From a virus, in the IMG/VR virus record IMGVR_UViG_3300042455_001551, positions 1 to 54,617 of that record: a stretch of 54,617 nucleotides of DNA; one strand, given 5' to 3'. Made by a program: the position numbers and the translations under genes. Of the stretch, positions 1 to 54,617 are shown in pieces (positions within the stretch are counted from its first letter, which is position 1; every line of letters starts with the position of its first letter). The notes beneath the pieces were generated by a model, which was not told the DNA's origin, ran no database searches, and saw only the letters and a program-made list of their open reading frames with translations.

Positions 1-1944
1 TAGAGTTGCTGAAATTGCTGTACTTCCTGTAGGAATAAAGTAGTCTACATATACACTTGAACCAGTTGAGGTTGTACTATATAATACAGTTGAACCTGTA
101 ATTAGTTTTACAACCATTCCTGTTGATAAACCTTGTACTAATAATTTAGTATAAGTTCCAGTTGAATCTACATAAGTACCTGTGATTAATGCAGTCCCTG
201 TTAAAGTAATTGTATTTGCCTTTAATGTAATAAAATTACCAGTTCCTGTTGAAATTGTAACTCCAGTCCCTACATTAATAGTCCAACCTACATAATCAGA
301 AGTTGAGTTTGCAGTTAAGCAATTATCAGCTTGAAATAAATTTGCAGTTTGATTTAAAGCATATTGATAAGCATCATAAATTTGTTGGTAAGTTAAGTTA
401 CCTGTAATTGTCATTACTTTTGTAGTAAAATTAAAAGCAATTCCACTAATAGCGGCTGCTGTTGCAATTACCTTATCTGAAGTTGGTAAACTTGTATGTA
501 CATAAGTAGGTGTTACATCGTTGTTTCCTGATAATCCAACCGTAATGTATTGCTTATCATATCCGTAACGACTTGAACCAACTGAATGCGTTTCTGCTCC
601 TTTTGTTTGTCCTGTACAAAAATAGGAATAGGTATTTAAGTTTGTTGTTGCTGTTGTAAAACCCCAAGCAAATGGAAACTCACTTGTTGCTGCACCTGCT
701 ACAGTTAAAATGTTTTGTTGTGATAAATCAAAAGTAATATCGGTAGTCATTCCTTTTGCACGAACTCCTGCTACATTTGAACCTGTTGGTTGATAATACA
801 TATAACCATCAGATAGCAAATTACCTGCTGTGTCTTGAGCTTTAATAGTAATCTGTTTAGAAAATTCAATTACGTTATGTCTACCACCTGATGAACTTGA
901 ACTTCTCCAAGCTATATTTGTGCCTAATAAATTATTTTTTAAACGAGTCCAAGCTGAACCCAATAAAACTATTTGCACACCTGCATAATAATTAGGTATT
1001 ACATAAGTTGTATTATAGTTTTCAATAGTAATTAATGAAGCAGTTGGTACACTTGCAAGGTTTATCTCGGGTCCGTCTGTATCAATAGGTGTATATCCTT
1101 TTAAACTTAATTGAGGCACACCAAAATTCAACCATAAACCTACCCAAGTTTGAGTAGCTTGAAAATCTATCGTTGCTGTTGTATTATCTTGTCTAATACG
1201 AGCTTGTCCTGTACCTGTACCTCTAGCACATAAAATCCAACATTCCTCTCCCTGTGTAGTAATTCTTGAATGATTACCTGAATCAGTAGTTAACCAATCT
1301 GCACCAAATCTTACAGCAGCATCTATAATTGTAAACTTTGCAGGAAATGAAGCATTTGTACTTCTTAACTGCATAATTTTAGAACCATTTTGTCCTAACC
1401 AATCAAAACCTACATAAGGAAAATAACCATTATTTGCAGTTGCTTTTCTACCACTAAAGATAATTTCCCCACCTGTTGCACTTCCCGTTACTTGAAATCT
1501 ATTTACACAACTACCATCATTTCTTAATTGAGCTCCCCAAGACTGAACTGTTAAAGTCCCTTCAGTAAATAAATCTAAACCTTGTACATCAAAAATTCTA
1601 AATAAAGAACCCCTATCTTCTCTTATAATAAAACCAGTTGGTGCTGCTGTTGTATTTGTTAACGTATCAGTTCCTGTTTGAATAATACCTGTTGAAACCG
1701 TATAGGCTTGTGAAGTAAAAGCAGGAAATGCTGTGTCTACTGTTAAAGAAGAAGTTGATTGAATAGATATAACTGTTCTTGTATTTCCACCTACTGTAAT
1801 AGTTGAACCAACTCTTGCTTGTGTAGTTGTTGCAGGTACACCATTAAAAGTTGCAAAACTACTTCCAGCTATTGTAACCGTTGTATTTCCTGCACAAGTT
1901 AATGTTCCTGCTCCTGCTACCGCTGCTGTTCTTGCAAATGCCAT
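1..1944 (-). CDS. Tail/receptor-binding structural protein, C-terminus cut by window edge
   Basis: The minus-strand frame is open from an ATG at 1944 to the left edge, giving at least 648 residues. The protein is rich in Thr, Ser, Gly and Val with short beta-strand-like segments and no membrane segment, as in phage tail spikes or fibres. Its last visible 60 or so residues (positions 1-190) closely match an internal segment of the next gene upstream, with LLVxGLST, KLITGSTVL and DYFIPTGST shared. The two are therefore paralogues or share a module. It is the last visible gene of the left-arm host-recognition block, 24 bp after its neighbour. Function is inferred from composition, paralogy and position; no enzymatic motif is visible. 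Confidence 0.75.
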   Translation of the reverse strand, partial: MAFARTAAVAGAGTLTCAGNTTVTIAGSSFATFNGVPATTTQARVGSTITVGGNTRTVISIQSTSSLTVDTAFPAFTSQAYTVSTGIIQTGTDTLTNTTAAPTGFIIREDRGSLFRIFDVQGLDLFTEGTLTVQSWGAQLRNDGSCVNRFQVTGSATGGEIIFSGRKATANNGYFPYVGFDWLGQNGSKIMQLRSTNASFPAKFTIIDAAVRFGADWLTTDSGNHSRITTQGEECWILCARGTGTGQARIRQDNTTATIDFQATQTWVGLWLNFGVPQLSLKGYTPIDTDGPEINLASVPTASLITIENYNTTYVIPNYYAGVQIVLLGSAWTRLKNNLLGTNIAWRSSSSSGGRHNVIEFSKQITIKAQDTAGNLLSDGYMYYQPTGSNVAGVRAKGMTTDITFDLSQQNILTVAGAATSEFPFAWGFTTATTNLNTYSYFCTGQTKGAETHSVGSSRYGYDKQYITVGLSGNNDVTPTYVHTSLPTSDKVIATAAAISGIAFNFTTKVMTITGNLTYQQIYDAYQYALNQTANLFQADNCLTANSTSDYVGWTINVGTGVTISTGTGNFITLKANTITLTGTALITGTYVDSTGTYTKLLVQGLSTGMVVKLITGSTVLYSTTSTGSSVYVDYFIPTGSTAISATL

Positions 1945-1968
1945 TTATATATACTTTAAATTATTGTA

Positions 1969-4900
1969 TTAATTAGTTTTTTGAACTTCTATTGAAGTAA
2001 TAGCGTCAAAATTGTTTGATTGAGAAACGTTCTTGTTTGCCGTTTTACTGTTCTCTAAAACTTTACTCCAAACGTATTCGGAAGCATTTTCAGAAATTGC
2101 AACAGCTTGCTCATTTTTAATTGTCACTTCCCCTACAGCACTTCTATTACCAATTACCCACAATCCTGTTGAAGTTTGAATTGGTGTGATTGCTGTGTCT
2201 GGGTAGCTTGTTGAACTCGAAGTAAAATATGTGTCCCATATTGTAAGTTCTGAACTTGTTAAAGCTGGGTCTCTTTCAATTTTAACGAAGTCTGGGTCGG
2301 GTGTGTTTTGGTATTGTGAATCTATCTGCCAAATATCCCCAGTTTCGGCAAATAAAGCTACATCTGCGTAATCCTCGTCTTTTTGTAAGTAGTCAATAAT
2401 AGCACATACTTCTAAAGATGTCGCTGTCATTTCTCCTACTGAGACCACTGCTAGTACTCCGCTTACATTTGTTACGTCAAGTAATGGAATTAAAGTTGAT
2501 ATATTTGTTGCTCCATTATAATAAGCTTGAGCCACTTGATTTAAAGTTAAAGCTTGTCCTGTACCAGAGTTTATTTCTACTACCAATGGTTTATAGCCGT
2601 CTTTTTTAAGGAACACCTTGTAGTCAATACCTGTTCCCATGTTCAACTCTAACTTACCAGTTGTATTCAAAGCAAATGGCGATAAAACTGAATCGTCGCT
2701 TGATTTAATAACTTTTATCCAAGAGTTAGACAAGAAGTTTAATGTATTCAAGTAATTTAAAATCAAATCGTAAGTAATACTTACACCTCCTGTAGTAAAA
2801 AATTGCTTACTACCCGTCATTTTTCCTGTTCCTGTAAATATTGCGTTGTTAAATTGATACGTAAATCCGTCTCCTGTAGTCGGTCTATTATAAGTTATGT
2901 TTGTTGTTGTGGCGTGGCTTTCTAAAACTACGTCATATACTGATTTTACATCTGCGTCACCACTTAAAGTGATTGTTGGTGCTCCTGTTGTAGAGTTCCA
3001 AGTTACTGACACATTACTTCTATCTGCTTGTCCAGCACTTCTTCCGTAGAAAGTGTCTATAGCCATAATTGCAGTAGTTGTAGCACCTGTATCTCCTAAT
3101 ACTAAAGTGTTGGTATAAAGGTTGTATCCATTCGCTTGTCCAGTAGCTCTCTCAACGTATAGTGTTGCTGAAATTGATGTGCTTCCTGTAGGAATAAAGT
3201 AATCTAAATAACCACTTGTACCAGTTGACACAAGACTCGAAAGAACTGTTGAGCCAGTGATTAACTTGGCAATCATATTAGTTGATAAACCGTTTACTAA
3301 TAACTTTGCATAAACTCCTGTTGAATCCGCATAGGTGCTTGTAATTGAACCATTATTTGTAACCGTACCTAATGTTTTTATAGTTGAAATATTAGATGAG
3401 CCTGAAAGTGTCACTCCACTGTTAACTACAATATTCCAGTTTTGAGTATTTAAAATTCCCCCTGTGCAAGTCCAAGTATCATTTGAAGTTTTATTTGCAA
3501 ATTGTGAAATCCACCATCTGTAGTATTCCCAAACATCTTTGTATTCGTGGTTTGAGCTGATTGTAATTGTTCCACCTGTTGCTCCACTTGGAGTTAGAGT
3601 AATTCCTGTAATTGCACTTGCAGCCGTTTCTGTAATAGTTGTAGCTGTATCTAATGCAACCATACCTGCACTAACGTCTTGAATACTATTTGAGCCTAAA
3701 ACAACTGAAACATTCATCGTTTTATAGTTGTATGCTCTACCTTGATACGTTGCTGTACTTAAAGGAAATCTTAAATTCTTTTTAAATGAACCTTCCCAAT
3801 ACCAAGCCTGTAACGCAGGAGTTGATAAAGCTATCCCACTTGCATTTGTAGTTGTTTCGTAACTGAAAGGGTTTCTAAAATCCCAAGTTTTTAGATTTCC
3901 TGCTGTTGTAAAAGTAACCGTTGGGCTGTTTGTAGGTGTATCTGTACAATTAAATCTTACGTTTTCAAGTACTGCTCCGCTTGTATCTTTTGCTGTAATT
4001 CTTAAATCTTGATATAAAGGCACTAAGTGTTTAACCCAAAAAGTTGAACTTGGGTGTTGTGTGACTACGTTTAAGTTTGCGCCTTTAGCGCAATTATAAA
4101 GTTCTACCCAGCCACTTGCAAAATTGTCAAAGTCGTAAGTTCCATCAGGGTTTTCTAAAGCAGAAGCTGCGAACTTTGCGTCTGCCCCACCAAAAGCAGC
4201 CCCTACATATTGATAAACGTATTCCGAGCCTATTGCTTTAATACTTGGTGGAACTGTTGGCATTCTAAACAAGTCAAAAGCTATATCGTATATTTCAACA
4301 TTTTCAAATATAGCATTTGTAGTGTAACTTCTAAAACGAGCCGAAGATGCTCCAAATTCTTTAGTGTTTCTCCATCTTGTTTTATATGTTCTTGGAGTTG
4401 TTCCGCTATCAAAACTTATACCACCTGAAACTTGAACTTCTCCACCAATAAAAGTACATTGACCATTATTTTGAATAAAAAATGCACTCGGGTCTGCTCC
4501 ACTTGCATTAGTTCTTGTTGTTGCAAAATGCACCCCGTCCCAACGTGGTGTAACTCCATCACTTGCCCAAGCACCACTTATAAAGTTACCTGCAAAAATA
4601 AATAAATCTAAACAGTGGAAGTTTTGTTGTTGTGGGTTTGCGTTGGTTAAAGTTCCTGTAATTTGAACTCTAATAGCAGGCATATAATAATGGTTTGTTG
4701 TTCCTAATGTTTGTACATCAGGTGCTTTAAATGCAGTCCAGACAGAAGTTCCATCTGTTGTAGTGCTACCAAGTGTTGAATTGTAGATTGGTTCTGTTGC
4801 TGCTGAAGTTCCAGCAGTTGAACATCTATACCACATACCATTATCAATAGGTGGCTTTCTTAACATTACTGTTGTATATGCTGTACTTCTTGCAACCCTA

Positions 4901-5001
4901 GCTACTGCTGTAATAGCTGTTGCAATACCTGCTAATCCTGTATCTGTCCCCGATTGTGTTAATCGTGGTATGTTTGCTGTTACGTCAAAACTCCAAGCCA
5001 T
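1969..5001 (-). CDS. Large beta-rich tail protein (tail spike/fibre-like), 1010 aa
   Basis: This long Thr/Ser/Gly/Asn-rich protein has no signal peptide or membrane segment. The middle third carries many short repeats of the type seen in right-handed beta-helix or beta-sandwich tail spikes. Residues about 555-620 contain the module shared with the downstream paralogue (KLITGSTVL, DYFIPTGSTSISATL). The C-terminus turns more acidic and may be a separate domain. It starts 2 bp after the stop of the preceding tail-fibre gene, so the two are co-transcribed. A role in adsorption or as a baseplate-type appendage is inferred from size, composition and neighbours. Confidence 0.75.
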   Translation of the reverse strand: MAWSFDVTANIPRLTQSGTDTGLAGIATAITAVARVARSTAYTTVMLRKPPIDNGMWYRCSTAGTSAATEPIYNSTLGSTTTDGTSVWTAFKAPDVQTLGTTNHYYMPAIRVQITGTLTNANPQQQNFHCLDLFIFAGNFISGAWASDGVTPRWDGVHFATTRTNASGADPSAFFIQNNGQCTFIGGEVQVSGGISFDSGTTPRTYKTRWRNTKEFGASSARFRSYTTNAIFENVEIYDIAFDLFRMPTVPPSIKAIGSEYVYQYVGAAFGGADAKFAASALENPDGTYDFDNFASGWVELYNCAKGANLNVVTQHPSSTFWVKHLVPLYQDLRITAKDTSGAVLENVRFNCTDTPTNSPTVTFTTAGNLKTWDFRNPFSYETTTNASGIALSTPALQAWYWEGSFKKNLRFPLSTATYQGRAYNYKTMNVSVVLGSNSIQDVSAGMVALDTATTITETAASAITGITLTPSGATGGTITISSNHEYKDVWEYYRWWISQFANKTSNDTWTCTGGILNTQNWNIVVNSGVTLSGSSNISTIKTLGTVTNNGSITSTYADSTGVYAKLLVNGLSTNMIAKLITGSTVLSSLVSTGTSGYLDYFIPTGSTSISATLYVERATGQANGYNLYTNTLVLGDTGATTTAIMAIDTFYGRSAGQADRSNVSVTWNSTTGAPTITLSGDADVKSVYDVVLESHATTTNITYNRPTTGDGFTYQFNNAIFTGTGKMTGSKQFFTTGGVSITYDLILNYLNTLNFLSNSWIKVIKSSDDSVLSPFALNTTGKLELNMGTGIDYKVFLKKDGYKPLVVEINSGTGQALTLNQVAQAYYNGATNISTLIPLLDVTNVSGVLAVVSVGEMTATSLEVCAIIDYLQKDEDYADVALFAETGDIWQIDSQYQNTPDPDFVKIERDPALTSSELTIWDTYFTSSSTSYPDTAITPIQTSTGLWVIGNRSAVGEVTIKNEQAVAISENASEYVWSKVLENSKTANKNVSQSNNFDAITSIEVQKTN

Positions 5002-5003
5002 AA

Positions 5004-6554
5004 TTATATATAATTTAAAGTTAGTCTATCAACCCACGCTGTAGGTAAAGATGTATATGTTGCGTTATTTGTTACATTTGCTATTGATTTTATATTTGTT
5101 GCGACAACCCATTTGTTCACTTGCCAATCTCCAGCATCTGAATTTCCACCATAATAATAAACAGATGTTGAAGTAAAGTCTGTTACTGAAATATCTAAAT
5201 CATTTGTGATTAATTGTTGTCCTCCTACTTTTTTCCATTGTCCAGATACAGTGTCATATATGACAATATTCCCTTCTTTAAAATCTATAGGTCCACTTCC
5301 TAAATCTACTTGGGCGTCATCAGAAACATAGTAAAACCAACCATTAGTACCTGAACCATCTGTAAGAGTAGGTGTATTAGTTACAGCACTCCACGTACCT
5401 CGATATTCGGTACCTGCTATAGATAAAAATGATGAGTCAATTAATCCACTTCCATTTAAAGGTACATATCCATTTGGCACTCCTTTATTTGCAACTAATT
5501 CATAAACACTTAAATCAGGTTTATTTTTAATAAAATCTAATTGTAAGTTATCCGTTTGTGTATAGTCACTTTGTATTTGTGCGGCTGGTATTACAGGCTT
5601 GTTTAATAAAGAAGTGTAGTCCCCAGAAGTAGCTACGTTAGCTAATGTAGGTTTATTCTTTATATAACTTGGGTCACTTGTATCTACTTCTGTCCAATCT
5701 GCTTGTACTTGACTGAATGCCAAAGATACCCAGGCTGTTCCGTTGTAAACATAACTTCCAATACTATTTCCTAAAATATCATTTTCTAAATAAATAGAAC
5801 CTGTTGTAGCTGAACCAATTGGTATTCCTACTCCTGTTGTTATTGTAGGTTTGTTTTGAATAAACCCTGGAGCTGTTACATTTGTTTCTATATAATTTGC
5901 TTTTGTTTCTTTTAGGTTTTTCCAAAGTCCAGAAGCGCTGTCATATTTTAAAATATCTCCGTCTGCTAAAGAAGAAATTAGAACATTGTGTAATTCTTCT
6001 AATTCGTATCCGTTTTGGACATGTACAAAAATTTCTCCATTGCTTGAGTTTACTCTTGTTACAACTCCAATATAAACTAAATGTGCTGGAGCCACTGGTT
6101 TATTAGCAAGACCGTAGATTAAATCTCCATTAGTTCCTAACCAAACTGGGTCCCCTATTGTTGCAGTACTTGTATTTAATCCTGTAAAAAGTCCTTCTGT
6201 TATTACTTGTCTTTTATTGTTCGTAACGCCGCTGGTTAATAATAACCCTAAAGTTTTACTTGATAAAGCTTCTGTTGTGTTAGAGGCTTTTGCTACAAGC
6301 ATGTTTGTACCATCTGCACCACTTACATATACAGCTTGTCCAATAGTAATATCTTCTGCTAATTTTACTTCGTGCTGTACTTTTGATGTGTAACCTGCTT
6401 GAGCGTCATTTGTTATTTTATCGAATGCAGATGTTACGTCATTCCATACATAAAATGCTCCGTCTGTTGTTAAACGATAAATGTATCTCGTCTCTCCTGT
6501 TAAAGGTAAAGCGGATACATCTGTTATTATTCTTCGTGAATTTTGTTCAAACAT
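5004..6554 (-). CDS. Tail fibre protein with NKP-type repeats, 516 aa
   Basis: Residues about 215-370 carry several copies of the tail-fibre linker motif ending in NKP (FIQNKPTI, YIKNKPTL, LLNKPVI, FIKNKPDL), each preceded by a W/Y and an acidic residue. Such repeats are typical of fibres from phages of gut and aquatic Bacteroidota. The N-terminal part (LTGETRYIYRLTTDGAFYVW) looks like a small collar-type domain that also occurs in other fibres. A good minus-strand promoter lies 39 bp upstream and a terminator lies beyond it, so this gene begins its own transcript together with the two large proteins that follow. Confidence 0.75.
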   Translation of the reverse strand: MFEQNSRRIITDVSALPLTGETRYIYRLTTDGAFYVWNDVTSAFDKITNDAQAGYTSKVQHEVKLAEDITIGQAVYVSGADGTNMLVAKASNTTEALSSKTLGLLLTSGVTNNKRQVITEGLFTGLNTSTATIGDPVWLGTNGDLIYGLANKPVAPAHLVYIGVVTRVNSSNGEIFVHVQNGYELEELHNVLISSLADGDILKYDSASGLWKNLKETKANYIETNVTAPGFIQNKPTITTGVGIPIGSATTGSIYLENDILGNSIGSYVYNGTAWVSLAFSQVQADWTEVDTSDPSYIKNKPTLANVATSGDYTSLLNKPVIPAAQIQSDYTQTDNLQLDFIKNKPDLSVYELVANKGVPNGYVPLNGSGLIDSSFLSIAGTEYRGTWSAVTNTPTLTDGSGTNGWFYYVSDDAQVDLGSGPIDFKEGNIVIYDTVSGQWKKVGGQQLITNDLDISVTDFTSTSVYYYGGNSDAGDWQVNKWVVATNIKSIANVTNNATYTSLPTAWVDRLTLNYI

Positions 6555-6592
6555 AATTTTTATTATTAAAAATCCCTATGTTGTTAGTTTTG

Positions 6593-6623
6593 CAAAGATA
6601 CTTATTTAATATCAATTTTGCAA
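6593..6623 (-). promoter_or_regulatory. Bacteroidota-type promoter for the tail-fibre operon
   Basis: On the minus strand this reads TTG, 20 nt, TATCTTTG, an exact fit to the Bacteroidota housekeeping consensus (TTG-N17-23-TAnnTTTG). The fibre gene starts about 39 nt after the -7 element. The site lies just downstream of the terminator of the preceding gene, so it should restart transcription of the last block of the left arm. Confidence 0.8.
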
Positions 6624-6645
6624 AATGTTAAAAGTGTGTGTTAGT

Positions 6646-6671
6646 TAAAAAAGGGGAGACTTAACTCCCCT
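6646..6671 (-). terminator. Rho-independent terminator after the 1110-aa coiled-coil gene
   Basis: Read on the minus strand, GGGGAG pairs with CTCCCC around a 6-nt loop, followed by a run of six T. It lies 10 bp after the stop of the coiled-coil gene. It shares its CTCCCC/GGGGAG stem design with the terminators near 15.57 kb and 19.03 kb. Confidence 0.85.
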
Positions 6672-6680
6672 AATCTTTGT

Positions 6681-9600
6681 CTATTCTCTGTAAGCTTCTA
6701 TGGTTAGAACACCTGCCCTTACACACGTAATAGTGTAACTGTTGGCTAAAGGGTTTAAGTCTTTTGAATTTGCTCTTGTATCAATTCCTTGTGGTAAGTC
6801 TGTTGCTCCTGAAGCTGTTCCTACTCCGTCACTTGAGATTTCAATAAAAGTATTTAAAGTACCAGCAGAAAAACTAAAATCGCTTGAAAAATCATTAAAA
6901 TTATTTTCAATTTTAAATTCTCCTTTTGAAGCAAGTAAAGATATGGTGTTGAACTTACCTTGTGGTATTGAAAGTACATTTGTAGCCGCTGCAACCCAAG
7001 TTAATAAATCTTGTTTTTTACCTACTCCTGCTTGAGCTTCTATTGCGGCAACAATCGGGTCAGAGATTTCTGCTGTATTACAAACTTTAGCTTCTTGTTT
7101 TGCTATTTGTATTACTTTAATTACATTTTCTGGTACACCGATATCATTACCTTCACAGTCTTGTAATTGGAAAGTGTCTTGAGCGTATTCTAAAGCAGTT
7201 ACAACTTCGTCTAATTTAGTTTGCGTTTGGTCAAACTCTGTTTGTAATGTTGAGTTTATTGTAGTTAAATCAGAATGTAACGTATCAAGCTTACCTTCAA
7301 TAGCAGTTAAGCTACTAACAACCGAAGTTAATTTAGTATCAATGCTTGCAGTACTTGCTTTTATTGCGGCAACGTCGGTTTTTACTTCGACTAAATCGTT
7401 TCTAATACCTTCAATATTTGTGTCAATTGTAATTAACAACGCCTTAATATCTTCTAGTTTAACGTTACCAGCTACCGCCTCAGCCTTAATATCTGTTAAA
7501 AGAGTTATTTGTGTATCTAAATTAGAAATAACGTCTAATAAGTTGGTATTAATGTCCGTTGTATCTGTTTTAATTCCAGACAAAGTTGTGTTTGCAGTTA
7601 CAAGTTCTGTTTTAATATCTGCTAAATCCTCTAATTTAGTGTCAATTGAAGTTAAGATTACTTGTTCTGCGGCAGACGTATCATTAATTGCAGCGATTAC
7701 ATCATCTAATTTGTCAAGTAATGCTGTTGATGTGTCTTCTACAAGCCATCCAATTAATAAAGTTCCTGTTGGTGCTGTAACTGTCCAAGCTACACCATCT
7801 GTTGAAAATTCTGTTACTCTTGAAATTTCTGCATTTGTTTCAGAATCCCAAACTATTTTTTCTCTTGAATAGAAATTAGCAATACTGTTATTTACTTTTG
7901 TTGCCGCCGTGTAAACTAATTCATAGTCTAACTCGTCTTTAATATCTTGTAAGATATCTGTAATGTTTAATAAACTGTCTTGTATTAGTCCTAAAACAGT
8001 ATCAATATTTTCTAAAATATCAATTACCGTGTTTAGCTTTATGTCAATACTTTGAACACCAGTTTTAATATCAGCAATGTCAGCTTTAATAGTTGCAATA
8101 TCATTTTTTATTGTAAGGATATTACCACTAATTGTATCTAACTCTGCGTTTACAGCTACTAATTCTGTGTTTGTAGTTGTAATTAAAGTTTTAATATCTT
8201 CAAGCTTTGTTGTCTGTGCTTCTAATTCAGTTTTTATGTTTACTAAATTAGTATTTGCAGTTGTTACTTGAGTTAGTATTCCTGCTGTATCAGTTTTTAT
8301 TCCCGCCGTATCTACTTTAATTCCTGTTAAAGTTGTGTTGGCAGTTTCTAATTCTGTTGTTATTACAGCTAACTCATCTAATTTTGTGTCAATAGATGTT
8401 AATAAAGCTGTATAATCTGGAGCCTCTGTAGAGTTAATTGCAAGTAAAATCTCATCTAACTTATCTACAATAGGAGTTGTAATATCATCTGTATTACAGA
8501 TATCTGCCGTTTGTTTTGATAGTTGAACTACTTTTAATACGTTCTCTGGAGTTCCTACATCAACGCCGTCGCAATCTTTTATTTGGAATGTATCTTGAGC
8601 AAATTCTAAAGCTGTAATTACATCGTCTAACTTCTCTTGAGTTTGGTCAAATTCTGTTTGTAATGTTGTGTTAATTGTATCTAACTTACCTTCAATAGTA
8701 GTTAAGTGGTCGTTTACAGTTGTTAATTTTGTATCAATTGATTGTACTGCTACTTTAATCTCTTCAGTGTCTGCCTCAATAGCTTGTACAGAAGTTTTTA
8801 TTGCGGCGATATCTACTTTAATATCTGCAATGTCGGCTTTTATTAAAGCTACATCACCACTAATTGTATTTAAAGTTGCATTAGCTGTATCTAAACTTAC
8901 ATTGACATCAACTAATTCTGTCTTTAATTCTCCAAGTAAAGTTATTTGAGTATCTAACTTAGTTTTAATATCTTCTAACTTTGTATTAGAAGTAGTAACT
9001 TGAGTTAAAATGTCAGCTGTATTTGTTGAAATTGCTGTTGTATCTCCCTCAATGGATGTTAGGGTTGTATTAGCAGTTTCTAATTCCGCCGTGATTACTT
9101 CTAACTCGTTTAATTTAGTATCTATAGAAGTTAATAATGTAGTGTAATCTAAAGCTCCATTGTTTATAGCATCTGCTAATTCTTGAATATTACAGATATT
9201 AACAGACTGTTTTGACAGCTGTACTACTTTTAAAATATTTTGTTCGGCTCCTATTGGATTTCCTTCACAATCTTCTACTTGAAACACATCTTGAGCAAAC
9301 TCTATTGATGCTTTTACTTCCTCTAGGTTTGTATTAGCTGTTTCTAATTCTGTGATTATTAACGCTTCGTTTGTGTTAGAAGTTGCAGTGTTTGTTTGTA
9401 TAGAATCTGCAACTAATTTTATAGCGTTTAATATTGTAGATAAATCTGTTGTATTTTCAGAAGCGTTTTCTGTAATAAGTGTTGCTACTTCATTTAATTT
9501 ATCTAATAATTCTGCTCTGTCACAGTCTTTAGTAAATGAAGGTGTATCGCAATCAACCCCTATTGTATCAGCCGTTAATAAGTCTTTAATATCAGTTAAA

Positions 9601-10013
9601 AGTTCTTCAACTTCGTCTGTGTTTAAATTTATTTGCTCTGCATTTAAGTTAATATTTTCTGTGTTTAACTCTAATCCATCAACTGCTTCTAAAATACTAT
9701 TTAAAACATCTGTATAATCTGCTGGTGCAGCGGCTGTTGCGTCATAAATAATATGCCCTATCTCTTTTAATTTTAAAGATAATGCATCTTTGTCTGGGTA
9801 AACAACTCCGTCTACATAGGTGTCTACAATTCTGTGTTTTCCTTGTACTTTTCCGTCTGGTGTGTAGAACCAGATATATTCTTCATTTACTACACCAAAT
9901 CCTTTTGTGAAAATAAATCCGTCGTCTTTATCCTTGTGTTTTTTGTGGAGAAATACCCCTTCTCCTAATTTGTCTATTGTTACTTTGTGTGCCAAGTTTT
10001 CTATTGTACTCAT
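6681..10013 (-). CDS. 1110-aa coiled-coil repeat structural protein (tail fibre or fibre shaft)
   Basis: Most of the protein is a long series of 7- and 11-residue periodic segments rich in Leu, Ile, Asp, Thr and Lys (for example TKLDTI, LDTANTTL, ADIKTDI), so a trimeric or dimeric coiled coil is expected. Three copies of a compact 40-residue module, starting near residues 234, 468 and 943, interrupt it. Each has AQDxFQ, then DCxG, PEN/EQN, KVVQLSKQ and a Cys-Asn pair. The last 100 residues form a separate globular domain. The N-terminal 60 residues contain a KDDGFIFTKGFG segment that may anchor it to the particle. A tape-measure role is possible but less likely, because there are no membrane-type hydrophobic patches. 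Terminator directly downstream. Confidence 0.65.
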   Translation of the reverse strand: MSTIENLAHKVTIDKLGEGVFLHKKHKDKDDGFIFTKGFGVVNEEYIWFYTPDGKVQGKHRIVDTYVDGVVYPDKDALSLKLKEIGHIIYDATAAAPADYTDVLNSILEAVDGLELNTENINLNAEQINLNTDEVEELLTDIKDLLTADTIGVDCDTPSFTKDCDRAELLDKLNEVATLITENASENTTDLSTILNAIKLVADSIQTNTATSNTNEALIITELETANTNLEEVKASIEFAQDVFQVEDCEGNPIGAEQNILKVVQLSKQSVNICNIQELADAINNGALDYTTLLTSIDTKLNELEVITAELETANTTLTSIEGDTTAISTNTADILTQVTTSNTKLEDIKTKLDTQITLLGELKTELVDVNVSLDTANATLNTISGDVALIKADIADIKVDIAAIKTSVQAIEADTEEIKVAVQSIDTKLTTVNDHLTTIEGKLDTINTTLQTEFDQTQEKLDDVITALEFAQDTFQIKDCDGVDVGTPENVLKVVQLSKQTADICNTDDITTPIVDKLDEILLAINSTEAPDYTALLTSIDTKLDELAVITTELETANTTLTGIKVDTAGIKTDTAGILTQVTTANTNLVNIKTELEAQTTKLEDIKTLITTTNTELVAVNAELDTISGNILTIKNDIATIKADIADIKTGVQSIDIKLNTVIDILENIDTVLGLIQDSLLNITDILQDIKDELDYELVYTAATKVNNSIANFYSREKIVWDSETNAEISRVTEFSTDGVAWTVTAPTGTLLIGWLVEDTSTALLDKLDDVIAAINDTSAAEQVILTSIDTKLEDLADIKTELVTANTTLSGIKTDTTDINTNLLDVISNLDTQITLLTDIKAEAVAGNVKLEDIKALLITIDTNIEGIRNDLVEVKTDVAAIKASTASIDTKLTSVVSSLTAIEGKLDTLHSDLTTINSTLQTEFDQTQTKLDEVVTALEYAQDTFQLQDCEGNDIGVPENVIKVIQIAKQEAKVCNTAEISDPIVAAIEAQAGVGKKQDLLTWVAAATNVLSIPQGKFNTISLLASKGEFKIENNFNDFSSDFSFSAGTLNTFIEISSDGVGTASGATDLPQGIDTRANSKDLNPLANSYTITCVRAGVLTIEAYRE

Positions 10014-10059
10014 TTTTTGTACGTGTTAAATTAATATATGTGTTAACTTGTTTTATTTA

Positions 10060-12030
10060 TTAGTCGTCGCTTTTAAAAGTTATGTTTGTCATCCTAGCTC
10101 CCGATAAAGCTAAATTCATATTTGCAACGCTATTGTTTGCTATTGATGACATCCCGTATAATAATGCTAATTGACCTGCATCAAAATTATTTCCTACAGT
10201 TCTGATTGCATTCATGTTTCTTTGTTGAATAGCTACTTTCCAAGTAGATGTTGCAGTGTCGTACCATTCTACGGTTAGTGTTCCATTATTAGCTGCAAGT
10301 AATCCTGCTCTCCATTTAACCAAAGTAGTCATTGACCATCCTGTAATTAAAGGTTTAGCTTGGTTAGTTAAAGGAGTTGCTGTAATAGTAGGTGTTCCTG
10401 AATATACTCCAGCTGTAGGTGTTCCTGTAAAAGGCATAACTCTAATACCTGTATTTCCTGCGCCCATGTTTGCTAAATCCCAAACCATTGCAAAAGGAGT
10501 TCCCGTATCGTGTGTGGTCCCTGCCGCTGTAATACCTATAGAACTAAAAACAGGTTTTCCTGTATATAAGGCATCAATCCATAATGCAAAGTATCCATAC
10601 CCTAAAGTGTTGTAAGTGTTTGCAACAGTTCTAGGTTTAACTGCTAAGCAGATAGATACAGAAGGGTTTCCTACTTGGTCCCATTCATAATAGCCAAATT
10701 TACCATCTGTAGGTGTAGCATCAGATACTAATAATACTTGTCCTCCACTACTTCCCGTTCCTGATATAGCTTTTGGTAAAAATACTTTCTTACCCGTTGT
10801 TGCATCTACGACAGTTTCTATTTGATAAACATATCCAGATGTAGTTTTTAAAGTGGTTGCTGCTAACTGGTTTGTAGTTGTATTAGCTACAATTCCTGTA
10901 TTGAACTTATAAGCTTCCCACTCTGTAGTTTTAGGGATTAAAGTGTTTAATATTTTTCCTTGTTCCGCAGATAAAGCAGTTGTTGTTCCACCTGTAGTTA
11001 AATCATTAACCACTGAAACATTACTTGCTAATAAAGCAGGTAGTTTACCTTTAGTTTCTGGTAAAGCTACTCCTTTCCAACCTTCTAAAATTCTGTCCCA
11101 CTCTTTTTGCCCAAACCATTTTTGAGTGGCGATATTGTAATGTACATTATCTCCTCCAAATACTCCAAATGCAGGAGAAGTTCCTGTGTAGTGAGGTGCA
11201 GTTCTTGTATCTAATAAAGAAAAACGAATAGGGTCACTCTTAATTAAAGAGTCTATAGCAACTCTTACTCTAGCAGTTCTTGCTGCTGGATATATTGTAG
11301 ATAAAGGGTAGAAAAATCTCCAAGGAACTTCATTAGAACCTAAAGCATCGTTAACACCTGCTACTATTTTTTGGAAGTTTTTTAAAGAGTTAAATGATGC
11401 AGCATCTGTAAATCCAGCTTCTGATTCCCATTGGTTCCAATGTACAGCTATGATTCTAGGGTTTTTACCCGCGTTTCTAAGATTTTGTATTGCATAGTAC
11501 AAAGTTTTTACAGCTCTAGGGTACAAAGATTCTACGTTTGTTGCATCTCTTTCAGGCGACCATCTGTCTACACCACTGCCTGACAATGAAGTATCAATTC
11601 CTTGAGAACCCCATCCCATAAGAATAGTGTATAAATTAGGAAGTCCCATAGCGTTACCAGCAGTAATATGTGCTTGCCAAAGTCTAGCTAATTGATTAGC
11701 GGCATTACATGTGTGGTCTTGAGCTCCTAATGTGTTGTTAGTGGTAGCAATATTATGTCTACCGAATGATGTCAACCCTGTCCAAGCTATTGAACTTGCT
11801 CCGACATTTGCATTATAAAGTGCGTTAGAGCTAGCTGTTCTATCTAATGTAAGTACATTAGCATAGGCTGTAGTTATTTGTTCTCCAGCAGGTAATGTTG
11901 TAGCGTGACCGTAACTATTAGATTGTCCTAAAACAATTAATATTGGTGCATCGTTGGGACCCCAAGGAGATGTTGCTCCTTTTGGTTTTAATATTGAATC
12001 AATTTGAGATTCTATAAGATTATAACTCAT
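10060..12030 (-). CDS. Tail-associated SGNH/SASA-type carbohydrate esterase, 656 aa
   Basis: The N-terminal 310 residues have the blocks of the SGNH hydrolase fold as in sialate O-acetylesterase-like enzymes. These are block I LGQSNSYG with Ser37 as nucleophile, a glycine block MGWGSQG near 138-144, WNQWESEA near 198-205 in place of the usual WHQGESD, and GGDNVHYN with Asp294 and His297. The family removes O-acetyl groups from sugars; in a phage tail this would de-acetylate host capsule or exopolysaccharide during adsorption. Residues 330-656 are beta-rich and look like a fibre or trimerisation region. The gene lies between a CBM/collagen protein and a coiled-coil shaft protein, which supports a place on the host-recognition apparatus. 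The substrate is unknown. Confidence 0.75.
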   Translation of the reverse strand: MSYNLIESQIDSILKPKGATSPWGPNDAPILIVLGQSNSYGHATTLPAGEQITTAYANVLTLDRTASSNALYNANVGASSIAWTGLTSFGRHNIATTNNTLGAQDHTCNAANQLARLWQAHITAGNAMGLPNLYTILMGWGSQGIDTSLSGSGVDRWSPERDATNVESLYPRAVKTLYYAIQNLRNAGKNPRIIAVHWNQWESEAGFTDAASFNSLKNFQKIVAGVNDALGSNEVPWRFFYPLSTIYPAARTARVRVAIDSLIKSDPIRFSLLDTRTAPHYTGTSPAFGVFGGDNVHYNIATQKWFGQKEWDRILEGWKGVALPETKGKLPALLASNVSVVNDLTTGGTTTALSAEQGKILNTLIPKTTEWEAYKFNTGIVANTTTNQLAATTLKTTSGYVYQIETVVDATTGKKVFLPKAISGTGSSGGQVLLVSDATPTDGKFGYYEWDQVGNPSVSICLAVKPRTVANTYNTLGYGYFALWIDALYTGKPVFSSIGITAAGTTHDTGTPFAMVWDLANMGAGNTGIRVMPFTGTPTAGVYSGTPTITATPLTNQAKPLITGWSMTTLVKWRAGLLAANNGTLTVEWYDTATSTWKVAIQQRNMNAIRTVGNNFDAGQLALLYGMSSIANNSVANMNLALSGARMTNITFKSDD

Positions 12031-12049
12031 TTTATTTTTTTATTTGTTG

Positions 12050-12868
12050 TTAAATAATCCACCAAGTTGTACCACTACATTGAAACTGATAGTTTGTTAA
12101 AGAGGATTGTGTTAATAAAAATCCTGCCACATTATCAATATGTCCAGAAATAGAAACTATTCCAGAGCTTCCGTTTTTTATATTTACTATATATCCTTTT
12201 AAAGCTACAGTTGGTGTTGGTAATGTTCTAGTTATAGAACTCGTTGTTACTACTTCTGTGTACTTTGAGCTTGTTGGTACAACTGTTCCTGTTGCTGTTT
12301 TTTCTTCTAAAACTGGTACGCTAGATGCTCCTTGAGGTCCTTGTATACCTTGTGGTCCCGTAGGTCCTTGAGACCCTTGAGAGGCAAGTAAAGCCCAATT
12401 AGCTGTGTCTAGGTTTGGAGCAATTGTTCCGCTAGTTGCTTGAATACAAAAGTAAGACGCGCCGTTATATCCTACAGCATCGTTTTCTACATAAGATGCT
12501 CCAGATACCCAAGAACTATTCCACTCTAATCCTGCTGGTCCAACTGGTCCTGCTACACCTTGAGGTCCCGTAGGTCCTTGTGCTCCTGTTAATCCTTGTA
12601 TTCCTTGAGGACCTACAAACGAATATGCATTCCAATACACCCCTAAAGAAGATGTAGGAACTATGGCATCGTTGTTAGCAATACAAATATAGTAACCTCC
12701 AGAATAGTTTACAATATCGCCTATAACGTATTGTTTTGCACCTATTCTTGTTGTATCCCATTCAAAACCAGCCAGTCCTTGTATACCTTGTTCTCCTTGT
12801 GGTCCTTGCGCACAAGCAGATTCTGTACACGTTGGATTATTTAGGTACTCTTGTAATAATGAATCCAT
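12050..12868 (-). CDS. Collagen-like tail protein with two CBM5/12-type modules, 272 aa
   Basis: Three Gly-X-Y collagen-like segments (about residues 21-35, 86-114 and 165-181; typical triplets GPQ, GIQ, GLT) alternate with two 48-residue modules (36-84 and 115-163). The modules have the pattern W...Y..GD/ND.V.Y.G..Y.CI......P......W, as in carbohydrate-binding modules of families 5 and 12. A C-terminal 80-residue beta-rich domain follows. The first 15 residues resemble those of the leucine-rich protein two genes upstream (Q-E/D-Y-L/F-N...CTE), suggesting a common docking peptide. Likely a trimeric sugar-binding fibre. Confidence 0.75.
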   Translation of the reverse strand: MDSLLQEYLNNPTCTESACAQGPQGEQGIQGLAGFEWDTTRIGAKQYVIGDIVNYSGGYYICIANNDAIVPTSSLGVYWNAYSFVGPQGIQGLTGAQGPTGPQGVAGPVGPAGLEWNSSWVSGASYVENDAVGYNGASYFCIQATSGTIAPNLDTANWALLASQGSQGPTGPQGIQGPQGASSVPVLEEKTATGTVVPTSSKYTEVVTTSSITRTLPTPTVALKGYIVNIKNGSSGIVSISGHIDNVAGFLLTQSSLTNYQFQCSGTTWWII

Positions 12869-12869
12869 A

Positions 12870-13040
12870 TTATTTGCAAATTATATTTGTTATTAACATT
12901 GTGTGTTTTAATTTGTCTAAATCTAATTCTTGCCCTATTCTGAATTTTTCAAATAGATACCAATCTTCAGCTAAACTCATTAATTTATCAATGTAATCTT
13001 TTTGATTTACTGTGTTTTTTGCGATGCTAATTTGACCCAT
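12870..13040 (-). CDS. Small unknown protein, 56 aa
   Basis: The ATG at 13040 opens a 57-codon frame ending at 12870, with the start overlapping the previous gene's end by 14 bp and the stop 2 bp before the next start. The tight fit on both sides is the main argument that it is real. The product is hydrophilic with aromatic residues (EDWYLFEKFRIGQELDLDK), helical in character and without a signal. Function unknown; a chaperone or small tail accessory would fit the location. Confidence 0.6.
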   Translation of the reverse strand: MGQISIAKNTVNQKDYIDKLMSLAEDWYLFEKFRIGQELDLDKLKHTMLITNIICK

Positions 13041-13563
13041 TGCACTTTTTATTTAATTTATTTTGTGCCTCTGTAAAAAATTTGTCAGCACTTTGCCAAT
13101 CACCTAACTTTGTATAGTTTTTAGCTACTGTTACTAACCATTGCATTTTTAACATTTCATCTATAAAAAGTTTATCATTGTATTCTAAACCTTTCTCTTT
13201 AATTTTTTTGGCGAAATCTAATTCAAACTTATCTGTTTTTAAATAGTATTTCGTTTCTTCTATACCTTCATAACCCGATTTTAAAGTTATTGTGTATATT
13301 CCATCTGGTAATTCTACATACTCTTCTTCTGTACAATCTCCTTTTAAGCAAGATAACCCTAAATTGTGAGAATTTAAGGTGTTTATTGCATTCTTTTTAA
13401 ATGTGAAGTTTTTATCTTTTTTTGAGCCAGGCACTTTTATAACCAAATATGATGGTAAGTTTTCGGCATATATCCAATCGCTATTATCATAAATAGATAT
13501 TGTCATAGGACTACCTGTCTCTAAAACATAAAAATCAATGTGTATTTGTCCTACTTCTGCCAT
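13027..13563 (-). CDS. Unknown tail-region protein, 178 aa
   Basis: I do not recognise this protein. The first 100 residues look like a small beta-sandwich (IHIDFYVLETGSPMTISIYD) with a Cys pair (C72, C77). The last 70 residues are helical (MLKMQWLVTVAKNYTKLGDWQSADKFF). It lies between the leucine-rich protein and the collagen/CBM fibre and overlaps the next small gene, so it probably belongs to the adsorption apparatus. Confidence 0.6.
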   Translation of the reverse strand: MAEVGQIHIDFYVLETGSPMTISIYDNSDWIYAENLPSYLVIKVPGSKKDKNFTFKKNAINTLNSHNLGLSCLKGDCTEEEYVELPDGIYTITLKSGYEGIEETKYYLKTDKFELDFAKKIKEKGLEYNDKLFIDEMLKMQWLVTVAKNYTKLGDWQSADKFFTEAQNKLNKKCNGSN

Positions 13564-13566
13564 TTT

Positions 13567-14157
13567 TTATACGTTTACTGTCCAACCTTTTAAGGCTAGG
13601 ATTGTTTCTAAATTTGTTCCTGATACGGAGTTGGTGTTTAAATTAAAAATTACTTCACCTCCGCTTGGTGCGGTATGTAAAGTATTTGCCCAAGGTTCTG
13701 AAGCTGTGTAACCTACTGTTGTCATTTGGTTCCCTTCTAGATTTAAAGTGGCTAAACTATTAGGTAATGGAATACTAGGGTTAAATGTAACTATTTGGTT
13801 ACCGTTTAAATGTAAGTGAGATAAGTTATTATGTAATGGTAAAGTAGGATTAAATGTAATCATTGGATTATTAGTTATACCTAAATGATAAATTCCATTA
13901 TATGTTATATAGTTTACATTTGTTATATTTCTATTATTTAAAATTAAGTAATAACCACCAGTTAAAATATTAGCTTGAATATTATTACCAGCTAATAAGA
14001 ATTGGTCTGTTGTAACACCTAAAACACTTTCAAAAGTTGCTTTATTCGTAATCCCTGCTCCTGCCCAATCTGAACTATCCACGTCAAAGTTGTAGGTTAC
14101 TGGTGGTATTTCTGTACAACAAAGTCCGTTAAAATAATCTTGTATTACTGTTTGCAT
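13567..14157 (-). CDS. Leucine-rich-repeat-like virion protein, 196 aa
   Basis: Residues about 70-150 contain irregular leucine-rich repeats with the L.L..N.(I/M) ladder (LSHLHLNGNQIVTFNPS, then LATLNLEGNQMTTV). The repeat units include NP-S/T-IPLPNSL, as in BspA-like LRR proteins. The N-terminus (MQTVIQDYFNGLCCTE) resembles that of the collagen/CBM protein. LRR folds bind proteins or glycans, so a receptor-contacting accessory of the tail is a reasonable inference. It lies between the M15 peptidase gene and the fibre genes. Confidence 0.65.
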   Translation of the reverse strand: MQTVIQDYFNGLCCTEIPPVTYNFDVDSSDWAGAGITNKATFESVLGVTTDQFLLAGNNIQANILTGGYYLILNNRNITNVNYITYNGIYHLGITNNPMITFNPTLPLHNNLSHLHLNGNQIVTFNPSIPLPNSLATLNLEGNQMTTVGYTASEPWANTLHTAPSGGEVIFNLNTNSVSGTNLETILALKGWTVNV

Positions 14158-14169
14158 AAATTTTTATTT

Positions 14170-14634
14170 TTAGTATTTTGTTTGAAAATGCATACAATCT
14201 TTTCCCCATAAATCTCCTCCCCATTCAAAACCGTGTTTTTTAAATATGTCTAACATAGGTTTGTATTCTGGTTTTCCAAATTGTGCTTTTGCTTTTACTG
14301 TGTTCATTCCGTTTCTTGCTGGGTCTAAATCTATTGCAATAGCCCAAGAGTGTGTGCTCCACTCATTTGCTTGTCGCATTTTTCTGAAATTGAAACATCC
14401 GCCAAATAAGTCTATACCTAATTCTTTAATTTTTTCGTAACCGTAAACTCTCATGAGTTCATTAAAAACTGCTAAAAATCTATCTGCTACTAATTTGTGA
14501 CACCTCATTTTACTAACTGTAGTGTCTGTATCCCAAGCTATTCGCATAGGATATGGTAATTGTATTGTAACTAAATAACCTTCGCCTGTAGTGCTAGGTT
14601 TTCCATATTTAGTTATTATCTCCTTGGTCTTCAT
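14170..14634 (-). CDS. M15-family peptidoglycan peptidase (endolysin), 154 aa
   Basis: This is a single-domain zinc peptidase of the M15 (VanY/DD-carboxypeptidase, L-Ala-D-Glu endopeptidase) type. The zinc ligands are His95 and Asp102 in STHSWAIAID and His149 in DCMHFQ, with Asp146 placed as the catalytic acid. No signal peptide is present, so export should depend on a holin. Membrane-protein genes lie immediately upstream, one overlapping its start by 26 bp, and form the lysis cassette. It cuts peptide cross-links or stems of the host wall at the end of infection. Length is normal for phage single-domain M15 endolysins. Confidence 0.88.
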   Translation of the reverse strand: MKTKEIITKYGKPSTTGEGYLVTIQLPYPMRIAWDTDTTVSKMRCHKLVADRFLAVFNELMRVYGYEKIKELGIDLFGGCFNFRKMRQANEWSTHSWAIAIDLDPARNGMNTVKAKAQFGKPEYKPMLDIFKKHGFEWGGDLWGKDCMHFQTKY

Positions 14635-14860
14635 CTTTGGATTTTTTGTCGAATTTACTTAATAATCTTTTTGTGGCAAAAATTACAATTGTAGAAATTG
14701 ACGCTGTTACTATACCAAATCCCATTTTAATAAAATTCTCCACCCAAATGTTATCTATAATAGTTACAGGTATGTTAAAAAATGTAAATAATCCTGTTGT
14801 CAATCCTGCAAGGTATCTGAAAGGGCTTTCCGCCAAATCTAGTAAAAAATCTTTATTCAT
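14609..14860 (-). CDS. Putative holin or lysis membrane protein, 83 aa
   Basis: Two hydrophobic segments (FRYLAGLTTGLFTFFNIPV and FIKMGFGIVTASISTIVIF) are followed by a charged Lys/Asp-rich tail, a usual holin layout. I place the start at the ATG at 14860, which overlaps the upstream stop by 8 bp. A longer frame from 14920 would add a third hydrophobic stretch but would overlap the upstream gene by 68 bp. The end overlaps the M15 endolysin start by 26 bp, so the two are translationally linked. Confidence 0.65.
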   Translation of the reverse strand: MNKDFLLDLAESPFRYLAGLTTGLFTFFNIPVTIIDNIWVENFIKMGFGIVTASISTIVIFATKRLLSKFDKKSKDEDQGDNN

Positions 14861-15233
14861 TTCTTTTATTCCTAAAATAGTTATTGTTGTAAAAAATAGT
14901 ATCTTTATTGCTGTTAGCATATTTATATGTTTTAATAGTTATTATGATTAGGGTTGTTATTAAAACTAACAAATCATTCCATTCAAATTTTGTTGTGCCG
15001 AAAAGTCTATCGGTGATATCTTCTACGACGTAGGCTACGAATATAATAGAAATGAAGTTTTTTAGTTTGTCAATAAAGACAAGCAATAAAAATATTATTA
15101 CCGAATATAGTATTTTCTTCAGTTCCCAATACCCATTTATATCGTATTCGGAGTTTGTTGGGTAAAAATAGTCACATATATGTGAACTACCTACCCAAAT
15201 TATAAAAGAAATTATAATCAGTAAATTTTTCAA
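14853..15233 (-). CDS. Integral membrane protein of the lysis region, 126 aa
   Basis: Three or four hydrophobic segments are visible (LLIIISFIIWVG, ILYSVIIFLLLVFI, FISIIFVAYVV, LLVLITTLIIITI). The TTG at 15233, just after the stop of the upstream gene, is the more likely start. An ATG at 15308 would overlap that gene by 71 bp and add a Gln/Asn-rich lead. A second holin, a pinholin or an antiholin would fit the context, but no family match is claimed. Confidence 0.6.
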   Translation of the reverse strand: MKNLLIIISFIIWVGSSHICDYFYPTNSEYDINGYWELKKILYSVIIFLLLVFIDKLKNFISIIFVAYVVEDITDRLFGTTKFEWNDLLVLITTLIIITIKTYKYANSNKDTIFYNNNYFRNKRNE

Positions 15234-15237
15234 CTTG

Positions 15238-15549
15238 TTAAAATTTGGTTTTTGGGTTTGGTTTTGTGTCTGGATTGATTGTTTTATTAGAAGTAGCTGG
15301 TTTATCATTCACTACATTTCCTTCTTCATCTTTCCAAATTTTTGTAAGCTGAGTTAATAATACAACTAAAAGCGCTTCGTTTATAGTGTAAAAATCAACA
15401 ATCATTTTTAATAATTTAGGTACTTCAAATCCATTAGATGAAATACCTTTCACAAAAAAAGCTAAAGCTATCAAAGATAATGCTATATTTCTGATAACTC
15501 TAAAGAATTTTGGTGTTTTTGAGAATAATCTGTTAATTAATTCTTTCAT
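15238..15549 (-). CDS. Small membrane protein, holin candidate, 103 aa
   Basis: A basic N-terminus is followed by a hydrophobic helix (IRNIALSLIALAFFVKGI), a second amphipathic or hydrophobic helix (INEALLVVLLTQLTKIW), and a hydrophilic Lys/Pro/Asn-rich tail. The size and layout suit a class II or III holin. It is the first gene after the terminator at 15.56 kb and leads the lysis cassette. Confidence 0.6.
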   Translation of the reverse strand: MKELINRLFSKTPKFFRVIRNIALSLIALAFFVKGISSNGFEVPKLLKMIVDFYTINEALLVVLLTQLTKIWKDEEGNVVNDKPATSNKTINPDTKPNPKTKF

Positions 15550-15552
15550 AGC

Positions 15553-15580
15553 TAAAAAAAGGGGGAGAATTAACTCCCCC
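15553..15580 (-). terminator. Rho-independent terminator after the 572-aa structural gene
   Basis: On the minus strand a perfect 7-bp stem GGGGGAG/CTCCCCC with a 6-nt loop is followed by seven T. It lies 19 bp after the structural gene stop and separates head/neck genes from the lysis cassette. Confidence 0.88.
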
Positions 15581-15598
15581 GTATTTAAGATTTATAAT

Positions 15599-17317
15599 TT
15601 ACTCTGCTGTTGGGTTTACGTTATCTAATCCTACTTTAGTTGCTAAAGCATTGATTAAAGTTTCGATTGCAACGTGGTATCCTTCTTCTACGATTAAAGG
15701 TACTTCGTGAGTGATATTACTTCTTCCACCTGCTGCTTGAGATAATCTTGTATCTTGGTAAGAGATATGGTAAGTAATTAAACGTTTGTTATAGTCTAAT
15801 AAACTTTCTTCTCCTAAATTAGTTCTTGCGAACAAGTTATCTTTATGTCTTGCTTCTCCTAAATAGTGAACTCTTGACATTTCTTCGTATCCAAACATTT
15901 TGTGAGATAGATTATTTACATCTTCTGATTGAGAAATTTGAAGTACGTTTGCAAATTCTGTATCAACGTCATAAGCTGGTGTAAAGTTCAAGTAATCCAT
16001 TTCTCTAACTCCAAATGAAGCTGAACGAATTTTAGTTGAAGTTTCTACGAAAGGAATTTGGTCTTTAGCATAATCTTGTGGATTGATTAAATAAGGTTTT
16101 CCTTTTACTACAATTCCCATCATAGCATCATCAGAATAAACGATTGGGTCTGCTTTCCAGTAAGTTCCGTTGAATTCTGCTGGAGCTTCTGCATAGAAAG
16201 GTTGTAAGAAGATATCGTCACACTCATCACAAACAATGTTTGTTACTACAGTAGTTGAATAAACTCTTTGACATCCACCAACTGTTGCAGTTTCTGTAAT
16301 TGTTAATTCTGGGTAGTAAGCTTGTAATTCTGCTAAACGAGTTTCTCCACAATCGTTATCTTTTAATTGTAATTTGTAAGTTCTTGTTTTAGCGTTACAA
16401 GTTGCTCCATCAACCCACTCGAATTCAGTTTCTACTTTTTTGTTACAAACTGTGTCTAAACCTTCTGCTTCAATTTCTGTAAATCCTTCTTTACACTCTT
16501 CACAGTCTTTTACATAAGTTGTGTTAACTTGTTGTACGTAAGGGTCCAAAGCATCTGCAACTAAGTGTAAGATAGAATAAGTAGAAGTTGTTCCTTCTCT
16601 TTCTGTTCTAACTACTTTATATCCGTTGTATTGTGCTTGAACTTCTGCTAAATCATTAGAAGTACCTTCGTCAGAAACTTCGATTGTAGATGTAATCCAA
16701 GCTGTTCCTGTTAAAGGGTCGTTAGAGCTATCTACAACTTTTACGTCTACATACTCAGATAATTTCTTACGAGAACGTGGTACAGTATAATCGTTTAATT
16801 CTTTAACTACATTTTGAATAACTTCTTGCATAGTTTGACCTTCTTTTCTTGAAGCTCTAACTTCTACATAGTGCATTTCTTCTCCAAATTCTGCTTCTAC
16901 TGGAAATCCGTATAAAACGAATTCAAATTTTGCAGATTTTCCTTCTGGAATAAATAATGCTTTGTCTGCATCAAGTCCGTCATAACCAATTAAAAATTCA
17001 TCTACTTTTAATTTGTTTACTTTTGGAGCGTTTGCTTTAATGTTAACAATACTATCTAATCTGAAATAGTCAGTTTGGTAGTAAGGTGCGTGTTTATCAC
17101 GTAAGTTTGCAGGTAATTGATTTCTACCTACACGGATAGCGATTCTATCACTTCCTTTTAATGTTGCGAAGTTAGATACAACTTTGGCTCCTTCGCCAGC
17201 TGTTGCTTTATCTAATACAAAAGCTAATTGCCCTTTTGCTAAGTTTGCTGCTCCTCCGTCTGTTTTTACTGCCCCTTTATATACTACTAAAGGTTTGTTA
17301 ATTGTTGAATGTGGCAT
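15599..17317 (-). CDS. Cys-rich structural protein (neck/tail), 572 aa
   Basis: No family is recognised with certainty. The N-terminal 190 and C-terminal 200 residues are of ordinary soluble virion type. The middle (about 195-375) holds a Cys-rich stretch of beta-repeats with CEEC, VCNKK, TCNA, DCGE, GGCQ and CDECDD motifs. It resembles paired small domains with two Cys per unit, perhaps inserted into an older structural protein. It lies after the neck candidate and before the lysis genes, is strongly expressed judging from codon choice, and has its own terminator. A tail tube, nozzle or major tail protein is a fair guess. Confidence 0.6.
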   Translation of the reverse strand: MPHSTINKPLVVYKGAVKTDGGAANLAKGQLAFVLDKATAGEGAKVVSNFATLKGSDRIAIRVGRNQLPANLRDKHAPYYQTDYFRLDSIVNIKANAPKVNKLKVDEFLIGYDGLDADKALFIPEGKSAKFEFVLYGFPVEAEFGEEMHYVEVRASRKEGQTMQEVIQNVVKELNDYTVPRSRKKLSEYVDVKVVDSSNDPLTGTAWITSTIEVSDEGTSNDLAEVQAQYNGYKVVRTEREGTTSTYSILHLVADALDPYVQQVNTTYVKDCEECKEGFTEIEAEGLDTVCNKKVETEFEWVDGATCNAKTRTYKLQLKDNDCGETRLAELQAYYPELTITETATVGGCQRVYSTTVVTNIVCDECDDIFLQPFYAEAPAEFNGTYWKADPIVYSDDAMMGIVVKGKPYLINPQDYAKDQIPFVETSTKIRSASFGVREMDYLNFTPAYDVDTEFANVLQISQSEDVNNLSHKMFGYEEMSRVHYLGEARHKDNLFARTNLGEESLLDYNKRLITYHISYQDTRLSQAAGGRSNITHEVPLIVEEGYHVAIETLINALATKVGLDNVNPTAE

Positions 17318-17347
17318 AGTTTAAATTTAATTTTGATTGTTAATTTA

Positions 17348-18004
17348 TTATTTTTGTGTTCTTATTATGTTTGTTTGAAATCTTGGATTATTTTCGTTCA
17401 TATCTAAATTTGCTACCATAAGAGATATAATATCATTTAGAGATTTGTCGTCCCATTCTATTGGTAAAGATTCGTCAAAACCAGATTCTGGGTTTTCTTC
17501 ATCAATTAATCTAATTTGATTTGGGTAACGATAATAATTTAAGAGTATTGTTTGTATGGAGAAGTTATCTGTGTAGATTGATAACATGTCAGAGTTTACT
17601 GTGTAAGGCGCTTCTCTCCATTCAAATGACGGTTTATTAAACTCGTCTTGTAGTATTTCAGAAAGGTTTTCTGTTTGTATTTCAAATAAATACATTGTGT
17701 CTTCGCAATTTTCTTTTTTAGCTTTTGCTCGAACATCTGCTAAATCAAAGTAATCACTCGGTAATTTAAAGTTGTACTTGTCTTGAGTTTTCGATGTGTA
17801 AGGTATTTTTTTGTCTAAGACTAAAAATTTTTGAATATACCTTACATCATCTATACCTCTATTTTGTAAATGAAGTGTCACAAACTTGTTCTGACTTTCA
17901 TTAAATATCAAGCAAAATCTTAAATTATCTACAGTTATACCATCATTAGTTCCGTTCTTTTCCGACTTTATTAGGTATCTCTCTTTTGCTTGTTCTATTG
18001 TCAT
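17348..18004 (-). CDS. Head-tail connector (neck) protein candidate, 218 aa
   Basis: A mixed alpha/beta protein with a FKLPSDYFDL segment near 80-90 and a C-terminal WDDKSLNDIISLMVANLDMNE helix, features I associate with head-completion or ring proteins. It lies between the capsid block and the large structural gene, as neck genes usually do. The stop and start are 6 bp from the preceding gene. Functional call rests on position more than on sequence. Confidence 0.5.
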   Translation of the reverse strand: MTIEQAKERYLIKSEKNGTNDGITVDNLRFCLIFNESQNKFVTLHLQNRGIDDVRYIQKFLVLDKKIPYTSKTQDKYNFKLPSDYFDLADVRAKAKKENCEDTMYLFEIQTENLSEILQDEFNKPSFEWREAPYTVNSDMLSIYTDNFSIQTILLNYYRYPNQIRLIDEENPESGFDESLPIEWDDKSLNDIISLMVANLDMNENNPRFQTNIIRTQK

Positions 18005-18010
18005 CTGTTA

Positions 18011-18973
18011 TTAATTTAACTTGTCTACAAGTTCTGAAATTATTTTGTGTTGTTCACTTTCTTTGTTAATACAGAATTTTGCAATATCTTGTGGACTGTT
18101 TCCTAGGAATACGTTGTCGTTAATTGTTGTATACTTACTTCCTACTTTCTTAATTAAGTTTTTAGTTAAAAGTAATTGAACCATTGAGAAGTATTCCATT
18201 TCTAATTCTCCATTAGGCGTTTCGTATTTTTCACAAGCTTCTGTAAATCTGTCAACAAAATCGATTCCAGTTTTTTCATGCTTGATAACGTCAAAGTAAA
18301 TTAATTTCAATTCTTCGTCTTCAATTTTACTAGAGTTACCTCTATTGATATAACTTAAAATGTTATCTACTTTTTCTCTGTTTGCGTCGACCATTTCATT
18401 GAAAATAATCATAGTCTGCATTCTTTTCTTGCTGTTGTTTTTACTTCTATCTTTAACCTCTGCTGGATTAGTAATAGTAAACATAGCATTTTGTCTGTAC
18501 ATCGGGTCTCTTTCGTCTTCGTTACAAATATCACCTTGCATTAAGGCATTGAACAAATCAAATAAATCGCTGACGTTATTAGTATCAAACTCTTTGTTTG
18601 CAAAGATAGTGTATCTATAGTTTTTCCAAAAATCGTTATTTGCTTTTGGCTCTAAATCTACATTTCTTAAATTTTCAAAGGGCGTTTTAATATGCTTTTT
18701 ATAAATGGCTACTCTTTCTCTAGCTTGCTCTGGAAGTAATCTGTTTAAGCATCTACTATAATCGTACAAACCTGTATCGTACTGATTAGAAATTTCATCA
18801 TAATAGACACAACCTAATGTGTCATTTTCTCTCATTGGGAATTTTGTTGCTTTGATTGCTTTCATCCCGTCTGGCGCTGATGCGTCAAATTTATTATCAA
18901 TCAAGTATTTTTTTCCTATCTCTATGGTAGTGTTACCAATGATAAGTTTTTCTGGTTTTTTAGCTACTGCCAT
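18011..18973 (-). CDS. Unknown virion-module protein downstream of the capsid gene, 320 aa
   Basis: Not recognised. Hydrophilic and helical, with an N-terminal small domain (KLIIGNTTIEIGKKYLID) and Lys-rich helices further on. It follows the capsid terminator and sits immediately before the neck candidate, 6 bp apart. It could be a second connector, a head-completion protein or a protease-related assembly factor; no catalytic motif is visible. Confidence 0.55.
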   Translation of the reverse strand: MAVAKKPEKLIIGNTTIEIGKKYLIDNKFDASAPDGMKAIKATKFPMRENDTLGCVYYDEISNQYDTGLYDYSRCLNRLLPEQARERVAIYKKHIKTPFENLRNVDLEPKANNDFWKNYRYTIFANKEFDTNNVSDLFDLFNALMQGDICNEDERDPMYRQNAMFTITNPAEVKDRSKNNSKKRMQTMIIFNEMVDANREKVDNILSYINRGNSSKIEDEELKLIYFDVIKHEKTGIDFVDRFTEACEKYETPNGELEMEYFSMVQLLLTKNLIKKVGSKYTTINDNVFLGNSPQDIAKFCINKESEQHKIISELVDKLN

Positions 18974-19008
18974 TTTTCTCTTTTTTTGGTTTTGGTTTTT
19001 ATTTCTTT

Positions 19009-19046
19009 AAAAACACCCTCCCCTAATTAAAGAGGAGGTGTCTTCT
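19009..19046 (-). terminator. Rho-independent terminator after the major capsid gene
   Basis: An imperfect stem (ACACCTCCTCT with AGGGGAGGGTGT, minus strand) around an AATTAA-type loop is followed by TTTTT. It begins 8 bp after the capsid stop. The flanks are T-rich on the plus strand too, but only minus-strand genes are present here. Confidence 0.8.
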
Positions 19047-19053
19047 TTTTATA

Positions 19054-20778
19054 TTACTTTACGATTGAACCGTAACGCTCTTTTAATTCTAACATTACAA
19101 ATTTAGAAGGGTCTGTTAACCACATAGCTCCAAATCCGTACATGAAGAATGATTCATGCATTGTTTTAGAAGATGCAATGATATCTGAAGCTTTTTGAGA
19201 ATTATATCTACCATTCTCTCTACCCCAAACAACTGCATTTCTTTCTGGACGTACTAAATAAACGTTTTGACGTGCTGTAGTTTCTCCACCAACTGCTGTA
19301 GTACCTTCTGGTAATGTTGCGTTGTTAGAATACATTTGGTCTGTTACGTCCCAAATAATACCAGAGTAAGTAGTATGGTCTTTTCCACCTGGGTTGTTAC
19401 CTCTTCTACGAACATCTGCTCCACTTACATAGTCTAAAGTAGTATCTCTGATTGCCTCGAATTTACCAATTCCTGGTAAGTAAGCATCTTTGAATCTAAC
19501 TAATCCTACTGATAAAGCATCTAATTGTCCTGTTACAAAACGTTGCTCAACAACTCTATCTTGACCTAATAATGGTGCTAAGTTAGTAACTTGTTGGAAA
19601 GCGTGTTGTTGGATAATTCTTTCTAAATTGTCATATAATTCAGAACCAGCTTTCATACGTAAATATGTATCTTCTACTCTTGAATTATTATATTTGTGAA
19701 CGTAGTTTCTTACAGTTTGTAAATCTGATAATTCAGCTCCACCTTTTTTGTTGTAAGTTACAATTCTACCACGTCTCATTTGTCTCCATAATCCTTCATT
19801 GAATTCTAAAGAACCTTTTGATGTAGCGATTTTTGCTCCAACCATAAACATTAACGAAGTATTGAATTTTTCGTTGAAGTGTTTGATAGCCAACATTTCT
19901 AATAAGTTAGCAATAGTTGTAATAGTTCTGTTTCCTACTTGTGCAACTGAAGCAATAACTTCTGCATCTGCGTCCATACCCATCATTTGAATTTCTTTCA
20001 AATAATTTTCTGTATCTGCTGTTGTATAACCTGGTAATAGTTTAACACTGTCTGCTTTACCTGTAAACCAAGTTTCAACCCCTTGACCACTTCCTAATTT
20101 GAATTCACATTCTAGGTAAGAAGTTCCGCTTGGTAAGTGAACTTTAGCTAATTTTTCAGAGTATTCAGCAATGTATGAACTTGCAACTTCTTTGTACATT
20201 ACATCATTTTGTAATAAAGATGCTGGATAAACTTTAGAACGGTCTTCTTCAGAACCTACTAATTTAACCCAGTGCTCAAATCCGTATCCTAAGAATGTTA
20301 CTTCTTGGTCATCAACGATAAGAACATCACCAAATGCCATATCACAAGAGATTGGTGTAAATGGAGAAAGTTGTTTGTTTAAAACGATTCTGAAAGATGT
20401 TCCGTCAGCTCCTACATATCCATCTGCTGCTTGAGAAGAAGAATCTTCTACTGTTTTCATGCAGTTGTCTGTTTCGATAGCCATTTTGTAGCGGAAACCT
20501 CCATCTTGTCCGTTTACTTCTAATACAGCGTTGCTTGAAACAGCGTCTCTATAGATTGAATCTGCGAAAGAAACTCTCTTAACTACTTTTTTGTCCCATG
20601 CGCTTTCCATTAAAAGCATGTTCTTCATAGGGTCTAGCTCTATGAAACTAGATAAAGTCGATGCATCTTGGAAACCTTGTTGGGCAACCAATAAACTCGC
20701 TTCATCTTTCTTAATAGCGTCGAATCCTATAACGGATGCACCATTCATTTGTAAGTTTTGATTTGAAAAGAAACTCAT
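19054..20778 (-). CDS. Major capsid protein, 574 aa
   Basis: The gene follows portal and scaffold-like genes and ends in a strong terminator, the usual place of the capsid gene. The protein is acidic to neutral, lacks Cys clusters and signal sequence, and has the mixed alpha/beta composition of HK97-fold proteins, with a long helical middle (NLLEMLAIKHFNEKFN) and a C-terminal MWLTDPSKFVMLELKERYG segment. Its regular codon usage and strong context suggest high expression. Assignment rests on synteny and character, not on a motif. Confidence 0.75.
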   Translation of the reverse strand: MSFFSNQNLQMNGASVIGFDAIKKDEASLLVAQQGFQDASTLSSFIELDPMKNMLLMESAWDKKVVKRVSFADSIYRDAVSSNAVLEVNGQDGGFRYKMAIETDNCMKTVEDSSSQAADGYVGADGTSFRIVLNKQLSPFTPISCDMAFGDVLIVDDQEVTFLGYGFEHWVKLVGSEEDRSKVYPASLLQNDVMYKEVASSYIAEYSEKLAKVHLPSGTSYLECEFKLGSGQGVETWFTGKADSVKLLPGYTTADTENYLKEIQMMGMDADAEVIASVAQVGNRTITTIANLLEMLAIKHFNEKFNTSLMFMVGAKIATSKGSLEFNEGLWRQMRRGRIVTYNKKGGAELSDLQTVRNYVHKYNNSRVEDTYLRMKAGSELYDNLERIIQQHAFQQVTNLAPLLGQDRVVEQRFVTGQLDALSVGLVRFKDAYLPGIGKFEAIRDTTLDYVSGADVRRRGNNPGGKDHTTYSGIIWDVTDQMYSNNATLPEGTTAVGGETTARQNVYLVRPERNAVVWGRENGRYNSQKASDIIASSKTMHESFFMYGFGAMWLTDPSKFVMLELKERYGSIVK

Positions 20779-20807
20779 TTTTTAATTATTGTTTTAGTGT
20801 TTAATTG

Positions 20808-21983
20808 TTACATTTTAAGTTTTGCTATTAACTTATCTGTTTTATCGTCTGATGTTTTATCTGCTTGTTTAATGTTGGTTGTAGATAATGTAAATAAAGA
20901 GCTAACTGTTCTTTTCTTATCCTCTACAACTCTTTTTCCCGCAATGTGCTCTTCAAATTTTTCTAAATTGTTTAACAAGAATGCAACTTTTGCGTGCTTT
21001 TCTGGGTCCTTAATACTATCGAAATATAATTTGTCTGTATTTGTTAGCCCATTTTGGTCTCTCACCGTTGTGTTTTGTACAAGTAATCTTCTTAGGTTTT
21101 CTTCTACGCCCCACTCTTTATATTTAGCAGACACTTCTTTAGTGAAAGCTTTGTGTTCTTCTTTAGCTATTTCAAGCTGTTTTAACTGCTCTTTTTGCTT
21201 TTGCTCTACTGACTCTTCGTATGCGTCAATTTCTTTCTTTATAATGTCTCTAGCTGTGCTTTCTAATTGAAAGTTTTCTGCTAGTTCTTGTATTTGTACT
21301 TCGGCTACTCTTTTAGTAACTCCTTTAGAAAGTAAATCGTGATAAACAACTCTTGCTTGTTCGTTTTCGTCATCTAAAGATTTTTGGATTCTTTGTAAAG
21401 TGTCAATAACTTGAACTTCTTCTTTAATAAGAGTAGAGATGTCTCCACCTTCTTTTTTTAGATTAACTAATTTTTTAGTTGTGTCATCTAAGCCTTCTAC
21501 CGAAATATACTTCTCTTTAAGCTCTTTATCTTTAGCTTCCTTGTAGTTGTTTACAATACTTTTATAAGTGGCGGCATCTAAATTTTCAAGTTCTGATAAG
21601 TAAACACTTTTTTCGTTTTCTGTTCCTGGGTCTAATGTTATTGCAACATCTTCGATAAGTCCGTCTTCGATAAGTGTGTTTAATCTACTTTTCCACTCGT
21701 TACCTATTACTTTTTTTAATTCTAACTCTTTTTTAGCTTCTGCTTTTTCCTGCTTCTTTAAAGCCTCTTGTTGTGCTTTTAAAGCTTCTGCATCATCTAC
21801 AGGTTCATCAGCTTCTGTTTTTGTAGTTTCTACTTCCGCAGGTTTCATACCTAATTTCTTTAGTACGTCGTCTGCTGATTTTTCTTCTACTTTCTCTTGT
21901 GGCGATTTAGATTTTGCTTGTTCTACTAAAGCTTTGATATCTACATCAACTGTCTGTGTTCTTTCTTGTGTTTGGTTTTCCAT
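20808..21983 (-). CDS. Scaffold-like capsid assembly protein, 391 aa
   Basis: A very charged (Glu/Lys) helical protein with several coiled-coil stretches (about 60-95, 130-160, 235-270) and almost no aromatic or Cys residues, typical of phage scaffolds. It sits between portal and capsid genes, the standard place. No Ser-His protease motif is visible, so it is scaffold rather than a protease fusion. The C-terminus is basic, as in scaffolds that bind the shell. Confidence 0.7.
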   Translation of the reverse strand: MENQTQERTQTVDVDIKALVEQAKSKSPQEKVEEKSADDVLKKLGMKPAEVETTKTEADEPVDDAEALKAQQEALKKQEKAEAKKELELKKVIGNEWKSRLNTLIEDGLIEDVAITLDPGTENEKSVYLSELENLDAATYKSIVNNYKEAKDKELKEKYISVEGLDDTTKKLVNLKKEGGDISTLIKEEVQVIDTLQRIQKSLDDENEQARVVYHDLLSKGVTKRVAEVQIQELAENFQLESTARDIIKKEIDAYEESVEQKQKEQLKQLEIAKEEHKAFTKEVSAKYKEWGVEENLRRLLVQNTTVRDQNGLTNTDKLYFDSIKDPEKHAKVAFLLNNLEKFEEHIAGKRVVEDKKRTVSSLFTLSTTNIKQADKTSDDKTDKLIAKLKM

Positions 21984-22081
21984 GGTTTTTGTTCTGCAAA
22001 GGTTATATTATTTTTTCAATTTTCAAAATCTTTGAAATCCTCTGTAAATTATTACAAAAAATTTAAGATGTTACAAAAAAT

Positions 22082-24877
22082 CTAATTTTTGTTGATTTGA
22101 GCGACGTACTTTTGTGTATTCATTTGCTCTTGACGAAGCCTTAGCTCCTCATTTTTCTGGTTTATTTGTTTTAATGCTATTTCTTTTGAGTCCATATCTG
22201 CGGTCTCTTTTCTATTTAATTCTCTGTTCTTTATTTCATAGTCTTGAGACATTTTGTAAGAATCTGTTTCTGCTTTATACGCTTTTTCTATCTCGGCGGT
22301 GTCATCTGTTTTAGTTGACATACTATCTTTTCCTAGAGCATTAATGTAAGCTTCTTTATAACTCCATTCTCCTTTTCTGTCTACAATAGCAATTTCGTGT
22401 TGTCTATCTGCGGCTAATTTAGCTTGTCCGTCTTCTAATTGTTTAGTTAATTGAGAATCTTCAAACGCTCTTTGTTCTTGTGCTTGCATTTGACTTCTTT
22501 TTCTAATATCTCTACCAATTTGTTTTAATTCTGAAATATAAGGGTTTGTAAGAATGTCTATAACATCTCCAATATCTTTCTGTATTGTATTGTCTGACAT
22601 TAATATTTGTTGAATTCCTTTTACTACGCTTCTGTCTTTTGAATTTGACGCTGGTAAAATGTTTAATCTTCTTAAAGGGAAGTAATCTGGGTCTTCTGCT
22701 AAAATATCTATAAAGTGATTTGAAGCATCTGATTTTTGAATTACTCTTGTAGTTGTCTTACCATTAACTTCGCAGTATTGTGCTATAGCTATGTGTAATT
22801 CATTTGCTTTTGCTTTTGAAGTATTAAACTCGTCAATAATATTTGAAATTAATCCGTAAGTTGCACTTGCTTGTTGTTTTACTCCTTCTGCTGTTTCGTA
22901 GTTTGTTGGCGCCCCTAACATTTGAGGTGTAATTCCAACTTGTTGAAAAGCTTCTTGTTTGTAATAAGCCGCCATTTCTCTTCTGTATTGTACTTGTTGT
23001 ACAAACACAACTTCATTTCTTTGAAATACATTTGGATAAACAGAGCTTCCTTGAGTGTTTGTTCTTGATAAATCTACTGGCGCTAATTTAGTAAGCTTAA
23101 TTGTATCTGCCATAGCATACAAAGCTTCTTGAGTAGTTTCATCTTTATATTCGGCAGGTAATGCATTTACATCAAACGTGTAGAATACACCTAACTCGTC
23201 TCCTAATAACTCTGTAACTTGGTTTAAACAAACGTTATGTAATTGTTGGTAAGGTAATAGTTTAGGTACGATTCCTTTTGAAATTAATCCTCCAACTGGT
23301 ATTCTAACTTGAAATAAGTTGCTGTCTCCTTTAATTTGATAGTCTAAAGGTTTAGCGTCTAAAATCATATCTTCCGTTAGTATTGAGGCATTACTACCTT
23401 TTAATACTACGGCGTGCCATATTTCTGGAATATAGTGATATGTTAAAGTATTTGAATATTCTTCAATTCTGTCGTTTCTTAAAGCATCTTGTAGCTCTTG
23501 TAGGCTTAAATTTCTTTTTATAGATATTTCGTGTTGCTCTATAAATTCTCTTAAAAGTTTGTCTTGAACTATTTCGATTTGTGTTACTCCAGTATCGTTT
23601 TTAAAAATAACAATACCTATTCTTTTCATAGAGCGCCAATAAACATCTAATACTTCAATAGTATCTGTTCTTACGTCTATATCTGTTCTTAAGTTTCTTG
23701 TAAAGTTTTTACCTGGAGATAGAATGCTGTAATCACTTCTTGGCATCCAATGTCTTGTTACCTCTCCTGTATTCTTATCCATAGATTGTGCTAAAGGTGC
23801 TCCCAAAGCAGTTTCCATTTGTAAGTTTATTTGGTGGTCATAATAATTCTCAAATGGAAGTATATGTGCTTCTGCAAATGGTGATGGAGATAATGCCGAC
23901 CCAACTAAACCATTTCCTTTTTTGTAATCGTCTTTCTGGTTCCAATAATCTCCAATTCTTTCTTGTTGTTTAGTGGTCATTAAGTGACCATATTTTTGTA
24001 AGATTTTATTTGACGACATCTCTGTCAATCTTCCTATAAAATCAGAATCTTGCGGATATTCACTATCTACATCTTGCGAGAAGAATGTTTCCTCTGGTCT
24101 CCAATATTCAACATCATAATAATCATATCCTACTTTATAATGTCTAAACCATCTACCAGTTAGAATATAATCTGTAAGTGCTTTTTTATCTTCTTTGTCT
24201 AAACTGAATTTATCTCTGTCAGAAATTAATACATTATTAGCCCATTCAGTTGCTACAACTTTAAAGTTTGTAGACAATTCTTTTTCAATTTCTTCGGGCG
24301 TGTATTTTTTTACTTCCGCATCTAATTGCTGTAAATATTGTTGCTTTTCTTCTTCAGATTGGAAATCTTGCTTGTTTGGGTTTAAGCCTTTTGCAATAAG
24401 CATTTTATCGATTTCCGCTTTAAATACTTTTTGAGCGTATTGATGTAATTTTTCAGTTCTTAAACGAATATATTCATTTGTAAAATACTCATCGTTAGAT
24501 TGCACTCTATACAAATCGTCAAGTTCAGAAAACATACCTTTAATAGCGTTGGCTATAATTCCTATGAAATCAAAATGCTTAATGTGAGTAGGTGTGTAAA
24601 AGTCTTTATTAAGATTTGCAAAGTCACTCTTCATTTTAGAATCGGTAAGTGTTTCCTCTACAGTAACTGCTTTGTACGTGTACTCACCCTCTGTCATTTT
24701 TCTTATTTCCGAAAATACAGAGTTTCTTTTAATTTGTTGCGTGGCTTCCCAATAAAATGTATCCAAAGTAGCTTTAACCCACTCATCATTCTTTTTAGAG
24801 TCTGGTAGGGTTTGCACAGGTACAGTCCTGTTTCTTGTGTTTACACCGATGTTACTGAATATATTTAAATCGTCCAA
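22082..24877 (-). CDS. Portal protein, 931 aa
   Basis: A large protein directly after the terminase gene and before the scaffold gene, the conserved position of the portal. It has a long helical N-terminus, a middle with many aromatic residues (YDYYDVEYWRPEETF), then a segment typical of portal clip and stem regions (YRREMAAYYKQEAFQQVGITPQ and ETAEGVKQQASATYGL). The C-terminal 150 residues are Gln/Glu/Lys-rich coiled coil. At 931 residues it is larger than the 500-700 usual for the family and resembles the large portals of podovirus-like phages. It would form the dodecameric DNA channel. A promoter lies 23 bp upstream. Confidence 0.8.
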   Translation of the reverse strand: MDDLNIFSNIGVNTRNRTVPVQTLPDSKKNDEWVKATLDTFYWEATQQIKRNSVFSEIRKMTEGEYTYKAVTVEETLTDSKMKSDFANLNKDFYTPTHIKHFDFIGIIANAIKGMFSELDDLYRVQSNDEYFTNEYIRLRTEKLHQYAQKVFKAEIDKMLIAKGLNPNKQDFQSEEEKQQYLQQLDAEVKKYTPEEIEKELSTNFKVVATEWANNVLISDRDKFSLDKEDKKALTDYILTGRWFRHYKVGYDYYDVEYWRPEETFFSQDVDSEYPQDSDFIGRLTEMSSNKILQKYGHLMTTKQQERIGDYWNQKDDYKKGNGLVGSALSPSPFAEAHILPFENYYDHQINLQMETALGAPLAQSMDKNTGEVTRHWMPRSDYSILSPGKNFTRNLRTDIDVRTDTIEVLDVYWRSMKRIGIVIFKNDTGVTQIEIVQDKLLREFIEQHEISIKRNLSLQELQDALRNDRIEEYSNTLTYHYIPEIWHAVVLKGSNASILTEDMILDAKPLDYQIKGDSNLFQVRIPVGGLISKGIVPKLLPYQQLHNVCLNQVTELLGDELGVFYTFDVNALPAEYKDETTQEALYAMADTIKLTKLAPVDLSRTNTQGSSVYPNVFQRNEVVFVQQVQYRREMAAYYKQEAFQQVGITPQMLGAPTNYETAEGVKQQASATYGLISNIIDEFNTSKAKANELHIAIAQYCEVNGKTTTRVIQKSDASNHFIDILAEDPDYFPLRRLNILPASNSKDRSVVKGIQQILMSDNTIQKDIGDVIDILTNPYISELKQIGRDIRKRSQMQAQEQRAFEDSQLTKQLEDGQAKLAADRQHEIAIVDRKGEWSYKEAYINALGKDSMSTKTDDTAEIEKAYKAETDSYKMSQDYEIKNRELNRKETADMDSKEIALKQINQKNEELRLRQEQMNTQKYVAQINKN

Positions 24878-24899
24878 TTCTTTTCCATTTTATAATTTG

Positions 24900-24929
24900 C
24901 AAATATAGTGCTTTAATTATTAATTTCAA
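24900..24929 (-). promoter_or_regulatory. Promoter for the portal-scaffold-capsid operon
   Basis: On the minus strand: TTG, 19 nt, TATATTTG. The -7 element is identical to that of the right-arm promoters; the spacer is one base shorter. It lies in the 75-bp gap between terminase and portal genes. Confidence 0.75.
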
Positions 24930-24952
24930 AAAAGTTAAAAGCCGTTGTTATT

Positions 24953-27568
24953 TTACCTTTTCTTGTAAAAGCTTCTTTGCGGCGTTTTTCTAAAGAATTC
25001 TACTTTCTTAGCTTGTTTTGGTAGGTCTATTTGTGTTTCCTCTCTTTTTTTAGATAATCCTTTTGGGTATATGTAGTTTTTTTCAAGGTAATGTAAAAAT
25101 CCTATACAACCTATATGTCCAGACACTCTATCGAAGTTTCCACTTTCCGTATAGTTCATAATTTCAGAAAGCAACCATATATCATTTATTGTTTGTACTC
25201 TTTTTACTATTGCTTCTTTACCGTAGTCATCTATTATTTTTATGTTTTCATCTAGGTAATTAGCATACATTCCTATAAGTTTCTTTTTAGATTGTCTAGG
25301 TGTCCAGCCGTATTTTCTAGCATCATTTTCAGAATAAGTTAGAGAGCTGTTAAAATCTATGTGTTTCTCTAAATAAGTGTCTTCTAATCTTAAAGATTCT
25401 AAATATGTTTGAAACACACCTATATCTTCATTCTCTGGAAAAAATGCTGCATTATAGTATTCTAAAAGTAAAAGCACTTTGTCATTAAGTTCTTTATATG
25501 TTTTAGGTCTTCCCGCATAAGTGGCTACTAATTTTTTACCATTTGGGTCACCAAACATAGGATACTTATAAATACCTATAGTACAAACCGAATCTGTTGT
25601 TGTTGTTTTTTCTTGTTTGTAAAAGTCGCCACTTGCTACATAAAGGTATTTTGGTGATTTTTGTCCTGGTAATTCAAACAATAGAAACGGTGCGTCTTGA
25701 TTTTCACCTCTAAATGGAAACTCTACTAATTTTTTTGTAGATAATGTTGCTTCTACAACACCGTTTGAGTTTCTACTTAATTCATATCTAGCATCCCAGC
25801 CACCAGTTTCCAATAAGTACTCTCTGTGTTTTCTTGCCTCTTCGTATACATTTGAAAAAGGAGATACTTCGGAACTTAAAAAAACTTCTTCTGGGTCAAT
25901 TGGGTATTGTACAGTCTCTTGTTGTAATAAAAGGTTATCATCTTTTACCAATCTTCTATCTTCTAGTAGTACTTTTAAGTTATGTTCCCAATCTGCTTGG
26001 TGTATAATTACTTTATCTAGTTCTTTTGACTTTATCCCTAAAAACTCACCAAATGGTTTTTTAATACTTCTGAGTCCTGTTTTATATGACATTTGTGCTG
26101 GGACAAACGTTGCAAATTTTCTACGTTTCCAACTTATAGATTCAACTGGTATTTTAGATTCAAAACTATCCCAATCCATTTCTAAAAAGTTTAAAGATGT
26201 GGGATTAGCTAATGCAGACATAGCGTCTCCAGATAAACTTGCCTCCCCACCTGTACCAACAGCTATAGGTACACATTTCCATCTATCCTTTGTTTCAAAC
26301 GAAGGTTTAGCGGCTAAGTATGACTTTTTCCAATCGAATTTTCCTATTTCTTCGATAAGGTAGACCGACGGAGCCCCTCCAGCTGTCTTCTGTGTAGCTT
26401 TTGTTGTTCCTCCTGCTAAGTTTTTAATAACAAATCTCGAATACTCTACAAGGTTACTTGCCGTTGTTTTTAAACCTAATTCTACAGAACCTCCTAACCA
26501 CTCCTGACTTTGAATGTATAAATAAAAAGCTTTAGGTATATACTTCATAGCAGTTTTTATTTTATGTGTCAGGTCAATTAAATCTCCCTCGGAACCAGAT
26601 GTAATAGTTGCAGATGAGTTTGGTTTTGTTAACGCTTTCCAATAACAGTATGAAGACATCAAAGTAGATTTTCCAAGTCTTCGGCTTCCATAAAGTATAA
26701 CACCTCTGTTACCTGCTTTCTCAGCTCTTTTTATCTCTTCTACAAATAACCACTCGTTATCTCTAAAGTCTGGGTTGATTATAGGTTCGGAACCATCATC
26801 TTGTGGTATAGGTGTTTTAAAAAAGTTGATATGGAAGTATAACCAAGGGTGTATAAAATAGCCATCTAATTCAAATCCGTTTTTGATTTTAAGCCACTCG
26901 TTTTGCCAAAAAGGTAGTACTTCTTCTTTATCTTGCTCCCAAAAATGCTTTTTTTCATTCCATTGTGGAACTTTGCCTTCTTTTAATAACTCCTTATAAA
27001 ATGTTTTATCACCTACTTCCGTAGATAAGTTAAGCGAGTCCGTTGCTTCTTTTATGTCGTTGTTTACAACAGTTAAAACCTCAGTCATCGGTAATGATGC
27101 AATTTGACCGCTATAAAAATTAAACTTTAAATCATCAGGTTCACTTTTTAGACTAAGTGCGTCCATTTTATCTTGTATAGATATCTTATCATTAAAAACC
27201 TTATCTTGAAATGCTATTTCTTGTGTCTTTAAATCAATTTCTTCTTCTGTGTCGTCTGTTGATTCTATTAACTCATCTAGCTTGTAATCTAAATACCCAT
27301 CACATTTTGCTAAATGTATGTTTATTATTTTAACCGTAGTATCTATGAATTTTTGAGTCTTTGGTAATTTTCTATCAGCATCTGCTATTTTTATAAATGC
27401 AGATAACCTCCCAACAATAGAAGTTGTTAATTCGTTCTCTTGCTTAAATAGCTTTACTCTTTTACCTAAATCTGGCTCGTCTGTCCATCTGTTAGATTCA
27501 ATTACGGTAGAGTTTCTTTTAAAATACTCTTTATGTTGTCTTATAAACTTATCTACTCTTTCTGACAT
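24953..27568 (-). CDS. Large terminase subunit, 871 aa
   Basis: The motor has a Walker A motif GSRRLGKST at 294-302 (Lys300) and a Walker B motif VYLIEE at 402-407. The C-terminal nuclease domain starts near residue 640 with YVASGDFYKQE, Asp648 being the likely first metal ligand. The N-terminal 250 residues are an extra helical domain, making the protein longer than the usual 450-700. It would pump DNA into the procapsid and cut the concatemer, working with the portal encoded next. Its start overlaps by 16 bp the end of a homing-endonuclease gene, which therefore seems inserted between terminase and its former upstream neighbour. Confidence 0.88.
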   Translation of the reverse strand: MSERVDKFIRQHKEYFKRNSTVIESNRWTDEPDLGKRVKLFKQENELTTSIVGRLSAFIKIADADRKLPKTQKFIDTTVKIINIHLAKCDGYLDYKLDELIESTDDTEEEIDLKTQEIAFQDKVFNDKISIQDKMDALSLKSEPDDLKFNFYSGQIASLPMTEVLTVVNNDIKEATDSLNLSTEVGDKTFYKELLKEGKVPQWNEKKHFWEQDKEEVLPFWQNEWLKIKNGFELDGYFIHPWLYFHINFFKTPIPQDDGSEPIINPDFRDNEWLFVEEIKRAEKAGNRGVILYGSRRLGKSTLMSSYCYWKALTKPNSSATITSGSEGDLIDLTHKIKTAMKYIPKAFYLYIQSQEWLGGSVELGLKTTASNLVEYSRFVIKNLAGGTTKATQKTAGGAPSVYLIEEIGKFDWKKSYLAAKPSFETKDRWKCVPIAVGTGGEASLSGDAMSALANPTSLNFLEMDWDSFESKIPVESISWKRRKFATFVPAQMSYKTGLRSIKKPFGEFLGIKSKELDKVIIHQADWEHNLKVLLEDRRLVKDDNLLLQQETVQYPIDPEEVFLSSEVSPFSNVYEEARKHREYLLETGGWDARYELSRNSNGVVEATLSTKKLVEFPFRGENQDAPFLLFELPGQKSPKYLYVASGDFYKQEKTTTTDSVCTIGIYKYPMFGDPNGKKLVATYAGRPKTYKELNDKVLLLLEYYNAAFFPENEDIGVFQTYLESLRLEDTYLEKHIDFNSSLTYSENDARKYGWTPRQSKKKLIGMYANYLDENIKIIDDYGKEAIVKRVQTINDIWLLSEIMNYTESGNFDRVSGHIGCIGFLHYLEKNYIYPKGLSKKREETQIDLPKQAKKVEFFRKTPQRSFYKKR

Positions 27569-28734
27569 TGTAAATCTATTACTTCTTGTATTGGTAATTT
27601 AAGAGTGTAACATTCGGAATATCCGTCAAATATTTTATTTACTCTGTAATTATATCTAACATATTTTTTATGTAGCTCCTCCTCTAAATCCCATATAGTT
27701 TCTGCATCTGAGTTGTATAAAAATATTTCCTCATAATCATAAGGCATATTCACACTAGTGTACCTCTTTTTTAAACCTCTGAATGTTTTACCTATTTTGT
27801 AAAACTCTTCGTATTCATCAAAACATTTTATTAAATATAAAGAAGTTACCCGCCCATTAGCTAATTCAACATATTCTTTTTTAGTATGGTGATGACCTTT
27901 TCCGTTATATCCGTGTTTGCATTTTGGACAACCTTTACCATTTGTGTGATTTTTAGGTAGGACAGGATATATATAATCATGTTTTTTACATCTTACATTG
28001 ATATAATTCAAGGCACCTTTATAATCAGTAACTGTATAGTCATTGTTATCTCCCCATACTTGTACAGCCTCTTTTATGAATTCTTCTGTTGTTTTCATTC
28101 TAAGTGCTGTATAATTTTCACGAGAACACTTTGGACATTTTTGACCGCTTAGATAACTACTAATATTTATTTTAAAAGTATGGTCGTGTTTTTTACATCT
28201 AATTTCTACATCTTTTACAGAAGGATATATATCTGTGTTTGTATAATCATGCTCATCACCATGTTTGTTTATAGCAGATTGAATAAATAATTCTTTATCA
28301 TTTAACCTACTTCTTCTACTTTCTCTAGAACACTCTGGACAACGATATCCTCTAAGATAGTGGTCAGGTTGTTTTTCATACTCCAAGTTATGTTTTTTAC
28401 ATGTAAAAGTAACTTCTGTTTTTGTATTTTTATACTCTACTTTTGAATAATCATCTAAATCTCCGTATTTTTCTAAAGCTTCTTCTACAAATTTTTCTTT
28501 ACCTTTAGAGTTTAATTTTGACATTTTTTCTCTTTCACAAAGTGGACAGGTTGTTCCTTTTTTATGATTTTTTGGAATTTGTTGAAATGTGTAATCGTGC
28601 TTTTTACATCTTATCTTTACCTTAGTATTGGTATCAACATACTCCACTTTACTATAATCAAAAGCGTCTCCATGAACATCTTTAAACTGTTCAATTACTT
28701 TTTCTTGTGTTAATTTATTATGTGCTGTTCTCAT
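27553..28734 (-). CDS. Homing endonuclease: four zinc-ribbon repeats plus GIY-YIG-like domain, 393 aa
   Basis: Four tandem units of about 65 residues (10-70, 80-137, 150-205, 220-275) each have an F/Y-DYS/T helix, a RCKKHDxxF segment and a C-terminal CPxC pair. Together these look like DNA-binding zinc ribbons of the DUF723 type. Residues 286-370 (LYLIKCF, FYKIGKT, LKKRY, then WDLEEELHKKY) match the T5orf172/GIY-YIG nuclease fold with a glutamate at the end. Such free-standing nucleases spread by cutting phage genomes lacking them. The gene overlaps the terminase start, a conserved target often used by homing genes. A terminator lies upstream and no dedicated promoter is clear. Confidence 0.75.
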   Translation of the reverse strand: MRTAHNKLTQEKVIEQFKDVHGDAFDYSKVEYVDTNTKVKIRCKKHDYTFQQIPKNHKKGTTCPLCEREKMSKLNSKGKEKFVEEALEKYGDLDDYSKVEYKNTKTEVTFTCKKHNLEYEKQPDHYLRGYRCPECSRESRRSRLNDKELFIQSAINKHGDEHDYTNTDIYPSVKDVEIRCKKHDHTFKINISSYLSGQKCPKCSRENYTALRMKTTEEFIKEAVQVWGDNNDYTVTDYKGALNYINVRCKKHDYIYPVLPKNHTNGKGCPKCKHGYNGKGHHHTKKEYVELANGRVTSLYLIKCFDEYEEFYKIGKTFRGLKKRYTSVNMPYDYEEIFLYNSDAETIWDLEEELHKKYVRYNYRVNKIFDGYSECYTLKLPIQEVIDLQCQKE

Positions 28735-28745
28735 TTATAAACTTG

Positions 28746-28769
28746 AAAAGGGGACAGTAATTGCCCCCT
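28746..28769 (-). terminator. Rho-independent terminator before the homing-endonuclease/terminase block
   Basis: Minus strand: GGGG/CCCC stem around a 10-nt loop, followed by TTTT. Weaker than the other left-arm terminators; partial read-through into the endonuclease and terminase genes is likely because no strong promoter lies between. Confidence 0.65.
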
Positions 28770-28773
28770 AAAA

Positions 28774-29181
28774 TTAATTTGATATTCTTTCAAAATATGT
28801 CTTCTCTATGAGGTCATATTTGGTTTTGTTTATTACAGTCCTTTCTCCATTTTTTATGGCGAAAACTTGGTCTAAACCTACTCCTTCGAGTTCTGTCTCT
28901 ATTGCTTCTTTTATTTCTGTTGGCGGCTCAATAAAATCTTTATATGCCTCCATAGTAAAATACAGTCTTGCTTTTAATTCAGCTAAATCAGATTGTGCAA
29001 TCATAACCCATGCTACTTTATCAAAATACAATCTGTGTAAATCTTTATTGTCTAAACCTTCAGATTCATCTACTATTTTTTGCTGTACTTCTTCTATATT
29101 TTTAGATTCTTCTAAAAGATAGTTTTTATATTCCATATATTCTCGGAATATTTTTTCTACGTATGTCTCTAAATTTTTCAT
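28774..29181 (-). CDS. Unknown helical protein, 135 aa
   Basis: Not recognised. Acidic and mostly helical, with a coiled-coil N-terminus (YVEKIFREYMEYKNYLLEES). Its place upstream of terminase could suit a small terminase subunit, but no HTH motif is evident. It follows the 78-aa gene by 3 bp. Confidence 0.55.
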   Translation of the reverse strand: MKNLETYVEKIFREYMEYKNYLLEESKNIEEVQQKIVDESEGLDNKDLHRLYFDKVAWVMIAQSDLAELKARLYFTMEAYKDFIEPPTEIKEAIETELEGVGLDQVFAIKNGERTVINKTKYDLIEKTYFERISN

Positions 29182-29184
29182 TTC

Positions 29185-29421
29185 TTAATGTTTGTCAACC
29201 CACTCTTGAAACTCTTCATCTGTTAAAGGTTCGTCTGTTAAGTCTTCTGTTAATAATAAATCTAAAGCTTCATACATTTCTTTGTCTGTTGCTTTTCTAA
29301 ATCCTTTTTTTGTGGCGACTTCTAGTAACGCAAGTTTCTCTCCAATTGTTAATCCGTCTTGTGCTTTAAACAAACTAAATAATTTTGTATAAAACGCTCC
29401 TGTGAAATTGATTACTGACAT
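29185..29421 (-). CDS. Unknown small acidic protein, 78 aa
   Basis: A small acidic protein with an N-terminal hydrophobic helix-like stretch (INFTGAFYTKLFSLF) and an acidic C-terminus (EDLTDEPLTDEEFQEWVDKH). Overlaps the preceding gene by 10 bp. Function unknown. Confidence 0.55.
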   Translation of the reverse strand: MSVINFTGAFYTKLFSLFKAQDGLTIGEKLALLEVATKKGFRKATDKEMYEALDLLLTEDLTDEPLTDEEFQEWVDKH

Positions 29422-29723
29422 GTTCCTTTGATTTTTAATTTTTTGTTTTGGTTTTTATCTGTTAAAGTAACTGTTTTTGCGAAACTTCTGTCACAGTCTT
29501 TATATCTTACTGTTATAATTACTGCATTATCAGTTTGTTTTGAACTTGTAGCGGCGGTACATCCACAAGTAGCTTTTATTTCAAATGTTTTTGCATCTAC
29601 ATCAGAAACTAAAATTTGTGTTTCTCTTTCTGTTTTTCTTGTTATAGCCCCTAAAGCTAAAATATAATCTTCGCCTTCTTTGTAAAGATTAAAATTGTTT
29701 TCTGTTAGTTTACTTAATTCCAT
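29412..29723 (-). CDS. DUF1573-like beta-sandwich protein, 103 aa
   Basis: Residues 35-95 follow the pattern of the DUF1573 immunoglobulin-like domain: the ATCGCTAA Cys-Gly-Cys-Thr centre, then a strand pattern ending with VIITVRYKD. Such domains occur in Bacteroidota cell-surface proteins and in phage decoration proteins, so a capsid decoration or accessory role is possible. It overlaps the next gene by 10 bp. Confidence 0.6.
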   Translation of the reverse strand: MELSKLTENNFNLYKEGEDYILALGAITRKTERETQILVSDVDAKTFEIKATCGCTAATSSKQTDNAVIITVRYKDCDRSFAKTVTLTDKNQNKKLKIKGTCQ

Positions 29724-29730
29724 TTGTTTT

Positions 29731-30027
29731 TTAATTTTGTTCTGCCCAGTAATCCATCTTACACGTTTCTTCTAACTCGTTGGTTTTGAAGTAGATACTA
29801 CAGGCTTCACATGCCAAGCACGAACCTAAATTATCTTCTTTCTTTTTACCTGTTATAAAAGAATAAAAGTCTGAAAGTTTAATAGTTAGTTTTTTGGTTA
29901 ATCCTATTTTTTCTACGTTTTTTGAATTGTATTCACAACCTTTACAAATCTTTCTTCTATCTTCTACCCAAGCTTCCTCTTTATTTTTTTTAAAGCGGCT
30001 TTTTACTATCGTTAAAATCTTTTTCAA
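29731..30027 (-). CDS. Cys-rich zinc-ribbon-like protein, 98 aa
   Basis: Seven Cys residues are grouped as CKGC (28-31), CLACEAC (about 70-76) and a later single Cys, fitting a metal-binding (zinc or Fe-S) fold. The N-terminus is very basic, suggesting nucleic-acid contact. It overlaps the HU-like gene's end by 38 bp. Function unknown. Confidence 0.6.
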   Translation of the reverse strand: MKKILTIVKSRFKKNKEEAWVEDRRKICKGCEYNSKNVEKIGLTKKLTIKLSDFYSFITGKKKEDNLGSCLACEACSIYFKTNELEETCKMDYWAEQN

Positions 30028-30460
30028 AATTTACTTTTTTTATGTTAAAGTTGTGTTTTTTCATATCTCTATCCCTTCTCCACGCCAATCTTCTGTTCTC
30101 TCTGTCTCGAATAGACTCTTCAGTATGGACATAAGTGTTTTCTACAAAGTGTATGATATGGCGCAATTTATAATCTTTAAAGCCATGATATAATATTTTT
30201 TCTAATGCAACTTTTCCTTTTTCTATTTTTTCTGGGTCTTCAATGTCAGCTATAGTATACCTCTTTTTAAAAGTTCCTAAACAATCTATATCAAGAATTG
30301 ATAAATCTTGTTTTTGTTGAAGTTTGGTTTTTATATACTTCTTTAAAACTCTTAAAATATCTTTTAAAACTTCTGGTGGTACTTTATCACCTTGCTTTTC
30401 TATGTAAGCTTTTATTACGTCATCATCGTGTGTAAGCCTTTTATTCCACGTCTGTTCCAT
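29990..30460 (-). CDS. HU/IHF-like DNA-binding protein, 156 aa
   Basis: Residues about 28-75 match the dimerisation part and start of the arm of HU/IHF proteins: helices followed by LSILDIDCLGTFKKRYTI, corresponding to the usual V-x-L-x-GFGTF-x-x-R. The C-terminal 60 residues are basic with many Arg/Lys. Phages of the crAss-like group also keep IHF-like genes among virion genes, so a nucleoid or packaging role is possible. The domain assignment is by pattern only. Confidence 0.5.
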   Translation of the reverse strand: MEQTWNKRLTHDDDVIKAYIEKQGDKVPPEVLKDILRVLKKYIKTKLQQKQDLSILDIDCLGTFKKRYTIADIEDPEKIEKGKVALEKILYHGFKDYKLRHIIHFVENTYVHTEESIRDRENRRLAWRRDRDMKKHNFNIKKVNFEKDFNDSKKPL

Positions 30461-30803
30461 TATTCACTTGCACAATTAAAAAATCATTACTATCATCAAT
30501 ATATAACTCTTTTAATTTTTTGAAGTCTGGATGCATTAGTTTCCCGTTTTTATAAGGTTTTGGGATTAATATTCCTTTGTCCGTCAATCTTTTAACTATT
30601 TGATTAAAGTTTGCCTCTGTAGTGTTATGGTTTAACATAAAACTGTTTTTAGCTTCTTTGCCGTAATCAAATAAAACAAACTCACATAAAACATCTAGTT
30701 CTCTCGGAGTTACATCTTGAAAGGTAGTTATACATAAAATATGTACCAACTGCCTAACTCTCTCTACTGCATTATCACTGCATCTTACTAACTGTTGTGG
30801 CAC
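30441..30803 (-). CDS. Unknown winged-helix-like protein, 120 aa
   Basis: The centre (TPRELDVLCEFVLFDYG) and the segment TEANFNQIVKRLTDKGILI look like two helices of a small HTH domain, followed by KPYKNGKLMHPDF as a possible wing. A regulator of the left arm or a small terminase would fit. It overlaps both neighbours by 16-20 bp, so it is part of the same operon. Confidence 0.5.
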   Translation of the reverse strand: MPQQLVRCSDNAVERVRQLVHILCITTFQDVTPRELDVLCEFVLFDYGKEAKNSFMLNHNTTEANFNQIVKRLTDKGILIPKPYKNGKLMHPDFKKLKELYIDDSNDFLIVQVNNGTDVE

Positions 30804-31069
30804 TCTGCAAAAATTAAATCTTCATTAAGTATAATTTGATAACCTTTAAAACTCTCATGCTTGACTTCTCTAATCATATCTTTTCTGCATAAAATCGTTT
30901 TGTTTAAAGAGTCTTTGTATTTTACGCAGTCTGTTCCCACTTGAACAACAATATATTCTTCTAAAGAATCCATATCATTTGAAATATGCTTTGAAAACAT
31001 ATCTTCTGTTTTTTCTTGCGGTTTTTTCTTGACCAGAACTTCTTTATTTTTTAGCGTTACTTCTAACAT
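30788..31069 (-). CDS. GroES-like co-chaperonin candidate, 93 aa
   Basis: The length (93) is that of GroES (95-97), and the order of elements fits. LKNKEVLVKKK corresponds to the first strand LHDRVIVKRK. A Glu/Asp-rich segment with DMFSKHISND lies where the mobile loop belongs, and EEYIVVQVG to GEVLAVG. The final SFKGYQIILNEDLIFAE corresponds to EEVLIMSESDILAIVE. Only the pattern is shared, so the assignment is tentative. It gains weight because this phage has a GroEL-like gene on the other arm. It would cap the phage or host GroEL during capsid folding, as T4 gp31 does. It is near the start of the left-arm transcript. Confidence 0.45.
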   Translation of the reverse strand: MLEVTLKNKEVLVKKKPQEKTEDMFSKHISNDMDSLEEYIVVQVGTDCVKYKDSLNKTILCRKDMIREVKHESFKGYQIILNEDLIFAECHNS

Positions 31070-31298
31070 TTTCTACTTCTTTTAAAATTAACTTTAATAC
31101 TTTTAAGTAATAATTACTTCTGAATGTTTTTATCTTAACTACTTTTTGAGCTATATCATCACAAAAAGTTACAACTATGTGTGCCGTTTTTCTTTCCTTA
31201 TAAATCATAATAGTCACACAATCAAAACGAATGAAATGGTACCTATAACCAAACTTAGCGTAAGATTTTGTATCTTGATGCCGCCTTAAAGTTCGCAA
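31044..31298 (-). CDS. Unknown small basic protein, first gene of the left arm, about 84 aa
   Basis: The open frame reaches 31394, but the minus-strand promoter at 31352-31382 lies inside that, so a start further down is needed. The TTG at 31298 is one choice; an ATG near 31205 would give about 53 residues. The product is basic with a strand-rich part (YRYHFIRFDCVTIMIY) and a helical C-terminus. It overlaps the GroES-like gene by 26 bp. Confidence 0.45.
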   Translation of the reverse strand: MRTLRRHQDTKSYAKFGYRYHFIRFDCVTIMIYKERKTAHIVVTFCDDIAQKVVKIKTFRSNYYLKVLKLILKEVENVRSNAKK

Positions 31299-31351
31299 TA
31301 AATATTGGTAAAATAAAAGAGCTATCAATTTTATGGTTTTTAATTCTTGTG

Positions 31352-31382
31352 CAAATATACAAATAATTTTTGTAATATGCAA
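31352..31382 (-). promoter_or_regulatory. Leftward promoter at the divergent junction
   Basis: Minus strand: TTG, 20 nt, TATATTTG, the same form as the right-arm promoters. It starts the leftward transcript through the small assembly genes toward terminase. It is 47 bp from the rightward promoter, so one factor bound between them could control both arms. Confidence 0.8.
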
Positions 31383-31429
31383 GAACTTTAACATTTTTTT
31401 AACATATTATTACAATCGTTGTCATTAAT

Positions 31430-31460
31430 TTGTATAACTCATCTTATTTTTCTATCTTTG
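31430..31460 (+). promoter_or_regulatory. Rightward promoter at the divergent junction
   Basis: TTG, 20 nt, TATCTTTG. The ATG of the first right-arm gene is only 4 nt beyond the -7 element, so transcription should start at or within a base or two of the start codon. It differs from most other right-arm promoters by having TATCTTTG, like the host housekeeping form. Confidence 0.8.
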
Positions 31461-31464
31461 TGGC

Positions 31465-31749
31465 ATGTTTGAATTAGAAGATAATGTAGCAAAAGACCGT
31501 GAAAAGTTAGGCTACGAAGAGTTTAAAGAAGTTGTTTTAGAGAATATTTCTAAAGTAATTACTAATCGCGCGCATATTGAAGAAAACTATGATTTCTATA
31601 TTTCTGTTATCTTCAAAATGTATGAGATGTATAAGAATGATTTGTATAACCCAATTAGTATAAGTAGTTGTGTTAAACTATTTGACGTATTTTTATACAG
31701 TTTCTTTAAATATAATCCGTCTGGTGAACTTCCAGAAGATTTAGTTTAA
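31465..31749 (+). CDS. Unknown protein, first right-arm gene, possibly leaderless, 94 aa
   Basis: A small acidic helical protein (EEFKEVVLENISKVI, FKMYEMYKNDLY). Its start codon lies directly at the expected transcription start, which implies a leaderless mRNA. As the first gene after the divergent promoter it may be an immediate-early factor. No family recognised. Confidence 0.6.
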   Translation: MFELEDNVAKDREKLGYEEFKEVVLENISKVITNRAHIEENYDFYISVIFKMYEMYKNDLYNPISISSCVKLFDVFLYSFFKYNPSGELPEDLV

Positions 31750-31756
31750 TTTAAAT

Positions 31757-31787
31757 TTGTTTTTGTCGAATATTTTTCGTATATTTG
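31757..31787 (+). promoter_or_regulatory. Promoter for the primase transcript and its long leader
   Basis: TTG, 20 nt, TATATTTG. The sequence TTTTTCG before the -7 element recurs in the promoter at 42236. The primase start is 190 nt downstream, an unusually long leader for this phage. Confidence 0.8.
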
Positions 31788-31793
31788 CATTTT

Positions 31794-31977
31794 AAAATTC
31801 GGTTTTATTGTTTTGTGCCGCAAACAAACAAAATTTTATTGGAATAAACACTTTATATGTTGGCGAAGATACATGTAGAGATTAAAATATAAAGAACTGA
31901 AAAGCTCTATTAACAGAACAGTATATCTTCGCACCATTACTGTTTTTTGTTTTTAGGGCTTTTCGCATTTTATAAAA
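31794..31977 (+). promoter_or_regulatory. Structured 5' leader of the primase gene: candidate RNA switch or attenuator
   Basis: The leader has three nested or competing pairings. (1) GCGAAGATA at 31863-31871 is fully complementary to TATCTTCGC at 31924-31932. (2) AACAGTA at 31917-31923 pairs with TACTGTT at 31938-31944; this hairpin is followed at once by TTTTGTTTTT, like an intrinsic terminator, and its 14-nt loop contains the TATCTTCGC of pairing 1, so the two can form a pseudoknot. (3) GAAAAGCTCTA at 31899-31909 pairs with TAGGGCTTTTC at 31954-31964 and encloses the hairpin, while its CTCTA part can alternatively pair with TAGAG at 31876-31880. This is the layout of a regulatory RNA; no known riboswitch family is recognised. 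Confidence 0.6.
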
Positions 31978-33165
31978 ATGGAAAAAGATAATTACATATT
32001 AGATTACTTTTATTGCACAAAGAATTGTAACGTTATAAAACAAATTTCTGTTTATGACTGGTTTAACTGTATTAAAGAAGGAGAGTATTCAGATTTAATA
32101 TTAAAAGCTAGAAACGGAGAATTAGATTATGATACAACAAAAACAGAACAACTTCCTTGTGTTGTTTACAACTTTAATTTTAACGGTTATAAAAATAAGT
32201 CAAACATAGTTGCACCTACTGGGTTACTGTATGTTGATATTGATGCACCAGATTTTAAAATAGAAAATGTAAATAAATCAGATATTTTTGCATACTATAA
32301 ATCATTTGGTGGTAAAGGTTATTCTATTGTTATTCGTGTAGACGGATTAACAGAGGATAATTTTAATGAAACCTATGCGTACGTATGTTCTAAATTAGAA
32401 ATATCTAATTATGTTGATTTAGGAGCTAAAAAAACTACACAATTCAATGTACTCTCTTATGATGAGAATCTTTACCTTAATACTAAATCTAAAATATTTA
32501 AAAGTATTAATCTTTCCCCCCTTTGTGAAATAAATAAAAAAAAGAAAGCATATAGCACACAGTGGGGGGAAAATGGAAACAATGTAAGATTTGATAATCG
32601 AGCAGACTATTTAGAAAATGAAGAGTCTGTTATAAAGAACATAGAAGGCTTTGATTTTATACAAGCAAAACTACTTTACAAAAAAGTATCAAAAAATAGA
32701 AATAATATATTATTAGCATATTGTACAAATTTAGTTTGGTTGAATCCAAATATATACGAAGATAGATTGCACGCTATTATGACAGCAGTAAACTTTAATA
32801 ATTTTACAAACCCTGTTGATGAGCCACAATTACAAAGGATTATTAGTTCTATTTTAAAATACAAAAAAGAAGGTACTTTAAGACCTACTGGAGTTATAAA
32901 AAGAAAAGCTTTATTTGGTAAATACTGCGGATTAAGTAAAAACGAAAAATTAGCAGTTTGTAGAGAAGTGTCTTCCGAATCGAAAGAAAAAGCGTCACGA
33001 GAGAAAATACAAAATATTTTAGATTGTTGGGATTTTGTTAAATTAGGAAAAATAACACAGCAAAGTATTTATAAAAATCATAATATTTCAAAAAAAACAA
33101 TTGAAAAATATTATAAAGATTATAAAAAAGAAATAGAAATGTTGAATAAAACTTGCAAAGTATAA
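31978..33165 (+). CDS. VirE_N/BT4734-type primase-like protein, 395 aa
   Basis: The N-terminal 190 residues match the BT4734/VirE N-terminal domain, a branch of the archaeo-eukaryotic primase fold. The metal motif is LLYVDIDAPD (Asp-x-Asp), followed by GGKGYSIVIRV and by FNVLSYDENLYLN. The middle (about 210-310) is helical, as in the PriCT-like part that follows such domains. The last 60 residues end in an HTH-like segment (GKITQQSIYKNHNISKKTIEKYY). No helicase domain is fused; the separate SF2 helicase two genes on may serve. It should prime phage DNA synthesis. Confidence 0.7.
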   Translation: MEKDNYILDYFYCTKNCNVIKQISVYDWFNCIKEGEYSDLILKARNGELDYDTTKTEQLPCVVYNFNFNGYKNKSNIVAPTGLLYVDIDAPDFKIENVNKSDIFAYYKSFGGKGYSIVIRVDGLTEDNFNETYAYVCSKLEISNYVDLGAKKTTQFNVLSYDENLYLNTKSKIFKSINLSPLCEINKKKKAYSTQWGENGNNVRFDNRADYLENEESVIKNIEGFDFIQAKLLYKKVSKNRNNILLAYCTNLVWLNPNIYEDRLHAIMTAVNFNNFTNPVDEPQLQRIISSILKYKKEGTLRPTGVIKRKALFGKYCGLSKNEKLAVCREVSSESKEKASREKIQNILDCWDFVKLGKITQQSIYKNHNISKKTIEKYYKDYKKEIEMLNKTCKV

Positions 33166-33183
33166 TTATTTTTTGTATATTTG
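33153..33183 (+). promoter_or_regulatory. Promoter inside the primase 3' end for the helicase operon
   Basis: TTG, 20 nt, TATATTTG. The -33 element lies in the last codons of the primase gene, so the promoter overlaps coding sequence. The next ATG is 19 nt beyond it. Confidence 0.8.
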
Positions 33184-33201
33184 CAGTCTAAAATATTAAA
33201 A

Positions 33202-33429
33202 ATGGAAAAGTTAAAAACTATAGAAAGATTTATAAATTCACCAGAAGAAATAGTTTTTGGAGTAAGGCTTGGGGAATACGAAGGTAATTCAACAATAACA
33301 GAAGTGTATATAAAGTCAGACTCAATTGAAAACATTGAAACGTCTTTTAAAATAAAAGGTTCAATAGAGAGAGAAGGTTTAGTTTTTATTTTTAAAACTT
33401 TGTCCGATATATTAAAAAACGAAATATAA
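33202..33429 (+). CDS. Unknown small protein, 75 aa
   Basis: The ATG at 33202 is chosen because the frame's earlier start lies inside the promoter. The product is a small beta/alpha protein (FGVRLGEYEGNSTITEVYIKSD). Not recognised. First gene of the helicase transcript. Confidence 0.55.
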   Translation: MEKLKTIERFINSPEEIVFGVRLGEYEGNSTITEVYIKSDSIENIETSFKIKGSIEREGLVFIFKTLSDILKNEI

Positions 33430-33435
33430 ATAAAT

Positions 33436-33774
33436 ATGAAAGGTATGCATCAGTTTGACCAAAAAATGTATAGAGTAGAGGTATTAGATAATAGTAATTA
33501 TTTTGTTATTGCCTATTCTAAAGTTCACGCAATTGTAGAACTTGTTAATATGAATATTAAAAATGGTATTATGGATTATGCAGGCGAATATGATACAAAA
33601 AATGTTCATTTATTAAGCAATAGAGAAATGAATAATATAATAATTGAATATAACTACGCTACGGAAGATACGGAATCTGACACGCTTTTAAATATATTCA
33701 AAGATTTAACTAAATTTGAAGATGGTAAACAAGAGTTTTTTGGAGTTGTCGGAGATGATTTTATAGCATACTAG
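33436..33774 (+). CDS. Unknown acidic protein, 112 aa
   Basis: Not recognised. The N-terminal half (RVEVLDNSNYFVIAYSKVHAIVELV) resembles small phage proteins with an alternating strand/helix fold; the rest is acidic. It ends 2 bp before the helicase start, so the two are probably coupled. Confidence 0.55.
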   Translation: MKGMHQFDQKMYRVEVLDNSNYFVIAYSKVHAIVELVNMNIKNGIMDYAGEYDTKNVHLLSNREMNNIIIEYNYATEDTESDTLLNIFKDLTKFEDGKQEFFGVVGDDFIAY

Positions 33775-33776
33775 TA

Positions 33777-35171
33777 ATGATTTATAAATTAAGAGATTAC
33801 CAAGAAGAATGTGTCAAAACATGTTTATCTGTTTTAAGAGACGAGCTTGGTAGAAAAGAAGTTGCAATTCTGCCCACCGCTGCTGGAAAAGCGATTATAA
33901 TTGCACACATAAGTAAAGAGCTAACAGATGGTAAGGTTTTAGTATTACAGCCAAACATTGATTTACTTAATCAAGGTATTGAAAAGTTAGAAGCAATTGG
34001 GGCTAAATACTCCACTTTTTCTGCTTCTGCGGGAAAAAAAGAAACAGAAGAAAATTTAATTTATGCCACTCCAAAATCTTTGACCTATAAAGACTTTAAA
34101 GATTTAAACATAAAATATGTAATAGTCGACGAGTGCGACTTTGCAAGTAAGCCAGATTCAGAAATGGTGAAGCTGTTAAAAAAGTTAAAAATAAAATCTT
34201 GCCTTGGCTTAACAGCAAGTGCTTTCTATTTAGAACAAACAATGGACGGAGCTGTTACAAGAATGATGCACAACGTAAAAGGAGCGTTTTTTACAGATAT
34301 TTGTTTTGTAACACAAATTAGTGAATTGGTTAGTAAGAATTATTGGTCAGACATTCAATATTTTGATGTTTTTGACCATTCTAAGCAACCAATACTCGTA
34401 ACGAATAGTAGCGGTAGCGATTTTACAGAAGAATCTAAAAAATCGTTTTATGAAGCTTGTAATTTAAAAGAAAAAGTTGCACAATTTTTAAGCCGTCTAC
34501 CAGAAGGAGAAGATGCTTTAGTTTTTGTGCCGAGCATAGAAGAAGCAGAAGAACTACAAAAACTGATACCTAACTCTGTTGCAATACATTCTAAAATAAC
34601 TAAAAAACAAAGAAAGGAATTTGTTGACGGCTTTAAAGAAGACAAATACAGAGTTGCTATAACTCCTTTAGCATTAACAGTCGGTTTTGATAAACCAAGT
34701 CTTAAAAATTTAGTAGATTGCACGCCAACTAACTCAATAAGGTTGCACATGCAAAAGACTGGGCGAATAACAAGGATACATAAAGATAAAAAGTTTGGCA
34801 GAATTATAGATTTTGCGGGAAATGTTAGAACACATGGAGACGTAAGAGATTTAAATTACGAATACATAGAAGGGTACGGCTGGGGGTTATTCAAAAAAGA
34901 CATATTAATAAACGATGTACCAATGGACAGCGAAAAGGTATTCACAAAAGATTTTTTGAGAAAAGGCGGTAAACCAAAAGTTGAATATGTATTTGGAGAA
35001 CATAATCCAGGAGATGCTGTAATAACTTTCGGCGCAAACAAAGGTAAAAAAGTAAAAGAACTTTATTATAGAAAACGGCACTACTTAAAATGGTTAGCTA
35101 ATTCCGATTTCGATTTTAAAGACAAAGAGTTAGAAAGACAAGTGAAATTAATCTATAAAAAACTTGCATAA
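33777..35171 (+). CDS. SF2 DNA helicase with ExoX-like C-terminal domain, 464 aa
   Basis: Motif I is LPTAAGKA (32-39, Lys38), with Ala where Thr/Ser usually follows the Lys. Motif II is DECD (118-121), motif III GLTAS and motif VI QKTGRITR. Residues 415-464 (FGANKGKKV, YLKWLANSDFDF) match the short domain found at the C-terminus of exodeoxyribonuclease X and several phage helicases. It resembles UvsW-type helicases that unwind branched DNA, and would act in replication or recombination with the Sak4-like ATPase nearby. The A after GK in motif I could lower ATPase activity. Confidence 0.82.
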   Translation: MIYKLRDYQEECVKTCLSVLRDELGRKEVAILPTAAGKAIIIAHISKELTDGKVLVLQPNIDLLNQGIEKLEAIGAKYSTFSASAGKKETEENLIYATPKSLTYKDFKDLNIKYVIVDECDFASKPDSEMVKLLKKLKIKSCLGLTASAFYLEQTMDGAVTRMMHNVKGAFFTDICFVTQISELVSKNYWSDIQYFDVFDHSKQPILVTNSSGSDFTEESKKSFYEACNLKEKVAQFLSRLPEGEDALVFVPSIEEAEELQKLIPNSVAIHSKITKKQRKEFVDGFKEDKYRVAITPLALTVGFDKPSLKNLVDCTPTNSIRLHMQKTGRITRIHKDKKFGRIIDFAGNVRTHGDVRDLNYEYIEGYGWGLFKKDILINDVPMDSEKVFTKDFLRKGGKPKVEYVFGEHNPGDAVITFGANKGKKVKELYYRKRHYLKWLANSDFDFKDKELERQVKLIYKKLA

Positions 35172-35194
35172 TTCAAAAAAATTTCGTATATTTG
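35164..35194 (+). promoter_or_regulatory. Promoter at the helicase 3' end
   Basis: TTG, 20 nt, TATATTTG, overlapping the last codons of the helicase gene. The next ATG is 24 nt downstream. Same TTGCA and TTTCG flanks as the promoter at 40713. Confidence 0.8.
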
Positions 35195-35218
35195 CAATAA
35201 TAAAAAATTAAAAAAAAC

Positions 35219-35503
35219 ATGGAAGAATATAAAAGAATTGATTGGGAAGATTATAAAGAAATGCTTGAAAGGTATGGTTACACAGAAGAGCAAATTTCGG
35301 CGGTAAAAGAAATTAGAGAAAATCCAAACTACGAATACATGTCACCAGAACAGTTTAGATTTTTACATTTAAACGGCATTATAAAAAGAACGAGAAAATT
35401 GAAAAAATTAAGAACTTATCTTGTTGATTTAGAAGGTAAAGTGCTGTATTTAGACCATTACTATAAACAGTATCAGTTCTGTGCTTATTTTTTAAGTGAA
35501 TAA
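35219..35503 (+). CDS. Unknown protein, 94 aa
   Basis: A small protein with a helical N-terminus (YKEMLERYGYTEEQISAVKEI) that looks like a UBA- or HTH-type bundle, and a strand-rich C-terminus with several Tyr. Not recognised. It ends 1 bp before the HNH gene starts. Confidence 0.55.
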   Translation: MEEYKRIDWEDYKEMLERYGYTEEQISAVKEIRENPNYEYMSPEQFRFLHLNGIIKRTRKLKKLRTYLVDLEGKVLYLDHYYKQYQFCAYFLSE

Positions 35504-35504
35504 A

Positions 35505-36218
35505 ATGAGTTACGATTGTTGTAAAGTAGAGGGTTGTAAAAACCAAGGTAAGCTTCATAGAAATGGTAAAAGATTTTACCCAAGAGGTTTTTGTAATACA
35601 CACTATAAAAAATTTGTAAAAGAAAATAGAGATATTGTTGAGGCAGATAAAATAAGACCGCAATGTTGTTCTGTTGAAAATTGCGAAAGACCTAAACCAT
35701 ATATAAGAGGTTTATGTGAATTACATTACAGAAGGCTTATGGACAACGGTGATGTAAATACCGTACAAAAAAGAAGAGACGGTCAAACTACACACCCTTT
35801 ATACAATACCTACTGCGGTATAAAAAAGAGATGTCTACAAGAAACAGATAAAGATTACCAAAGATATGGTGGTAAAGGTATAAAGATTTGTGATAGGTGG
35901 TTAGGTGTAGATGGGTTTTTTAATTTTATTGAAGATATGGGAGAAAGACCAGATGGGTATACTTTAGATAGAATAGATTTTAATGGCGATTATTCTCCAG
36001 AAAATTGTAGATGGGCTGATATTCATACTCAAAATCTAAATAAAAACAATGTAAAAAATAGAGGTGTTATTTTCTATAAAAATTTAAATAAATATAGAGC
36101 AAGAATATCTGTAAAAGGTATAAGTTATGAGCTAGGTATGTTTGAAAAATTAGAAGATGCTATTGAAGCTAGAAAGCAAGCAGAAATTAAATATTTAGGA
36201 TTTGAAGTACAACTATAA
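35505..36218 (+). CDS. HNH homing endonuclease with N-terminal Cys motifs and AP2-like domain, 237 aa
   Basis: The first 90 residues hold two similar units with a CCxVExC start, GFCNTHY or GLCELHY and basic residues, probably zinc-binding DNA contacts. Residues about 95-180 are the HNH nuclease as found in phage homing enzymes: YGGKGIKICDRW, DRIDFNGDYSPENCRWA. The C-terminal 55 residues (GVIFYKNLNKYRARISVKG, YELGMFEKLEDAIEARKQAE) match the AP2/ERF-like DNA-binding domain often joined to such nucleases. It sits between two unrelated genes and is probably a selfish element. I chose the ATG at 35505 rather than a GTG at 35496. Confidence 0.82.
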   Translation: MSYDCCKVEGCKNQGKLHRNGKRFYPRGFCNTHYKKFVKENRDIVEADKIRPQCCSVENCERPKPYIRGLCELHYRRLMDNGDVNTVQKRRDGQTTHPLYNTYCGIKKRCLQETDKDYQRYGGKGIKICDRWLGVDGFFNFIEDMGERPDGYTLDRIDFNGDYSPENCRWADIHTQNLNKNNVKNRGVIFYKNLNKYRARISVKGISYELGMFEKLEDAIEARKQAEIKYLGFEVQL

Positions 36219-36654
36219 AAAACTAGATTATAATACAGAAGATTTAGAAAGTTTATCTAATTCTGATTTAAAAAAAGTTGCAGACTATTGGTTAAGGCAG
36301 TATTTATTAAAAATAGAATCGAATGCTGGATTTGGAGAAAGAATTTGGTGTCCACTAAAAAAGCAAAGTTATCATTACGATAAAATACATGTCTGTCATT
36401 ACTATGATAGGGGCATCATGAGCACAAGATATGATTTAGTTAACTGTCATTTAATTTCTTCTGTTTCTAATACTTTTGACGCGCAAGTTCAAGTAGAAGG
36501 CTATAAGTCAAAACATCACAAAGAATATCAAGAGTTTTTAATTGAAAAATACGGGCAAGAAGAGTTTGACAAATTAACAGAACGGTCAAAACAAATGAAA
36601 ATATTTTACAAAGAAGATTACATAGAAATAATAAAAAAGTTTAGAAATGAGTAA
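36202..36654 (+). CDS. NinG/Rap-like recombination nuclease, 150 aa
   Basis: The centre of the protein resembles the lambda NinG (Rap) family. CPLKKQSYHYDKIHVCHYYDRGIMSTRYDLVN (split: residues 50-65 and 66-81) aligns with the AGHYISR...TRFD..N segment, and IEKYGQEEFDKL with the family's G-x-E-x-V-x-x-L tail. NinG proteins assist phage recombination and Holliday-junction processing. Some Cys ligands seem replaced. The start is a TTG within the HNH gene, overlapping its end by 17 bp. The neighbour is the Sak4-like ATPase, which supports a recombination role. Confidence 0.6.
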   Translation: MKYNYKKLDYNTEDLESLSNSDLKKVADYWLRQYLLKIESNAGFGERIWCPLKKQSYHYDKIHVCHYYDRGIMSTRYDLVNCHLISSVSNTFDAQVQVEGYKSKHHKEYQEFLIEKYGQEEFDKLTERSKQMKIFYKEDYIEIIKKFRNE

Positions 36655-37057
36655 AGATTCATGGGCAATATTAAATCATCTTATTGAAGATTATTCTGAA
36701 AATAGAGAAAGTTATGATTCAGAAAAATTACAAACTCTTAGAGAAAAAATTAGCTTAAATTTATTTTTCCTTTCAGATAGTTTTTCAGAGTATATATCTG
36801 ACTACGAAAGAAATGAGCACATAAGAAAAAGCAAAATGGCAGAAAGAGAGCAGTTTTGGAGAACACAAAAAGATGATGACGGAAAATCAATGACAATTGC
36901 AGAGGCTGCAAATAGGGCTAGAATTGAATGTAATGAAGAAGTTGATAATTGTAAAGAATCATTAAGAAAGAAAAAAAGAGCAGAAATAGTATTAATGTCA
37001 GTTCAACAAATCCTTAATTCTATTAGTAGTAGATTGAACATAATCAAAGATAAATAA
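36647..37057 (+). CDS. Helical coiled-coil protein next to the RecA-like gene, 136 aa
   Basis: Highly charged and helical, with probable coiled coils in both halves. Its start overlaps the NinG-like gene by 8 bp and its stop is 11 bp before the RecA-like gene. A recombination mediator would fit the place; the sequence itself is not diagnostic. Confidence 0.55.
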   Translation: MSKDSWAILNHLIEDYSENRESYDSEKLQTLREKISLNLFFLSDSFSEYISDYERNEHIRKSKMAEREQFWRTQKDDDGKSMTIAEAANRARIECNEEVDNCKESLRKKKRAEIVLMSVQQILNSISSRLNIIKDK

Positions 37058-37068
37058 TTAAATAAAAA

Positions 37069-38067
37069 ATGGCAAAAAAAGTAACATCAGAAGAAGGAGA
37101 ATTATCAGCAATTGATAAAATGTACGCAAAGTACAAGAAGACAGAACAGATATTTGAAGCTCCTAAAAGTTTAGAAGATATTGATACTTCTGTAGAAAGA
37201 TTAGTTAATCCGTTCTTATCCTTTGATAGATATTTAGGTGGAGCACCAGCAAAAGGAAAAATAACAACTTATTCAGCTTTTGCGAGCTGTGGTAAAACGA
37301 GTATGGCTTTAGCACTAGCTGGAGCTAATAAAGACAGTATAATTGGTTTTTGTGATAATGAATTTAACTGGTCAGATTCATCTTATTTGTGGATTGATAA
37401 ATATTTTGGTATTGAAAAAGAAAGAATTCACGTTCTACAGCCAACTTATTTAGAAGAGGGTGCAGAGATGGTAGAAGATTTATGTGAGGTGGCTGATATT
37501 GTAATATTTGACGGTTTTGATTCATTGGCTCCAAAAGGAGAATACCAAGCAACTATGGAAGAACAGCAAATGGGTTTACAAGCAAGAGCTTATAAAAAAT
37601 TCTTTAGACGTTCAATGGGTAAAATCTATAAATCAAAAGCAGCGTTGATTATAACTAATCACCTTTATGAAAATATTGGAAATGTTTTTGAACCATTTAA
37701 AGAACCAGGTGGAAGAGCTATACATGATTTTGCAAGTCAAAAATTATACCTTACAAGAAGTAATGTCAAGGATACAAAAACTGGAAAAACTATCGGTCAA
37801 GAAGTAAACGTAACTGTTAATAAAGATAAACTATCTGGAAATAGAGGTGCAAAATTTAATCTTCCTTATGATAATAGATTAGGCTTTGACATTGAATTAG
37901 ATATTTTAAATAATGCAGTTGATTTAGGTGTTGTTAAACAGTCTGGGGCTTTCTTCAGTTACGATGGAACTAATATCGGACAAGGAAAAGATAAAGCTAA
38001 AATAACGTTAAAAGATAATCCAGAACTTTGTTTAGAAATTATAAATTTATGTAAAGAAAAATTCTAA
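37069..38067 (+). CDS. Sak4/RecA-like recombination ATPase, 332 aa
   Basis: A single RecA-fold ATPase domain. Walker A is ASCGKTS (72-78, Lys76) after GGAPAKGKITTYSAF, and Walker B is DIVIFDGFDSL near 144-154. The later segments GKIYKSKAALIITNHLY and GGRAIHDFASQKLYLTR have the layout of Sak4 and UvsX-type phage proteins. It should pair single strands with homologous DNA in phage recombination-dependent replication, with the nearby helicase, NinG-like nuclease and SSB-like protein. The gene is followed by a hairpin. Confidence 0.82.
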   Translation: MAKKVTSEEGELSAIDKMYAKYKKTEQIFEAPKSLEDIDTSVERLVNPFLSFDRYLGGAPAKGKITTYSAFASCGKTSMALALAGANKDSIIGFCDNEFNWSDSSYLWIDKYFGIEKERIHVLQPTYLEEGAEMVEDLCEVADIVIFDGFDSLAPKGEYQATMEEQQMGLQARAYKKFFRRSMGKIYKSKAALIITNHLYENIGNVFEPFKEPGGRAIHDFASQKLYLTRSNVKDTKTGKTIGQEVNVTVNKDKLSGNRGAKFNLPYDNRLGFDIELDILNNAVDLGVVKQSGAFFSYDGTNIGQGKDKAKITLKDNPELCLEIINLCKEKF

Positions 38068-38073
38068 TTAACA

Positions 38074-38102
38074 TCTGGCAGAAACTAAACATTTTTGCCA
38101 GA
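38074..38102 (+). other. Hairpin after the RecA-like gene
   Basis: TCTGGCA pairs perfectly with TGCCAGA over a 15-nt loop. There is no long T run after it, so it is a weak terminator at best; it may instead protect or process the transcript. Confidence 0.5.
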
Positions 38103-38117
38103 ATTATAACTTAAAAA

Positions 38118-38390
38118 ATGAACAAGCTAAAAATTTGGTTTTTAAAAATGTGTCTTAACCATTGTGTTGAGAGTGAGGATAATTTCTGTTTTAGATATTT
38201 CCGTTTTAAACTTTTTTTGGCGCGAAAAATAAATAAAAAAGATATGGAAACTCCATGTAAACCAGACCACAACGGAGAATGTTTAATATGTGATTGCTGG
38301 TTAGAAAATTGCGCATTTGAAAGGTGGAAAAACAAAGATTATAAATATGAAACAAAAGAAGAACTAAATAAAATGTTTGATGGCAGTTAA
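38118..38390 (+). CDS. Cys-rich small protein, 90 aa
   Basis: The C-terminal 45 residues hold a Cys cluster (CKPDHNGECLICDCWLENC) that suggests a zinc site; the N-terminal 40 are basic and aromatic. Not recognised. It overlaps the next gene by 11 bp. Confidence 0.55.
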   Translation: MNKLKIWFLKMCLNHCVESEDNFCFRYFRFKLFLARKINKKDMETPCKPDHNGECLICDCWLENCAFERWKNKDYKYETKEELNKMFDGS

Positions 38391-38799
38391 AAAAACAACA
38401 GAAAAAATAGAATGGACATATCAAGGTAAAAAAGATTTTACTGTACCTCCTCTGGCTATAGGCTTCACATACCTTATAGAGATAATAGGAACTCCTTTTT
38501 ACTATTATGGAAAAAAGAATCTTACTTCTACTCGTGGGCGCGGGAAAAAAGCTGTAACAAAGGAATCTAACTGGCGAAATTATGAGTCTTCGTCAAAAGA
38601 AGTTAAACAATTAGTCAAAAATGGAGCTATAATAAAAAAAAGTATTATTAAGTTTTGTTTTTCTAAGGCTGAACTTAGTTTAGAAGAAGCTAGACTAATT
38701 ATTTGTAACAATGGTTTAGAAGATAGTAGTTGTTTAAATAGATGGATATCGTTAAAAGTTTGGCAACATCAACTAACAAAAGGTTCTAATGGCATATAA
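38380..38799 (+). CDS. GIY-YIG-like nuclease-fold protein, 139 aa
   Basis: The order FYYYGKKNLTSTRGRG, then SNWRNYESSSKEV, then SIIKFCFSKAELSLEEAR follows a family of small phage nucleases with a degenerate GIY-YIG core (YIGxK, W..Y.GSS, IL..C.SK..L...E). The final Glu could be the catalytic one. The gene overlaps a true GIY-YIG homing endonuclease and may be a related selfish element or a domesticated enzyme. Start taken at the ATG at 38380. Confidence 0.55.
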   Translation: MAVKKTTEKIEWTYQGKKDFTVPPLAIGFTYLIEIIGTPFYYYGKKNLTSTRGRGKKAVTKESNWRNYESSSKEVKQLVKNGAIIKKSIIKFCFSKAELSLEEARLIICNNGLEDSSCLNRWISLKVWQHQLTKGSNGI

Positions 38800-40030
38800 A
38801 GAAAAATCTGGGATTTATAAAATAACATCTCCCTCCAATAAAATTTATATAGGTAAAAGTAAAAATATAAAGAGCAGATTAAATTCATATAAAAAATCAG
38901 ACAAAGTAAAGACTCAAGTAAGGTTATATAACTCTTTTCAAAAATACGGAGTAGAAAATCATATTTTTGAAATTATAGAAGAATGTGAAGTCTCTGATTT
39001 ATATTGTCGAGAACGTTATTGGCAAGATTTTTATGATGTATTAGGCAGTAACGGTTTGAATTGCATACTTACTGCTTGTAAAGAACACCCTGCTAAAATA
39101 TCAGAAGAAACTAGAAAAAAATTAAGCGAATCATCTAAGGGAGAGAAACACCCAATGTTTGGAAAAGATTGGAGACAAGGTAAGACACAAGAAGAACTAG
39201 ATAATCACAAAATTAATGTAAGTAACGCTCAAAAAGGTAAAAAAGCATCTGAAGAAAGTAAAAAACGAATGAGCTTGAATAATGCAAAATATTGGAAAGG
39301 TAAAAAGGGTAGCGACCACCCTTCTTTTGGAAGAACATTATCAGATGAGGAAAAAAATAAAATAAGAGATTTTATGCTAAGTGATAGAAACCCTAATAGA
39401 GGTAAAAAACAATCCTTAGAAACTATACAAAAAAGAATTAGTACACAATTAAAACCTGTTTTTAATTATTATTCTAAAGAAAAAATAAATTCAGTTAGAG
39501 AATTATCTATATTATTAGGTAAAAGCATAGGTTGTATAAGAGCACAGTTACTTAGAATAAATTCAAACACTATTGGTTGGGTATATGAGGAAGATTTAGA
39601 TAAGCCTTTATTTAAAAAAGAAAAGAAACCTTTATTTACAAAAGAGGAACAAGATATAATAAATGAGTGTTCATTAGAGGATATATACAAAAATTTTCCT
39701 TTATTATACAGAAGGTATAGAAAATATAATAAAGACTTACCTTATATAAAGGTAAAGTGGGACAAAGATACTTTAAAAGAAGAAATGTTAAAGTATAAAA
39801 CAGTTAAAGAAGTTATAGAGAAAAATCCATCTGCTTATAATATTGCAAAAAAATTATATCCAGAGTTAACAGAGCATTTAACAACAGATAGAATAATTTG
39901 GACAGAAGAAAAAATTACAGAAGAGATTAAAAAGTATACCACCTTAAATGAATTAAGGAGTAGCTCTATGAAATTATATAATGTAATCCATAAAAAATTT
40001 AGACACTTATTACCACTATATTCAAAATAA
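38789..40030 (+). CDS. GIY-YIG homing endonuclease with NUMOD3 motifs, 413 aa
   Basis: Residues 8-10 (GIY) and 20-22 (YIG) start a full GIY-YIG nuclease domain, with Arg and Glu conserved further in (CRERYWQDFY). Then come NUMOD3-type DNA-contact motifs: KISEETRKKLSESSKGEKHP, GKDWRQGK, KGSDHPSFGRTLS, and PNRGKKQS. A NUMOD/HTH-like unit (INSVRELSILLGKSIGCIRAQL) follows. The C-terminal 140 residues carry three helical repeats and look like extra DNA-binding parts. It is a free-standing mobile gene with no promoter of its own seen, placed between the GIY-like gene and the PhoH-like gene. Confidence 0.85.
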   Translation: MAYKEKSGIYKITSPSNKIYIGKSKNIKSRLNSYKKSDKVKTQVRLYNSFQKYGVENHIFEIIEECEVSDLYCRERYWQDFYDVLGSNGLNCILTACKEHPAKISEETRKKLSESSKGEKHPMFGKDWRQGKTQEELDNHKINVSNAQKGKKASEESKKRMSLNNAKYWKGKKGSDHPSFGRTLSDEEKNKIRDFMLSDRNPNRGKKQSLETIQKRISTQLKPVFNYYSKEKINSVRELSILLGKSIGCIRAQLLRINSNTIGWVYEEDLDKPLFKKEKKPLFTKEEQDIINECSLEDIYKNFPLLYRRYRKYNKDLPYIKVKWDKDTLKEEMLKYKTVKEVIEKNPSAYNIAKKLYPELTEHLTTDRIIWTEEKITEEIKKYTTLNELRSSSMKLYNVIHKKFRHLLPLYSK

Positions 40031-40036
40031 TTTAAT

Positions 40037-40705
40037 ATGACACAGCAAAAAGCAAAAGAAAACAAAGAGAAAAGAGTTCTTAAAACAGAACCAAAATTAA
40101 AAGTAGATTTAAATGACGAACAGAAAGAATTTGTAAAGCTTTTTTATGAATACGATGTTCTATTTTTACACGGCGATTTTGGGAGTGGGAAATCTTTGGC
40201 GGCGGTTCATACAGCACTAACATCATTTAGAAAGAAACAGTTTAATAATATTTGGATTACTCGACCAATGTTAAAGACCTCATTATCAGCACTTCCAGGA
40301 ACGCTTGAGGAAAAAATGAGCCCATATACTTTTCCGATTACTCAAAATATGGAAGTTTGCCAAGGTAAAGAAATGACAGATAAGATGCTAAAAGATGGTC
40401 TTGTAAAAATTATGCCAATAGAAGTTGCAAAAGGATGTAGTTTTATAGACTCCGTAGTTATTGTAGACGAGTATGAAGATATGACTTACGCAGATTTTAG
40501 AACGATTTTAACCCGTTTATCAAAAGGAAGTAAGATGATTTTCTGTGGTTCAAAAGAACAGATTGATAAACAAATTGGAAAAAATAGTTGTATTTATGAC
40601 ACTATGAGGTTAGAAGGAACAGGATTAGTAGGTTATATCACATTAAAATCAAACCACAGAAATCCTATTTTAACTGACATTATAAATTTTTTAGAAAAAG
40701 AATAA
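40037..40705 (+). CDS. PhoH-like ATPase, 222 aa
   Basis: Walker A is GDFGSGKS near residues 47-54, Walker B VVIVDEYEDM, then the motif GSKEQID and a final NHRN that stands where PhoH proteins have an Arg finger region. PhoH is frequent in phages; its phage role is unsettled (RNA helicase or nuclease regulation are proposed). No fused PIN domain is present. The strongest right-arm promoter and a non-coding region follow it directly. Confidence 0.8.
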   Translation: MTQQKAKENKEKRVLKTEPKLKVDLNDEQKEFVKLFYEYDVLFLHGDFGSGKSLAAVHTALTSFRKKQFNNIWITRPMLKTSLSALPGTLEEKMSPYTFPITQNMEVCQGKEMTDKMLKDGLVKIMPIEVAKGCSFIDSVVIVDEYEDMTYADFRTILTRLSKGSKMIFCGSKEQIDKQIGKNSCIYDTMRLEGTGLVGYITLKSNHRNPILTDIINFLEKE

Positions 40706-40712
40706 AATAAAT

Positions 40713-40743
40713 TTGCACAATTAAAAATAATTTCGTATATTTG
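40713..40743 (+). promoter_or_regulatory. Promoter for the non-coding/tRNA region
   Basis: TTG, 20 nt, TATATTTG, with TTTCG directly before the -7 element. It lies 8 bp after the PhoH-like stop. No start codon follows for about 600 nt, so its first product is a non-coding RNA. Confidence 0.82.
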
Positions 40744-40749
40744 CAGAAG

Positions 40750-41262
40750 AATTAAAAACACAGAGAAAGACAAACAAGTAATGGGACTTTTCTAGTACAG
40801 TTACAACACTATCAAGAGGTGTTAATGTTTGTTCGAGTATGATAAAAGTAGAGAGTTCGATTCCTCATTTAATACCTATGGTTTAGGTTGCTTTATCCCA
40901 ATCTTGATGGATGCGTTTTTAATTTTTTGTCGGCGGACCGTAAACGTGGTAGAAAGTGTGGCGAAAGAGTGTAGAGTAAGACTACAACATTGGTAGATGC
41001 TATCCTTACGGAGAGTCCGAGTTAAAAACGGCGTTGGTGATTCAAATTCACCCACTTTCTCAAGCCGTTGTTTTGTACTCCGCTGTAGAGGATTCTGTTC
41101 AACGTAAAATAAACAGAGATTGATTGTAATACAGCAGTTATAGAGGTTAAACTTTAAAACCTATCTTCCTTCCTGGCGATGATAATGCCTTATTTGGATT
41201 AAAATAATAAAATAACATAGTGTAAAAAAGAGTAGTGAAAAAGCTTTAAAGTAGCTACTCTA
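40750..41262 (+). ncRNA. Structured non-coding region between PhoH-like gene and tRNA-Gln
   Basis: About 510 nt without a credible ORF follows a strong promoter. It contains: ACACT-ATCAAGA-GGTGT at 40806-40823, which is a good tRNA-Leu(CAA) anticodon arm with T33; GAG(A)G-TTCGATT-CCTC near 40851-40866, a T-arm with one bulged A; the tRNA-like element at 40951-41060 (listed separately); GCTGTA...TACAGC enclosing TCTGTT...AACAGA in 41080-41136; GGTT...AACC near 41146-41162; and AGAGTAG/CTACTCT at 41229-41261, just before tRNA-Gln. So the region holds several folded units, some of them damaged or unusual tRNAs. It may also be one long RNA from which tRNA-Gln is cut. Confidence 0.55.
40951..41060 (+). 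tRNA. tRNA-like element (Leu-like features), oversized and not clearly functional
   Basis: A perfect acceptor stem (AGAAAGTG with CACTTTCT) and a perfect T-arm (GGTGA-TTCAAAT-TCACC) stand at the right mutual distance. The segment TTGGTAGATGC matches the D-loop of bacterial tRNA-Leu, and TCCTTACGGA matches its variable arm. But the total of 109-110 nt is about 22 too long, mainly because of a hairpin TGTAG-AGTAAGA-CTACA inside what should be the D-loop. The best anticodon loop (GTTAAAA, Leu TAA) sits on a stem of only three pairs. It is a degenerate, inserted or novel tRNA-like RNA. Confidence 0.4.
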
Positions 41263-41265
41263 AAT

Positions 41266-41335
41266 TGTTCAATGGTGTAATGGTAACACAACTGTTTTTG
41301 GTGCAGTTATTCCAAGTTCAAGTCTTGGTTGAACA
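41266..41335 (+). tRNA. tRNA-Gln(TTG)
   Basis: All parts fit. Acceptor TGTTCAA pairs with TTGAACA. The D-arm is GTGT-AATGGTA-ACAC. The anticodon arm is ACTGT-TTTTGGT-GCAGT with T33 and anticodon TTG (decodes CAA). The variable loop is 4 nt. The T-arm is CCAAG-TTCAAGT-CTTGG. The length is 70 nt and no CCA is encoded. CAA is the common Gln codon in the phage genes. It lies at the end of the structured non-coding region, 17 bp before a small ORF. Confidence 0.95.
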
Positions 41336-41352
41336 TCTAAATTTAAAATGAT

Positions 41353-41499
41353 ATGAAAACACAAGGAAATTTTAGGTATTTTTTAGACGGTAAAGAATAT
41401 GACAGTTTTGATGCTTTTGAAAAGGCGATTAAAAACGTGCAAGTGGAGATAGAAGTTAACAGTGAAAATTTGATTATATATGCAAAAGTATTATCTTAA
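41353..41499 (+). CDS. Small unknown protein, 48 aa
   Basis: ATG at 41353 opens a 49-codon frame whose stop overlaps the next gene's start by 20 bp. The product (MKTQGNFRYFLDGKEYDSF and so on) is a compact beta/alpha mini-protein. The overlap with a real gene and coding-like composition support it. Function unknown. Confidence 0.55.
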   Translation: MKTQGNFRYFLDGKEYDSFDAFEKAIKNVQVEIEVNSENLIIYAKVLS

Positions 41500-42223
41500 T
41501 AATAAAGAAGTTAGTGAAGAAGAGTTTTACAGTTCGAATAATTTGTCTGTTTCTAATCCTTTTCGCGGCGAAAAACAAGTAAACGAAGCAGTTAAAGAAG
41601 CAATAGGATTAAGCACAAGACATAAAGCAGGAGAAAAAATGATATACTTAGATGAAGCTATAGAGCAAGAAGAAAAATTAAAAGAGGTTAAAGATAGATT
41701 AAATTTAGCGGAAGGGTATAAACAAGAATTTCTTGATACTATGTATTTTAATAACCCAAACCTTATTACACAAGAAGAGTATGACAAACTAGAAAAAGAC
41801 GATACAATTACAAACGTTTCTCGCGGAGAGGGAGAAAAGATGACAAAGTTAGATAAGGCTATAGCGCAATGGAAAGAACTAATTGACGGAGCAGTTGAAG
41901 CACAACACGGCGTAAAAGAAACTGAAGGAAAAGGGATAAAACTAAATGAATTAAAACCTCAAATGTCTTTATTATTCAAGCAGTTTCCTAAAGCTTTAGA
42001 GGCTATTGTAAGATGTTCTGAATACGGGCACAACAAATATAAAGAAACAGATAAAGATTACCTTAATTTCAAACGTGTAGAAGGTGGAAGTAAAGCTTAT
42101 GCAGACGCAGGATTACGTCATAGAATGCAACAAGGGATAGATTTAGAAAGTATGTTACCACATTGTTATCATGTTGCCTGGAATGCACTCGCTGAATTGG
42201 AGTTATTAATGGAAGAAAAATAA
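41480..42223 (+). CDS. dATP/dGTP diphosphohydrolase-like (DUF5664) protein, 247 aa
   Basis: The C-terminal 95 residues match the DUF5664 family. KLNELKPQMSLLFKQFPKAL opens it, then YGHNKYKETDKDYLNF with KVEGG-like variants, DAGLRHRMQQGID, and HCYHVAWNALAELELL. Phages use this family to alter nucleotide pools. The N-terminal 150 residues are not recognised and contain two similar stretches (DEAIEQEEKLKE and DKAIAQWKELI, each after a GEK-M), perhaps a small internal duplication. Confidence 0.65.
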   Translation: MQKYYLNNKEVSEEEFYSSNNLSVSNPFRGEKQVNEAVKEAIGLSTRHKAGEKMIYLDEAIEQEEKLKEVKDRLNLAEGYKQEFLDTMYFNNPNLITQEEYDKLEKDDTITNVSRGEGEKMTKLDKAIAQWKELIDGAVEAQHGVKETEGKGIKLNELKPQMSLLFKQFPKALEAIVRCSEYGHNKYKETDKDYLNFKRVEGGSKAYADAGLRHRMQQGIDLESMLPHCYHVAWNALAELELLMEEK

Positions 42224-42235
42224 ATAATAAAAAAC

Positions 42236-42266
42236 TTGCACATGTCAAAAATTTTTCGTATATTTG
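42236..42266 (+). promoter_or_regulatory. Promoter for the SSB operon
   Basis: TTG, 20 nt, TATATTTG. The neighbourhood ACTTGCA and TTTTTCG is shared with the other right-arm promoters. The next start (TTG) is 27 nt beyond the -7 element. Confidence 0.82.
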
Positions 42267-42293
42267 CAGAAGTAAAATTTAAATAAAAACATT

Positions 42294-42566
42294 TTGAACA
42301 GAAAACTAATTACACTTACAGGAATTGGAGAATCCTTAACAAAAGAAGCAGAGGCAAAAGTAAAATTCCTCGAAGCAGAAGGAGATGATTACGAATTAAA
42401 CGAAGAAGATTACGCAGAAATAGAACAAGAAATGGCGATATTTACAGATGAGATTGTATCTCTTGTGCGCGTCGAACAAAAAGAAACAGTTATCTTTACT
42501 AAAGCTGGATTAAATTTCACAGTGAAAGAAACAATAGAAGAAATTAGTAACAAATTAAATAATTAA
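42294..42566 (+). CDS. Unknown acidic protein with TTG start, 90 aa
   Basis: Glu-rich small protein with a strand-rich end (QKETVIFTKAGLNFTVKETI). The only suitable start after the promoter is TTG at 42294. It stops 7 bp before the SSB-like gene and is probably co-expressed. Function unknown. Confidence 0.6.
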   Translation: MNRKLITLTGIGESLTKEAEAKVKFLEAEGDDYELNEEDYAEIEQEMAIFTDEIVSLVRVEQKETVIFTKAGLNFTVKETIEEISNKLNN

Positions 42567-42573
42567 ATAAAGG

Positions 42574-43284
42574 ATGGCGACAAACTATTTACAAGTGAAT
42601 TACGATGGAACTTTATTCCAGTACTCAAAAGAAGCTAAAGAAGGATTTGTAGAGCATACAAACACTGCTGGCACAAAAAGTTATAGAAAATATTATAACA
42701 AAGGGGTTACGGGAGTTTTAAGTCACGTAGACAAGAGGGTTAATGAAAAACTTAACAACACAGAAGAAGTAAGAGTACATTTAAAAGATGGAGAAGAAAC
42801 TTATGTAGTAACTTTTAGAGTTATGGGGCAAGGAGACCAAGTTGATGAGTATACTGAACAACTTACAAGGTATTTACCAAACATGGAAAAGGGAACAGTA
42901 TATACAATTAACAATTGGTATATGAAAAAAGGAGAGACTGTTAATGGTGAAGAAGTTAAATACGATAATAAAGGTTTAACAGTAAAAGTAGGAGAAAATA
43001 AAATCGAACCAGCATTATCTTATCAGACAGAAAATAATCCAAAAGGAGATATTCCGAGATTAGAGTTTAAAGATTTCGCAGGTAAGAAAAAAGTATCAGC
43101 AACATCAAAAGAGGCTAAATTAGAATTCTTATATGGTGCATTAATTGAAAGTGTTGAAAGATTAGCTTGGAAAGAGGGTAATAATACCACTACACCAAAA
43201 GCAGAAGCGCCTAAAAACGCAGTACCAACAGCAACTCCTGCTCAAGCATTTGCAGAACCAAAAGAACAAAAACTTCCTTTTTAA
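42574..43284 (+). CDS. Single-stranded DNA-binding protein candidate, 236 aa
   Basis: The C-terminus ends EPKEQKLPF: a flexible Pro/Ala-rich linker (about 203-227) and then a hydrophobic tip ending in LPF, as in bacterial and phage SSBs. The first 190 residues are a strand-rich domain that could be an OB fold (VRVHLKDGEETYVVTFRVMG, GTVYTINNWYMKKGE). It sits among replication and nucleotide genes. The tip is basic-acidic mixed rather than strongly acidic, so the call is tentative but the layout is telling. Confidence 0.6.
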   Translation: MATNYLQVNYDGTLFQYSKEAKEGFVEHTNTAGTKSYRKYYNKGVTGVLSHVDKRVNEKLNNTEEVRVHLKDGEETYVVTFRVMGQGDQVDEYTEQLTRYLPNMEKGTVYTINNWYMKKGETVNGEEVKYDNKGLTVKVGENKIEPALSYQTENNPKGDIPRLEFKDFAGKKKVSATSKEAKLEFLYGALIESVERLAWKEGNNTTTPKAEAPKNAVPTATPAQAFAEPKEQKLPF

Positions 43285-43286
43285 TC

Positions 43287-43718
43287 ATGGAGAACACACA
43301 AATTAACCCTTTAGATTATGGTTACACAGATGACCAATCTATTTTGATACCAGCAAATAACTTACTTAGTTTAATGTTTTTTGCGCAAAAAGTAAAAGAA
43401 AGTCAACCAGAACTGTTTTTACCTTACGAATACCCAAAGACAGTTAATAATACTTTTAATAAAGAAGGTTTTTTAACAGACAGTTTAGTTGAATGGCAAG
43501 AATATGCGGGAGAAGAAGCAAACGTATTCTTTAGAAACGTAGACAAACCAGTTAGAGGAGCAACAGAATTATCATTATTAGCAGACCAGGTTTTATTTTC
43601 TTTGGGCGTAATTCACGAAAAAAATATTAACACTGGCGTTGCAAAAAACTTAAAAGATGGAGGACAAGAACACGATATCGCACAGTTACTGGCTGAACCA
43701 AATAAAAGCAAAAACTAA
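43287..43718 (+). CDS. Unknown protein downstream of SSB candidate, 143 aa
   Basis: Not recognised. Begins 2 bp after the SSB-like stop. Mixed helical protein with Asn/Glu-rich ends (NPLDYGYTDDQSILIPANNLLSLM). Likely part of the replication operon. Confidence 0.6.
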   Translation: MENTQINPLDYGYTDDQSILIPANNLLSLMFFAQKVKESQPELFLPYEYPKTVNNTFNKEGFLTDSLVEWQEYAGEEANVFFRNVDKPVRGATELSLLADQVLFSLGVIHEKNINTGVAKNLKDGGQEHDIAQLLAEPNKSKN

Positions 43719-43869
43719 AGCTAGTTTTGTATCTTGGGAAACTACGGGAGATACTTTAAGGTTGAAAATAGTGAAAGACAAACAGCCAAATTATTTCATT
43801 TTAGACGGCAGTTTTGAAAACGTTACTTTGGAAACCTATTTAAGTCTTTTGGAGTCAATTGAAGAATAA
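43657..43869 (+). CDS. Unknown small protein, 70 aa
   Basis: Overlaps the previous gene by 62 bp if the ATG is used; a shorter start is possible. The product (ASFVSWETTGDTLRLKIVKD and FENVTLETYLSLL) is a plausible small alpha/beta domain. No family match. Confidence 0.5.
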   Translation: MEDKNTISHSYWLNQIKAKTKASFVSWETTGDTLRLKIVKDKQPNYFILDGSFENVTLETYLSLLESIEE

Positions 43870-43872
43870 AAA

Positions 43873-44070
43873 ATGAGTTTTAAAAAGTTATATGAAGCTC
43901 TCGCTGAGAGTGGGGAGCTTCAAGACTTTTGTCGTAATATGACAGGAGTTTGGGAAAAAGATAAGAAGAGTTTTATAAAACAACAAACAGAGTTAGAGAA
44001 TATAGCTAACAATTTACACGTAAATTTAGATTTAGACGATGAGTTCGAACAATACTCTACTGAACTTTAA
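43873..44070 (+). CDS. Unknown small protein, 65 aa
   Basis: Helical acidic protein (KLYEALAESGELQDFCRNM). Begins 3 bp after the previous gene and ends 35 bp before the promoter of the TnpB operon. Function unknown. Confidence 0.55.
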   Translation: MSFKKLYEALAESGELQDFCRNMTGVWEKDKKSFIKQQTELENIANNLHVNLDLDDEFEQYSTEL

Positions 44071-44104
44071 TAAAAAATTTATTGGTACAATAGTTGTAAT
44101 AAAT

Positions 44105-44135
44105 TTGCATAATTAAAATAAATGTAGTATATTTG
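44105..44135 (+). promoter_or_regulatory. Promoter for the RHH-TnpB-GroEL operon
   Basis: TTG, 20 nt, TATATTTG. Here the bases before the -7 element are TGTAG rather than TTTCG, the one divergent member of the right-arm set. The RHH gene begins 20 nt downstream. Confidence 0.8.
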
Positions 44136-44154
44136 CAATATAAAATTAAATACA

Positions 44155-44289
44155 ATGATAAAAGAAAAGGATATCTTAATAAGGATTGATGAAGAAACTA
44201 AAAATAAAGCTAAACAAAAAGCGAAGTCAGGTGGTTTATCTTTATCTTCTTGGGTTAGAACATTAATTCTTAAAGACTTGAAAGAGTAA
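44155..44289 (+). CDS. Ribbon-helix-helix protein upstream of TnpB, 44 aa
   Basis: The protein is the length of a minimal RHH (Arc/CopG type): strand DILIRIDEE, helix KNKAKQKAKSG, turn, then helix SSWVRTLILKDL. RHH dimers bind operators, often near their own promoter. Its stop and the TnpB start share bases (TAATG), so the two are translated in sequence. It probably regulates the operon or assists TnpB. Confidence 0.7.
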   Translation: MIKEKDILIRIDEETKNKAKQKAKSGGLSLSSWVRTLILKDLKE

Positions 44290-45467
44290 TGATAACCTAT
44301 ACCTTTAAAATAAAAACTACTAAATCCCTTGAATTAAAGTTTGAAGAGCATCTAAACATAACTAGATATATCTACAATTTAGCAAAAGAGACTAAAGAAT
44401 ATGCTTATTCTAAAGGTGTGAAATTAAGTAAGTTTGATTTATGCAAACAATTACCAGAACTTAAAAAAGAATTTACTTGGATTTTTAATGTAAATGCTAA
44501 CACATTACAAAGTACAATAGAAAGACTTGATAAAAGCTATAAAAAGTTTTTCAAAGATTTTAAAGAAGGTAAAATTTCAAAACTAAAACAGGATTACATC
44601 AACAAATGTTTAAAAAATGGAACAGAAATTAATCAAAAGAAACTATTTGAAATTGGAAAGCCCAAATGGGCAAAGAAAAAAGACTGGGAATCAATAGAAT
44701 TTAATCAAGGTAATACAAAAAGAATAACTCCAGATTTAAGATTTGAAAAAGACGGAAAATTTAATTTACCAAAATTAGGAAAAGTAAAAATATTTAAAAG
44801 TAGAGAAGTATATGGAAACATAAAATTAGCAAGAGTAGTTAAAAAAGTTGACGGTTGGTACTTACAAATAGTTACAGACCACGAAATCCAAAAATGCAAT
44901 AACCAAGCACAAGTAGGAATTGATGTAGGGATAACACATTTTGCAGTTACCTCAGACGGTCAATTTTTTGAGAATATTAAAACAACTAACAAGTATGCTA
45001 AAAAATTAGCAGATGCTCAAAGAAAGTTAGCTTTGAAGAAAAGAGGTTCTAACAACTTTTACAAAGAAGTAGAAAAAGTAAAGAAAATCTATTTAAAAAT
45101 ACAAAGAGTTAGAGAAGATTATCTTCATAAAGTTTCAAGAGAGTTAGCTAATAATTATCAAACAGTTTTTGTAGAGGATTTAGACGTATCAAAAATGGTA
45201 CAAAATAAAAACTATTCAAAAGCTATTTCAGATGTTAGTTGGAGTAAATTTGCTCAATACTTAGAGTACAAAACAGAATTAATAAAAATAGATGCTAAAT
45301 ATAGTTCACAAGAATGTAATAATTGTGGGTATGTTGCAAAAGAAAACAGACCTAATCAAGAAACGTTTAAATGTGTTAAATGTTCTCACGAAGGTAATGC
45401 AGATTTTTTAGCGTCATTAACAATTTTAAAGCGTGGACAAACGCTACTAGAGAATTATGATAAATAG
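44289..45467 (+). CDS. tnpB: TnpB-family RNA-guided nuclease (IS200/IS605 OrfB), 392 aa
   Basis: The RuvC residues seem intact: Asp212 in GIDVG, Glu296 in VFVEDLD, and Asp372 in GNADFLASLTIL. The zinc finger between the last two has Cys343, Cys346, Cys362 and Cys365 (CNNCG...CVKC). The N-terminal wedge-like part (TRYIYNLAKETKEYAY) is typical. TnpB proteins cut DNA guided by a transcript of the element's right end (omega RNA). No TnpA is present, and the gene is joined on both sides to phage genes (TAATG before, 11-bp overlap with the GroEL-like gene after). It looks incorporated in the phage operon rather than inserted as a whole element. A hairpin lies in its last codons. Confidence 0.9.
   Translation: MITYTFKIKTTKSLELKFEEHLNITRYIYNLAKETKEYAYSKGVKLSKFDLCKQLPELKKEFTWIFNVNANTLQSTIERLDKSYKKFFKDFKEGKISKLKQDYINKCLKNGTEINQKKLFEIGKPKWAKKKDWESIEFNQGNTKRITPDLRFEKDGKFNLPKLGKVKIFKSREVYGNIKLARVVKKVDGWYLQIVTDHEIQKCNNQAQVGIDVGITHFAVTSDGQFFENIKTTNKYAKKLADAQRKLALKKRGSNNFYKEVEKVKKIYLKIQRVREDYLHKVSRELANNYQTVFVEDLDVSKMVQNKNYSKAISDVSWSKFAQYLEYKTELIKIDAKYSSQECNNCGYVAKENRPNQETFKCVKCSHEGNADFLASLTILKRGQTLLENYDK
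45430..45445 (+). other. Hairpin in the last codons of tnpB (possible omega RNA stem)
   Basis: AGCGT pairs with ACGCT around a 6-nt loop. In IS200/IS605 elements the guide RNA scaffold is made from the 3' end of tnpB, so this stem is where such a structure would lie. The following bases are the start of the GroEL-like gene, which would be the guide if a canonical RNA were made. Confidence 0.35.
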
Positions 45468-47055
45468 TTTAAAAAGAACTCCGTTAAAGGGGGTTGTCAA
45501 TATATTGATTAAAGATTATGACCTTTTAGATGAAGGTTATTTACAAGCTTGTGAGGCAGTTGCTCAAACTTTAGGTGCTGAAGGTAAGTATTCGCTATTA
45601 GACAGCGGAAACGATAAAGATGCACCAATTTTAACAAAAGACGGTGTTTCTGTAGCTTTAAGAATTAGGTTTGCAGAGCCAGCAAAAAACTTTGGTGCTT
45701 TACAAGCTATTCAAGGTGCTGTATCCACTTTAAAAAAGTCTGGAGATAGTACTACTACAACAATGGTCTTTCAAAAAGCTTTCTTAAACAATTTCAAGAG
45801 AAAAAATTTCAATAAAGCCGTAGAAAGAGGTATAAAAGCAGCAGTTAGTGAAGTGTATAGTAATTTAGATTATTTTGCTATAGATACAGATGAAAATTCA
45901 CTTAGAATGATTGCTAACACTTCTTGTAATAACGATACAGAGTTAGGTGGTAAGATAGTTCAAGCTTTTAATTCTGTTGGTAGAGACGGCGTTATAGAAG
46001 TTTCAAAAAATGAAAATACAGAAGATATAAAAGTTATTGAGCAAAGTGGAATGGTGTTACCTAATCAAGGTTTTTCTTCTCCATTTTTTATAAACAAAGA
46101 ATCTAAACCAGTATTTGAAGACGAGAAGGTTTCTGTTTTATGTTTATCTATCTGGCAAGAAAATACAGAGGTTTTAGACTTTTTAAAATACTTTGTACAA
46201 AGAAACGGTAATAAAGCGCCTTTATTAATCTTTACAGAACGACCTATTACAGAATTTAAAGACAGATTGATTGTTTTAAAGAATGCAGGAGTAAATATTT
46301 GTTTAGTTGGACTTGCTGTTCAATCAGAATATGAAAATGTATCTTTATTGAACGATATTGCTATGTTCACTGGAGCAGAAGTTTACAATCCAGACACCGT
46401 TAAGAGAGATAAAGATAATAATCCTATTTTTGTTACAGGTTTTGCCGATAAAGCAGTTATTTCAGATGACCAAACTGTACTTTCGGTAGCGAATATCCCT
46501 CAAGAAGTGTTCGATGCAGTTGAAATTTTGAGAGATAAAGAAGATAAAACACCTTCAGACTTGGCTAGAATGAAAAGATTATCTGGCAAATCTTGTCTTA
46601 TTGAAGTAGGGGGTTTAACACCAAATGATATTAGAGAGAAGTATGACAGAGTTGACGATGCACTTGCTTCAGTTAAATCTGCTATTTCAGAAGGATATAT
46701 TCCAGGTGGAGGAAGTACTTTAGTGTTTATTTCTAATTTAATGTACAAAAAGTTTGCAAATAAAGATGAACAAAAGGGATATAACTTAGTAAAAACAGTT
46801 TTAAAGTCGCCAATGTTGCAAATCTTGAAAAACGCCAACAGAAAAAATAAAAAGTACTTTGGAATAAACTATTTAAAACACTCGGAAGATAAGTTTGGAG
46901 TTGGGTATAATGCAGTTAAAGATGAAATTTCAAATCTATTAACAGATGGTATTATTGACAGTAAAAAATCTATTAGAGTTGCTTTAGAATCAGCTTCAGA
47001 GTCGGCAATAAAAATGTTTAACATAGGCGTTGTAGTCCTATACCCAAAAGTTTAA
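45457..47055 (+). CDS. GroEL-like chaperonin, 532 aa
   Basis: The GroEL signature blocks are in order: APILTKDGVSVA (ATP site), KSGDSTTTTMVF with Asp97 for GroEL Asp87 in GDGTTT, CNNDTELGGKIVQAFNSVGRDGVIEV split over the intermediate domain, an apical domain about 190-370 that diverges, and RVDDALASVKSAISEGYIPGGG with Asp400/401 near the position of GroEL Asp398. The Gly/Met tail is missing; it ends VVVLYPKV. ATPase residues are therefore kept. Phage GroELs are known in some large phages and fold virion proteins. The gene overlaps tnpB by 11 bp and may be expressed with it. A GroES-like gene lies on the left arm. Confidence 0.88.
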   Translation: MINSLKRTPLKGVVNILIKDYDLLDEGYLQACEAVAQTLGAEGKYSLLDSGNDKDAPILTKDGVSVALRIRFAEPAKNFGALQAIQGAVSTLKKSGDSTTTTMVFQKAFLNNFKRKNFNKAVERGIKAAVSEVYSNLDYFAIDTDENSLRMIANTSCNNDTELGGKIVQAFNSVGRDGVIEVSKNENTEDIKVIEQSGMVLPNQGFSSPFFINKESKPVFEDEKVSVLCLSIWQENTEVLDFLKYFVQRNGNKAPLLIFTERPITEFKDRLIVLKNAGVNICLVGLAVQSEYENVSLLNDIAMFTGAEVYNPDTVKRDKDNNPIFVTGFADKAVISDDQTVLSVANIPQEVFDAVEILRDKEDKTPSDLARMKRLSGKSCLIEVGGLTPNDIREKYDRVDDALASVKSAISEGYIPGGGSTLVFISNLMYKKFANKDEQKGYNLVKTVLKSPMLQILKNANRKNKKYFGINYLKHSEDKFGVGYNAVKDEISNLLTDGIIDSKKSIRVALESASESAIKMFNIGVVVLYPKV

Positions 47056-47058
47056 GAA

Positions 47059-47259
47059 ATGTTGGTTAGAATAGAACAAATAAGAGGTACAGATACGGTT
47101 TTAATTATAGATGAAATCGGTAGATATTTAGGGCAGATGTATTTTGCAGATTTTTCGGATTGCATTATTGAAAACTTGGACCCCGTAGAGGAAGATGACT
47201 ATTTGTTTTGGCAAGTAGATAAAAACGAACTAAATAAATTTTTTAAAGATGTTAAATAA
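47059..47259 (+). CDS. Unknown acidic protein after the GroEL-like gene, 66 aa
   Basis: A small strand-rich protein (VRIEQIRGTDTVLIIDEIG) with an acidic second half. It begins 3 bp after the chaperonin stop and overlaps the next gene by 11 bp. It does not resemble GroES. Confidence 0.55.
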   Translation: MLVRIEQIRGTDTVLIIDEIGRYLGQMYFADFSDCIIENLDPVEEDDYLFWQVDKNELNKFFKDVK

Positions 47260-47899
47260 AAGAAATTTAGTAATTTTAGGAGTAATTGTAGCTTTATTTT
47301 TACTCCTTTCAAAATGTTCTAACGATAGATACCAACAGTTAAAAGGAGAGTATTCTATTTTAGAAGATAAATACAAAGTACAAAAAGACGGCGTAAAAAC
47401 ATTAGAAAAGGAGAGAATTATATTAAAAGACTCTCTAGAAAATGTTATAAACAACAGAAAAGACAGAATTGTAACTGTTACTAAAAGAATTAAAGTTTTA
47501 GAGGCTGTAAAAAAAGATAAAATTTCAAAAGACGGTTTGGCTTTATATTATAATAATAGATATAAGGTCGGTTCAACTGCTTTAGTTAATGATTCTTTAA
47601 GAATGGAAGTTTGTGTTGCTCAAGAAGTTGCTTTAGAGTTAGAAGAGGGTGATATTTTAGAACTGATTTCTCAAAATAAAGATACTATTATTGCGGAGCA
47701 GAATGATATAATTAAAGGTAACGATTTAATGTTATTTGCGGCGGAAAAAGAAATTGAAGCAAGAAAACAGTTAGAAAAATCGGCAGAAGAAAATATAAAC
47801 AATCTAAAGAAACAGAATAAAAAGTTAAAAACAAAAAACTTCTTCGTAACAGTTGGTGTTGCTGTAGGTGCTTTTTTAATTGGTAATTATACTAAATAA
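47249..47899 (+). CDS. Membrane/coiled-coil protein with terminal hydrophobic segments, spanin candidate, 216 aa
   Basis: The N-terminus is a basic start then a hydrophobic helix (LVILGVIVALFLLLS) ending with SKCSN, which resembles a lipobox (Cys22) though Lys at -1 is unusual. Residues 28-190 are long coiled coil. The C-terminus has a second hydrophobic helix (FFVTVGVAVGAFLIG). An outer-membrane lipid anchor plus a C-terminal inner-membrane helix is the layout of a unimolecular spanin. It lies far from the left-arm lysis genes. If the Cys is not lipidated it is simply a two-ended membrane protein. Confidence 0.55.
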   Translation: MLNKRNLVILGVIVALFLLLSKCSNDRYQQLKGEYSILEDKYKVQKDGVKTLEKERIILKDSLENVINNRKDRIVTVTKRIKVLEAVKKDKISKDGLALYYNNRYKVGSTALVNDSLRMEVCVAQEVALELEEGDILELISQNKDTIIAEQNDIIKGNDLMLFAAEKEIEARKQLEKSAEENINNLKKQNKKLKTKNFFVTVGVAVGAFLIGNYTK

Positions 47900-47901
47900 A
47901 T

Positions 47902-48213
47902 ATGAACGAAATACAAACTAACGTACAATTTTATCTAAACGATATAGAATTAAACATTTCTGTTAAAAAAGATTTATCTGGATATAAAGAAAATGAACCT
48001 CTTTATCAATTTGGATATATTCAAATAACAGATGGTAAAATTGGAGATAAACCTTTGTTTTATGACAATCTAACCTTCTTCTTAGAGTGCGGCAAAAAAG
48101 AATTTAAAGAAGAGTGTAAAGAAGAACTAAAATCAAAAGGGTATGATTGGAAAGAAACCTATAGAGATATTAAGATTCTTTTAAAGAGAGCTAAAAAATT
48201 AAAATTATTATAA
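47902..48213 (+). CDS. Unknown protein, 103 aa
   Basis: Not recognised. Alternating strand pattern in the first half (TNVQFYLNDIELNISVKKD), Lys/Glu helices in the second. Starts 2 bp after the candidate spanin. Confidence 0.55.
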   Translation: MNEIQTNVQFYLNDIELNISVKKDLSGYKENEPLYQFGYIQITDGKIGDKPLFYDNLTFFLECGKKEFKEECKEELKSKGYDWKETYRDIKILLKRAKKLKLL

Positions 48214-48214
48214 C

Positions 48215-48457
48215 ATGAGAAGAAGTGGAAAAACGACAAGAGCAGTAGACCAAGCAATACAAAGACTGTTTACAGATAAAAAATTAGTTTTATATAAAGG
48301 TTTTGATAAAAGAAGTGGTGTTTTAGACCCAGATGCAGAATTATACGATTTAGCTCAAAGTTATTTTTTAAGAATATTACTTGCAAGATTAGAATCAGAG
48401 CATTACAAAACTTATGAGATTGAAACTAAAAGTGACCACATAATAATTACTTGTTAA
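48215..48457 (+). CDS. Short P-loop-like protein, 80 aa
   Basis: The first residues MRRSGKTTRAVDQAIQRL look like the P-loop and first helix of an ATPase (GKTT), but the protein is far too short for the fold. It may be a truncated enzyme or a small unit using only that part. Another phage ATPase could have decayed here. It begins 1 bp after the previous stop. Confidence 0.55.
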   Translation: MRRSGKTTRAVDQAIQRLFTDKKLVLYKGFDKRSGVLDPDAELYDLAQSYFLRILLARLESEHYKTYEIETKSDHIIITC

Positions 48458-48460
48458 CTT

Positions 48461-48676
48461 ATGAATTTCTACTACGATACAATTTTAGGATTACAATACG
48501 ATTATATAGAGCCGTTTTTCTCAATTGATTTAACTGTAATACCACAAAAATTTGATTTCGATACAGAGCACTGGACAGAGTATTTAAAAAATATAGATTT
48601 ACGAATGGTTAATGAAAATACAACAAGTCTGCCAGGTATAGAGAAAGTTTCTTTTATAACAGATTATAAATTATGA
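48461..48676 (+). CDS. Unknown aromatic-rich protein, 71 aa
   Basis: Rich in Tyr, Phe and Asp (FYYDTILGLQYDYIEPFFSI). Not recognised. Overlaps the next gene (ATGA-type). Confidence 0.5.
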   Translation: MNFYYDTILGLQYDYIEPFFSIDLTVIPQKFDFDTEHWTEYLKNIDLRMVNENTTSLPGIEKVSFITDYKL

Positions 48677-48882
48677 TTACAACAGTAATAACAACCGACC
48701 AAGAAAAGTTTGAAATGTACGATTTGTTATCAAAAGAGCAGTTAATAAAAATGCTTATAGAGGCTAATAAACATCTATATAGGTTAACGCTAACAGTTTT
48801 ATGTCCAAAATGCGGTATTAGTAATTGTAGCGGAAATACATCGGGCAACGTAAAATGCTATTGTAGTAATGAAATTCAGTAA
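48673..48882 (+). CDS. Unknown small Cys-rich protein, 69 aa
   Basis: The C-terminus has CPKCGISNCSG...CYCS, a possible zinc ribbon; the rest is a helix (DLLSKEQLIKMLIEANKHLY). It overlaps both neighbours. Function unknown. Confidence 0.5.
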   Translation: MITTVITTDQEKFEMYDLLSKEQLIKMLIEANKHLYRLTLTVLCPKCGISNCSGNTSGNVKCYCSNEIQ

Positions 48883-49246
48883 AAACTTTGACAGAGATTG
48901 GAATTGGTATTTCAAATACAGAGATACCTTTACTTTTTCTGGTTCGCCGCCAAAAAAGATTGAAAAAGGAGATAAATATTCAGCAAAAGAAGCTTTCTAC
49001 CTATACGATAGCCAAGGTAAATTAGTACCAACTAAAGAACCAGAACTATTACAACAGATATTCAAATGTAAAGAAGCAATAAACTTTCAAATAAAAGAAT
49101 ACGCTCAAGATAGAGCTAAAGGGTATCTGCCGAAAATAGAATTTGAAATAATAAAGGAAGAATTTGAATTATTGCCTTGGATGATTGAGGCGGTGGAGAA
49201 ACAGAAATATAAATATTACGACACGGAAAAACTATATACGATATGA
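48869..49246 (+). CDS. Unknown protein, 125 aa
   Basis: A soluble protein with many aromatic residues at the start (DRDWNWYFKYRDTFTF). Not recognised. Overlaps the previous gene by 14 bp and the next by 4 bp. Confidence 0.55.
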   Translation: MKFSKNFDRDWNWYFKYRDTFTFSGSPPKKIEKGDKYSAKEAFYLYDSQGKLVPTKEPELLQQIFKCKEAINFQIKEYAQDRAKGYLPKIEFEIIKEEFELLPWMIEAVEKQKYKYYDTEKLYTI

Positions 49247-49560
49247 AAATAACAAAGACTAAACAAGTAGTAACAGAAGAAATAGAAGTAAATCCAGGAA
49301 CTTATTATTTTTCTTGCGCCGAACAAAACTACAATAAAATAGTTTTAGAACAAGATAATGGTGAGGATGTAACGGATTTTATTTTTGAAACAGTTATACC
49401 TAACTCAGATTTATATGGAATTAGAATCAGAAAAGATTGGGTTACAGATGAAGAAGATTTACCATATAAATTTTTAGAGTTTATTTTAGGTAAGTCGGGA
49501 AAAAAGATTGAAGAGGAAGAATATAATGAAGTAAAACAAGAAATATTAAAAAGATTATAA
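49243..49560 (+). CDS. Unknown acidic protein, 105 aa
   Basis: Strand-rich N-terminus (TKTKQVVTEEIEVNPGTYYFS), acidic helical C-terminus. Not recognised. 1 bp before the SPFH gene's TTG start. Confidence 0.55.
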   Translation: MKITKTKQVVTEEIEVNPGTYYFSCAEQNYNKIVLEQDNGEDVTDFIFETVIPNSDLYGIRIRKDWVTDEEDLPYKFLEFILGKSGKKIEEEEYNEVKQEILKRL

Positions 49561-49561
49561 T

Positions 49562-50104
49562 TTGAATCAAGTACAACAATTTTTTGAATATATATTTAAC
49601 GCCGTTAAAGTGTTTGTAATAATTCAGCCGTGGCAAACAGGATTAAGAGTAAGAAACGGAAGAAAAATAAAAAAGTTAAATAAAGGAATATACTTCAGAA
49701 TACCTTATTTCGATAGCGTTTTTATACAAGAAACAAGACTAAGAGTTGGAGAAGTACCTATTCAAACTTTAACTTCAAAAGATTTACAAACGCTCACTAT
49801 CAGCAGTTCTTTTGGTTATTCAGTTGAAGATATAGAAACATTATACAACACTTTATATCACCCAGAAGAAACTCTTCAGAATATTGCTATGAGTGAAGTT
49901 GCTAATTTTGTATTTACGAACAATATAAAAGACATAACTCCAGACAATATAGAAAAATCAGTTTTAGATAAATTTAAAGAGATGGGGTATGGACTAAATT
50001 TTGAATATTTTAAAATAGCTAATTTTGCTGTTGTTAAAACCTTCAGACTTATTCAAGACCAATCTTATGGGTATTCAAGATTAGATATGGAAGATAAAAG
50101 ATAA
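49562..50104 (+). CDS. SPFH (band 7/prohibitin-like) protein, 180 aa
   Basis: The sequence follows the SPFH pattern: IQPWQTGLRVRNGRKIKKLNKG (split as two parts), YFRIPYFDSVFIQETRLRV, VPIQTLTSKDLQTLTISSSFGYSVEDIETLY, then HPEETLQNIAMSEVANFVFTNN. The N-terminal FNAVKVFVIIQPW is a short hydrophobic hairpin that may enter the membrane. SPFH proteins form ring-shaped scaffolds on membranes and control proteases. In a phage it might guard the host membrane during infection or exclude other phages. TTG start; 1 bp after the previous stop. Confidence 0.72.
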   Translation: MNQVQQFFEYIFNAVKVFVIIQPWQTGLRVRNGRKIKKLNKGIYFRIPYFDSVFIQETRLRVGEVPIQTLTSKDLQTLTISSSFGYSVEDIETLYNTLYHPEETLQNIAMSEVANFVFTNNIKDITPDNIEKSVLDKFKEMGYGLNFEYFKIANFAVVKTFRLIQDQSYGYSRLDMEDKR

Positions 50105-50108
50105 GACC

Positions 50109-50315
50109 ATGAAAGAAGAAATGTTAAAAACTCAAGAAGAGTGGTCAGAATATTTAAAACATACAATACTATCTACAGAAGATTATAACAAACCTAATTT
50201 TCAATATTTGTGGCACGAAGAAAAAATAACTAGAGAAGAGTATGAAAGAAAGAACCTCATACTAGAAATAGAAATATTAAAGTGCCCTGTAATAGAAGAG
50301 TATAATACGAAATAA
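50109..50315 (+). CDS. Unknown acidic small protein, 68 aa
   Basis: Charged helical protein (KTQEEWSEYLKHTILSTEDYN). It ends where the first recurrent AATTTCGGCG motif begins. Function unknown. Confidence 0.55.
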   Translation: MKEEMLKTQEEWSEYLKHTILSTEDYNKPNFQYLWHEEKITREEYERKNLILEIEILKCPVIEEYNTK

Positions 50316-50349
50316 ATTTCGGCGGAAAAAACTTAAAAACAGAAAAATG
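50315..50349 (+). repeat. Intergenic AATTTCGgCG..AAAAACAG motif, copy 1
   Basis: AATTTCGGCGGAAAAA, then TTAAAAACAG up to the next ATG. It lies between stop and start, with the A-rich tail where the ribosome binding site should be. See copies at 50959, 53226, 54124 and 54562. Confidence 0.6.
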
Positions 50350-50958
50350 AAAGAAAACAAAAAAGAGTTGCAAGAGTTTATTAATTCAATTGCAAATATA
50401 GGAGATTCAAGAATCCCTAATGATGAAGGTAAAATTTATTATTCAAAAGTAGACGGTGCCTATTTAACAAGAGTAGGAATGGAAGAAGAATTAAACTTTC
50501 TACTAAAAAAAGGAATCACTGAACAAATACAAGATGGATATGGAGAACCAAAAACTTGCTGTATAGGATTTAACCCCACAGAACAGAAATGGTATGGTTG
50601 GTCACACAGAGCGATATTTGGATTTGGTATAGGGAGTGAATGTAAACAAGGTAATTGTGGTTTTGAACCATCAAATAAAGAAGATTTTAAACAAGACTGT
50701 TTACGTTTTTGGGGTGACACAGATATGTATGAGACACATAAAGTAAATCCAATTGCTGAAGAGGGAGAACAAGATGGAAAATTAGGAATATGGGTACGTT
50801 ATACCTATGATGATAAAACACCTAATGAAAAAATGAGAGGTCAAATAAGTGGTATGTTTTCTGAATATCCTGAAAAATGGGGCAAAGGAGAATGGACAGC
50901 AAAAACATTAGAAGATGCAAAACAAATGGCAATAGATTTTGCAAGAAGTGTAAGTTAG
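50347..50958 (+). CDS. Conserved-type phage protein of unknown function, 203 aa
   Basis: Residues about 68-105 (TCCIGFNPTEQKWYGWSHRA and IFGFGIGSECKQGNCGF) look like a motif seen in unrelated phages; the rest is Glu/Asp/Lys-rich. A Cys pair and aromatic cluster suggest a small globular fold. Starts in the AAAACAG motif region; function unknown. Confidence 0.6.
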   Translation: MKENKKELQEFINSIANIGDSRIPNDEGKIYYSKVDGAYLTRVGMEEELNFLLKKGITEQIQDGYGEPKTCCIGFNPTEQKWYGWSHRAIFGFGIGSECKQGNCGFEPSNKEDFKQDCLRFWGDTDMYETHKVNPIAEEGEQDGKLGIWVRYTYDDKTPNEKMRGQISGMFSEYPEKWGKGEWTAKTLEDAKQMAIDFARSVS

Positions 50959-50989
50959 AATTTCGCGCGTAAAAAACAGAAATAAAATG
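50959..50989 (+). repeat. Intergenic AATTTCGCG..AAAAACAG motif, copy 2
   Basis: AATTTCGCGCGTAAAAAACAG then AAATAAAATG, lying directly between one stop and the next start. Confidence 0.6.
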
Positions 50990-51097
50990 AAATGGCTATA
51001 CAAAGAACTAATAGACTTTCTAAAAACAATACCAGGAGAAGAAAGTAAACAACTAATAGAAAAAGCAGAAGCAATAAAAGACAGATTAGAATACTAA
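50987..51097 (+). CDS. Small unknown protein, 36 aa
   Basis: The ATG at 50987 follows the recurrent intergenic motif and the stop is 4 bp before the terminator stem, so both ends are well marked. The product (MKWLYKELIDFLKTIPGEES and so on) is a short amphipathic helix protein. Function unknown. Confidence 0.55.
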   Translation: MKWLYKELIDFLKTIPGEESKQLIEKAEAIKDRLEY

Positions 51098-51101
51098 CCT
51101 T

Positions 51102-51136
51102 AACCCTTACTTATAACAAGTAGGGGTTTTTTATTT
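51102..51136 (+). terminator. Strong rho-independent terminator ending the right-arm operons
   Basis: AACCCTTACTT (51102-51112) pairs with AAGTAGGGGTT (51118-51128): 11 pairs with one G-T, loop of 5, followed by TTTT TTATTTT. It is 4 bp after the last stop and closes the block started at 31.4 kb. Confidence 0.9.
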
Positions 51137-51333
51137 TATATACCCCACCTCTTAAAATGTACCCCCCACCTAATATATTTACACTTTTTCATTTTAGGCG
51201 TTTTAAGACAAAAACTTTTTTATTTTTATATACTTGTATTACTTTATTGTTATAGTGGCTTAGGATTGATGCCAGTATTCAAAATTAAAATGTATCGTAG
51301 TTGGTAAAAAAGATTGCCGCGTAAAAGAAATAA

Positions 51334-51579
51334 AAGAATAGAATAAAATTATCTATAGACAGAATAAACAATGATGGAAACTATTCAGCAGATAATTGTC
51401 AATGGATACCACTTAAAGAAAATGTTAAAAAGACAAGGAACACTAAAATGAATTGGGATATAGTTAATGAAATTAGGTATGGTGTGTATAAATATACCCC
51501 CGTCAAAGAACTAGCAAGAATTTTTAATTGTGGGGAACACACTATAAAAGATGTGATAAATAGCAAAACTTGGAAATAG
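51334..51579 (+). pseudogene. Remnant of an HNH homing endonuclease
   Basis: The frame from 51334 to the TAG at 51577 reads SIDRINNDGNYSADNCQWI, the H-N-H half motif of phage HNH enzymes (the normal form is LDRID.NGNYSPENCRW). It continues with PLKENVKK and an HTH-like end, VNEIRYG, VKELARIFNCGEHTIKDVI. No start codon or first half remains: upstream the frame has stops, and the first His-bearing part of the motif is missing. So it is a decayed gene, unrelated in position to the intact HNH gene at 35.5 kb. Confidence 0.75.
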
Positions 51580-51593
51580 TTTAAAAATTGGTC

Positions 51594-51712
51594 GTACGTG
51601 GTTCTCTGTCTTATGACCATACAGAAACCGCCGTAGTCTCCAAAGCGTTTTTACTCCACACCCACCACTCTATTACACTTGCATTTCGGTCCAGGAGAAA
51701 CGCTCTAAAAAA
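51594..51712. other. GC-rich, hairpin-forming segment in an AT-rich gap
   Basis: About half of these bases are G or C by eye, against about a third around. Two inverted repeats are visible: GGTT..CTGT with ACAG..AACC, and AGCGTTT with AAACGCT, the latter about 50 nt apart with CTCC/GGAG inside. No convincing ORF runs through it. Base use differs from the rest of the window, so foreign origin or a conserved structural role is possible. Confidence 0.5.
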
Positions 51713-52176
51713 GTTTTTGATTTTCAAAATTTTTATTGTGTTATTTGTTAACAATATTGTAGTTTATATTCATTCTATATTATTGCTTATTTAGAATTGA
51801 TATTGATTATAATAATTTAACAGTTTATATTTGTTTTTTATTTATTTTCTTTTGCGGCATAACTTTTAACATAAATAATTTGCATTATTCAAATATTGTT
51901 TTGGTTGCATTATCTTTTTATTTTGATATGTAGATATGTTATTTATATTATCTTTGTTTAAATGTATTGTATTTAATTTTAGGGCTGTTTTTAGTTTCTT
52001 TGCGCCGATTATATATTGAATTGCGCACGCGCACGTATTATACGAATAAAATAATTAATAAACAACTTTTTTATTTAAAATGTTTAATATACATTTGTAC
52101 TATCAAAATGATTGAATAAAGATATAACGCTCTTATTTAGAATGATTTTAAATTAATAAAATAATTAAAATTTTAT
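51713..52176. other. AT-rich gene-free segment
   Basis: No gene is credible here. The stretch is very AT-rich, broken by a short GCGCACGCGCACG run at about 52024-52036. It lies between the right-arm terminator/pseudogene and the second plus-strand operon. Together with the adjacent hairpins it would suit a replication or packaging site, but there is no set of iterons or other proof. Confidence 0.4.
51923..51956 (+). promoter_or_regulatory. Possible weak promoter in the AT-rich segment
   Basis: TTG, 23 nt, TATCTTTG: within the permitted spacer range but at its upper limit. No gene follows for almost 500 nt, so it is less certain than the one at 52177. Confidence 0.4.
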
Positions 52177-52206
52177 TTGGTAGTTTAAAAATTTGTTTTA
52201 TCTTTG
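52177..52206 (+). promoter_or_regulatory. Promoter of the far-right operon
   Basis: TTG, 19 nt, TATCTTTG, close to the housekeeping consensus. It precedes a 230-nt structured leader and the small genes from 52445 onward. Confidence 0.8.
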
Positions 52207-52212
52207 CTATAT

Positions 52213-52444
52213 CAAATTAGAACAACGCTCTTTGACATATTGTGTAACAAGTTATTAAGGTTGAATCTTCCTCAAAGCGTAAAGGCGTGAGTTAGCACCT
52301 TACAGAGAATAACAAAAGTTGTATTAGCACTATCTTGCAACTATAAATAATGAATGTGTAAAAAAATATTATCCGTTGCTAAATAGTTGTTAGTATAATA
52401 TGAGCGAAACATACAACGGAACTAATTTAAAAACCCAATATATT
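52213..52444 (+). ncRNA. Structured leader with boxA-like element
   Basis: GCTCTTTGACA at 52227-52237, some 20 nt into the transcript, resembles the boxA antitermination signal of rRNA and phage leaders (E. coli form TGCTCTTTAACA). Further on are AGTTG/CAACT around 52318-52342 and the longer CCGTTG (52374-52379) with CAACGG (52414-52419). No ORF is present. The leader could load host Nus factors, or be a small RNA in itself. Confidence 0.5.
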
Positions 52445-52531
52445 ATGAATAAGTATATCAAAATCATTTTAGTAGTTATATTTTTATATATGTTTGTTTA
52501 TCAATTTTTATTTAGATTAATTTTTCAATGA
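52445..52531 (+). CDS. Short single-span membrane peptide, 28 aa
   Basis: MNKYIKIILVVIFLYMFVYQ and the rest form one hydrophobic helix with a basic start. The stop overlaps the next ATG (ATGA), which supports translation. Small toxic or regulatory peptides of this form are common in phages, but the role is unknown. Confidence 0.5.
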   Translation: MNKYIKIILVVIFLYMFVYQFLFRLIFQ

Positions 52532-52671
52532 TTAGAATAGTAACTAAAAACGGGTTGCAATGGTATGAATTTAATACTTTATATTATTGCTTTATTGCTT
52601 TTTCTTTGGCGGAATTATTAAGTAGTTTGCCAAAAGAATTAAAACAAATTTGTTTATCTCAATTAAATTAA
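52528..52671 (+). CDS. Small unknown protein, 47 aa
   Basis: Starts at ATGA overlapping the previous stop. Sequence MIRIVTKNGLQWYEFNTLYY with a hydrophobic middle and KELKQICLSQLN end. Function unknown. Confidence 0.5.
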   Translation: MIRIVTKNGLQWYEFNTLYYCFIAFSLAELLSSLPKELKQICLSQLN

Positions 52672-52677
52672 AATAAT

Positions 52678-52845
52678 ATGCACGAACAAATAAAAAATAT
52701 AGTTTTAGAAAATGCGGGAAGTATGGTTGCCTTAAAATCGGCACTAAAAAAACATAAAGTAGAATATGTAAAAGTAAGTAGAGGTTTAAAGACTTGTTAC
52801 ATATTAAGAAGTAAAGAAATTGGTAGATTGGAAGTAATACTTTAA
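52678..52845 (+). CDS. Small unknown protein, 55 aa
   Basis: Starts 6 bp after the preceding stop. Basic, mixed helix/strand (VALKSALKKHKVEYVKVSRG). Possibly a nucleic-acid-binding mini-protein; not recognised. Confidence 0.5.
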   Translation: MHEQIKNIVLENAGSMVALKSALKKHKVEYVKVSRGLKTCYILRSKEIGRLEVIL

Positions 52846-52856
52846 AATTTAAGAAA

Positions 52857-53225
52857 ATGAAAACATATAAAATAAATACAGAACATATTGTTTATGTAGA
52901 TAGTTACGAACAAGGCGAACTTAATCAAGTAAACGCATATAGTTTAGATAAGGAAGTAAAAGCCGAAAGTCCTAAACAAGCCATTGAAAAGTATTTTAAA
53001 GACTTTTTATATTATAGTTTCAGTTGGGCGGGTGCAATGTTACCACACGAAGAAGAAGAAACGGAAGAAAAAAACATTTTACATTATTCAGTTTTAGTTG
53101 ATGAAGAAAATTGCGAGGCAAGTGAAACAGAAGTAAACGAGTGGAAACAAGAAGAAAAAGTATTATATTCTAACAATATCTTTTTAACTATTCACGAACT
53201 GAAAGAAGTCGAAATAATTTATTAA
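52857..53225 (+). CDS. Unknown acidic protein, 122 aa
   Basis: Glu-rich protein with a strand/helix start (YKINTEHIVYVDSYEQGELN). It may be a DNA mimic by charge, but this is not shown. Ends just before motif copy 3. Confidence 0.55.
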   Translation: MKTYKINTEHIVYVDSYEQGELNQVNAYSLDKEVKAESPKQAIEKYFKDFLYYSFSWAGAMLPHEEEETEEKNILHYSVLVDEENCEASETEVNEWKQEEKVLYSNNIFLTIHELKEVEIIY

Positions 53226-53253
53226 AATTTCGCGAAAAAAAAATAAAAAACAG
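53226..53253 (+). repeat. Intergenic AATTTCGCG..AAAAACAG motif, copy 3
   Basis: AAATTTCGCG then an A-rich run and AAAAAACAG; here it leads directly into a promoter's TTG instead of a start codon. Confidence 0.6.
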
Positions 53254-53284
53254 TTGTATATTTAAAAACAATTTAATACATTTG
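53254..53284 (+). promoter_or_regulatory. Promoter for the genes from 53315
   Basis: TTG, 20 nt, TACATTTG. Fits the same consensus with C at the first variable position. The next ATG is 30 nt beyond. Confidence 0.7.
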
Positions 53285-53314
53285 TATAACAATAATTAAA
53301 AAACATATATAGTT

Positions 53315-53680
53315 ATGAAAACATTAAAAGAAAACCGTTTCAGTAGTTTAGAGGTATCAAAAGACTTCAATATAATAATCTTAAATAAAATTCAAGGTTA
53401 TGACGGAAAGAAAAAAGACCAGTTAAAAGCATTTTTAGAAGATATGCAAAAGGGCGGTTGTATAAGTGGAATGGTTGGCGACTTTATTTATCATAACGAT
53501 TGTAAAAACTTCTACATAAAACATATTGACGAACTCGAAGAAATGAAACAGGATTATGAAGAAGAAATAGGCGAACCAATAAAAAACAGACACAATTTAC
53601 CGCATTACACATTTGTAGTATGGTTATGTTTTGAAGAATATTGCTATAACATTTATACAGAGTATTATGAAAACAATTAA
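53315..53680 (+). CDS. Unknown protein, 121 aa
   Basis: Not recognised. Mixed fold with Lys/Asp-rich loops (GYDGKKKDQLKAFLEDMQ) and an aromatic C-terminus. Overlaps the next gene by 50 bp. Confidence 0.55.
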   Translation: MKTLKENRFSSLEVSKDFNIIILNKIQGYDGKKKDQLKAFLEDMQKGGCISGMVGDFIYHNDCKNFYIKHIDELEEMKQDYEEEIGEPIKNRHNLPHYTFVVWLCFEEYCYNIYTEYYENN

Positions 53681-53975
53681 AAGTTTAGGTGTAACTTTAG
53701 AGCAGTTATACAACGAAGAAAAACAAATAAAAGTCTATTTATCAGATAAAGACCACGTTTATACTTTAGTTTTAGTTGGTAGAGATAAAACGCCCGATTT
53801 TCTTTTGAGTTCGTTTAGAGGGAATTATTATTGTAGGACTAACAAAGGTATGAACAGGCAAAAATATGTTTCTTTGAAAGGTGTTGAAATCGCGGTAAAA
53901 AGATTAATAAAGAACAGAGTAAACACAGAGGGAAAAATAACATTTAGTTTATCAAATGAAATACACTATTTTTAA
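53631..53975 (+). CDS. Unknown basic protein, 114 aa
   Basis: The first ATG overlaps the previous gene by 50 bp; a later ATG near 53667 (MKTIKSLGVTLEQLYNEEK) is as likely. Basic protein with a strand core (IKVYLSDKDHVYTLVLVGRD). Function unknown. Confidence 0.5.
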   Translation: MKNIAITFIQSIMKTIKSLGVTLEQLYNEEKQIKVYLSDKDHVYTLVLVGRDKTPDFLLSSFRGNYYCRTNKGMNRQKYVSLKGVEIAVKRLIKNRVNTEGKITFSLSNEIHYF

Positions 53976-53977
53976 TT

Positions 53978-54145
53978 ATGTACGGAGTAATAAAATTCAA
54001 AAATATTACTTGCTTAAATAAGTGGGTAATAAAAAACCAAGACCGATATGAATTTAAGGCAGTCGGTTTTTGTGTAAAGTTAATAGGTATTAAGAAACAA
54101 AAAATCGTTACCAAAACTATGGAGGTTTTCGGCGAAAGAAATTAA
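53978..54145 (+). CDS. Small basic protein, 55 aa
   Basis: Starts 2 bp after the previous stop. Lys-rich, strand-rich (MYGVIKFKNITCLNKWVIKN). Function unknown. Its last codons contain motif copy 4. Confidence 0.5.
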   Translation: MYGVIKFKNITCLNKWVIKNQDRYEFKAVGFCVKLIGIKKQKIVTKTMEVFGERN

Positions 54146-54162
54146 AAAACAGAAAAATTATG
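54124..54162 (+). repeat. AATTTCGCG-type motif, copy 4 (variant)
   Basis: TTTTCGGCGAAAGAAATTAAAAAACAG and the following ATG. The first part lies inside the preceding gene's end, so the motif is not strictly intergenic. Confidence 0.5.
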
Positions 54163-54561
54163 ATAAAAATAATCTCATCAATAGCATTAGTATTACTAAC
54201 CTTAACAAGTTGTAGTACACCAGACCAACCAACAACAGAAAATAATCAAGGTCAAACTTTAAATATACCACAAAGGTTTATAGGTAATTGGGAAAAGACA
54301 CCAACAGGAAATACAAAGTGTAAAATAGAAACTAATAAACTATCTATTATACAAGAAAACATTACAAGAACAAAAGGAACAGTTACAGAAGATAATGGTA
54401 GTACACTATTCAAAGCCGACTTAGGTAATGGGGAAACCTTAATACTTCTATTAGCAACCTATAACCAAGACACACCAAACGACGATGTTTTAGGTATTAC
54501 TATAACAGATAGTGACACACCAAATGTTTATGTAACAAATGGCTCTTATACGAGGGAGTAA
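54160..54561 (+). CDS. Small lipoprotein, 133 aa
   Basis: A clear signal peptide and lipobox: IISSIALVLLTLTSC, Cys18 following LTS. The mature part is Thr/Asn-rich then beta-rich (FIGNWEKTPTGNTKCKIE, GETLILLLATYNQD), similar in layout to lipocalin-like Bacteroidota lipoproteins that begin their domain with GxW. Phage lipoproteins can block receptors against superinfection; this is an inference from the type. Confidence 0.7.
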   Translation: MIKIISSIALVLLTLTSCSTPDQPTTENNQGQTLNIPQRFIGNWEKTPTGNTKCKIETNKLSIIQENITRTKGTVTEDNGSTLFKADLGNGETLILLLATYNQDTPNDDVLGITITDSDTPNVYVTNGSYTRE

Positions 54562-54598
54562 TAATTTCGCGGAAAAAGAATAAAAACAGAAGAAAAAA
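54562..54598 (+). repeat. Intergenic AATTTCGCG..AAAAACAG motif, copy 5
   Basis: AATTTCGCGGAAAAA, then AATAAAAACAG and an A-rich run up to an ATG at 54599. Confidence 0.6.
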
Positions 54599-54617
54599 AT
54601 GTACATAATAATAAACA
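54599..54617 (+). CDS. Start of a further gene, cut by the window edge
   Basis: An ATG follows motif copy 5 at the same distance as in the other copies and the frame stays open to the edge (MYIIIN). Only six codons are visible. Confidence 0.4.

What the first reader, a model, noticed from the sequence alone, without database searches (positions are those of the whole stretch)
27553..28734. Homing nuclease placed against the terminase gene
Seen: four zinc-ribbon repeats plus a GIY-YIG-like domain, overlapping the terminase start by 16 bp. Known: homing genes choose conserved neighbours. The repeat-based DNA reader is unusual: each unit could contact a part of the target, like a modular DNA-binding protein.
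Basis: partly seen in the sequence, partly recalled or inferred. Interest (0 to 1): 0.55.

Follow-up and report, generated by a model that had tools for sequence, protein, structure and literature searches.

The report
Homing nuclease gene beside terminase gene
A phage carries a probably selfish DNA-cutting gene, with four linked zinc-finger units and a GIY-YIG nuclease end, placed just before its DNA-packaging gene; it belongs to an already described family, and relatives show that such genes move between phages.

Summary
ORF 27553-28734 (-) encodes four zinc-finger repeats (54-75 bits each; best of 500 shuffled proteins 9 bits) and a C-terminal T5orf172 domain of the GIY-YIG class. It overlaps the large-terminase start by 16 bp.

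Comparison supports a free-standing homing endonuclease gene (HEG). Eight phage contigs carry one at the same junction, between a small gene (terS position) and terL; 22 related contigs do not. Carrier terLs are scattered on the terL tree, while the nucleases cluster. In one pair the HEG is 89-92% identical while the adjacent terL N-terminus is 35%, with sharp edges around the HEG. A hairpin precedes the HEG in the window and three nearest kin, and lies inside the shared block of that pair.

The kind is published: Barth et al. 2023 (PMC10448857) describe T5orf172 HEGs with repeated zinc-finger "beads", often near terminase genes. So this is a new member of a known kind. Modest additions: a junction-focused lineage, an ordered finger array, a hairpin-plus-HEG block. 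Cutting, target site and per-finger recognition are untested.

The parts
27553..28734 (-). homing endonuclease gene, 393 aa: four zinc fingers plus T5orf172/GIY-YIG nuclease
   Evidence: (phrog_681 endonuclease 4.2e-62)
28528..28704 (-). zinc-finger repeat 1 (residues 11-69)
   Evidence: 74.8 bits
28321..28497 (-). zinc-finger repeat 2 (residues 80-138)
   Evidence: 60.8 bits
28117..28293 (-). zinc-finger repeat 3 (residues 148-206)
   Evidence: 55.1 bits
27910..28086 (-). zinc-finger repeat 4 (residues 217-275)
   Evidence: 54.5 bits
27556..27891 (-). T5orf172 / GIY-YIG nuclease domain (residues 282-393); Y300, R324, E351 and E374 invariant in the 32-sequence alignment
27553..27568 (-). 16-bp overlap of the HEG end with the terL start
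28749..28769 (-). hairpin between the upstream gene and the HEG start (8 pairs, loop of 5)
   Evidence: second most unusual of 60 gene starts in the window
24953..27568 (-). terminase large subunit gene (terL), the neighbour at whose start the HEG lies
   Evidence: phrog_6681 4.9e-71
28774..29181 (-). 135-aa gene in the terS position; terminase-small-subunit identity not shown
   Evidence: no PHROG match

Best explanation
A free-standing, mobile homing endonuclease gene of the T5orf172 kind. The four zinc fingers hold the protein on DNA near the junction of the terS-position gene and terL; the C-terminal GIY-YIG domain cuts an allele that lacks the gene; repair from the carrier phage copies the HEG, probably with its upstream hairpin, into the break. 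Insertion at the terL start codon leaves terL whole. Shown here: domain architecture, invariant catalytic-type residues, occupied and empty sites, horizontal movement of relatives, purifying selection. Inferred: DNA binding by the fingers, cutting, the exact target, and the role of the hairpin (control of HEG expression).
For: Four repeats plus T5orf172; fold second look; Y300, R324, E374 invariant in 32 aligned proteins. Eight contigs with a HEG at this junction (gap 836-1583 bp) against 22 without (21 with -39 to +177 bp). Carriers scattered on the terL tree (at least 5 changes in 27 rows, 3 forced by starred branches; one clade of the six full-length carriers rejected, p-AU 6e-5), junction nucleases clustered (2 changes in 40 rows, 0 of 500 shuffles as low). 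terL pairs window with L020 (72%), the HEG tree joins L020 to L092/L093 (p-AU 0.02 against window plus L020). L092/L093: HEG 89-92% identical, terS-position gene 72%, terL N-terminus 35%; dS 0.29 for the HEG against 2.25 and 0.96 for two upstream genes, dN/dS 0.16; sharp edges at the HEG block. A related two-repeat HEG is present in L012 and absent from the 90-92% identical L014 at the terL-portal gap.
Against: No cutting shown for this protein. No shared target is visible: terL 5' ends of carriers differ (L092 against L093, 35% over 119 residues). Fold scores are modest (Z 5.0 at best; Foldseek nothing below 0.001). No near-identical empty allele of the window's own terL was found; the next terL after L020 (72%) is 48%. 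AU groups were chosen after seeing earlier trees. For the window and L020 alone (HEG 57%, terL 72%), vertical descent at a fixed site would also fit.
Confidence: 0.85

Rival explanations
1. A domesticated packaging nuclease: like the HNH protein beside the HK97 terminase, it helps terminase to cut or process genome ends and is kept for that purpose.
For: Position directly before terL in eight contigs; ORFs intact and under purifying selection (dN/dS 0.16 and 0.28). The HK97 precedent is discussed in PMC10448857.
Against: Absent from 22 related contigs with the same gene order; replaced by a different HEG between L097 and L106, whose terLs are 77% identical; moves between phages with unrelated terL 5' ends.
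Confidence: 0.08
2. An anti-satellite or anti-competitor nuclease in the manner of Odn, aimed at another element and only lodged beside terL.
For: Odn is a T5orf172 nuclease with such a role (PMC8263062, passages).
Against: No RepA_N domain listed up to E 1 in the Pfam scan; recurrent placement at one phage junction and clustering of the junction HEGs point to the phage locus as target.
Confidence: 0.04
3. A decayed, inactive HEG that persists by hitch-hiking.
For: Activity is unproven; the first finger of the L020 HEG has lost part of the usual cysteine pattern.
Against: The window ORF is intact with four full fingers, Y300, R324 and E374 invariant in 32 aligned proteins, dN/dS well below 1.
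Confidence: 0.03

Closest known systems
T5orf172 HEGs with CapR / DUF723 / DUF4379-type zinc fingers (Barth et al. 2023, PMC10448857), including the one beside terL of Vibrio phage ICP1
   Same: Nuclease domain family, several zinc fingers as beads, place near terminase genes, position at a boundary of exchange between phages
   Different: Other phages (terL kin of Cellulophaga phi17:2, 33-34% identity), a junction lineage with an ordered finger array and an upstream hairpin; no intron seen in the window
Odn (Gp88) of ICP1 (PMC8263062)
   Same: T5orf172 nuclease domain; Odn cuts DNA in vitro and its glutamate mutant does not (passages)
   Different: Odn binds through RepA_N; the window protein has zinc fingers
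T4 GIY-YIG HEGs (seg genes, I-TevI; PMC2988022)
   Same: Free-standing GIY-YIG genes between conserved phage genes; hairpins at or before the ribosome-binding site of several HEGs (passages)
   Different: T5orf172 subfamily with a C-terminal nuclease and N-terminal finger array; I-TevI has its nuclease at the N-terminus (recalled)
HNH nuclease beside the HK97 terminase
   Same: Nuclease gene directly upstream of terminase genes
   Different: HNH fold with a role in cos cutting (as told in PMC10448857); no HNH family listed for the window protein in Pfam; the 'HNH endonuclease' label of phrog_559 rests on residues 5-205, the finger part

Membership tests
T5orf172 homing endonuclease genes | T5orf172 (GIY-YIG class) nuclease domain | tested here: met
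   21.6 bits against a cut-off of 20 for the domain alone, 21 of 27 relatives match at E 0.1; only 17.3 bits in the whole protein
T5orf172 homing endonuclease genes | CapR/DUF723/DUF4379-type zinc fingers, often repeated | tested here: met
   DUF4379 6.2e-17, CapR just under its cut-off; four repeats
T5orf172 homing endonuclease genes | free-standing gene beside an essential gene, present in some relatives and absent in others | tested here: met
   8 contigs with, 22 without at this junction
T5orf172 homing endonuclease genes | horizontal movement apart from the neighbouring genes | tested here: met
   shown for relatives and, by tree conflict, for the window/L020 pair
T5orf172 homing endonuclease genes | site-specific cutting of the empty allele and biased inheritance | not testable with these tools
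   needs protein and phage crosses
GIY-YIG nucleases | GIY-YIG fold | tested here: inconclusive
   VIA second look: Slx1 Z 5.0, UvrC 3.2-3.6; Foldseek nothing below E 0.001; Pfam family membership of T5orf172 in the GIY-YIG class is from PMC8263062
GIY-YIG nucleases | conserved tyrosines, arginine and glutamate | tested here: met
   Y300, R324, E374 invariant and Y312 nearly so in 32 sequences
HK97-type packaging HNH nuclease | HNH domain | tested here: not met
   no HNH family listed up to E 1
HK97-type packaging HNH nuclease | fixed part of the packaging module in related phages | tested here: not met
   absent from 22 related contigs
Odn-type anti-satellite nuclease | RepA_N DNA-binding domain | tested here: not met
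   not listed up to E 1 in Pfam

The most novel reading that the evidence does not exclude
A junction-specific HEG lineage whose ordered finger array reads a shared packaging-region sequence finger by finger, with variable positions between CxxH and CxxC (profile columns 38, 40, 42, 44, 45, 48, 50) as base readers, moving as a hairpin-plus-HEG cassette of about 1.2 kb and re-assorting terS and terL between phages. It would be a natural modular DNA reader.
Probability: 0.15. Interest if true: 0.6.

Novelty: new member of a known kind. Interest (0 to 1): 0.3.

Why it matters
It gives a natural set of occupied, empty, replaced and transferred alleles at one junction for testing how T5orf172 nucleases choose a site, whether finger arrays read DNA unit by unit, and how selfish genes re-assort packaging genes between phages.

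Tried and rejected
Intron or collaborative homing in the window: the Rfam scan at gathering scores lists only a tRNA, so there is no intron evidence. Solved structures by sequence: none up to E 1 for the whole protein; two unrelated hits, E 0.45 and 0.55, for the nuclease profile. Foldseek for the whole model and for the nuclease alone: nothing below E 0.001. VIA rows for the finger part are trypanosome mitoribosome proteins at Z 4.4-5.0, not interpreted. DNA like this region in phage records: short pieces in three records. Hairpin as a feature of all eight junction HEGs: rejected; clear in the window, L020, L092 and L093 (z -2.9, -3.1, -6.4, -5.8) and in L019 (-3.6), weaker in L106 (-1.9) and L097 (-1.0), absent in L094 (0.9) and in two HEGs elsewhere, L123 and L012 (0.0 each). 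Hairpin as a classical terminator: not listed by the scan. A shared target at the terL start: not visible. Small-terminase identity of the 135-aa gene: one weak unrelated Pfam row, no PHROG.

Rows dropped and limits: the terS-position profile used 15 sequences; a 16th (L021) was left out because my coordinates gave a wrong frame. It includes the window, L019, L020 and L092-L094, which therefore match by construction; L097, L106, L004, L089, L091 and others do not. L002, L003 and L020 are one contig; L001 is the window; L007 and L021 I take for one phage (same record length). L012 and L017 are 99.96% identical, so the 22 HEG-less contigs are not 22 independent cases. Gaps are to the start of the stop-to-stop frame of terL. 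The nuclease tree used 40 of 110 candidate frames (short domain spans, duplicates and repeat loci left out). Not all 80 terL contigs hold enough upstream DNA.

Papers: PMC10448857 seen as 12 passages, section 21 whole and part 1 of 2 of the discussion; PMC8263062 and PMC2988022 as passages; others only in search listings. No paper in those listings was seen to describe this junction lineage; that is no proof that none exists.

Full report
What is there. The ORF at 27553-28734 (-) encodes 393 residues. A repeat profile built from 406 repeats of other phages' proteins, without the window and its relative L003/L020, finds four copies of 54.5-74.8 bits; the best of 500 shuffled copies of the protein reaches 9.0 bits. 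Pfam names the unit DUF4379, a probable treble clef zinc finger, with CapR just below its cut-off. The last 112 residues are a T5orf172 domain: above Pfam's cut-off when scanned alone, with 21 of 27 relatives matching at E 0.1, below it in the full protein. AlphaFold gives the whole protein pLDDT 88.8 but pTM 0.46, as expected if the relative placement of the domains is not fixed, and the nuclease alone pLDDT 92.3 and pTM 0.83. A second look at Foldseek's candidates puts Slx1 (Z 5.0) and two UPF0213-type proteins (4.5, 4.2; GIY-YIG membership recalled) first, then UvrC GIY-YIG domains (3.2-3.6) level with unrelated ribosomal rows (3.3-3.7); Foldseek itself gave no match below E 0.001. Y300, R324, E351 and E374 are invariant in the 32-sequence alignment. 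terL starts 16 bp before the HEG's end. The HEG matches once in the window record. Relatives are common: 600 of 50,697 phage records match at 1e-5, all below 60% identity.

Neighbourhood. The order is: 135-aa gene (terS position), hairpin, HEG, terL, portal. In 22 related contigs without a HEG there, the terS-position gene and terL lie -39 to +177 bp apart in 21, and 570 bp in L027, which has two small ORFs between. Eight contigs (window, L020, L019, L092, L093, L094, L097, L106) have 836-1583 bp, holding a HEG; L106 has one more small ORF before it. In all eight the HEG stop lies between 16 bp past the terL start and 2 bp before it: overlaps of 16, 4, 11, 8 and 4 bp (window, L020, L019, L093, L094), gaps of 1, 2 and 2 bp (L092, L097, L106). 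Of the 80 terL-selected contigs, two (L019, L020) show such a HEG at the junction, so this is a minority state; not all of the 80 hold enough upstream DNA.

Mobility. On the terL tree the carriers are scattered: at least five changes among 27 rows, three forced by starred branches (L092 and L094 have cut-off terL). One clade of the six carriers with full-length terL is rejected (p-AU 6e-5). On the nuclease tree the eight junction HEGs cluster among 40 rows: two changes, 0 of 500 shuffles as low. The window's terL is sister to L020's (72%; 100/100), but L020's HEG groups with those of L092 and L093 (99/98; p-AU 0.02 against window plus L020). L092 and L093 share a HEG that is 92% (fingers) and 89% (nuclease) identical, while the terS-position gene is 72% and the first 119 aligned residues of terL are 35%. 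dS is 0.29 for the HEG, 2.25 for the terS-position gene and 0.96 for the chaperonin-like gene farther upstream; dN/dS of the HEG is 0.16. DNA identity rises from 64-66% in the last two 50-column windows before the hairpin to 92%, stays at 78-100% through the HEG, and falls to 48% at its end. So the shared block is hairpin plus HEG, about 1.2 kb. L097 and L106 have 77% identical terLs but HEGs only 36% (fingers) and 44% (nuclease) alike, with four and three fingers. The AU groups were chosen after seeing earlier trees. For the window itself the evidence of movement is the tree conflict; a near-identical empty allele was not found.

The other side of terL. Of 90 loci with terL and portal both seen, five have a gap above 150 bp, each with an ORF that looks like a nuclease or finger protein: a T5orf172 HEG in L012 and L017, GIY-YIG-like ORFs in L027 and L093 (judged by eye), a finger-repeat ORF on the other strand in L090. 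L012 has 737 bp where L014, 90-92% identical on both sides, has 21 bp.

The finger array. Finger n of one junction HEG is in most cases most like finger n of its near kin (L020 to L093: 41, 62, 71, 72%), but the window's finger 3 is closer to finger 4 of L020 (48%) than to its finger 3 (39%), and L020's finger 1 is as close to its own finger 4 (42%) as to L093's finger 1 (41%). L106's three fingers are most like 1-3 of the window (48, 48, 43%). Over 419 distinct repeats, variable columns alternate with conserved ones between CxxH and CxxC (38, 40, 42, 44, 45, 48, 50); columns 25, 26 and 57 are as variable. A variable reading surface is an inference only.

The hairpin. The 48 bases before the HEG start fold unusually well in the window (second of 60 gene starts), L020 (first of 14), L092 (first of 9) and L093 (first of 11), with different sequences in the window, L020 and L092/L093; L019 also (z -3.6); weaker in L106 and L097, absent in L094. 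T4-type HEGs have hairpins at or before their ribosome-binding sites (PMC2988022, passages), so control of expression is the likely role, not shown here.

What is known. Barth et al. 2023 (PMC10448857) describe T5orf172 HEGs with one or more CapR/DUF723/DUF4379-type zinc fingers as 'beads on a string', most often with a terminase gene in the neighbourhood (35%), and nuclease genes at boundaries of exchange; ICP1 has one beside terL. The paper prints DUF4397/PF14344 in places and DUF723/4379 in a legend; the window's match is DUF4379, PF14311. Odn shows that a T5orf172 protein can cut DNA (PMC8263062, passages). The finding is a new member of this kind.

Verdict. The homing reading is well supported by comparison and untested by experiment. 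That a repeat-based reader is unusual is not supported.

Noticed in passing
window 45457-47055 (+): A chaperonin groEL gene (phrog_5725, 1.4e-76); in L092-L094 a chaperonin-like ORF (by eye) lies a few genes before the HEG.
   Followed up: no
window 38118-38390 (+), 48 bases before the start: The most unusual predicted upstream hairpin of 60 gene starts in the window (z -5.8).
   Followed up: no
L005 (phage csAssE-Sib) TerL: An insertion right after the RRxGK motif of TerL, which looks like an intein by eye in the alignment; another selfish element in a terminase gene.
   Followed up: no
L093 8970-9721 and L027 8567-9208: GIY-YIG-like ORFs (by motif) between terL and portal; in L093 terL is thus flanked by nuclease-like genes on both sides.
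   Followed up: partly
L123 and L112: HEGs related to the junction lineage lie beside large ORFs that look like DNA polymerase by eye, which hints at different target genes in sister lineages.
   Followed up: no
window 41266-41337 (+): A single tRNA-Gln gene, anticodon ttg.
   Followed up: no

Follow-up and report, generated by a model that had tools for sequence, protein, structure and literature searches.

A kissing-loop leader RNA in front of replication and homing endonuclease genes of phages

We analyzed the DNA in front of a primase gene in a 54,617-nt stretch of a viral genome (IMG/VR record IMGVR_UViG_3300042455_001551; hereafter, the window) and found a leader that appears to belong to an undescribed RNA family of the leader RNA or attenuator kind. 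The comparison of sequences indicates that the leader is a real structured RNA whose structure is well supported and whose regulatory function is putative. In the aligned sequences, a hairpin (H1) is shown near the 5′ end, a second hairpin (H2) inside an outer stem (P1) by the start codon, and full complementarity between the two predicted apical loops. The element is probably a cis-acting 5′ leader RNA of ~110–200 nt that would hold down expression of the gene behind it.

Architecture of the primase leader

The source phage is crAss-like, with a terminase 32% identical to those of Cellulophaga phages phi17:2/phi4:1; its identity to the terminases of two contigs used for comparison was 71% and 53%. 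The leader lies on the + strand between two divergent transcription units of the window, and comprises the following features.

31465..31749, + strand: upstream small gene (94 aa), homologous in relatives at the same place (29% to L004; read in L008, L019, and L046)
31756..31789, + strand: promoter-like sequence of the Bacteroidota type (TTTG, 20 nt, TATATTTGCA), read from the sequence
31851–31977, + strand: leader carrying the element, ending at the start codon at 31978
31851..31880, + strand: hairpin H1, CUUUAUAUGU/ACAUGUAGAG, 10 bp, predicted fold; the stem varies and pairing is kept in relatives
31863..31871, + strand: kissing segment in the H1 loop, GCGAAGATA, complementary to 31924–31932; its counterpart covaries in relatives
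31888..31894, + strand: 5′ strand of stem P0, TATAAAG, predicted to pair with 31968–31974; same pair in L004 and L008
31899..31909, + strand: 5′ strand of outer stem P1, GAAAAGCTCTA, from the fold; P1 occurs in relatives with other sequence
31917..31944, + strand: hairpin H2, AACAGTA/TACTGTT (31917–31923/31938–31944) with a 14-nt loop, from the predicted fold and descriptor scan
31924..31932, + strand: kissing segment in the H2 loop, TATCTTCGC, the reverse complement of GCGAAGATA
31943..31954, + strand: T-rich tract after H2, TTTTTTGTTTTT from 31943, read from the sequence
31954..31964, + strand: 3′ strand of P1, TAGGGCTTTTC, predicted to pair with 31899–31909 with one U·G pair
31968..31974, + strand: 3′ strand of P0, TTTTATA, predicted fold, immediately 5′ of the start codon region; also in L004 and L008
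31978..33165, + strand: downstream gene, BT4734-like primase (395 aa), Pfam PF08800 (BT4734-like_N), PHROG primase/helicase

The preliminary description of this region had reported a 9-nt segment complementary to the loop of a 7-bp hairpin, an 11-bp stem enclosing that hairpin, and a T-rich run behind it, all of which are present: the two loops match perfectly over 9 nt, P1 surrounds H2 just 5′ of the primase start codon, and the run is the tract at 31943. The long-range pairing that it termed a pseudoknot also stands. Kissing loops is the better term, as GCGAAGATA is the loop of the 10-bp H1, which had been overlooked, and not a single-stranded spacer. It had further proposed that CTCTA (31905–31909) could pair alternatively with TAGAG upstream (31876–31880), so that two mutually exclusive folds would decide between early stop and read-through. 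Both 5-mers exist in the window, but TAGAG makes up the 3′ arm of H1, and the pair is not conserved: in relatives, the matches between the H1/spacer stretch and the 5′ arm of P1 are 4–7 nt long, the length expected by chance, and differ in sequence and place. These two observations leave mutually exclusive folds unsupported, and we consider such a switch very improbable.

The leader region folded better than 200 of 200 shuffles (z = −3.68). When the upstream 110 nt were shuffled, a 9-nt match to the H2 loop arose in 0.1% of cases; chance 7-nt matches were not rare (3.4%). The H2 stem of the window contains only three G-C or U·G-free strong pairs, and a generic terminator scan with a loop limit of 8 nt did not flag this leader, whose H2 loop has 14 nt. 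On reading, most elements have a terminator-type hairpin and U-tract between promoter and start codon, with T6–T7 tracts in several and a weaker one in the window; a T-rich tract at H2 or P1 occurs in most relatives. The order of H2 in P1, then U-tracts, then the start codon resembles a leader terminator on reading.

The earlier view of a structured RNA of no known class upstream of a primase was borne out by the BT4734-like_N match of the gene and by Rfam: a search of the window with Rfam 15 at the gathering score returned tRNA only, leaving the leader without a family match, and its sub-threshold matches (mir-268, rhtB) were weak and chance-like. A known riboswitch was rejected on the same Rfam result.

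Across the window, TATATTTGCA and its one-mismatch forms were enriched (27 occurrences versus 10.9 expected). A similar −7 motif is located 5′ of H1 in most relatives, and in most elements H1 lies close behind the promoter-like motif. Doubled copies of the motif occur elsewhere in the window. One (40708, 40736) precedes a stretch of ~500 nt at 40708–41260 (+) that has no listed ORF of at least 60 aa on the + strand, lies before tRNA-Gln (41266), and is a candidate long noncoding RNA. Another (44100, 44128) precedes a TnpB-like gene (OrfB_IS605 plus Cas12f1-like TNB domain) at 44289–45467 (+) in this phage genome. A phage-encoded GroEL/Cpn60-like chaperonin is located at 45457–47055 (+).

Distribution of the layout among phages

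A DNA similarity search with the leader gave chance matches only. A search by the pattern of conserved flanks yielded only L004, primase-based searches only L004 and the phage of L046, and an HTH-Rep-based search only the phages of L008 and L019, plus L049. The elements of L004, L008, and L019 were read by synteny, without a loop-match search. The small upstream gene is homologous in these three, and at the same place in L004, L008, L019, and L046 we found the same layout with unrelated sequence. The primase of L004 is 98% identical to that of the window, and its leader is unrelated in sequence upstream of the last ~30 nt; it nonetheless contains a hairpin with GTTAGAGC in the loop and a second one whose loop reads CGCTCTAACAATTA, together with a U-tract, the stem AAACCCTC/GGGGGTTT as enclosure, and, before the ATG, a TATAAAG/TTTTATA pair. 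L008 has the same layout with loops GTGGAAAG/CTTTCCAC, in front of a 300-aa protein that is replication starter-like on reading and has no Pfam family match, and L019 has the same pattern with CTAGGAATC/GATTCCTAG. L046 is a distant relative (terminase 28%) with the element before a primase 30% identical to that of the window. The crAss-like L017, L020–L024, L026, and L027 have a different, longer gap there, with no element in those read or by scans.

The region 31943–33436 of the window, comprising the primase and the next small gene, shares 97.7% DNA identity with L004 over 1.49 kb; the terminases of the two phages are ~53% identical, and the break of high identity falls inside the leader. 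The primase cassette therefore seems to have been exchanged recently between the two lineages. A conserved noncoding stretch, CGTTTTGGACGTT...TCGTTACTTTTAAA, is located 5′ of the leader in L004 (2618–2680, +) and L008 (5760–5845, −) and is absent from the window; it is possibly a second RNA.

We scanned further sequences, along with shuffled controls, using a descriptor script that called for a pair of hairpins whose loops complement each other, plus an outer stem and a T-rich tract. A descriptor was used instead of a covariance model because the sequence is unconserved and such a model cannot encode loop–loop pairing. In the first scan, L046 and the window scored 48 each and L004 41; three shuffled copies of the data did not exceed 37. 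After spacing and promoter were included in the descriptor, scores of at least 50 (50–66) were obtained at 11 places in 1.34 Mb, and two shuffles reached maxima of 49 and 48. New elements were located before an HNH-like endonuclease (L072), an HNH-like fragment (L059), and the SSB-like/helicase/primase operon of the isolated Flavobacterium phage mumin6-2, and those of L057 and L067 had no long frame directly behind. Lower-scoring places with the same layout preceded a LAGLIDADG endonuclease (L058, 46) and a GIY-YIG endonuclease (L079, 45). Among GIY-YIG endonuclease loci of the viral collection, 9/80 scored at least 46 upstream of the gene, five shuffled sets having a maximum of 45, and several lower-scoring loci have the same layout. 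Among the elements in general, P1/H2 is followed by a U-tract, with the start codon within ~25 nt. No above-shuffle element was detected in phi46:1 or in the first 50 kb of either phi17:2 or crAss001, and a genome-collection pattern scan for the endonuclease subfamily gave none.

In total, ~two dozen further elements have the layout in common and are mostly unrelated in sequence. Some precede replication genes, in four crAss-like relatives and in Flavobacterium phage isolates, and others precede genes for homing endonucleases of the GIY-YIG, LAGLIDADG, and HNH-like types, so that the element, first described as a primase leader, is not specific to primases. Around the endonuclease genes, Rfam intron models gave no match at 12 loci, and a group I intron was rejected. 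In L058 (15226) and L072 (16172), which are different phages, the element lies directly behind the DNA polymerase gene together with unrelated homing endonucleases; this site appears to be a shared insertion hot spot.

Compensatory change and loop specificity

Compensatory changes at the paired positions in relatives, which the preliminary description had named as support for its proposal, were found in two sibling sets. Both sets were aligned by their flanks, independently of how the elements were found. L049 and L048 are 96.7% identical over 1.3 kb, and all 41 of 41 pairs are kept between their leaders; in the loop–loop pairing, 3/9 pairs are changed on both sides and none is broken, and H1 varies at 6/9 pairs with pairing kept, whereas P0, P1, and H2 are invariant. 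Among the Flavobacterium phages, mumin/snusmum (GTGGAACG in mumin) differ from hattifnatt/tooticki/filifjonk/lillamy (GTGAGACG, the tooticki or hattifnatt type) at two adjacent loop pairs (2/8), one GC to AU and one AU to GC, with no pair broken and P1 and H2 invariant. These counts are of sequences and not of events, the Flavobacterium set representing one type change and the L049/L048 set another. In both sets, the paired elements vary nowhere but in H1 and the loops. In the GIY-YIG leader group, the P1 sequence is conserved, and the loops and H2 stem change together (loop pairs CTGGTCC/GGACCAG, CTCGTAC/GTACGAG, CTGACC/GGTCAG, and CTGGTAC/GTACCAG); L167 and L172 differ by one compensated pair in a stem that includes part of the start codon. 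Loop–loop complementarity is kept by covariation, a feature in common with plasmid-type kissing RNA control (RepZ, pT181). A search for an additional copy of the loop segment, as a separate antisense partner might carry, found no third copy in the sequence covered of the window, G001, and G004 records.

A plain intrinsic terminator, complementary to an upstream hairpin by chance, would account for the terminator-like H2/P1, and 7-nt matches do arise by chance at the rate given above. The layout, however, turns up repeatedly on unrelated sequence with scores far exceeding those of shuffles, and the loop partners covary exactly; this explanation, to which we give practically no credence, is refuted by the compensated changes seen independently in two sibling sets. 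The stable, conserved architecture before replication genes would also suit a sensor with two folds and a signal that chooses between them, be it a riboswitch, a protein-binding site, or a thermosensor. Such a role is improbable: unrelated elements have no conserved unpaired sequence for a ligand pocket, the proposed competing stem is not conserved, and the elements precede genes of quite different function.

The fast change of the loops is not explained by a purely cis role. In the two most closely related sibling sets, H1 and the loops change faster than the stems, which suggests that loops must differ from those of other copies. Perhaps they are private, either to avoid cross-talk or as a trans-acting self/non-self specificity. 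In the latter case, the loops of one leader would pair with the leader of another copy and silence or release it, as plasmid antisense RNAs do, and would constitute an incompatibility or immunity type diversified by selection. We regard such trans action as rather unlikely, with evidence on both sides. Among the paired parts, the differences between L049 and L048, like those between the two Flavobacterium types, fall in H1 and the loops alone. The four loop pairs of the G002 phage are mutually weak, and sibling types cross-pair at −4.9 and ~−7 kcal/mol compared with −14 to −16 for their own pairs, the strength of which is partly by construction. In IncK plasmids, loop changes alone alter compatibility (PMC10724649). 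On the other side, both partners lie on one RNA, so that cis pairing should win, and a separate antisense promoter was not noticed. L136 and L137 have one loop type despite 50% protein identity, and L098 and L119 have CCGCCAAG in common, which argues against a universal diversifying force. For the mumin phages, a strictly lytic nature is reported (PMC7077304), which speaks against classical prophage immunity in this group. A more speculative and slightly less probable extension is an RNA-only phage self/non-self system, in which each replication or homing module would carry its own private pair of loops, leaders identical in this pair would recognize each other across co-infecting genomes, and selection would make mutually blind types.

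Putative mechanism and relation to known systems

The simplest reading, and the one we infer, is that of a lock, engaged when H1 kisses the terminator-like arm, that limits the expression of genes kept rare or timed by phages. Transcription would start at the TAnnTTTG promoter just upstream; H1 would fold first, and its loop would capture that of the emerging H2. The locked P1/H2 arm and the U-tracts would then end most transcripts early, and/or P0 and P1 would block the access of ribosomes to the start codon. Only a fraction of the transcripts, or those from another state controlled by the phage, would yield the primase, Rep-like protein, or homing endonuclease. As H1 and the loops change fast in the two most closely related sibling sets, each element would pair with itself and little with others in the cell.

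Several systems resemble this putative lock in part. In satellite phage P4, the leader of the alpha (primase) operon undergoes premature termination governed by RNA–RNA pairing with CI RNA; this is likewise a phage primase operon leader, but the P4 RNA is processed and acts in trans, in a temperate satellite. The RepZ leader of I-complex plasmids (IncB/IncI/IncK) combines a pseudoknot with kissing of RNAI. It shares with our element the place before a replication gene and the long-range hairpin-loop interaction; the kissing partner there is a separate antisense RNA, whereas the phage element has both partners in one leader along with a terminator-like hairpin. Loop changes define compatibility types in these RepZ systems (PMC10724649). 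The pT181 repC attenuator is similar in having a 5′ hairpin in a loop–loop kissing step and an intrinsic terminator before the replication gene (PMC4878617), but it relies on a trans-acting antisense RNA together with an anti-terminator, and the phage element has no conserved anti-terminator. In T4, hairpins before the homing endonuclease genes I-TevI, segB, and mobE limit translation (PMC2988022), also placing RNA structure in front of phage homing endonucleases. The T4 hairpins lie over the Shine-Dalgarno site on long early transcripts, unlike the two kissing hairpins just behind a promoter and the U-tract before the start codon in our element. We know of no analogue that combines kissing partners in one leader, a terminator-like hairpin, conservation of shape and not of sequence, and a link to homing endonucleases. 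The literature searched yielded no description of the element, and one may exist elsewhere.

If this reading is true, a structured phage RNA family present in crAss-like, Flavobacterium, and other phages would be out of reach of sequence-based RNA searches, because mainly its shape and self-match are conserved. The control of phage replication starters would be linked with that of homing endonucleases. The two natural loop types in close, cultured Flavobacterium phages with the same hosts would make the purpose of the loop change directly testable.
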